Assembly (NCBI RefSeq): GCF_003073045.1
Contig: NC_037593.1
Location: forward strand, 6,253,525-6,317,524
DNA: 64,000 bases
Source: Pomacea canaliculata
Lineage: Eukaryota > Mollusca > Gastropoda > Architaenioglossa > Ampullariidae
Direction of reading: 5' to 3'
How positions within the stretch are numbered: position 1 is the stretch's first letter; each line of letters opens with the position of its first letter. The notes under the pieces were generated by a model that did not search any database, was not told the DNA's origin, and saw only the letters and a list, made by a program, of their open reading frames with translations. A program made the position numbers and the translations under genes. Shown piece by piece: positions 1 to 64,000 of the stretch.

Positions 1-3000
1 GGCTAACTCTTCCCAAAGCCCATCCAAAGCATCCCTTCTCTGTTGCTGACACCAGTGTATTGCTGCTGGCACTGAACATCAAGCTCAGAGGGTCCCCCAC
101 CATGTCAGATAAATTGATTTGTAAAAGTGGACTGTAAATATTCATTTCAATTACTGTCAACCATCATAAGAAATAAATCTTAAAATTAACATGAAAATAA
201 AACTAATCTTGTAAGATTTACAGCTTGCATATTTTTGGATATTATAAATGGTGGTGGGGTTCTTTCGCTTGTTTATGCCTTATTCTTGCTAAAAATGGTA
301 ACATGAAACATTAAAGAACAACTCATAGCAGAAAGAATAGCATACATGTATCATAAATTTGAATAGCCCTTCTGAAAGAAGTAGCATTTTGAATAGATGG
401 TCATTGTTTGGTTATTTTCTTTATAGCACCATTAACACAACACACTAAACAAATACCAAACCTCCTATACATGCTTTAATTGTGAGATACAGATGAGTCT
501 ATGACAGTGGCAAAAGGAATTTACTTTCACTTTTAAGACTGAAAAGATACAGATTTTGATGGAGTGGCAATCTTAATATTTGATGCTCAAAATATTAGGC
601 AAAGTTCAAAAGAAAACATGCTAACCTGTGATTTACAACCTTCATACCTGGTAAACCGATATCCCAGAGCATAATGCTTCTATCTGTAGATCCACCTGCA
701 CAATTAAGAATTTAATAAAATGAGGTGGGCTATCATTCTATTTACTATTTAAGTACAATAAAACCTTCTCTTTAAGACCTTCTATATTTTAAACCAAACC
801 TGACTAAAAAGATTTAGAGACATATTTCCCTATTTAAATGTCATCTCCATTATGATTACCTCCCCAATGTGACAAATGACCAATAGTTTGTGCTCTATTA
901 CAACTTTTTTTTCACAAGTTGAAAAAAGTTGAATACATTTTAGAGCAGACTGCTTCTCGTCACTATATTACATTTAATGTAGAAGTAATATAAATCAGCA
1001 TACTTTTAAAATAAGACAGCTTTTTTACTGTCACTGGTCATTTTGACCCAAAACCATATCACTCCAGCCATACTGACCTGAGTCAAATCAATTTTGCTAT
1101 GATCATATTGTCCCAAGTAAGACTACAGTGCCCAATATCTATTCAAGTCAGATGGGAGGTCAATACGGCAAATGACTGGCCCCATTTATTGTTGTCTTTA
1201 TTTTCCAGCACAATCAGCTGATTGTGCTTCATTAAAAATCTTTTGCAGAAGTCCCATGGTTATTAAAAAAAAGAGACTATTGTGACTAACTGTTTGTATT
1301 TTATTACAATTTTGAAATCACCTTGAAAAGAAAATACATATAGCACATTTTATGAGAGCATTCTTGTCTACCACTATATATATATTTATTGCTCTTACCT
1401 GGAAGGTTAGTCTATAAATCTTCAATCAAGTGCAACAATGGCAGAATAAATAAGCATGACTGAGCGAAAGCAAAACTGACAAAGAAAAGCACTATGATTT
1501 GAAAAGCTTTTACTCAGCACTTAAATCAATAAATGAACTTGCATGGTTGATAGAATGGAAGCAGAATAGTCAATTTCCTTACTAAGACCTTTCTCAGTTA
1601 CAACATGATTTTGGTGAATTTAAAAGGGAAGTTTAACTGTGATGGAAAAGCTAGTTATTGCCATTGATATATGTATATTTTTATCACAAATTTCATTTAT
1701 CCTATTACTTGATAATCACCGTTTTCTTCAACAAACTAAACGGTTGATCTAAGAAATTCATAAGCTGTTTTCTAATTATCTATCACACTCAAGAAACTTT
1801 GTAAATATAGTAGTAATACATTTAACTCAATAAAACATTTTAAACTGTAATATATGCCAGAAATTGGGCTAACTTTTATATATCTTATAAATGAAAGAGT
1901 ATGACAGGTAGATGATATTGTTTGTATGTCTGTCATTTTGTCAGAATCCATGCAAATCTACCGCATTTGTCCAATCCTCATTAAATTAGGAAACATTCTT
2001 TTCATCTTCAGGAAGGTCCTAGGCTGTTTGGTTCGTGTATGTTGCTGTGGAGCATGTTTTCATATTAGTTTTTTATGTTCTGAGATTTTCAGAGGCTCAA
2101 AAATAATTGTGATGTACCTGTATCACGAGTTACTTTATGCTCCTCGAGGACTAACAAGGAATAAAGCTGTACTACGTAAGGCAAACTTCAACAATGTCGT
2201 AATTTCAGACAGTATTGATGTGAGACGGTGAAAGAGGAGAGGAAATGAATAAGCTGCACAGTAGCAATATCTCTCCAATTCACTAGAAACAGGCCACATC
2301 ATCTTTGGGCTACCCCTTTCCTTTGATCTGCTTCAAGTGAATGAATTGTGCATGGACAAAATTAGAAATGTCAGTATCAAATAATTTAACCTAAAAATTC
2401 TTTCTTTACACTATTTTTTTTACAGATTTTTTTTCCCTTAAATATGCAGCTGTATCCTTGAAATCAGAAACAGCTTTTTTCTTACTGAAGAGCAGACGAG
2501 GCTCAGATGAATGAAAGCAGAGACAATTGATCCCTCTTCTGTGGCCTCTAATGACATCATACACAACCAGCTGATCTGGGTAAATCATTTTCACTGCTCC
2601 TCCTTCACCTGCACATGCATAGAGACATCTAAGTGCATAAGCTCACAAGTGAATAAACACATGTATAAATGTACCCACTCTGTTTTTCTTTCTCCCTCGT
2701 TTCGACTAGCTATGGTGACTCCATAAAACAATATACCGTGAAAACATTTTTAGTGTACTAATTTGACAAACTGTATCAACGATGTCACATCAAGTCCTGT
2801 TTTAAATCTGAAGTATTCCACACATGCTTTTTAAAAATGTTTGTTTTTTTTAAATTAACAATGCATTTTGCAATAAACACAGACATAAACATTTCAGTAA
2901 GTTATTAGCATCTCATAGCTTACATTCCTGTGCAACATAGGTTTAATTCTTAACTGATGTATCCCTCATAATTTTGTCATTAAGACTAGTTATCTTGTAG

Positions 3001-4753
3001 TTGTTCCTGTTATCTTTGTAAACTGAGCCTCTGGCCACTATGCTGTGGATCACGTTTGCTCCTTATGTTGTCACCCTTGCCATTAACCAAAATGTTAGGC
3101 AGAAGGATGGTGGCAAGACTGTGAGTCTATTCTGCATAATAAAAAGCTGCTAAATCTCATTAATATATCTCTAAAGAAGACAGAAAGAAAAGAAGAAAAA
3201 TAAAGGTCACTGACTTAATGCTATATACCTGCCACAGCTAGAATACTGGCACATTTTCCTTCTTGCTCCAAAACTGTCCATGCTAGGGAGTAAAAGTTCT
3301 GAAACAAGATTAATTACCAATAATAATATGAAGCTTTGAACTCTGTGGTACCAAAAGATTGTGTGGCTAGTTAATGTCGGATCTAAAACAACATGGCGCA
3401 TGATATTTTTACTAAACATAATTTTGTTAGGCTGAAAAAGCTACTTAGATGCGAGTCTATAGCACACTTTCTCAGAAAGACAAGTTCACCTAACACTTTC
3501 GTCATGCAGTGCTAAGCAGTCTCCACAGCTATAAAATGACAAGTATCAGGCAGAGAGAATTTTCTCATTGTTGTTATCTGCATTTCTTTTACTTTCATTG
3601 TGTCTGTATTGCATGCACTTCATTAGATTTCTTTTAACACAATCATAATGTATTCAAATACCCATTTCAGAATGTAATGTGTGTTTGCTGCTGACCTGGG
3701 CTTACATTCGAAAATGTTCAGCTCAAGAACTTGATTGATCTCGAAAAAGAAATGCTTTATTCAAAAGAAAAATAAATAATTTTTTTACAGTTGAAATCTA
3801 ATCCAGTATGACCTAAGGACTAAGTGAATAAAGCAGACTAAAACTAGCAGTTAAATAACACAAGCTAAGCAGACTAAAACTAGCAGTTAAATAACACAAG
3901 CTGACTCAATAATGACTGATGTGAATGTGTGAACCGGGTGCATTACTACCTCCTTGTCAGGATCCTTAAATCTCTTCATGATCTTGCCGGTTAGCACATC
4001 AATAAGGCATACAGTATCTCTTCCACAGGTTGCAAGAATGTTTCCTGTCTCACCTGAAACACTGTCCTTAATTACATGATACAAATAGGTTGAGCAGCAT
4101 GCTCATAATTCACATTGTATCAACCACAGATTTCTCCCATACTTTAGTTGGTTTTTTTTAATTTAACTATAACATAGTGATAACAGGTCTAGCATCTTCA
4201 CTTTGTGTTGAAGCTGTCTTCTTCATATAAGCACAATGCTTATAATAATAATTAATTATATTGTAATGTGTAAAGTATGTATTTTATATAAATATATATT
4301 ATACCTTTTTCATGACAGATGTTGTGGAAAGTCAATTTTAATCTACATGTCGTCTTTTTAAGTTAAAACAAATACATCAAATGTGATCTCTAAAAGTACC
4401 TGGTTTGTGTGGAGAGGGCTCAAATGCACAAGACCACACTTTGATACCATCATCATCACTATTTCCATGGCATCTCAGGAATTTTCTTGGTTCATAGTCT
4501 GCTACGTCCGGCTTTAAAAACAAGACAATGTTTTTATTTCTATCATGTATATGACATATAGATAAATGTAAAAACACCTCCATGCCTATGCGAGCCGGGT
4601 ATTGTATGAAAAAGATGAGCTAAAAAAAATTAGAAAACACATATTAAGAATATGCTCAATCAACAGCTAACGAAACAGAACAGAACTTACCAAACAGACT
4701 GGCGCTGCCTTTTGGCTCTGTCTCACTGCTCTAGACATCTTTCTAAAGACCAC
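1..4753 (-). CDS. LRWD1: LRWD1/ORCA-like WD-repeat protein (3' part missing)
   Basis: Coding exons read on the minus strand: 4691-4738 (start ATG at 4738), 4400-4511, 3950-4053, 3229-3298, 2486-2608, 626-695, and about 8-131, after which the gene leaves the window. All have GT/AG sites and consistent phases. The product reads like the WD-repeat half of vertebrate LRWD1, a protein that binds the origin recognition complex and heterochromatin. Recognisable pieces are FLRCHGNSDD..KVWSCAFEP, NILATCGRDTVCLIDVLTG, NFYSLAWTVLE, DVIRGHRRGINCLCFHSSEP and LFSGSTDRSIMLWDIGLPG. The family's N-terminal leucine-rich repeats are absent: only 16 residues precede the WD region. A good acceptor (long pyrimidine tract then CAG) sits just before the start exon at 4754-4756, so a 5' UTR exon, or an unseen upstream coding exon, is likely. 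Divergent from MRPL50. Confidence 0.85.
1926..2240 (+). repeat. LINE 3'-end fragment in LRWD1 intron
   Basis: Around 2130-2165 the plus strand reads like the last codons of a LINE ORF2 (LCSSR.NK then stop). The same tail motif recurs at about 34050 (+), 45484 (+) and 21126 (-). The rest of the interval shows no clear reading frame. The copy looks like an old, 5'-truncated insertion. Confidence 0.4.
3831..3902. repeat. Perfect 36-bp tandem duplication
   Basis: Positions 3831-3866 and 3867-3902 are identical 36-bp units, each starting AAGCAGACTAAAACTAGCAG. They lie in the LRWD1 intron about 50 bp beyond the donor of the 3950-4053 exon. Perfect identity suggests a recent replication-slippage event. 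No function is apparent. Confidence 0.9.
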
Positions 4754-5150
4754 CTGAAAAAAAAAGTATGCGTTGTTCATTTGTCTTAATTTCTTTCAAC
4801 CAGAAACTAAAACGATAAAGCAGTATTTTCGTGTGCATCTACCGAACCACATTGCTACGTGAAACTTTTAAATGATTTTACTTTTGAATAGGAGGGCAAT
4901 GAGTGATAAAACTTCATCAAAGACACATGACGAAAACAACTTATGGGAAACCCCGTGTGATGGTGGACTGTACCAGTGTGAGGGATACTAGAAAAAGGCC
5001 TAGGGGAAACTAATTTTTAAAATGATATGATCACATTTATATGTACCACTTTCAGCAAATAGCCGATCACTGCGTGTGAAACCCTTTTAACACTTTCTCA
5101 GTTTCCCGCGACGTTTAATGTGTGTTTGAGAGTAATTTCCCTTTATCAAG
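4754..5150. promoter_or_regulatory. Divergent promoter interval LRWD1 / MRPL50
   Basis: The two start codons face away from each other at 4738 (-) and 5151 (+), leaving about 410 bp that must hold both promoters and the LRWD1 5' UTR exon. I see no convincing TATA box placed for either gene. That fits the dispersed, TATA-less promoters common for housekeeping pairs. The promoter call rests on gene geometry, not on a recognised motif. Confidence 0.5.
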
Positions 5151-8100
5151 ATGTCTGCGTCTGTGTTACTAAAGGTTTGCCGAGGAGGTCATGCGGCTGT
5201 AAAAAGTCCATGGAATGTATGTAACATTCATGAGGCAACACAGTTGGGTCTTATATGCTGTCATTATGTTTTCTAAAGAATTTAGCGACAAATGGGCTAT
5301 TCGATTGGTATGCGACGCCATGAGTGTACCGGATCGAACTTAAACTTAGTTTAAGTACCGACTATAAGAAGTATATAATTTATATACAGATGTATTTGCT
5401 CGGTTTATTAAAAGGCAGTTTACTTACGACACGCAACTTTGCACCCCATTGCCCTTTATTCAATGGAATTGTTTGCAATAGATGTTAACATGACGTCGCA
5501 AGTGCCATTTGTGTATCTCATTTGCACCTACTTCTATTTCTGTATGTTTAAATTGTTTTCTGTGATAAAATAAAGTACGACATTAATAACGATTTACACA
5601 TCACCAATCATCATTTGTTTTTCTCGAATAATTGTGAGTGAAATGGATGTTAGTATAGAGATATCGAAACCAGCAGTAGAGAACTAGTCATTGTTAATTT
5701 TCTTTGATATTTTTCAATGTGCTTAATTATGTAAAGTGGACACACAGTGCATTTGTCACATTTTCTTATTTTCTTGATGTCCTACAAGACATGGATGAGA
5801 ACAGCATTCTTCTGGAAAAAGAAAGATGAGCGACTGCCACAAGACAAGGTTGCTCTGGAAGATGAAAGACTGCAGACTACACCCACTACAAAAATTCTTA
5901 AAAAAAAGATGTATGTAATATTCAGGAATAACACTAGCAGACCTTTATGATATGTTTTGTGATATATGTTTATGCTAATTAATAAAGTGTCAGTTACATG
6001 CTCCCTTCCTCCAAAATAAAAGGTCATAAATCACTTGCTATGTTTAATGATAACAATGGATAATACTAGAGCCAAGAAAATAAAAACTGAATCTGAATTA
6101 GTTGTAGTAGCATATACAAAATTTTGGGGAGGCTTTGTGGTGTGGTAGTTAATGCACCTCAGTTGTGGATTTGAAGTCTGCTTGTTCAGTCCTGTGCTTG
6201 GTAAACTCCCCCTGTCCACCCAAGGCTTTCCTGCAGCAATGGGTACCTTATTTTTTCAAGAGAGTAAAAGGTGGTAAAAAGAAAGGGCTTGGCTCCACCT
6301 TCCTTATGCCAGACATGAGGAACCACTTACATTCATTGCATCTATTATACCATACTAGGGTATGGGCTCTTCGCTTTTTATTTGAGCCCGTTTACTTGTG
6401 GGATTTTCACAATATGATATAAAATATCTTTATTAATTTTCTCCAGGAAATTGGTCAAAGAAATCAACGATAACATGATAATTCTGCTTTATATAAAATG
6501 TTGACACAATTTATTTGAAGAAGTATAAACTGACTATATGCGATTCCTTACACTGGCACCTGTAATGGAAAACAGTTATACATTAGTTCCAAAATATGCA
6601 TATTTGGACAGGAAAAAGGAAAAGGTTTAATGCCATCTGCATACATGTGCATCTTATTCAGGAGTCAGTTGTACGTCTTGGCTGCAGCTGGGATAAATGA
6701 TTGCAGTGATGGGTGGTTCTACCTTTAGGAGCTCTAAACAACAGATGATAATTTTTTTTAAGAATTACTTTTTTGTTTTCCATATTTTGATCTGTTATTG
6801 CTATGGATATATATATATGTGTGTAGAATCAACTTGGCAGGATTTTGTGTTTATATAGTGCTTATCAACTTTATTTAACTTCAAGAAGTTGAAGCTATGT
6901 AAATAATTATTTCTACATTCATAAATGATTATCTGATAATTACATTGAAATTCTGGTTTTATAAAACATTTTAAAATATATAAATTTATGTATGTTATAT
7001 CTTTCATCATAGAGGCCTACAGACAGTTGCAGGCTACACACCACCAGCAGATGTTGAAGAGCGTGTTGAACAAATTACCAGAGAAGTGTGTGGGGATATT
7101 AAAGATTGGAAAACTTATGTCTTTGAAAACAACAATATTAAATTTAAGGTTAGTTTTTTTTGTATTCGCTGTGTGAAAAATGCAGTTATCATTGTAAGCT
7201 TCTTTACAACATAAACGCAAACACTCCTAATCCCCTTCTTTCTCACAAGAGTGATCCCACTCTTAAGACTCATCTTTTGAGAATGATGACTTCACCATAA
7301 GTCTATCCTGACCACAAGCGTGCATAATGCTTGTCTATAATTTACTTTGTATGTGTTGTAGAAGTGAGCGTGTCTGTTATGTGAGAATATGGGTGCATAG
7401 TTGATGATTCAGTCAATATATTATTTATGCAACGTGCTCAGAGCAAATCTTTGGAAAAGTGCAGTAGAAATCATCATTATTATTATCTAAATCTTGTGTT
7501 TGCATATTCTCTTTCTTTTTAAACTGTCTACATCTAAGGCTTTCAAGTCTGGTCTCAAAACCAACCTTCCACCTACCCCATATTTTCACCCAAACACTTT
7601 GCTCATGTTTGCCATGGTGTCATCTAGTTTTGGATGTTCATGATTAATTCAATGTTAACTGTCATTTCGTTCTTTCATGCACAGTGCATCAAACTTGCCT
7701 GAACACAAGCAAATGCACTTTACAAATTAAATTATTATTGCATATCCAGATTACTGTCAGGTGAATGCACTGCACCCAATCTGTCAGGATTTCAGTCTAT
7801 TATTTTCAGTTAAGATGTGTCAGCAGAAATCATTCTGTGTCATTTGCTTTTTTTGTGTGTTTCTTTTCAAACTTATTTTAAATTGCTTACTCTCACAGTT
7901 ATAGCTTATATGCCAAAAAAAAAAACACAGACATGTCTAGACAGTTGTGAATTTGTCAGAAATTTGATCGCTTGGATGATCAAAATTTAAGTTTAAATTG
8001 TTTTAATCTCAAAGCAAACATATGACAGGAGCCAAATGTTCTATGTTGTGTTAAAGAAAAAATGCTGTTTTTATACAAGTATTAAGATTATTATATGATC

Positions 8101-8448
8101 ACTAATAAGTTTAACTCATTTTTGTGTGTAACTATCTGAAATTTCATTTCTTTTCAGATTTTGACACGATTGATAGCAGAGTTTGATCACAACATCCCAA
8201 ACGTTGATCTAGCTAGCCTCCATTCTATTGGAGATGCTCTTGCATTCTTCAATAAACCAGTGAAAGATACTTCCAAGTATGAAGACCTTGCAAAATTGGA
8301 CCTACCTCCTAATGTCCACATTCAACTGGAGGCTTTACGTTTTGACCCAGCCACAGACACTATGTTTGGGGGAATTTCAGCATTTCCTGACCGGCCCACA
8401 ATAGTCAAAAGTATTAGGTACAGAAAAAAATATGGGAAAAATGACTGA
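5151..8448 (+). CDS. MRPL50: Mitochondrial large ribosomal subunit protein mL50
   Basis: Four coding exons: 5151-5216, 5789-5910, 7013-7148 and 8158-8448, all GT/AG with matching phases (0, 2, 0), giving a 204-aa protein. The core AGYTPPADVEERVEQITREV, then IKFKVLTRL-like sequence, FFNKPVKDTSKYEDL and LPPNVHIQ aligns in order with human MRPL50, a structural protein of the mitochondrial large ribosomal subunit. The N terminus is short, basic and hydrophobic, as expected for import into mitochondria. The protein continues about 45 residues past the human C terminus (human is about 158 aa) with a basic tail RYRKKYGKND. The start chosen is the first ATG of an exon whose donor joins in frame. It converges tail-to-tail with BCAS2. 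Confidence 0.93.
6127..6340 (+). mobile_element. tRNA-derived SINE fragment (MRPL50 intron 2)
   Basis: The left part has a Pol III A-box-like stretch (TGGTGTGGTAGTTAATGC) and, about 45 bp on, a weak B-box (TGTTCAGTCCTG), followed by a non-tRNA body ending near AGGAACCACTTACATTCATTGC. This is tRNA-head plus body SINE organisation. I found no clear target duplication, so the limits are approximate. Confidence 0.5.
7225..7492 (+). mobile_element. LINE 3' tail with (ATT)n end (MRPL50 intron 3)
   Basis: The interval ends in a phrase typical of non-LTR retrotransposon 3' ends (about 7440-7490, a 'GGAAAAGTGCAGTAGAAATC' type sequence followed by ATCATTATTATTATT). No reverse-transcriptase coding remains, so this is a strongly 5'-truncated copy. 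Confidence 0.45.
7540..7742 (+). mobile_element. Second LINE 3' tail (MRPL50 intron 3)
   Basis: This resembles the preceding tail in design: a CAAGTCTGGTCTCAAAACCA segment, then GCACTTTACAAATTAAATTA followed by TTATT. It is a truncated non-LTR retrotransposon 3' end lying just downstream of the first one. Limits are approximate. Confidence 0.4.
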
Positions 8449-9138
8449 TATAAGAAATCTCTAAATATTTACATTGATGGAAATGTTGTGAATGTTGCAA
8501 CAGCATTGTATTTAGTAATTCACCAAAGAAATATGTTTCTTTACTAATTGTTGACAAAACCATTTTTTTTCAAAGATCATAATAGGCAATACACTATTGA
8601 ATTGAAACAAATGTACAGAGACCAACATTCATAAATGTATACTTTGTGTTTAACGATCTGTGTGCTCTCTTATTTTGTTATCCCACTTGAAGGCATGCAT
8701 TCTGAAAAGGAAAATTTAATGCAAAACTAATTACCTTTGATATGTTCAAGAGCAAACAACAGGCATCCTAGGCATCCACAGCCACACTTAAGTAACCAAT
8801 ATCATTTATTTCAAGATTTATTTGGATTAATTTTGAAGTGTAGTAAATAACAAAAAAATTTAAAGCAATGCTTTTTCCTCCTGGATCTATTGACTGCAAG
8901 CATTAACTGCAACAGCAGCAAAACTTGCTATGATTGCTAGCTTCAGTCCCTAACTTGGGAAACAAATTACTGTACCAGACCATGCAAATTGACAGCTTTC
9001 CATAATATTTGGTGCACCTGAAGATCTAGCCATCACATTTGTAAAAGTGATGCATTTTGTTACTTCATTCATTATAAATGAAATGTGTAAAAAACTGTTC
9101 ATGGACAATATACATTTAACTCCAGAATCCACTTCATT
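8449..9138. other. Convergent 3' UTR / intergenic space MRPL50-BCAS2
   Basis: About 690 bp between the two stop codons. On the minus strand AATAAA-type hexamers lie near 8805-8825, plausible as poly(A) signals for BCAS2. I see no further gene. Confidence 0.5.
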
Positions 9139-10772
9139 TCAATCCACGCGTCCACTGTTCAGCTTGTCCATTTTGGCATTACGTTCTTCCATGTCAGCAA
9201 TTTCCTTCTCTAGCTCAACACAAGCCCGTTCTATCTCATAGTTCTTACTGACCAGTCCTACCCACGAGGTCTCCAACTCACGTAATTTACTGCCTGCCTG
9301 AGTCTGTTCATTTTTCCGTTGCCAATTCACTTCTTGGATCTTCTTCCTCAAATCCTGATAAAATTCATAGAAAATATTTTTCACATTATCTCTTATTTTT
9401 CATTTGTGACAACTTTAAGTGCAGTTCAATAGCAAATGTAAGTAAAAAGTGAACAAGGGGAAAACACAAGAAAATACACGCTAGATGGGCGATGGTAAGT
9501 TAAGAGAAGCAACATCTAGCATGACAAATTACAAGAAAAACTAGTGTAGTCAAAATCTTGAATGTAAACAAAAAAGCAGTCCTGGGTTTTGCTATCTGGA
9601 ATATAGCTGAGGCCTTGAATCCACTAACAAGTGACTGCAGTGAATGACATCAGGAACTTTCATGCAGACAAAGCCAAGGCAACAGTGTAGGTGTTATAGC
9701 TAATATGAGCATCATTTGGCATGATAATTTCTATCCCAAGCAAACATACATCAAGTTAAAGGAAGAGAAAGCCACCAGCTACTGAAAGTATTCCTTGAAT
9801 TTGAAAATTTTAACTCTAAAAAGGTTATACTTTTGCAAAAAGATGGTGGCAAAGCATTCCAGAGAGAGTAGCAGCCAAACTTATCCCATCTGATATCTGG
9901 CAGATGAAAGTGGTATAAGCTGATCAGAAAGACAGCAAATGTGAAACAAACTTCACGACAACAAAATCAACAAAAAAAAACCCACACCTGTAGTTGCTTT
10001 TGAGCCTTCTCAATCATGGAAACCAGAATTTCATTATATGCCTTCCATCCTGGAACTCCAAAATCAGCCATCAATTCCAAGTTCAGAATCCTAAGTGCCT
10101 GATGTTCTAGCTGCGCCTGAGAATTATCTACACATTCTTGCCAGGCAGCCACATCAGTCATTTTTCCAGCTGGTGGTTGAGGCAGCTCATACCGCTTCAT
10201 ACTCAGCATCTCCATTGGAAGACGAGCCTGTTTTTGTAATGCGTAAAAGTTAAATTTAAAACAATACTCACAGCACATTTCCTTCTATACCCAAGGTTTT
10301 CACATTATTGCAATTTACAAAATCAGCAGCTTTGAGCGGTTACATTTCTTAATAAAACCTTATACTCAAAAATTCATAAAATTTACTCCTTTTTTACTTA
10401 GTGAGGAAGGTGTCCATTCAGATGCAGTTTATAAATCGCTTTTGATTTGATATGTGGAGAAAAGGTCCCTCAATGAAGTTAATGCTTTAATTAACAATTC
10501 TTCTTTCTACTTAAGAACGATCGAAATATCTATTAAATCTGAATTACACATCTTGTTATTATACTCACCTGAACGCGTTCCATTTCATTCTTCAAAATTT
10601 CTGTCTCAAATGCATGGTAGTTTGGCGCTGGCAAGTAGTCTAAGTAATTTTTAGTGGGCCTGTACCTTCTTGTTTCTTCTTCCACAAGTGCGACCGCTGC
10701 ATCGCGCACACCAGGTTCATCATAACCTTGATCGTAATAAGGTAACGCATCTACAACCACTTCGCCTGCCAT
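9139..10772 (-). CDS. BCAS2: BCAS2 / SPF27, PRP19-complex splicing factor
   Basis: Three coding exons: 10569-10772, 9988-10227 and 9139-9354, all phase 0 with GT/AG, 219 aa (human about 225). The sequence is highly conserved: [41 protein letters not shown]-like, [32 protein letters not shown] and [11 protein letters not shown], then an acidic coiled-coil C terminus. BCAS2/SPF27 is a core subunit of the PRP19 (NineTeen) complex that activates the spliceosome. The start at 10772 aligns with the human MAG..AGEVVV start. An in-frame upstream ATG (10823) would add 17 residues, but it lies within a tandem duplication and is unlikely to be used. Head-to-head with YDJC. Confidence 0.95.
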
Positions 10773-11066
10773 TTTTCTGGATCCTAGTGCTTCGTGGATT
10801 TTCTGTAACAGAAGAGTTAACAAGGGGCATCATTCAAGCTTCGTGGATTTTCTGTACCAGAAGAGTTAACAAGGGGCATCATTCAATACGGAGATCCTTG
10901 TGTTCTTGTGGTACACGGTGACAGTGCAAACCTTGGCCTTCCCCCAGCCATGTGGGATATCTTTATCTCTTTTTACATTTAGGTTGCGCTATCAGTTTTT
11001 GCATCACCTAACTTGATGACATTGGGGTTTACTTCTGCCCCTGAAGACATGTAACGCAATGTAAAG
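10773..11066. promoter_or_regulatory. Divergent promoter interval BCAS2 / YDJC
   Basis: Only 294 bp separate the two start codons, and 98 bp of that is the tandem duplication. Both promoters must sit here unless distant 5' UTR exons exist. No TATA box is evident. Called from gene geometry. Confidence 0.5.
10789..10886. repeat. 49-bp tandem duplication at the BCAS2 5' end
   Basis: Units 10789-10837 and 10838-10886 match at 48 of 49 bases (an A/C difference). They begin 16 bp upstream of the BCAS2 start codon, inside the divergent BCAS2/YDJC interval. The duplication is recent and directly lengthens the 5' leader or promoter of BCAS2. Confidence 0.9.
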
Positions 11067-14000
11067 ATGGCCAAACGACTGATCATAACAGCAGACGACA
11101 TGGGTTACAATGTTGAACGTAATCGCGGAATCATCGAGTGTTTTCAAAGAGGAGCTATTACTAACTCATCGTTGATGGTGAATGGAATAGCAGCTGCCGA
11201 TGCTGCTCATCTGGCTCTAAAATATGGCCTGCCGACGGGTAAACCTACAACACTGAGCATTTTACGCTACCTATTTTAGCTTTTCCACAAACATTTTGAA
11301 GAAGCATGCATTATTACTGGATGCTATTTATGTTGACATGCATTGTTGTGCAGTAGAAATAACCTTATTTATGTTTATGTATAGGTTTTCGTTATACTTT
11401 CATGCTGACTTTGAGTGGATTGCATTTAGATTTCTTTCAGGTTTACCGTCTCTACTAAGGCATCAAACAGACAACTACTGTAATTCTTTTCTTGCTGGTG
11501 CCTATTTTTTAACATGGGAAAGCGAACTGCATTTATGTTTCCTTTTTTTTAAGTAAACTATGATGTTAAAATTTGGATAGAAGTATATAAAAACAGACAT
11601 TCCATAGTATTCTTCAGTGGATAACAATGCAGGTGTCAAGGGTGCACAAGTTATTAACTGGCAGGGCAAAGAGGAGCATCAATCCTCTGCCCATAATTCT
11701 AAACAAGGCTTGACTAGCCTGTGTGTGAGAGAGTGTTTGTGTGTGAAAGAGAGTGTATGTCTGTGTGTGAGAGTAAGAGTGAGTGAGACTGTTCAGGCAT
11801 GTGCAGTTCTGTTTGGGGTGATTTGGGGCAATAATTAATATTTATGTGTTTCAGAAATCAGCATTAAATCTTATGTAGTAAATAAAGTATGAAGACTCCC
11901 TCTTTTGTTTGTAAATTTTGTCTGCATATTTTTCTTGCCTGGTAGCAACATATTTGTACATGAACTTCTCACAAGACAATAAATTGATAATTGTTTGTGC
12001 TTTATGCCATTGACATTTAAAAAATGTATTAACTTATTTTAAGGGCTTCATTTCAACATCACTGAGGGGGCACCAGTAAATAAATCCAACAAATACACTA
12101 CCATCACAGACAAGGAGGGATTTTTCTTAGGCAAACAAGGTCTTCGTCAAGCTGTTCTTGATAAAATAATAGACTGTCAAGAGGTCAGTATAGGGGTACT
12201 TGTAGCACATGATAGTCGCTTGAGTCGCAAGATTCTTATCCTTATATGTAGGCCTTGGATGTTGGTTAGTCTTTACTCCTTTTAGATTGTACATATTAAT
12301 TTTTAAATCCCTATTGAAAGAGATTGCAGATATTTTTATATATTTTTCTGCTGTATTTCTAATCAGGATTACATCTAAATATAACTGAAGGCATTCCGGT
12401 AAATACTGGTTCCCCTTATGAGACTCTTACCAATGAGAATGGTCATTTTCTTGGTATGCATGGTCTACCAGCAGCCGTACAAAAAAGTGTGATCAACATT
12501 GCTGAGGTCAGAGGTTGTCCTCATTCAATATGCTGCTTTCACCATATATCTACATTATTTTAATTTTTCAGTACTGTTTCTGTATAGTATGTGCCATGTA
12601 TAATATCAGTATTACTAGCACAGTCCAGTGAAGAAATATGTAGGCATGTTAATGTCTGGTTACTGCTCTGTTGCACCTAATAGACATAAGCTTATTCTGA
12701 CCATACAATGTCTACTTTAGGGGTTGGGGCCAGACTGTGGGGCACAAGGCATATGCACCAACATAATTCTTCTGTTTGATTCTGTTAACTTGAAAAACAT
12801 TGTCAATTTTCAATGGATGCTTTGGACAAATGGATAAATTTTCATATTTCTGTGTTCAATTTAGTTGACTTTCTGTCTTACATGGCTACCCAAAATGGTC
12901 ATAAGAATGATGGTTAAATAATTCACATTAAAAATGATCAAGAGGGTGATTAGATGATAAAAAGTATATCTAACCTGAAATTTTATCTCTTTTTTTCAGG
13001 TAAGAGAGGAGATGAATGCCCAGATCAAGAGATATGAGGAGTTGATTGGCAGCAAACCAGTGTATGTCGATGGTCACCAGCATGCTCATATCATTCCAGG
13101 TGAAAGAGACCATCTCAGAATGATCCTAGATTTACTCCCATGAGACTTTCTTTCTTTGCACTGTTACAATTAAATAATATGTGAATAATTTAAAATTCTG
13201 TTTAGTCATGTACAGGAGATATATCTTAATATTCTGCTACGTGGCAGGTAAAGAGTCATTGTCTGAAGATGGGTATAAATCAGTCTTTAAAAAAAATAAA
13301 TAAAAAGCAGATAATACAGTAGTCATGAAATAATTTTCTTTTGGATTTTCTTTCAAAGGTTTATCAGAAGTTTTTGCTGAAGTTCTGGAAGAGCATCATA
13401 TTCAAGCAACTCGGGTTCCTTATGAGAAAAACTTGAAGGAAGTCTCATGGCTTGGAGAACCATGGGAAAAGATTCTCTTCACATTTAGTGATGATGCTGC
13501 AAGAGCGAGGCCAATATTTAAAGCTCACAACATTTGGTAAATTTGAGTTTAGATTGTCAGAATGCTTTCTTGAAACATACATTCACATCTATGTAGATAG
13601 CAGTCAAAAATATCACATGATCAGAGAGAAAAACTGTACAACTGTTACGTCTAATTATTCTGTGCTTTATGTAATTGAAGCCAAATGCTGCAAACAGTGT
13701 GCCTCTGCTTTACTCACATATGTATAGTGATTCCCGGCCAGGACCAGGATCTGTGTGGAGTTTGCATGTACTCACTATGTGTACATGGGTACTCTTAGTT
13801 CCTCCCACGTTTGGGGGCTTTATTTAGAAGTTTTTAAGACAATGGGAATGTTTTTATGAACAGAATTCACCAGGGGTGGAATAACTTAACTTGTTTACAC
13901 ATATATATATATCAATTAGCCTTTGGTAAAATTAGTTTCATTGTCATTTTGTATAAATTTATAGTTTCCAAAAAGCTGTTGATGACACTGAGGACTTACT

Positions 14001-14599
14001 GCACCTACACACTCTCTCTTAAACTTAGCTAAAACTTGTAGTGATTGGTTGGAAAGTTTGCTTTCTTATGTCTTATATCTGCACAAACTGGTGACAAGTC
14101 TGGCTTTCATTCAAATTTGTAAAGCAAATTTGCCATAAAATAGGTTGGGGTAGGCAGTTACCTGAGTCTGGTGAGGTTAACAATCTTTAACATGAAATTA
14201 AAAATTGGATTTTTGTTTCTTTGTGACAAATTTATTGAATGAAAATTAACCAGGTTTTAACAATTTTTTTGTGGGGTGCACAGGGAATCAGACCTGTTCT
14301 TTGGACTTGCAACAATGGGATGCAATATGAGCATTGAGCGGCTTCAGACAGGTATTACAAGGGCTTTTGACTCTGTACCTAACTTAATTAACCAGACTGT
14401 CACATGTGAGCTGATGAGTCATCCAGGCTTTGCATGCCAAGGGGATGGAGGTTGTGGAGAAGGCCCAGATGACTTTTCGCAGTCATCTGACCGAGAATAT
14501 GAGAAATCTGTCCTGGAGAGTGAGGATATGGCACAATTTTACAAGAAGAATGGAATTATGCTGATGTCTTACCACCAGTGTCTGGAGTCCTTAAAATAA
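11067..14599 (+). CDS. YDJC: YdjC-family carbohydrate deacetylase (YDJC) with alternative exon 2
   Basis: Exons: 11067-11238, then either 12044-12183 (2a) or 12367-12506 (2b), then 13000-13099, 13359-13536 and 14284-14599. Either choice gives an open frame of 301 aa, close to human YDJC (about 323). Family marks are TADDMGYN near the N terminus (Asp10, Asp11), GLH.NITEG at the start of exon 2 (His60), VDGHQHAHIIP (His130, 132, 134), ELMSHPG and GGCGEGPD. YdjC proteins are metal-dependent deacetylases of acetylated sugars such as chitooligosaccharides; these Asp and His residues are the expected metal and catalytic positions. The stop codon lies within an AATAAA hexamer (14595-14600). It shares a promoter interval with BCAS2 and converges on GLE1. 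Confidence 0.93.
12044..12183 (+). CDS. YDJC: YDJC exon 2a
   Basis: A 140-bp exon, acceptor TTTTAAG at its 5' edge and donor GAG|gtcagt at its 3' edge. Entering in phase 1 it encodes 47 residues starting GLHFNITEGAPVN and ending IIDCQE. It is homologous to the next exon (12367-12506): same length, same phases, 24 of 47 residues identical without gaps. Confidence 0.88.
12367..12506 (+). CDS. YDJC: YDJC exon 2b (duplicated alternative exon)
   Basis: A 140-bp exon with acceptor TTTCTAATCAG and donor GAG|gtcaga, encoding 47 residues starting GLHLNITEGIPVN and ending VINIAE. The GLH.NITEG motif and the G.FLG..GL..AV pattern of the family are kept, so it is under coding constraint rather than decayed. 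Using 2a and 2b together would add 280 bp and shift the frame. Confidence 0.88.
13728..13835 (+). repeat. SINE/LINE-tail fragment in YDJC intron 4
   Basis: The segment GTGTGGAGTTTGCATGTACT followed by TCCTCCCAC matches a widespread retroelement core phrase. Only about 100 bp is recognisable. Family not assigned. Confidence 0.4.
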
Positions 14600-15542
14600 A
14601 GAGGTACTTAAAACATCTTCAAGAGTGTAGTTTCACATAGTAAAAGGGTTAAATGTCGTTAAATTTAAAGGCCAAACTTTTAGCTTAGGGCAGGTAAGAA
14701 TGATTTTGACCAGAGGAAGGGAAATGAGAAACACATGTAGAGCCGGCTGAAGTACAAGCCTTGTTTTCAATCTGGTGCCTAAATGATTTTTTCCTAACGA
14801 TTTTTACACAGGTTTTCTTCTTGTTCCTGTTCGCCCCCAGTGGAGCATAGGGCTGCAAAACAGCGGTTAGCATCACATTATGATTTCATTCTTGATTCCA
14901 TGGGTAATTCTGAGAAAAAAATAATTTCTTTATATGTTTATTTTTATAGCGTCTCACAAAAATATAGTCCCGTCTTGCATCTCCTATCTTCACTATCACA
15001 GTGAAGTATGAAGATTCACACCGATGCAATTTAGACATATAATCACAAGTGACATTGTTAAAAATCTTAAACATGAATGCAGCCATGTCATGTCTGTACA
15101 AACTGCATCAATATAAATTAATAAACAAGTAGCTCAAATTTGCTATTTTAAGTTAAAAGGTTCTTCAAAAAGTAAAAGTTCTATATCCTACTTCTGAAAG
15201 GAACAGTGAAAAATCCAGTGTCCAATGCATGCATGTGGAGTCCAACCTCCTTCCATTGTTTACCTTCTGTAAAAAAAGGTAGCCAGACTGGGTCTTGAAC
15301 CCATCACTTCTGCTCTAGCGTAAAGCATACTTAATACATTATGGTTCTTCCAGAACTACTACTTGTCAGAGAAAGCTGTGTTGTGGCATTTTGTGCAAAT
15401 GTCTATGCCACCTCTGATATATTTAATTCTGTTTAATGTATCAGGTATGAAAAACCCAACAGAACTAGGGCTGTTTGCAGAGTAAGTACACCCAAGATTG
15501 ACACCCTAAATTTCAGATGTGCACAGGCAAACTGTGCCTTTC
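14600..15542. other. YDJC-GLE1 convergent spacer
   Basis: This holds the 3' ends of both genes. Near 15275-15330 the minus strand carries a perfect Pol III B-box-like GGTTCAAGACC, probably a degenerate tRNA-derived SINE. No other gene is seen. Confidence 0.4.
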
Positions 15543-18500
15543 CTAGTTCCAAAATTCTGGTGGTATGTACCCTTCTGGTAAGGCAATCATCCCACTATTT
15601 TTCATTGTTGTTTCCAAGAATATCTCCAAACGGCTAACAGGACCACTGTTGGCAGCTACATCCTTCAGTTTGGGCAAATATGACTTGAGAATGAAGTACA
15701 ACAACTTGACAAACTGTACACGGTAGGCCTTCAGCAGTGCATGACCTGTCACCTGCAGAATGTCATAGATGGCAGTAGCAGTTATGTCTGGGTTAGGATG
15801 AAGGTTTAGCGCCCGACTAAGCCAGATCCATGCATACTCAAGTCCGTGAGGGTGAGGAACCTTTTGGGGTGGGGAGGTGATTAGGATAGCAGCATAAAGG
15901 CGTATAACTCCTGACATCCGTTTGAGGAACTTGTCCTGTTGTTCTATTGTACCATCTTCATCTACCTTGTAGCCAAGAGCCCTGCAAATGACAAGACTTT
16001 TGCAAACTAGAACTTTGAATATGCTAATAAAAGTTAATGGTTGTGAACATTAATCACATTGTTTTGTAAATGTTGCACAATGTCACATTATTTGTTTGTT
16101 TTTGAAATAGATATGTGAAGGTTAAACAAAGATCACACATTCATTAGCAGTTTGTATGTTACTGATAAATATCTTGATGAATTAATGAACTATGCTTGAT
16201 GGGCAAATGTTATGCAATAGTCTTTACAAGGCCATGTTATACTTTTCTCAACTTTGTTTTCTCAACATTAAAGATTTTTAAAAAATTTCTATTCTAAATG
16301 TCCATTCCAAAAAAAATGTACCTATGATAGTCTGCTGATGATTGTCCTGGAAGGCGAGGTTGGTAATATGGTATTACATATGGACACAATTCCTGCAGGT
16401 GACTCATTAACAGCTCCCCAACTTCCGTGAATTCTGCCCACAAACCTACAGCAATGGCTGCGATAGCAAATGCTGACTCATGGTTTGATGACACTTGTTC
16501 TTCTGCCTTGCGCTTCAGGGACACAGAAAAAAATTTTCAGCTAAAGGAAGTTCTGCAATTTATATAATCTTAATAAGTTTTATCACATCTTCATAGACAG
16601 GTACCTCTCTGAAGCAAACAACTTATTTGCTTTAGATTTTTGATCGAATATGCTTTCTACTGTCTGTTTTACACAAAGCACAAAAATTCTATTTGAAAAG
16701 TAAAGAGGGGAAGAGACATTAAGAAACGTTATTTCAGATTTATTATAAAATTTTTAAATTCAGCATAAACTGCAACATTTCAGTGCAGACATTTGCATGT
16801 CCATTTATGTGCATCCTTTGCACCTGGAAGGAGCAATGAAAGCTCATGTGAACTTCTCTAACTGCTTGTCAAAACTACCGTCTACCAATAATTTTAAATC
16901 AACTTCAGTTAATAAGTAGCATGAAAAATTTCTTTTACTATTTGTTAAACATGATCTGCGAGGTTAAACTTTATTTAGAGTTTAATTTTGAGGTAATTCC
17001 AGTCTTGTAGTCTTGGCTGAGTCTGAGATAGATAAAGTAGTCTACTTTGATCTCCAAACTTGTATGGTTTCTTTATGTACAGTGTTTTGAAGACTGATTG
17101 CGGACATAAATGGAAGTATGGCTGCATTGTAAATAATCAGCGTAAGTTACTCACAGCTATCATCCTTGCAACAAGATTTTTGCAGAAATCAATGCCTTCT
17201 GGTACTGAACAGGCTGATATTGACTTGTCTGAAACATGAACTACTTGGCCTCTAAGCAGTGTCTGTAGTCGCTTAAGTATGTCCAAAAGATGAGCTCTGC
17301 TCACTGGAGATATAGCATTCACAGGTGTGTTGACTGCTTTTTGTAGCTCAAAGCGAAATTTCTTCATCTGAAGTTTTCACACAAAAAATGCATTGTTCAT
17401 TTTACTAAACAGTCCAGTTTGTCATTAATACTATTAGGCAGACTCAATGCCTACAGGTTGAGATAAAAAGCCATTAATGGCTGGGCATTTTTAAATACAA
17501 AAACATAATTCACCAATAGTGTAAGGCAGAGATAATCCCAAAAGTGGCTCGCCTTACCTGCTGGTCTTTGTTTTTAATGAATGGCTCGAGTTTGCTGTTA
17601 ATTTGCACAATAAGCTCTTTCCTCTTCTCAAACTCTTTTGTCACCTCCACTAAGACTTTTTCTGCATAAAAGCATAATAACCATGCACCAGTTCTGAAAA
17701 GACAGCTTTACAACCAACAAGCTATCTAAAAAAAAAATACACAAATTATATGTACATGAATTTCTCTAATCAGACAACATTGTACCATACCTATGCAACC
17801 TGCAGAGTGGGAAAGGAACTTGTCTTTTTATATGCATTGGATTTTTATACAAGCTGCTATCACCAGGGTATAGAGCTAATTATTTGTCAACTGTATTACC
17901 TTCAGTATGAGATGCATCAGCTGCTGTTGGCTGCACCTCTACAGCTGTTTTTTGTGGCTGAGCTAGCTGCAGAACAAAATAATTCACATTGTAATTTTGA
18001 CATGAGGGTTGAAGCACATGGTCTCAAGTGAAATTTTACAGAAAATTTAATTTTAAGTGTAACATTTCCAACTGCATGCACAACTCTGTACATGAACCTG
18101 TATTTAACTATTTTTTGATCTGTGTAAGGAGCATGAAGTTTACTGTACCGTGCAAACATGAACTAATTAAATCTACTATTATCATTATTAACTCACCTGA
18201 GGTGCTGACTGAATCAACTGCCTTGAAACCTCTGCCTCTTTGCCTTTCTCTTCTGCTGTCACTTAAAAGATAAACATGTGCAGATGAATATTTATTTATA
18301 TTTAAAAACACACTTATGTTCACACATACACATATTAATGATGCACAATCTCTGTGTCAGATATCTATTTTTCTGTAACACGTTGCATTCCTATATTATT
18401 AGACAGCAAAAACTTTAAAAAAAAGGTAAATATTAAAAAAAGAAAATTTTCTTGCCAATATGTTTTATTACCTATGGCCTTTTTTATTAAATCACCAAAA

Positions 18501-21500
18501 TTCTGGGTGCTATCTTTGAACTGTTTCAATTTGTGTAAAATTTCATCATCGTCTCCATTTTTTCCAGCCATGTTTGCAAGAATCTCAACTTCTTTAGCAA
18601 CACTGTTGCCCAGGTCTTGCTTTTCTCAACATCAAGTCCCAAGTGATTCTTGTATTGGCAGCCATCAATAGAAGACTGTAACAAGCTAGTCACTTCTTGA
18701 ATTTCCTGAGCAAGTTTTTGAATGCTTGCAATCTTCCTTTCTAACTCTTGTCTGCAAAACATCATGTTGACAAACATGATAATAATTCAATATGACAAGT
18801 TATCAATCATCAAATTATTAAAGCTTGAGGAAATTAAATTCTTTGAGACATTAATACAATGACAGCTATTCATGTATCTGCGTGCTGCATTTGTTGCTTT
18901 TGCATTTGCAGTTCCCACCAACTTCAGGAAGCTTTATCTAACTCAGAGTTAAACAGCCAAGTCAAAATGCCAAGCCATTCATGTACTGAATCAGCATGTA
19001 GAAATGATGCTGTTTTTCCTGACATAAGTGTCTTTGTTGCCAGCAAAATGTATACCTACCTTTTAACCATTTCTTGCCTAAGGGTCTGGTTTAGTTCTTC
19101 TACTTCTTTTATACGAGCATCTTGTCTCTGCAAATTGTGCATAATGTTAACTAACACACTATGTAAATACTTTAAAGAAAACATCTTTAAAACATGACAT
19201 AAAGAAAGAATATTTGATGATGATGATGTCGATTTGTAATGCGCAGGTATCCATTCCAAAGAATGCTCATTGCGCAGACATTTATTTATGCAGACAAGAA
19301 CTATACTGACAAAAACTATAAATATGTTTAGTATATTAAAGTTTCACAATAATGCAAAGAGATGCTTTGCACTATATTAATTCTTCAGCATGCATGTTCA
19401 CATAAGGCATATTCCTGAGTGAGGATCAACAAAGTTTCCAGCATGAACCTCAATATGCTTAGCCACACTTTTTTTTGTTGCTGAAATTTGCTTCATTGTT
19501 GTGGTCTATCATGATTTTTGTATTCTTTTCCACAACTTGTAGGAACTGTTGAGTCTAGATTTTTTCTTTGTGTGTTCTTACCAATGTACAATCACTGTGG
19601 CTTTTTCTTAGCTTCTGAACAGTTTGTGGAATCTTTCCTTCACTGGAAGAATATTAAAAAAATCATAGTCTTGTATCATTTACTTAAATAAAACTTTGGA
19701 AGATAACACATTTTATTATTTTTAGTACTAACATCACTTTAAATAAGACCAATTGAGACAATATGATATATACAAAAAAGTGTTCTCAAATAATGATTTC
19801 GTGAGTTAAAAGCAGGTGAACATACATGTCATTTCATGACTTAATATGGTTTATTTCAATTATAATACAGAAGCAACTAGGAAAGGAAGAATAAAAAGTT
19901 TTTCTAACAAAGGCAGTCAGCAATCAGTATTTTCATGTAGTTTTAATAACAAAGTATAGAAAATTCCCTTTTATGATTTCCATGCTTGAACTGATAGGCA
20001 AACGATTTTGCATTCTATAAAATAGGCTTGTCTGGGAAAAAAAAATCAGAAAGGTATGCAGTTCTGGTACAATCACTATTACTCTAAAAGCAAAAACATT
20101 TTAAAAAATTAAATAAGATTAATACATGAAAGTTCAATCCTGCTATAATACAAATGATATGTAGGTTAAGATTCAGACACTTTTCCATAACAGAGTTTTC
20201 TGCATTTAAATTGTAACTTCTCCCTTTAGCAAATTACATGGCTTAGACTTGATTAAAAAGAAAAACATCACCCTCCCACCTCCACCCAAAGCTTATAATG
20301 CAACATAAAAAATACTTGCTTTGTATTAAGTTCTTGCTCAAACTGACTTTGCTTGATTACTGGCTTCTGCATGACACGTCTGCGTGCATCTTCCATATGC
20401 TGTTCATACTGTTGTTTAAGCTCCATGTCATTTTTGTGAAACTGAATTTCTTTCTCCCTCAAGTAGTCCTGGGAAAAGAAACCAGGTTTTAAAGCAGCAA
20501 TTAAAGATGTGCAGTATCATTGGAAGCTTGATTCATGCAAGGCAGAGAATAAAAATATTTCATCAAATGAACCAATGAGTACTCAAAATGAATATAATAA
20601 AAATAAAAAATCTGATTTACTCAAATTCAACCATAATTTTTTTTAAGCAAACACTGAATGTGGTCCATATAGTATGGCAGCAAAAACAGTACAAATCTAA
20701 CTGGCTTACAGAAACACTGTCTCACTAATACTCCGAGCTCTACATCTGTCAAACAGTTTCACTACTTGCATTTTCAGCTTCCTGGGCCTCACTAAACAGT
20801 AAATAGCATTTTTTTGTCTTCTCTTTTAGCATTATTTTGACTAAAACAGATCTAAATAACCACGACAAATAGATAGTTGCTTGAATGCCACTTTTTTCGT
20901 GTGACTTAACAACAAGACACACTACTTAGCACATTAAAACACACACACAAAACCAAACAGATTAATCGCACACATAGCCAAACAGATTAATCAAACAAAA
21001 ATTGTACAATTTAACCCAATTTTCTAAACATTCATTTCTTACAGCCACTGTTAAACTTTGAGCAAAAAAAGTATGACAGTCCAAACAAAAAACAGGTGTC
21101 TTAAAAAAAAGTCTTAATAGTTAGTTTAGTCCTTGTTATTCCTTGATGAGCACAGAGCCACAACAACACCTCGCCAGCGGACCCGGTTTTGGGCAGCCCC
21201 CTTCAGTTGGGCCCATGTGGTTTGGATGTCCTTTGCCTCGCTCCCTACTGTTCTTCTTAATAGTCTTGTATAATTAAAATTAATAGGACTCATAATACTC
21301 TGAACAAAAGAACATATAACAAAAAAATTCATTTATTGTGTGTAATTACCCGAGCTTTGTTGTCCCACTCACTGTCTAATTCATTGATGGTTGTGAGGCT
21401 GATGTTGAACAAATGTGACAGTTGCTCTTCTAACTCTGATTTTGATTCATCACATATTGTTTCAGTCTTTCTTTCCTGCAGTAATTTGCTATTTCTAGCA

Positions 21501-23236
21501 TTGCTGCAAAGACGGGTCACAACACTTATTATTATTCCTAATAAATGAAGCCATTCCTGTCTTTCCAATGGTCTAGAAAAGTGTATATATTATGTATGAG
21601 AAATCATGAAGAAAATAAGCTCTCTGGATATCTTTCCGCTTGAAAAAGCAACGTTCTTTTTTTCCACTTAGACGTGTTCTTTTAAAGTAGTTATATCCAC
21701 AGTTTGAAATTGCCTATCAGTGCACTTAAGGTATAGCCAGCCCATGAAACTTCTAAGAAGTACCTTAAAGCTTATCTTTTCCAGAAATTACTAAACAGAA
21801 TGATGTTCTTGTATATGTCTGTGTGTGTTATGTGCAGGTTTGTAGCTTCCAGAATTTGTGAAGTATAATAATTGTTATTAAAGCATTTGCCAGGATGGGG
21901 AGGTAGGGGAGGGGAAGTGTGATGAACGAAGAATTAACAATTTGACAATTTGAGTCTGAAAACATATAACTAAGAGTCTAGATCAGAGATATTCTCAAGA
22001 CATTTTGTAATAAACTAAATATAAGAAACATACTTGCCATCTAGTGTCTATAAAACCATTAAAATTATGACACTGATAAAAAAAATTTCTTAACAACAAG
22101 GATAAAAATCAAGATAATAACATGTACACTGATGTATACTTTTAGCATCCTTTTTTAGCACCCACAAGACCTTTAAATTTTTACATGGCTAGTATGTTAT
22201 GAACTGGCAAGTCATTCCACAAACAATGCAGCATCAACCAGTCTAAAACTCATTATAATAATATAATCTATATTTTTTCTTAATCTCAGTTCTTTGTTGA
22301 GATTCTAGTGGCATGTTATTTTGTCATGAAACCTACTCAAATGTCAGAGAACACACAATTTCAGCCTAAATTTTCAGCTTTTCATACATTGCCTTTTTTT
22401 ATCTTTTTTGTATGAATGTCACCTGGTGGGATCGTTCATGATTTGCTAAAGAGCTAAGTTTTCTGAAGAGATCTAACCTTTCAACCTGCATGTCAGCATG
22501 CTTAACCTGCATGTCATCTGTGACTTTTTTGCACATATCCTCATTGTATGCTTCTTTTTGCCCTTTTTCCTCATATTTTCCTTTCTCGTCAACTTTTTCC
22601 TGTAAACCAAAGGAACTGCCAATGGAAACATCTGTAACTTCCTTATGAAAAGATGAAATGGTTGGGGGAGATGAGCATTGTTCAAGCAAGATCTGAAAAT
22701 AAATAATAAATCAGTTTTGTTACTATAACCTATAATGTATACATCTACTAATCATAATAATTATCAACACTCAGATGATTAAAATATTTTTTTCATTGCG
22801 AGAGAGAAAAATTTTTAGAGGGTTCAAACGCGTCAAAGAAACATGATTTTTAAAAATTAAAGAGGATTATGTCCCTAAATGTTTACAATATCTATATATA
22901 GATTCTACTCTTAGGCCCCGAGTGTCGTTGATTAAAATAACGAGAAAAGATCTTAACCCTGTCTTCATTACATTTAAATCTTTGCACACAAAAAAGCAAA
23001 AAAACTGAAACTCTGAATGTGTTAATGAAGAAAGTAGCGTCCTCTGTCTTGTTCTGAGATATCTTAATATTGTAATTTAGATGGTGTTTGAAAGTGCTTT
23101 TAACATGTAACTTGCAGTTACTATAATCTGAAGATCTTTTGACATAATTTACCTTCACGGACTTGTCATCTAGGTCTCTGGAATACAACAGCTGTCCTTT
23201 TGACGTCTTCTTCAGCTGATCCCCAACATTTACCAT
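15543..23236 (-). CDS. GLE1: GLE1 mRNA-export factor
   Basis: Exons from the start: 23153-23236, 22423-22692, an unresolved exon, 21350-21503, about 20316-20468, 19582-19642, 19060-19127, 18472-18751, 18197-18261, 17900-17966, 17558-17661, 17155-17367, 16322-16512 and 15543-15981 (stop). The N terminus KKTSKGQLLYSRD and the C-terminal HEAT-like domain (FELQKAVNTPVN, HESAFAIAAIAVGLW, CPYVIPYY, DKFLKRMSGVIRLYAAI, HPHGLEYAWIWL, PEGYIPPEFW) match GLE1. The middle is a long coiled coil. GLE1 sits at the cytoplasmic face of the nuclear pore and, with IP6, activates the DEAD-box helicase DDX19/Dbp5 to release exported mRNPs. Oddities: an apparent one-base loss in an A-run near 18623, a phase mismatch between 22423 and 21503, and a possible GC donor near 20320. 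Confidence 0.9.
19205..19295 (-). mobile_element. LINE 3' tail in GLE1 intron
   Basis: Read on the minus strand the segment ends GCGCATTACAAATCGACATC followed by ATCATCATC. This is the 'TTACAAATCGACATCATC' type 3' terminus of truncated non-LTR elements. Confidence 0.4.
21126..21275 (-). mobile_element. LINE ORF2 C-terminal fragment in GLE1 intron
   Basis: The minus strand encodes KDIQTTWAQLKGAAQNRVRW followed by RGVVVALCSSRNNKD and a stop. This is the typical C-terminal tail of RTE/CR1-like LINE ORF2 proteins (TW..L...A..R..WR..V.ALC). Only the last 45 or so codons remain. Confidence 0.65.
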
Positions 23237-23394
23237 CTTGAATTACCTTCTATTCATGCAATAGATGTAGTGCCTGTGACTCTGCTACTATGGACTAAAT
23301 GTTTCACACATTCCCGAGAAGATGCAAAGGGAGATAACGCAAACCCATTCTATACTTTTTATAGTTCCTGGACTGGTATCGCCAGTGCGAGGGT

Positions 23395-23810
23395 GTAGCA
23401 AAACTCGACTTGAGCGAGACTCGATGTTGAAGCGAGGCATGCGAAGAGAATGTACTGAACCTTACAGGAAAAAAAATACTACAAAGTTAAATTCAACAGT
23501 TGAGAAACAAATGAAACTTTTAGGTTCAAACTATTATAGCTTGCAAGTGATGCGGATAGTGTACTATTTTTGTTTGATATCCCTGCGCGAGTGGGTGTTT
23601 GATCGTCTGCTAAAGAGTAAATACACGTCAAATTTAAATTTAAAAAAATAACATGAAAAAGCTTAACACATACAACTCACGCTTTATTATTGGTTTTGAT
23701 TTACAAAAATACCACCAAAATGTCTGCTAATCCATTCAGCAACACTAGAAGATCCATAGTTACTACGCATGAGCATACCTCGCTTCAACGTCGAGTCTTG
23801 CTTCAAAGGT
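23395..23810. repeat. Inverted-repeat (MITE-like) segment
   Basis: GAGCGAGACTCGATGTTGAA at about 23413 continues as GCGAGGCATGC. It recurs in inverted form at 23770-23805 with about 28 of 32 bases matching. The arms enclose about 320 bp of AT-rich DNA with no coding. It could be a small non-autonomous DNA element; I could not find a target duplication. Confidence 0.45.
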
Positions 23811-23859
23811 AGGAGACCACGTCGAGCTAACTACTGTACTTATGTCCTGTCGTCTCCAA

Positions 23860-24400
23860 TTAATATTCGAACAGGGTAGACATCACAACAGCACTGCCAA
23901 CTAGCCTGGCAATAAAACGTCTGTCTCACCCGACCAATACTTGCTGTAGGGTCTGAGAGCTGAGGTGAAACGACTTCTATTTGAACATACCGTCAGGGTT
24001 AGGACTGAAAATATTCTCCACAAACAAACAAAACTAGAATATATAAAGGAGAAAAGATGAACAGGCAAATGACACAAACATAGACACAACTGAATTTTAA
24101 AACTTTATTTTTATTGCTATTTTGTCTTTCTCTATATATTTCTTATCTTTCTTTCCTCATAATCGGGAATATCAACATATGGCTTGTAGCCCGTGATTAC
24201 ATGTACGGTCTATATGTGCATTCACCCAAGTTTTGACTTTTGAGTGCACACTGTAGTGGTATTATTATATTTTCCATTTGTTATGTATACTTTGTTTCTT
24301 ACACTCTGAATCTGGGAAATGACATTCTGTGTCCACCTAACGAATTCGATGTCCTTTCTACTACACCATTTTCTTACCGCTATCTCATCAGACAGACCGC
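23860..24400 (+). repeat. Unclassified repeat R, copy 1
   Basis: The segment from GGCAATAAAACGTCTGTCTC through GGTGAAACGACTTCTA, ACATACCGTCAGGGTTAGGA, AACTAGAATATATAAAGGAG and TTTGTTTCTTACACTCTGAA to about 24390 is repeated at 52195-53060 with moderate divergence. Part of it is also present inverted at 54145-54360. It has a TATA-like AATATATAAAGG but no evident coding or terminal repeats. Confidence 0.7.
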
Positions 24401-24439
24401 ACCACAAATTCAACGTGCAGTTTCTTACAGACTGCAAAA

Positions 24440-24780
24440 AGCATTAAGAGTTCAACTGTGAAGTTAAAAACAGGTTTGCGGTGCTGGAGGGACTCCTGGA
24501 AGAAACTGGCCAACATATGGACAGAATTAAAGGGGACGTGGATGTCTGCTTGCACACGCGTTCTGGGAAAGAAAGAAAAAACAACACAAGGAATGTTTTA
24601 CTTTAGGGACCTGGCAAAAGATAGAGGAAAGGAAAGAGCTGAAGTAGAAGATCAACCAAGACCAGCAGGAAAAGAGCTCAGACCCAAGTACTGGGGGATA
24701 AACCAAGAAGTGAAGAAGAGTGCAAGAGGCAAAAAGAGACAGTTCACACGCAGAATGGTTGTAGAAAACGTATTTTCTAC
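24440..24780 (+). mobile_element. LINE coding relic
   Basis: The frame contains WTELKGTWMSACTRVLGKKE and, after about 50 residues, EVKKSARGKKRQFTRRM. This resembles the linker between the endonuclease and reverse-transcriptase domains of RTE-like LINEs (K..L..AC..VLG.KK, then VKKS.R.DKR.F). The reverse transcriptase itself is not visible, so it is a short internal fragment. Confidence 0.45.
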
Positions 24781-24849
24781 TTTTAGCAAAGTTGAGTTAG
24801 AGTTTAGACCACCAACCGTGCACTGGTCTAGTTGCCACTGCTCTGGCTA

Positions 24850-25690
24850 ATGACAGGACAGAATAGTCAAGGCGGGGCGTATAAATCTGACCAGTGACAC
24901 GGGACCCGCTGGCCTGTACACAAGGCGGCGGGGTAGAATAGTTAAGGTACATGCGAACTTCCCTGAATTGGTCCAAGATCAAGGGGGGACCAGGGACACG
25001 AGGCGACTCAGCCTCGGACTACGAGAGAATTATCACTTTCTTAATCTGCGTGACAGAGACTGGAAGTCAGTCTCGGAGACGTAAGGAAGTTGTTCGCTGG
25101 ACTCAGTCTAGTGCATTGGAAGTTTATGCCAGAGCGAGTTTAGACTTATTGATGTAAGTAAAGAAATGCACTGTGAACATTTATGAGGCGAGCGACATCG
25201 ATGAGGGATAAGTTCTAAGACTACGTTTGGACCTAAATGTAAACTATTTCTGTATATGTGTACAGTTTTATTGCACCCTCCCGCTAAAATACCTTCTTTT
25301 GTTTCATAAACATTTATTGATCTATTTTACTGATTCGGTGATTGGACATGTAGTGAGCGTTGTAATTAGGTGTGGTTGATTGCTTGTCAAAAGAGTTATC
25401 CATTGCGTGACAGAGCACTCAACCGTTACAACTGGCCAGTACGCACAACCTTTACAATGGTAGAGAGGCAACTTGAGGATCTCGACTTTGCGGATGACAG
25501 CCCACAGTCCCACAAGCAACAACATGCACAAAGCTCACTCGGCTCTCAGAAGCAGCAGCGATGACTGGCCCAGAACCGGATCCGATGCCATGTTGTTGTG
25601 GTCCTATACTCCACTGGAGGTGAATAGGAACACTTTTGTGTAAAATCATGCAATGGGCTGAGCACCTTGTGTCCATTAAATCCTGCAACT
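24850..25690. other. Repeat-like spacer, nothing recognised
   Basis: This is somewhat GC-richer than its surroundings. Six short overlapping frames on both strands show no family resemblance. I see no gene or terminal repeats. Confidence 0.3.
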
Positions 25691-27406
25691 TTTGTTCAGT
25701 TTCAGTTCATCCTTTATCTCTGTTGAGTTTCAAGCTACATAGCATTAAAAGTGATTTATGATTATAGAAAAATATATTGATTGAAAATCAAATTCATCAT
25801 GATAAAAGTAGAATTTTTTATTTTAAAATCATGTGGGATTTTTCCTTAAAATCCTTATCAATTGAACAGAGTATGTGGAGCTGGCAATCATCAGAGTCTA
25901 ATTAAAAAAACAAAACAAAGCAAAAACAACTAGCACACTGTTAAACTCAAATTGTAATAAAACTGCTATTGTCGACAGCATCCAGATCTTAAAAATTAAA
26001 AAGACAAAAGATACAGATCAAATCAAACAAAATGGGAACTTTAATCTAAAACAAAAAATTCACGAAGGCAAAAATGAACGGGTATGATGTTCACCTAGTA
26101 CAGTCCAACACTTTCTTTGATGACTGGACACTTCTCAGTGTAAGACATTTCTCCAAATACAGGTGAACACCCCTCTTTTCATTTGTCTACAAACATTCAT
26201 ATAAGGAGGTCAAAATCATTGACATCAGGATTGTTCTTGTATGTATTGCTAATACTTAACATTCATAATGTGCAGAACCTTTGTCACCACTTTTAAGTCA
26301 AGAGCTACAGTCAATCTATGATGCTTATTTTCTCATCCTTCATCAATTTGCTCTCCATGTAAACAACTTTAAAACTAAAATTCAAGGTAACAAAAATTGT
26401 GGAAATGTAGGAAGGATTATTTCCTTAACATATTCACAAGTGAGAAGTACTCACTAAGGACTAAAAACCATTCTTAACAAAACAAACATGGATAAATGTT
26501 CAACCAAATTTTTTTATATATAAGCCACTTGCCACACTCTGTTAAATGTTTGACCATGTTTGTTGAGCGAAGAAGGACATAATAGTCAAAGTATAAAATT
26601 ATTACTGATTACTTTCAAGTTCAGTTATGTTGAAAAAAAAAACACCGCTTTTTAAAATGAAGTATGAAAAGGATGAAACAAATAACCAGATTTGAAACTA
26701 TGAAAATGAAAAAAGTGTGCTTTAAAATCGGTGGGACCTGTATTTGAAGGGGGAACCATACAAATGTAACATGATGACAGTAATGACTAGAAGATGACAC
26801 TGCCTACATGAAAGGTTTTAAAAAGACTGTATAAATCAGAATGCTGCTGTAAAGTGCAAGAAAGAAAAACTGCAGCAAAAGTGCTCCTTGATACTGCAAT
26901 GCTTTTCTCATACTGGCCTGTCCTACATCAGCAGTGATACAAAATACAGCCAAAAAAAAAATATTTTTGTTCAAAAGACTTAAAAAAAAATTCTTTGAAT
27001 GCTGCACCACTTGCAGGCTGGGATATTATAAAAAAATTCAAAGTAAAATGACTAAACAGTAGAAAAAGTTATTAACTTTAAACACGAAACTTGAAGATCA
27101 AATATTTCTTGAAGTTAACATGAGAATTAAATGTCAAGTACAAAGACAACCCATATTTCAGCAAAATTGAACACCTTTATAGCACATCTTCACATTTTCC
27201 ATAACAGCCTCATGCACACCTGTCTCTCAAGGCAATATTCACTGCAGTTTTTGTTTTCCTTATTGCAATAATGAGACCACAATGAAGACATCTACCCTGG
27301 GTGATTTTTTCATTTACCCCTAAAGATGTCTCTATCTACCCTGATAGGATGAAATGTTACATGTTTATTTGTGCATGGATGAAGATCTGATGTTCATAAT
27401 TCTGAA
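25691..27406. other. Piwi downstream region / possible 3' UTR
   Basis: Very AT-rich DNA following the piwi stop codon. A minus-strand AATAAA lies at 27369-27364, about 40 nt past the stop, so the 3' UTR may be short. Nothing else is recognised. Confidence 0.4.
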
Positions 27407-49786
<22,380 letters not shown>

Positions 49787-52020
49787 CTTTAAAGTACCTA
49801 TCAAGAAAAAGGTCACTTCAAAATTACAAAATATTACATAGGAAACACATATGCATTAAACCAAAGGCAGTGACTACATTTATGTACTTCTATGCAAGCC
49901 ATTACCTTTGAAGACAATATTCTGCTTTGAACACCAAACCCTTCATCCCTGTAAGCTGTAGCATTACTTTCTCTCCCTGCATACAACCAGCTCTTGCCAA
50001 TATAACTTCACTTTGTAAACTATTGTGAAGGAAAGGTTGGCGAAAGCAATGGAGAGGTTAAGATATAAAGTTTAAACGTTAGGGTGGGGAGCCCTTTTTT
50101 TCCTCCAAGGTCATTTTGAAGTCTATAATGTCATTCACAGGCCGTCATTGGTTAAGCTTCAGTTTCGCCGAAGTGTGTCAACACTTTTGGCACAACTGTC
50201 CTTCTCTTTTAAATTAAAGATTTTGTCACTTCATTGTGAACTTGTATTTTGACCCTTTTTTTTTTTGCTACGTATAATTATATAAAGAGACATCGCTGAT
50301 TGGGTAGTCATTTAGCTTAAAGCACATCATACTACAGTAGTGCACCCTTATCATGTTTGTTTACCGTTGTAAGATACATGCAAGTAAAATGGTGGCTACA
50401 TTTATTGCCACGATTCTGCTTAAAATGGACAGCTGACCTTGCATACCTATATACCTATATTGTTCGAATAACACATGGCTCTTTAGGTAATATTTGACGT
50501 CAAGAGCTACTTGTTTCATCGATGATCAATTCACTATTGGGATTCGGGCGATTTGACTTCTCAGTCTTGGGACAAAATGGACTTACCTGGAACAAACTGG
50601 ACCTAGCTGGGATGAACTGTTTTTTGCTGAGGGGCAAAATTACCATCCCATCCCCCCTTCCAAAAACAATCTGGTGGTAAGCTATCAATAAGTCAGATAA
50701 AATAATTTTAAAAATTGTGTAATGTAGCGCACTAACGTTTGTCATCATGTATTATTTAATTTGTGATTAATATGCTCAAAAGTATTAAATTGCTCAGGAC
50801 TAAGAGCCTGTTCAACGTCCTTTTTTCAAAATCATGTTATTTTGGTCTGAGTTTTAAGCAGATGACAGCTTCACAATATAGTTTGTTAACCATCAACACT
50901 GTAAAATAGTTCTATAAGTTTTAGCCTGAGAGTTGACAAAAGTATTCAAAATTAGAGCCTAGTTAATATTAGTCTACAGCGAATTTTAATTTGCAGAAAT
51001 TCTGTAAATTTTTCTCTTTTTTGTTTTTTTTTTTTTGGGGGGGGGAGCTGGGCTATAATAAAGATTACATTTGCTGGGGTTCTATACCGCCTATAAATAA
51101 TGATGGACTATACACAGCTAAACGTAAAGGTTTTATAAACTGTTTTTAAAATACATCTTGGTTTGTATTACGTTTTTATAAAAACACAAATGCTGGAGTT
51201 TTTAAATACGCTAATGATACCCAAATTTCCAAAATTTTCAGTTTTCTTCACCATGGCGATTTAACAGGGCTTCTGCTTACGCAAAAAATTACGTACAGTA
51301 CGCATTAAAAATTCGGAGAATCCCTTCAATTTTCGTCAATGGGGTCCCCTTCAAATTTGGCCGAAGAACAGGGACCCCTTAAAAATCTGAAGAATTTGGA
51401 CCCCAAAGAATTTAGCCTTAACAGAAGCCCTGCCGATTTCATAGAACAAGCATCCCTAAAATACCTATTAGTTTTTCGGAAAAAAAATCAGAAAGCTTCT
51501 TGTAGAAAAATTTAAGCGATGCAATATCGCGCGTACACACACAATAAAGAAGGGCGAAAGGCTGAAAAAAAAACATGCAAAAAGACTTCCCACAGCCCCA
51601 CCTGGTTATGTTAGTGTCGATCAGTGAAGAAAGAAGACGAAATAGGTCAACAGCAAATAAGGATGCCCTTGTTTTTTTCATCATTTTCTCTCTCTAGCTA
51701 TAAACTTCAATTTTTTTAATTATAAAATGAGAAACAAATACAAAAATTCCCCTCAGCGTCCCATAATGCATTATCCAACGTGGCTCAGCGGCGCGAACAT
51801 CAAACTGCCACACGCTAAACTAGTTGTTCATGGTTAATAAAATGCAATGAAATCAAATATCAAACAATTGAAGAAAATATGTTTTAAATTAGGAACAAAA
51901 TCATTCTCGTACAATTTTTTTTAAAATGTGCCTCACGCTAATGCCTCTAACTCGAAGGTACCTTCTGCTTAAGTCGTTTGACAGTCGTTTGTCCAGGAAC
52001 CTCGCGTAGCAAGGGCTAAT
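49787..52020. other. Piwi upstream region
   Basis: No coding gene is recognised. A minus-strand acceptor at about 49797 implies a piwi 5' UTR exon and promoter somewhere in this interval, but I cannot place them. It contains the second family-M MITE (51265-51432). Confidence 0.4.
51265..51432. mobile_element. hAT-type MITE, family M copy 2
   Basis: 168 bp with the same inverted ends (CAGGGCTTCTGC / GCAGAAGCCCTG) and internal order as the copy at 47183. A related GATTT-type sequence is found on both flanks, but I could not define the target duplication cleanly. Confidence 0.78.
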
Positions 52021-52194
52021 AAGAGGTAACTGTGTTTTTGCTAAGAGTTACCGTCCATAGGGCTCAGGCTGATTTTATTGGCTGATGTCTACCGTCCGGA
52101 CGGAGGTGAATGGTATCGCCGTGCGAGGGAACGTAGGAGTACACGTGGTGCGGATTGCAAGCGGCCAGTCGTCGCCATTTACTACCCGGTCAAT

Positions 52195-53060
52195 AGGAGG
52201 GACAATAGACATCACAGGAACTACCGACGAGTCTGGCAATAAAACGTCTTCCTCACCCTTGCTGATTCTCAGGAAGCGTGCTTTAGAACAGCCTCCCTCT
52301 CCATCTCAAGCAATTGCACTCCCTGAACTGCTTTCGACGCCATCTATCTAAACACTTACAAGACATATAGATGTGGCCTCTAGAGATTCCTCCCAACTCC
52401 AGGTGACCTTGTAAATATATATTCTTAACCATCACCTTGTAAATATCCACCCTTCTTTATGCTTATTCAATTTTTTTCTATAATGCTTAATTAATTACGT
52501 TCCCTGTAAAGGGCGAGGGCTAAATGGAAAAAAGCGCTCAGTTGCTTATTTTACCCCTCGTAAATAAAGAATTGTAATTGTAATTGCTGTAGGGTCTGAG
52601 CGCTGAGGTGAAACGATTTCTAGCTGAACGGTTTCCAACTGAACATACCGTCAGGGTTAGGACTGATGCATTCTCCAAACAAAACTAGAATATATAAAGG
52701 AGAGAATGATGAACAGCGCAAATGACACAAACATAAAGACAACTGAATTTTCAAACTCCATTTTTATTGCTTTTTTTTTTTTTTTTATCTTTCTCTATAT
52801 CTTTATCTTTCTTTCTTCATAAGCGGGGATATCAATATTCGGCTTGTAGTCCGTGCTTACATGTACTATGTGTGTATTCCACCCAAATTTTGAGTGCGAC
52901 GTGCATGTACGGTAGTGTTCACACTGTAGTGGTATTATTTTAGTTTCCAGTTGTTATGTTTACTTTGTTTCTTACACTCTGAATCTGGAAAATGACAGTC
53001 GTGTCCATCTCATTAATTCGATGTCCTTTCTAATACACCATTTTCTTACCACACTCTGCA
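52195..53060 (+). repeat. Unclassified repeat R, copy 2 (interrupted)
   Basis: Parallel to copy 1 at 23860-24400 (GGCAATAAAACGTCTTCCTC, GTAGGGTCTGAG.GCTGAGGT, ACATACCGTCAGGGTTAGGA, AACTAGAATATATAAAGGAG, TTTGTTTCTTACACTCTGAA). A 319-bp retroelement tail is inserted at 52265-52583. Confidence 0.75.
52265..52583 (+). mobile_element. Truncated LINE/SINE tail inserted in repeat R
   Basis: Flanked by TTGCTG at 52259-52264 and 52584-52589. Copy 1 of repeat R has the uninterrupted site (CTTGCTGTAGGG), which defines the insertion precisely. The 3' end reads CCCCTCGTAAATAAAGAATT then GTAATTGTAA, a simple-repeat tail typical of non-LTR elements. No reverse-transcriptase coding is present. Confidence 0.75.
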
Positions 53061-53550
53061 CTTCCGTGACAGCTACTCATTATACACTTCTGGAAAGTAA
53101 TCTGTAAATACTCAATAAAATCCGAAACTGGAAGCAATTAAGAGGGCAGAGCTTGTATATACATCGCTGTTAGTTTGGCTCTGGTGGGGTCTGTTTCGGT
53201 TTGGGCAACCCAACGAAAACGAGTAAGAGAGGGAAAAAGAGCAACAGCTATAACAACAAAATATAGTTTGCAACTGAAATTCATTTAATTTATTTGCACA
53301 GTTTCAAACACCTTCCCCCTTCATCTCATTATTTACGTAACACTTCAAGGAATTCAACGTTTCTTATTGGCAGATGAAGTACAGGTATGCAAACAAAATC
53401 AATGCATGGCTGGAGGCACTGTCATACAGATTGATATATAACAAAGCAAAATCGCCAGTATAACAATGGAACCACAAAATTTAACACTGATCCTACAGTT
53501 TATATAACAGAATAACAAATATGTAAAGTGAACAAGATACAAATCCGTTA

Positions 53551-54144
53551 CAGTCGGACCTCGATAAGTCGAACTCAAAGGGACTCGGGAAACAAAAATC
53601 GACTTACGGAGTTTTCGAGTTAAGGAAAATGGCGTAATAGGCGCAGGTTAATCAAGGACACTATTTTTCCGGCTTAATTAATGTATTAGAACCATTTATT
53701 ATATTATCGTTTTATACGTACTGTACTATCCAACAGTACATTCAAATATATATATATGATGACAGTAACTTTTTCTGCGATTGACAACGCTGTCAACTGA
53801 CGTTTACCACTTGCCATGTCCTCGACACGTACTGCACGGGAACAACCACACCGACACCAACTCTAGTCAGTGCTCGTCCCGATAAGAGACTGACAAAGAT
53901 GAAAGAAAAATGGGGTAAAAGCGTGCGTCTTTCTTGAGACAGGAACATAGTTTGGAACAGTTTGAGACATAGTTGCGTCTGCATGGTTGGTGATGACTCA
54001 AAATTCGACTAACGGAGGTTGGAAGCCAAAAAATCTTCGAGTTAAGGGGATCTAAAATACATTGTCTTATGGAATTTGACCGGGAACTAACACTTAGTAG
54101 GGAGGTTTTCGACTTAGGGAAGGTCGACTTATTGATACTGACAG
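53551..54144. mobile_element. Tigger-type MITE
   Basis: Starts CAGTCGGACCTCGATAAGTCGA-like and ends in the inverse (TCGACTTATTGATACTGACAG), flanked by TA. Sub-terminal TCGAGTTAAGG and TCGACTTA motifs recur. It is 594 bp with no intact coding. It abuts the inverted copy of repeat R. Confidence 0.82.
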
Positions 54145-54360
54145 TATGTTCAGTTGCAAACCGTTTCACTTCAGCTTTCTAAGCGCCAACAGCAAGCACT
54201 CGGCTGAGAAAGACGTTTTATTGCTCGGTTTATTGCCTGTGATCTCTACCTTGCTTCGGGGCCAGGGTAGCAGTTAGGGAAAACTGACCGCTGGTAAAAA
54301 TCAGTAACGTGTACTCCTACCTTCCCTCGGACGGGCGAAACCATTGGTTCGTCACGTGAT
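54145..54360 (-). repeat. Unclassified repeat R, copy 3 (inverted)
   Basis: On the minus strand: GAGGGAAGGTAGGAGTACAC, later GCAATAAAACGTCTTTCTCA, GAAGTGAAACGGTTTGCAAC and TGAACATACT. This matches the left part of copy 2 in the opposite orientation. The Tigger MITE lies immediately beside it. Confidence 0.65.
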
Positions 54361-54520
54361 CAAATTAGGGGTTGTCGGGAAAATCACCATTTTGGTAGGC
54401 TTTGTAAACTTGCCTCTCTCACATGTCGTATACGGTTGCTCGGAGATGCTAGCTTCACAATCCCAAAAATAATGAGAAATTAAGGTGAGAAATTAAAGAC
54501 GAAGGGGTGTAACGAGACCC

Positions 54521-54685
54521 GATGCCTCAGGTAGAATCGACGTCTCCTCATGGTCTGCGCATGCGTAGGGAATTAAAGCTACATTATGCGCTTTTTAGGT
54601 AGACACTGGTCTTGTAGTTCAGCAAACCTTGATGCCTCAGGTAGAACGAATTACATCTCCTTATGGTCTGGCCACACGGTCGGTT
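54521..54685. repeat. Short direct repeat, 110-bp spacing
   Basis: GATGCCTCAGGTAGAA at 54521 and 54631 is followed in both cases by CATCTCC/CGTCTCCT and ATGGTCTG. The two copies of about 45 bp are diverged. Significance unknown. Confidence 0.6.
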
Positions 54686-55084
54686 CTACCATTAGGCAGA
54701 TTGTCTAAGACACAGTCACGGAAGGGAGTGGGGGCTCAAAAATGGCCTGTGTTTGTTTTGTAAGTGGCTGAAAATGTAAGGGAAAAACATTTTCATAATG
54801 ACATTTGAAGGACACTTTTCCTCTGCTTGTACGTTCACACGCGAGTTTTGCAGTTCATGTGTTGCAGGAAAGCATATCATCTGAAGGCATATTTGCAGTG
54901 ACCAGTTAACCAAGGGGAAGGGGTACGGAGTAGGGGTGGGGGAGGGGCTGCGTTGGTGGATGGGGAAGGGAATGGTCGGTGCGGATCCCTGGGATGGATT
55001 GGACCATACACCAGTCTCATCTTTCTCACTTCTACTTTAAGTTAGAAGAAGTTCCAGACTTATGCATAGGAAACACTGCAGCCA

Positions 55085-57378
55085 GCGGCGGCGTTAGGGG
55101 GTGGCAAATGGGGCGGCCGCCCCAGTCCCCGCTCTCGAAGGGGCCCCGCGCTTCAGCCCCGTGGTAAGATGACCAGACGTCCTGCTTTTGACCTCGTGTC
55201 CCGCCTGCTCATAAAATGTCCGAACGCCCAACGTCCCGCTTTGTGGCAAGTCCATCAATGTCCCGCTTAGCTTTAAAAATACCTACACTGATTCTCATCG
55301 GAGCCTTTGGTTTTGGTGTTGTCTTACTGATCCCTATTTTTTTTTTCCCACCGTAGCTCTTCGGGCTCCGGTGTTTGACCCGTGACGACAATGACCTGCC
55401 GGCAGATATCTTATTGCACGCGCCGCTGGTACATCGCCGGTGGTCGTCTGCTGCTCCCTCTTTAAGGTGTCAGCTTCTTTGGCTACGGTTGTCCGTCCGA
55501 GTTCCCCTACTTCCCAGTGGCAACCCACGCCAACAGCTGACTACACCCCAAACCTAGTGATATATGGAATGGACAACCAATGAGTACACAATTGCTTTCA
55601 TCTGCTGACTTTATTATGTAAAGTGAAGCTGCTTGAAGTCGCTCGCTTTCCTTTGAAGGAAGCCTCTAACGACTCCATCAGACATGTCAGTTATTATTAT
55701 TTATCTTTTTACTTTGTCTGTGTTGGAGTGCTACGGACTGCCGATTTCTAACTCTGTTATACTTGATAAAATAAATTTTTAACAAATTAAGCTAGGCTTA
55801 AAAATGAAAACAAGTGCAGACATGCCGATCCAAAGGCATCCACAGGCCGTACGGAAGCCCACCCCTGGTATAGAGTTGTAGACTAATGTAGTTTGCTTGG
55901 TGATGGAGAGACGGGAAGAGAAAGTTTCACGGTGTCGTGAAGTAACTACCACTTCGGGCTTAGAGGTTGTAGTGCCAGTGGCCCCATCCTTTCCGTTCAC
56001 AGAGTGGCCATACCAGAGTGGTAACATATCCACCTCTTTACTGTCGATTCCAACTTGCTTGCAGGTCCCCCAAGTGGCACATTAATCCAGCGACCACAAT
56101 GCACGAACGTTCTTCTACGGTTCATGCGCGATAAATCATTGTGTCCACCGGCTTTCTGACACCTGCCCGCTACCCCGACTGCCCGCCTACCTTAGGTGTG
56201 GAAATTGTATACTGCAGACTTGGGTGTTCCTTCTTAAGACCTTTCTGTAAGAGAAAAGAAAAAGAAGGAAAACAATCCACTGACCAAGGCCCCTTCACAA
56301 CCGCGGGCCGGGTATCAGATACCCTGCCATCTCATAAAGTGTACGTCAGCACCTTTCTCTCACCTCTCGGCATTTCTTCCTCCCGCGTGTCTTCCGCTGC
56401 CCGGCATTTTATTCGCTTCCATTAATCTTTTTCTGTGAGTACGGATCAGTGACTGAACTAATGTCGGAGACGATACGAAGATCGCCAGTGAAAAGACTGA
56501 AAGGACTTTTAATTGTGAAGTGCAACTTCGATAGCGAAAATTCAGGAAATCCTTGTGAAAATATTTATGACATTATCTTGCAATGTCTGAAACTTTACTA
56601 GGAGATTCACGGTCTATGAAGTACGGCTTGGGGGCAACAGCCCCACAAGATGACGAAGGTGCCGAACCATTATTGCCACGATAATTTATACAGCGCCTCA
56701 CCTGCACGTCCGCAAAGTTGGCTGAGCGGGAGATAAGGTAGGAATATTTTAATTTAAATTTTAAATACCGGTTTTCTATTTAAAGTGGAATACTGTAGTG
56801 GCGTGGACAGACCTGCCGTTGAAAGCATCACTACTCGACAAAGTCAGAGGAAAGTACCCACACACACACCTCCTCCCCCCCTTCCCCCCCACTGTTTGTT
56901 CTTTGTCGGTGACGACACCATCATCATCGGCACACGTCCCGCATTCGCCCCCAAAACGTCTGGTCACCTTAGCCGAGGTCATCTTTATGACTTATTGCTC
57001 GCTGTGTTAAACATCTTGTGACAAAAACATTGACGTTCAGAAAACACTTCTAAGTTCTAATTAAGCAAATTATTGACCCCATGTCTTCACGTTAAGCCCA
57101 ACAATAATAACAAGCAGTTTATTAAGTTATCGTCACCATATTATTTCGCTTTAAGAAAAAACCGCTACTGTCACAAACGGTGGGAAAGGTTACGAACAAT
57201 TAAAACACTAAATTCGTGGTTATTTCGCGAAATGGATCCAGCCTATCTAACTGTATATGAATCAGTGCTTCCGGCATCATATCAATAGGGATATTGATAC
57301 ACGTACTGAGTCGTACTCGATGACCCCGGCCCCGCGCAGATGGTCGGCCCCAGGCCCCGCGTATTCCTAACGCCGCCT
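55085..57378. mobile_element. GC-rich hAT-like non-autonomous element
   Basis: The left end CAGCGGCGGCGTTAGG and the right end CCTAACGCCGCCTCTG are inverted with one mismatch, the CAG.GGCGG style of many hAT elements. Each end is followed by a stretch rich in GGCCCC/GCCCCGCG. I could not find an 8-bp target duplication. A sequence near 55165 (ATGACCAGACGTCCTGCTTT) resembles the terminus of another DNA transposon, so this may be nested. No transposase is recognisable. Confidence 0.6.
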
Positions 57379-60120
57379 CTGTGTGTAGATGTCAGAAGCT
57401 GTTATAGTCTGAGTTTTAGACCAAACAGCAAAATACGACTATAGAAAGGTGCTGCAGATTTCTTGTCTACATCAGTGTGCAATCGACGTGACGAAGAGCA
57501 AATTCTCTAAAAAGGTTTAAGTTCTATGCCATCATGAAAGTTTGTAAAGATAAGTTTGCATGGTTGGTATACACTGTCATATAGCTGTATATATTTTATT
57601 AACACGATTTGTCTCTTTACGTTAATTATATTTCCTAATTTCTTATTTTACCTTTCTTGCTTGTGTGGATGTAAGTGGTTGAGTTAGAGGTGTTGCACGA
57701 ACGGATCCATTATAGTTCTATTTCCAGCCATTATAATGTCACGGTCACCGTGGTCTGTAGGCGGGAAGACAACGGAAAAAAGACATGAGTCGAGAAGCTT
57801 GCCTCTGCTATTGTGTGGAAGGAAAGAATGTTACACGTGATGCACATTCAGCTAGGTTATACAATGTTCATTCGTCGCCATAAAGCGTTCTTTACGAATC
57901 GATTGGCATTGTCTCTGGTCGTCGAATGACTGCTCGCGAATGCAAATCTGCTTAGTCCTGAGACATGTCACGACAATCAAGAATAGTAACATGTAAGCCT
58001 ACATTTATTGTTTCAGAAAATGGAGTTAAACCTAATTATTCAAATATTTTTGTTGATAGAAGGTCGCTGGCCGGGTGCCAACCCAGAAAAACAATGGACG
58101 GGCGGCGTGGGAGCAAGTTGAAACAACAGGTGGGTGACGAGTGATCGCCGATCGGGGGGGGGGGGGGACGGACGACAGGCAGCCTTGATTGATGGACAAG
58201 GTCACGACCCAGAGTCGTGGGCGAAGTTTCAACGGGACACCGGTGCTGAATGGTCGCGGCAGTCAGAGGTTGATGTGGACGACCGTGGGAAAGAGGAACA
58301 GTAGATGTCATAGGTACCCGAGTATAGCGCGGTAGTCACTTTAGTTAAAGATCGATAGCGTAAGGACAAGTTCATTGTAGTCAGAGGGACCACGTGCTCT
58401 AGTGGCATATAGGCTAGGACAGAGCGGGAGTCGGGACCTTTTCCCAGACACACCAGCAGGGACTACCGTCTTTGAGCGTCGGAGAGAGTGAGTGTGTGGT
58501 GTGGAGTTTCGCCATTACCAGAACCATCGACTGGCGCTGGAGTAAATGATCCAGAACCCAAGAAAGTGTTGTGTTTTGTTGTTGAGGAAGGATTGGGGAA
58601 GAGAACCGCATCTAACCCTGTTACACCTGTATAGGTGGATTGCTGGCTGTCTGCCGAGACCAACGCTTAGCCTCTTGCAAAGTTTTCCGTTGTTAGTCTC
58701 GGCGAGCCTTAATGAATGTGACTAAACCGGAAGCTTTGTACACACCTGCCTCGTCTTAGTAGTTAACTGGGGGTGGGGGAAATCGTCTGCCAGCAGTCCA
58801 GTAATACAAGTTCGTGGTATGATGCTCCTGGAGTCGGAAAAATCCGCTGGGGAAAAAGTCGAGGCTCACAGTCCGACAATTACAATAATAATGAACAGAT
58901 ACTAAAAGTACAAAAACTACACCCTGCTATATCAATAAGCACGTATAAAACAAACCTGACAAGTTCACGGCCCAGATCAGTCCCTGATTCTCCCTTTCTG
59001 CCCACTGATTAATCACGGAGACAAGTTTGTGGATTAATCTTCCTACAACTTTCTTTTCCGGTTGTCTTATATTGGACGCATTTATCATCACTCAAGGTTT
59101 ATGTCATAATTAAAATTACATCTGAGCATTCACAAGTGAAGCCGTTGAACGGCTTAATTGTAATCATAACAAAATACTTTATTATTGTTTTCGTACCAAC
59201 AGCTACGTTTGTTTGGCAAATGACACTAATTCAAACATTTGGGCACTGCCTCCTTTCACATAAGCATTAGTTTCTCGTAAATTAGCCCGTGGTATAGTCA
59301 TGTAGCTGCACTGTTATTCACTCTTGATTCCATTGTTAAAATTCGTGACACAAAAATAGTTACTAGCTTAGGGATGCCTTATTTATTAAAGATTGCCTTG
59401 TTTGTTTTGTTGTTGTTTTTTTGTCCCTGAGGCCAGACAAAGGGAAGGCTATAGTTTTCCAGATTTGTGGAATGTACGTACCTCGATGAAAAGGCATTTT
59501 CCTAAACCCTATTTCATTCGTTACTGTAGCGCCAACTACGCAGTGCCCCTGCTATTGCGCAGGTGGCTTGAATATAGTGTGGAATTTCTTCGCTATGCTC
59601 CAGACCCCACTTCCTATAATGAAGTTGAATCATGACAGGAAATTTCACTAAATATATAAATAATAGAATGCATCGAAGATTCACACAGAGATGTTGTGAC
59701 ATAGAGATGGCCTTTTTCAGCTTTCTCGACATGACACAAATATCTCGTTTATAAATGAATGCTTACCTTAATTTTTTGGTGTACGATGCTGTAAAAGCTG
59801 TATTAAAATCAGATGTTATAGCCTATGTCGTTCTTTTCTCAGCATATTTTGCCATCACTGTCGGTAGTTACAATTCACACTGAGCAAAAGTGTACCTCAG
59901 TGCTGAGTGTCAGCATCCATGGCGATGGCATACTAACACTTTTGTTTCTACTTTCGGTTTTTTCCCCACGAAAGATTTCCGTGAAATAAACGCTGTAATC
60001 TGACTTTCATTTTCTCTTTGAAATCGTAAATATTCTCAACAAAAAGACAACTGCACGTTTTGTGGAATCTTTAGCAAATGTAGGAGACAAATGCCTCATG
60101 CGGAATTGTGCCAGCAAGAG
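57379..60120. other. Spacer with no recognised gene
   Basis: A 14-15-base G run near 58157 lies in a GC-rich segment (58050-58750) that could be an unclassified repeat. An imperfect stem-loop lies around 58653-58706. The remainder is AT-rich. No coding match is seen on either strand. Confidence 0.3.
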
Positions 60121-60125
60121 TGATT

Positions 60126-60259
60126 GCTGTGTGGAACTATTTTTCCTTGTGACGTCACGCTTCTATGCGCGGTTCGGGTGTCGTAGGTCAGAGGGAAACG
60201 CTGTGTGGAACTACTTTTTCTTGTGACGTCACGCTTCTATGCGTAGGTCAGAGGGAAAC
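60126..60259. repeat. Imperfect tandem repeat with CRE palindromes
   Basis: Units 60126-60199 (74 bp) and 60200-60259 (60 bp) both run from GCTGTGTGGAACTA to GTAGGTCAGAGGGAAAC; the first has 14 extra bases. Each contains the cAMP-response-element palindrome TGACGTCA (60150-60157 and 60224-60231). They adjoin the truncated end of the hAT transposase. Confidence 0.85.
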
Positions 60260-62207
60260 GAACGCGATACGCGCCTTCCATCGTATCGGCCAAATTTACG
60301 AAGCGCGAGAAGTATCTCATTTTTTCCGAATTTTGAAAAGCCTTCAGGTTTTCTTTTGCTTCCAAGATGTTGACTCCACCACCCTGCATCTGCTGATTGA
60401 GATGATTTAGAGCTGCGAATATATCAGCCATGTACGCTAAAATGAGAATGAACTCAGGATTTTTGAAGCAATCTGCATGACAATGTTGGTGCTCTTGCAA
60501 AAACAGGGCCAATTCCACACGCATGGCAAAAACACGATTCAGCACCTGTCCCCAGGATAACCACCGAACATTAGAGTGGTACAGGACTAGCTCGAATTCA
60601 GAGCCCATTTCTTTACACAGCTGACTGAAGATACGGTGCCTCAGAACACTATTTCGCTCATAGTTCACACATTCCACTACAGTTTTTAAAACTTCTGCCA
60701 TTTTTGGAGGCAAGGTTTTTGTTGCCAACACATGCCTATGCAGAATACAATACGTAACAATGATGTGTGGTGCATCGGCTCTTACTAGCCATCAAAACCA
60801 GACTTTCTTCCCAGCATGACTGGAGCTCCGTCCGTACAAACTGCAGAAACCATCCCATGAAAGATTGTTGTATCTGAGGAAGTCATCCACAAGCTTCTTC
60901 ACTTCGGCTGCCTTAGCAGTTGTTGTAAGAGGCTTACAAAATAAAAACTCTTCTTTTATCATGTTGTCTTTCACATAGCGCACGAAAACAGCAAGCTGGC
61001 TTAGGTTAGAAACGTCTGTGGTCTCGTCCAGTTGAAGGCTGAATTTTGCCGGACTTGAAATGAGATCTGCAACTACTTGAGCCAAGATGTCTTTACTCAT
61101 GCACTCTATCCTGTCACTGATGGTGTCATTTGAAAGAGGAATTTGGGATAATTTACCTTCGGCCGCTGTTCCAAGTATCAGATTCGCCATCTTTAACGCT
61201 GCTGGTCTTATGAGAGTTTCACCGATGGTGTGCGGCTTGCCCTGCTTTGCGATCAGGTAAGCAACTTCGTACGATGCGGCGAGCAGGGCCGTGCTTAGGG
61301 GCAGGCGGACGAGGCATCTGCCTAGGGCCCCGCGCTTTTAAATTAATCGTAGGCTTATGTTGTAATGTGTATGCAGCGTGCTGTCAATGATAAAAGACGA
61401 GATATCCCTGAGGAAAAAAGTGACTTTAGATCCCAACCAAAACCGTGTGATCGTGGCGTGAGGGCCCCGCACATGCCCTTTGCCTCGGGCCCCGCGGGGG
61501 CTAAGAACGGGCCTGGCGGCGAGGATCGGTTTGTTCACGGGTACAAATCCAAGAGCAGGCAGAGTGGCCCTTTCATCGAATCTTGCTCTTTTCACCTGGA
61601 ATTCAGCAAGCGTTGTGTTCTTGTATTCCTCATCTCCATGCAGCTTATTAAAGTGTTCCTTCAGTTTTGCCGGTGCGAGACTAGAGTTGCTCAACCTGGC
61701 ATTGCAAATCATGCAGATAGGACGCTGACTCCCATCACGCTCCGTAATACATGTGAATCCATATTGTACATATTCGTCCGACCACTTTCTTATTTTTTTT
61801 TTTTTTTTGCAACACATAGTATGGATTAAAATACTAAGAAAGAAATCACACAACATACGACTACGACAGTCACAAGTGGTGACCACTGAGCACACTAAAT
61901 TCCCCGCAGCACTGTGTCACAAACCTGCTGCGCTATATTTTTTTTATGTTTTTTTTAAAGTTAGGAAGGGGATAGGGAAAAGTAATTGAGGTTGAAAGAG
62001 GCCAATTACTGCGGCTGTCAGTGTCATACAGGGATGGCCGGCCGGTCTTTGTTTTAATCAAGTGGTGTTTATAGGTTGTTTTGTTCGAACAAAGGAAAGA
62101 GTGTGATAGTGTTTTGGATGTTTGTGGTGTGACTGGGTTTTTCCTTGATGGGAGCTCCTCCGAACCCCCGAGACCGACTCACGTCGAACCCCGGTTAAGA
62201 ACTACTG
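60237..62207 (-). mobile_element. Broken ZBED/SCAND3-type hAT transposon
   Basis: The right terminus, read on the minus strand, is CAGTAGTTCTTAACCGGGGT, a hAT (Charlie-like) end. Coding parts in order: a BED zinc finger (CMICNARLSNSSLAPAKLKE followed by H...H, about 61660-61740); SYEVAYLIAKQGKPHTIGET (about 61200-61280); FSLQLDETTDVSNLSQLAVF with the catalytic-type DETTDVS (about 61000-61050); then VRWLSWGQVLNRVF (about 60560). It lacks the hATC C terminus and a left inverted repeat. The frame is broken at least once near 60760, and a MITE interrupts it at 61284-61515. Confidence 0.85.
61284..61515. mobile_element. hAT MITE with perfect 8-bp target duplication
   Basis: A 232-bp element with ends CAGGGCCGTGCTTAGG and CTAAGAACGGGCCTG, flanked on both sides by GCGGCGAG (61276-61283 and 61516-61523). 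The interior has GGGCCCCGCG motifs in both orientations. It sits inside the hAT transposase frame, whose reading resumes on either side. Confidence 0.92.
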
Positions 62208-63100
62208 CTTTAAAGGAATAATCAAGGTTTGCAATAAGGCTGTGGCGACGGTCAAACGTTTCAAAAATATATTTAATTACAATTACAGAGCATGCGAGCA
62301 ATACAGGAGAAATAAATGATTCGTTTCTCACTTAATTACCACTTATTAGCACTTTTTCGGCAGCCGACGTTTATACAAATTGAAAAAATCCAATGAAATC
62401 GACACTTGTGTCTTTCCGCAGAGGAACTTGTATAGCGTCTCGAGATGGTCAAGCAGACGAGTCTGCTTGTGACGTCAGTCAAAGACGGACAGGAAGTGTG
62501 TGAGGTCATTGCGAAGATTTGACTTCGTCATTGGTGGTGTCTCGTGAGTTTATTTTGGTTTTTACGCGAACTTTTCAAAGCACAGTTTTAAAAATTATAG
62601 AAAACAGTCTGTTTCACTTCATAAGTCTTGGTTATATGTCATAGATCTGATGGTACATAAATGTCAATGTGGCAGCAGTGGCAGAGCAGACTGACAACCA
62701 CAGCAGATAGGTGGTTGCAGGCAGCAGCAGAACTGGTAGACGTATACAAGTGTGTGCCGAGCACACTTTGAGAGCGTCGTCATTCTACTTGGAGTGCTCT
62801 GCCCAAACATACTCAGACAACTCCCCCTTGACGCCTACAGGAAGTGACCTGCAATGACCTCACGACTGTATTTTCAATATGCTTGCGCCCCACTGACACG
62901 AATTCTCACAGTGACCTTGTCTCTTATCTAGCCCATCGTCTGGACATTATTTTCACGCTCACGCGGATGAATGCTTATTAAAAAGAATATTTATTGAAGT
63001 CCGCATATACAGATTAAAGAAAACTATTCTGGATCACTGACAGATGGGGTATTCGTTTGTTTGTTCTTTATTACGTTTGTAAAACATTTTCTTCGCTGTA
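62208..63100. other. Spacer upstream of candidate promoter
   Basis: It contains a third CRE palindrome TGACGTCA at 62470-62477 beside the palindrome AAGCAGACGAGTCTGCTT. No gene is recognised. Confidence 0.35.
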
Positions 63101-63119
63101 TTCGTCTGTTAACTTGCAC

Positions 63120-63324
63120 GTAGCCCACTATGACCTTGATTCCAACCAATCGCAGCTCGTCTGACTGGTATGCAAATGAGGGCTCTGTGAGTCGCACATG
63201 CCGCTGTCGACTCAGCTTGAGTTGACGTTGTCTACAAATTCCTTGTGTACTGAACTTTCTCGAACAGTGTGCATAGGCTAGGCAACACATAACTCCAAAC
63301 TCAGAGACTCTGTATATCACTGAA
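63120..63324 (+). promoter_or_regulatory. Candidate promoter with CCAAT box and octamer
   Basis: An ACCAAT box (CCAAT at 63146-63150) is followed 19 bp on by a perfect octamer ATGCAAAT (63170-63177), upstream of a plausible first exon. This pairing is found in POU/Oct-dependent promoters such as some histone and snRNA genes, but no snRNA or histone gene follows. Motif-based and uncertain. Confidence 0.4.
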
Positions 63325-63367
63325 ATGAATAAAGCAAGTTTTCAGTTTGTACATCCCGAGGAACTTC
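63325..63367 (+). CDS. Candidate first coding exon of an unidentified gene
   Basis: ATG at 63325 opens 14 codons (MNKASFQFVHPEEL plus one base) ending at a strong donor gtaagtatt. The rest of the gene would lie to the right; I find no second exon before 64000. I do not recognise the protein. The start is supported only by the donor and the promoter-like sequence upstream. Confidence 0.35.
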
Positions 63368-64000
63368 GTAAGTATTTCCGAAGTGGCAACTGTTGACTGT
63401 TTTTAATTAAAATGTCCATTAACTGGGTCATGGGCATACTAATGGTGATTAGCTCGTAATTGTAATAGTGAACTTAGTTATTTTGTAAAAATAAAACCTG
63501 CGGTTTGAATAGTTATATTCACGGCAACGTCAGCTTTGCTAGTTTAACTCTTTCAAGTGAGGCGCCTTGCAGAGGTTATATACGCCTTATAATTTGTTTT
63601 TGCGTTTTAAATTTTTTTTCCTGTACACTTTCGTTTGTTCTCCTAACCCCTTGAGCAAGTTAAGGAGTTTATCTTTTGATTTTTGGAAATGGTTTAATAG
63701 TGAGAAAAAGCAAAGTGCATTGTATACTCTAAATTTTACAAGTAATGCTGCGCAGAGAAAAAACCCCAAAACATTCACACTCTAAATCACCATCGTTATA
63801 GCATAACTTTCAAGATTAACAGATACCACTACGCTTTACAAGCTTCATTTTTTTTTCTCTTGCATTTTAGTTTCTCTGTCCATTATGCTGTTATATATGG
63901 TATATAGCTTTATAGCAAAAAATGATTTGTCATTATACATATCTGGGTCCTGCTATGTTTGACTGCCTCTAAAGTTAATTTAAAATTGCCGATTTTATTG
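63368..64000. other. Likely intron, nothing recognised
   Basis: AT-rich DNA with several T-runs. It fits a first intron of the candidate gene. No other feature is seen. Confidence 0.3.

Follow-up and report, generated by a model that had tools for sequence, protein, structure and literature searches.

The gene YDJC lies on the plus strand of the window, by which we mean the whole 64,000-nucleotide stretch of Pomacea canaliculata DNA analysed here. The coding part of exon 1 (11067-11238) starts at an ATG with an in-frame stop just 5' of it, contributes D10 and D11, and ends in phase 1 at a GT donor. Two exons of 140 nt follow, each with AG/GT borders and an open reading frame: exon 2A (12044-12183), with H60 and the loop KSNKYTTITDKEGFFLGKQG, and exon 2B (12367-12506), with H60 and the loop TGSPYETLTNENGHFLGMHG. 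They are separated by an intron of 183 nt (12184-12366), in which the AG closest to the 2B acceptor lies 37 nt upstream of it. The remainder of the gene consists of exon 3 (13000-13099, 100 nt), with the HQHAH motif and its metal ligand H130, exon 4 (13359-13536, 178 nt), and exon 5 (14284-14599), which runs through the TAA stop codon and contains H243, a candidate for the general acid.

When exon 1 is joined through either 2A or 2B to exons 3-5, a protein of 301 residues without internal stop is obtained in each case. The Pfam YdjC profile (PF04794) matches the two isoforms with 205.5 and 205.9 bits and near full-profile coverage, the curated cut-off for a whole protein being 29.7 bits, which bears out the proposal that two complete enzymes are encoded. 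Scored singly, exons 2A (21.0 bits) and 2B (20.2 bits) both fall below this whole-protein cut-off. Four solved sequences, 7vi8, 2i5i, 8jqe and 2e67, are matched by one isoform as well as by the other. When the 440-Mb genome was searched with PF04794 at E values up to 10, five matches were returned, corresponding to YDJC exons 1, 3 and 5 and to both copies of exon 2, the latter two being weak (E 0.11 and 0.35). Because all five lie inside one gene, no second YDJC gene was found among the best candidates scored, within the sight of this whole-genome search.

Upstream of YDJC lies a divergent gene on the minus strand (approximately 9130-10772). Its sequence, as we read it, resembles that of the splicing factor BCAS2/SPF27, and the distance of about 300 bp between its start and the YDJC ATG suggests a shared promoter. 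Between the two genes, a 49-bp unit occurs twice in tandem (10789-10886, 97% matches).

The original prediction described two neighbouring exons of 140 nt with identical phases and proper splice dinucleotides, encoding ungapped homologues of 47 residues, 24 of them identical, and all of these particulars are as claimed. Both copies are entered in phase 1 and left in phase 0 with GT-AG borders, and a recount again gives 24/47 identities. The ungapped BLOSUM62 score of 2A against 2B is 122, whereas 20,000 shuffles gave a mean of -46 (sd 15) and a best value of 19. When all 1,217 stop-to-stop ORFs of the window with a length of 30 aa or more were compared with one another, 19 pairs were found at E values up to 1e-3; the 2A/2B pair ranks third (E 2.5e-14), and the two higher places, with E values of 8e-26 and 3e-22, are taken by two reading frames of a single match between approximately 47.1 and 51.3 kb. 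A third copy of exon 2 was not found by tblastn of 2A and 2B against the window, where only these two exons fall below E 0.1 and the next match, at 35.8 kb, has an E value of 0.12. A scan of viral contigs returned no relative, and one of genome contigs (with no other mollusc among them) returned one bacterial locus.

The same ORF comparison drew attention to two pairs of regions, 47084-47337 / 51218-51512 and 23843-24458 / 52541-53104, in which ORFs match in several frames with a protein likeness of about 89-93% and 56-81%, respectively. These look like dispersed repeats.

At the nucleotide level 2A and 2B are identical at 72 of 140 positions (51%), and they differ at 19, 14 and 35 of 47 first, second and third codon positions. 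Third positions look saturated; the NG86 estimate of dN is 0.51, dS is not computable by this method, and a maximum likelihood dS of 11.7 is beyond the useful range. We simulated the divergence of 2A without selection under two settings, with 2,000 runs each. Mean third-position differences of 32.8 and 35.2 were accompanied by a mean of 3.4 and 2.5 residue identities; the highest values in any run were 12 and 9, compared to 24 in the real pair, and the reading frame was still open in just 11-12% of runs. Silent saturation, together with a protein similarity far above that of the neutral simulations, therefore indicates that both copies have long been under selection at the protein level, and the duplication of exon 2 is, as judged from these comparisons, real, old and selected.

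This bears directly on the explanation that one of the copies is dying, was never used, or is an artefact of the assembly. Among GTs on the plus strand of the window, the 2A donor ranks in the top 1.6% and that of 2B in the top 3.3% (scored with a human-frequency matrix). With the same matrix the YDJC donors range from 5.3 to 7.55, that of 2B scoring 6.03, and the acceptor tract of 2A is modest by eye; the latter two would be indirect signs of a decaying copy. On the other hand, neutral runs at such divergence mostly lose the open frame and nearly all of the identity, so that we consider a dead or spurious copy very improbable. An assembly or haplotype duplicate in particular was rejected, as a DNA identity of 51% speaks against it.

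It had also been claimed that the reading frame enforces an either/or choice between the two exons. For the protein this is correct, as both or neither lead to an early stop, but the frame does not impose such a choice on splicing itself. Joint inclusion of 2A and 2B yields 107 aa and then a stop at codon 108 (DYI followed by the stop), which is the fourth codon of 2B, while skipping of both copies produces a stop at codon 70, after 69 aa. The enzyme can therefore come from single inclusion only, and it is at the level of the reading frame alone that the either/or choice is certain. The stop resulting from joint inclusion sits upstream of three further junctions, and premature stops in such a position usually send the mRNA to decay. 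The same arrangement could thus serve regulated unproductive splicing, with one working exon and the other acting as a switch whose joint inclusion introduces the stop and lowers the level of YDJC. The three junctions left downstream of that stop would suit this explanation, as would the fact that we found no physical block to joint splicing (see below). However, a poison exon need not preserve the metal ligand or as many as 24 of 47 residues, nor an open frame and the capacity to form an enzyme with an equal profile score, and we regard this role for either exon as improbable.

Exclusion of joint splicing through incompatible spliceosomes is unlikely here, because the borders of both exons look U2-type by inspection. 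In OGDH of vertebrates, a metabolic enzyme which like YDJC has two exclusive exons (4a/4b) that arose by duplication, the published account attributes steric exclusion to a branch point lying no more than about 50 nt from the upstream donor, combined with a long AG-free zone (PMC7969005). In contrast, the AG-free zone in front of exon 2B of YDJC measures 37 nt, the acceptor being preceded by AGs at distances of 37, 44, 46, 81 and 97 nt, and no distant branch point of this kind is apparent. The best branch-like A lies 116 nt from the 2A donor (a guess from the consensus rather than a mapped branch point), and in two weaker matches to CTTAT the A is 55 and 61 nt away from the donor, slightly beyond the 50-nt limit; AGs intervene between these matches and the acceptor. 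Steric hindrance, or exclusion through a distant branch point, is therefore unsupported, given an intron of 183 nt and the short AG-free zone. In sum of splice class, intron length, AG-free zone and branch-like sites, no physical block to joint 2A-2B splicing was found in the sequence.

Docking between complementary intron sequences was assessed in two ways, by the best ungapped helix against 200 shuffles, and by RNAduplex on trimmed introns against 100 shuffles. With RNAduplex, energies at or below the observed value occurred in 1/100 shuffles for intron 1 with the middle intron, in 29/100 for the middle intron with intron 3, and in 11/100 for intron 1 with intron 3; the ungapped helix was reached in 4/200, 185/200 and 37/200 shuffles for the same comparisons. 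The clearest hint of RNA docking, at best a suggestive one, is the pairing between intron 1 and the middle intron. The duplex covers 11580-11776 and takes in a GT-rich repeat (11720-11774), and the best ungapped helix (11759-11780) begins within it; because this repeat is involved, we do not lean on the result. Blastn of the flanking introns gave two 11-base matches only, neither linking the introns beside the two copies, which says little as the same search missed the exons that are 51% identical. No Rfam family matched in the window at gathering scores. When exons were included in the ungapped helix comparisons, 127/200 shuffles reached the observed value for the middle intron with 2A, 42/200 for the middle intron with 2B, and 4/200 for 2A with 2B. 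The latter value stems from a complementary stretch of 14 bases, with G-U pairs, between 12065-12078 in 2A and 12404-12417 in 2B, in one of six comparisons.

Two further donor-like sequences on the plus strand were noted in this part of the gene. Exon 3 opens with GTAAGA (13000-13005) directly after a good acceptor, and the junction formed between exons 2 and 3, GAG/GTAAGA, scores 10.17 as a donor, versus 5.3-7.55 for the five YDJC donors with the matrix used above. It resembles a recursive splice site and could, judging by this resemblance, cause exon 3 to be dropped. Within exon 2B, the sequence CCG/GTAAAT (12398/12399) scores 6.94, higher than the 2B donor itself (6.03, same human-frequency matrix). 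Splicing at this position would leave an exon of 32 nt in the same frame and without the loop.

We consider it probable that the two exons of YDJC are used in a mutually exclusive manner. Exon 2 of the snail gene would have been duplicated in tandem long ago and thereby have given rise to a pair of alternative exons, of which a protein-making mRNA would take one copy, in the order exon 1-2A-3 or exon 1-2B-3. As to how exclusivity is achieved, the most likely solution, we infer, is a choice made by splicing factors followed by decay of wrong products: the choice would be regulated by cell type or condition, and mRNAs with both copies or neither would be removed by nonsense-mediated decay. The pair has similar (in fact equal) length, the same splice class and phases, and a homologous peptide, and length, splice-site class, phase and homology are the properties by which mutually exclusive exons have been predicted (PMC3228551). 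In that study, 6 of 1,705 Drosophila X genes contained exons that had such features without being annotated as exclusive.

A close parallel is COQ2. This gene has mutually exclusive exons, 6a/6e, in helminths, annelids and molluscs. In C. elegans each of them measures 134 nt, and their choice governs ubiquinone versus rhodoquinone synthesis, both splicing and effect having been demonstrated (PMC7434440). With a COQ2 probe, we located the snail gene on the minus strand of the genome segment G000:C9:19248000-19257500, where an e-like exon of 131 nt (6719-6589) and an a-like exon of 134 nt (1125-992) are present. They are 5,463 nt apart, their lengths are both 2 mod 3, both are entered in phase 1 (by inspection), and their peptides share 24 identities over 45 aligned columns. 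In length class, phase and divergence, the YDJC exons are thus comparable to a pair that has been published. Both genes encode a conserved metabolic enzyme in which one internal exon, with a length that is not a multiple of 3, is present twofold and a segment of the enzyme core is swapped. They differ in that the COQ2 exons are far apart in this genome and one is shorter by one codon, and in that splicing is demonstrated for published COQ2 whereas the YDJC pair is known from DNA. The presence of both COQ2 exons further suggests that Pomacea canaliculata may switch quinone synthesis by splicing. A gastropod example, BgTEP2 of the snail Biomphalaria, likewise has mutually exclusive tandem exons, but these number twelve, vary in length and belong to a thioester-containing immune protein (PMC7016707), as opposed to two equal exons in an enzyme.

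What does the swap alter? The isoforms are distinguished by 23 residues, which fall within a single block and chiefly in the stretch after H60. Along exon 2, identity is 11/13 around the ligand, 3/10 in the segment that comes next, then 8/15, and 2/9 at the end. We thus confirm that the metal/active-site motif GLH.NITEG, with H60 as the shared metal ligand, is present in 2A and 2B, and that residues flanking it differ strongly, notably right after the ligand block. In ChbG of K. pneumoniae, D11, H61 and H125 hold the metal, with D10 as base and H206 as acid; no product was formed by the H61A and H206A variants, and D10A failed to express (PMC9402603). Snail D10, D11, H60, H130 and H243 are each matched by an identical residue in 7/7 bacterial homologues, H243 being the probable counterpart of H206 as judged from the shared HP(G/A) motif, and the catalytic residue set of ChbG is present in both snail isoforms. 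Family membership (PF04794; PDB 7vi8, 2i5i, 8jqe and 2e67) and catalytic residues are common to snail YDJC and the ChbG/YdjC deacetylases; a difference is that each of the seven aligned bacterial homologues has one version of the exon 2 segment, and the snail has two. The authors of the ChbG study propose that a connecting loop, alpha3/beta3, which varies in length and lies beside the groove, may set substrate choice (PMC9402603). From the length order in alignments, this loop would be the stretch after H61 and hence be encoded in exon 2. The stretch after H60 in the snail enzyme might then lie beside the groove and tune which acetylated sugar is accepted.

That the isoforms differ in substrate is nevertheless a tentative proposal, which we hold with less than even confidence. 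Two alternative exons might do the same job, the pair persisting by drift or for expression reasons, and this would agree with the nearly equal fit of the two copies to the family. However, their sequences are distinct and constrained despite silent-site saturation, and the differences are clustered, although clustering could equally stem from relaxed constraint. Functional equivalence of the two exons appears rather unlikely to us.

Comparison with relatives says little about which copy is ancestral. The seven bacterial homologues fit both isoforms about equally, within 4.3 bits, and their exon identities (13, 13, 10, 11, 13, 12 and 10 with 2A; 13, 12, 11, 11, 14, 13 and 13 with 2B) give no decision. 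Among the four solved sequences, ChbG (7vi8) favours the 2A form with 66.2 vs 59.3 bits, as do two others (43.3/41.3 and 29.5/29.0), and one favours 2B (21.1/22.4). A human YDJC segment is closer to 2A (20 vs 16 of 47 residues; 161 vs 148 bits), and as a pointer to the ancestral copy this better fit is a lead only.

Mutual exclusion of exons is in itself a familiar phenomenon, gastropods included (PMC7016707). Among the titles returned by searches of the open-access literature we found none on such exons in YDJC, and the RefSeq annotation of Pomacea canaliculata may already list both YDJC transcripts. The arrangement itself, a tandem exon duplication, is of a known kind. From the apparent age of the pair, we predict that other gastropods have it as well.

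To our knowledge, no physiological substrate of YDJC has been established in animals. It is conceivable, though we would not yet favour it, that mollusc YDJC comprises two exclusively spliced deacetylases, 2A with an ancestral-like loop and 2B with a derived loop acting on a different acetylated sugar. Isoforms that differ solely in the block after the metal ligand would constitute a natural experiment on the role of that block, and YDJC would join COQ2 as a metabolic enzyme whose active-site segment molluscs may switch by splicing. If the proposal is true, splicing would switch the substrate much as in COQ2, and the loop pair would point to the real substrate of the animal enzyme; the sugar accepted by the 2B type could then, for example, be chitin-derived, from the shell, radula, gut lining or diet.
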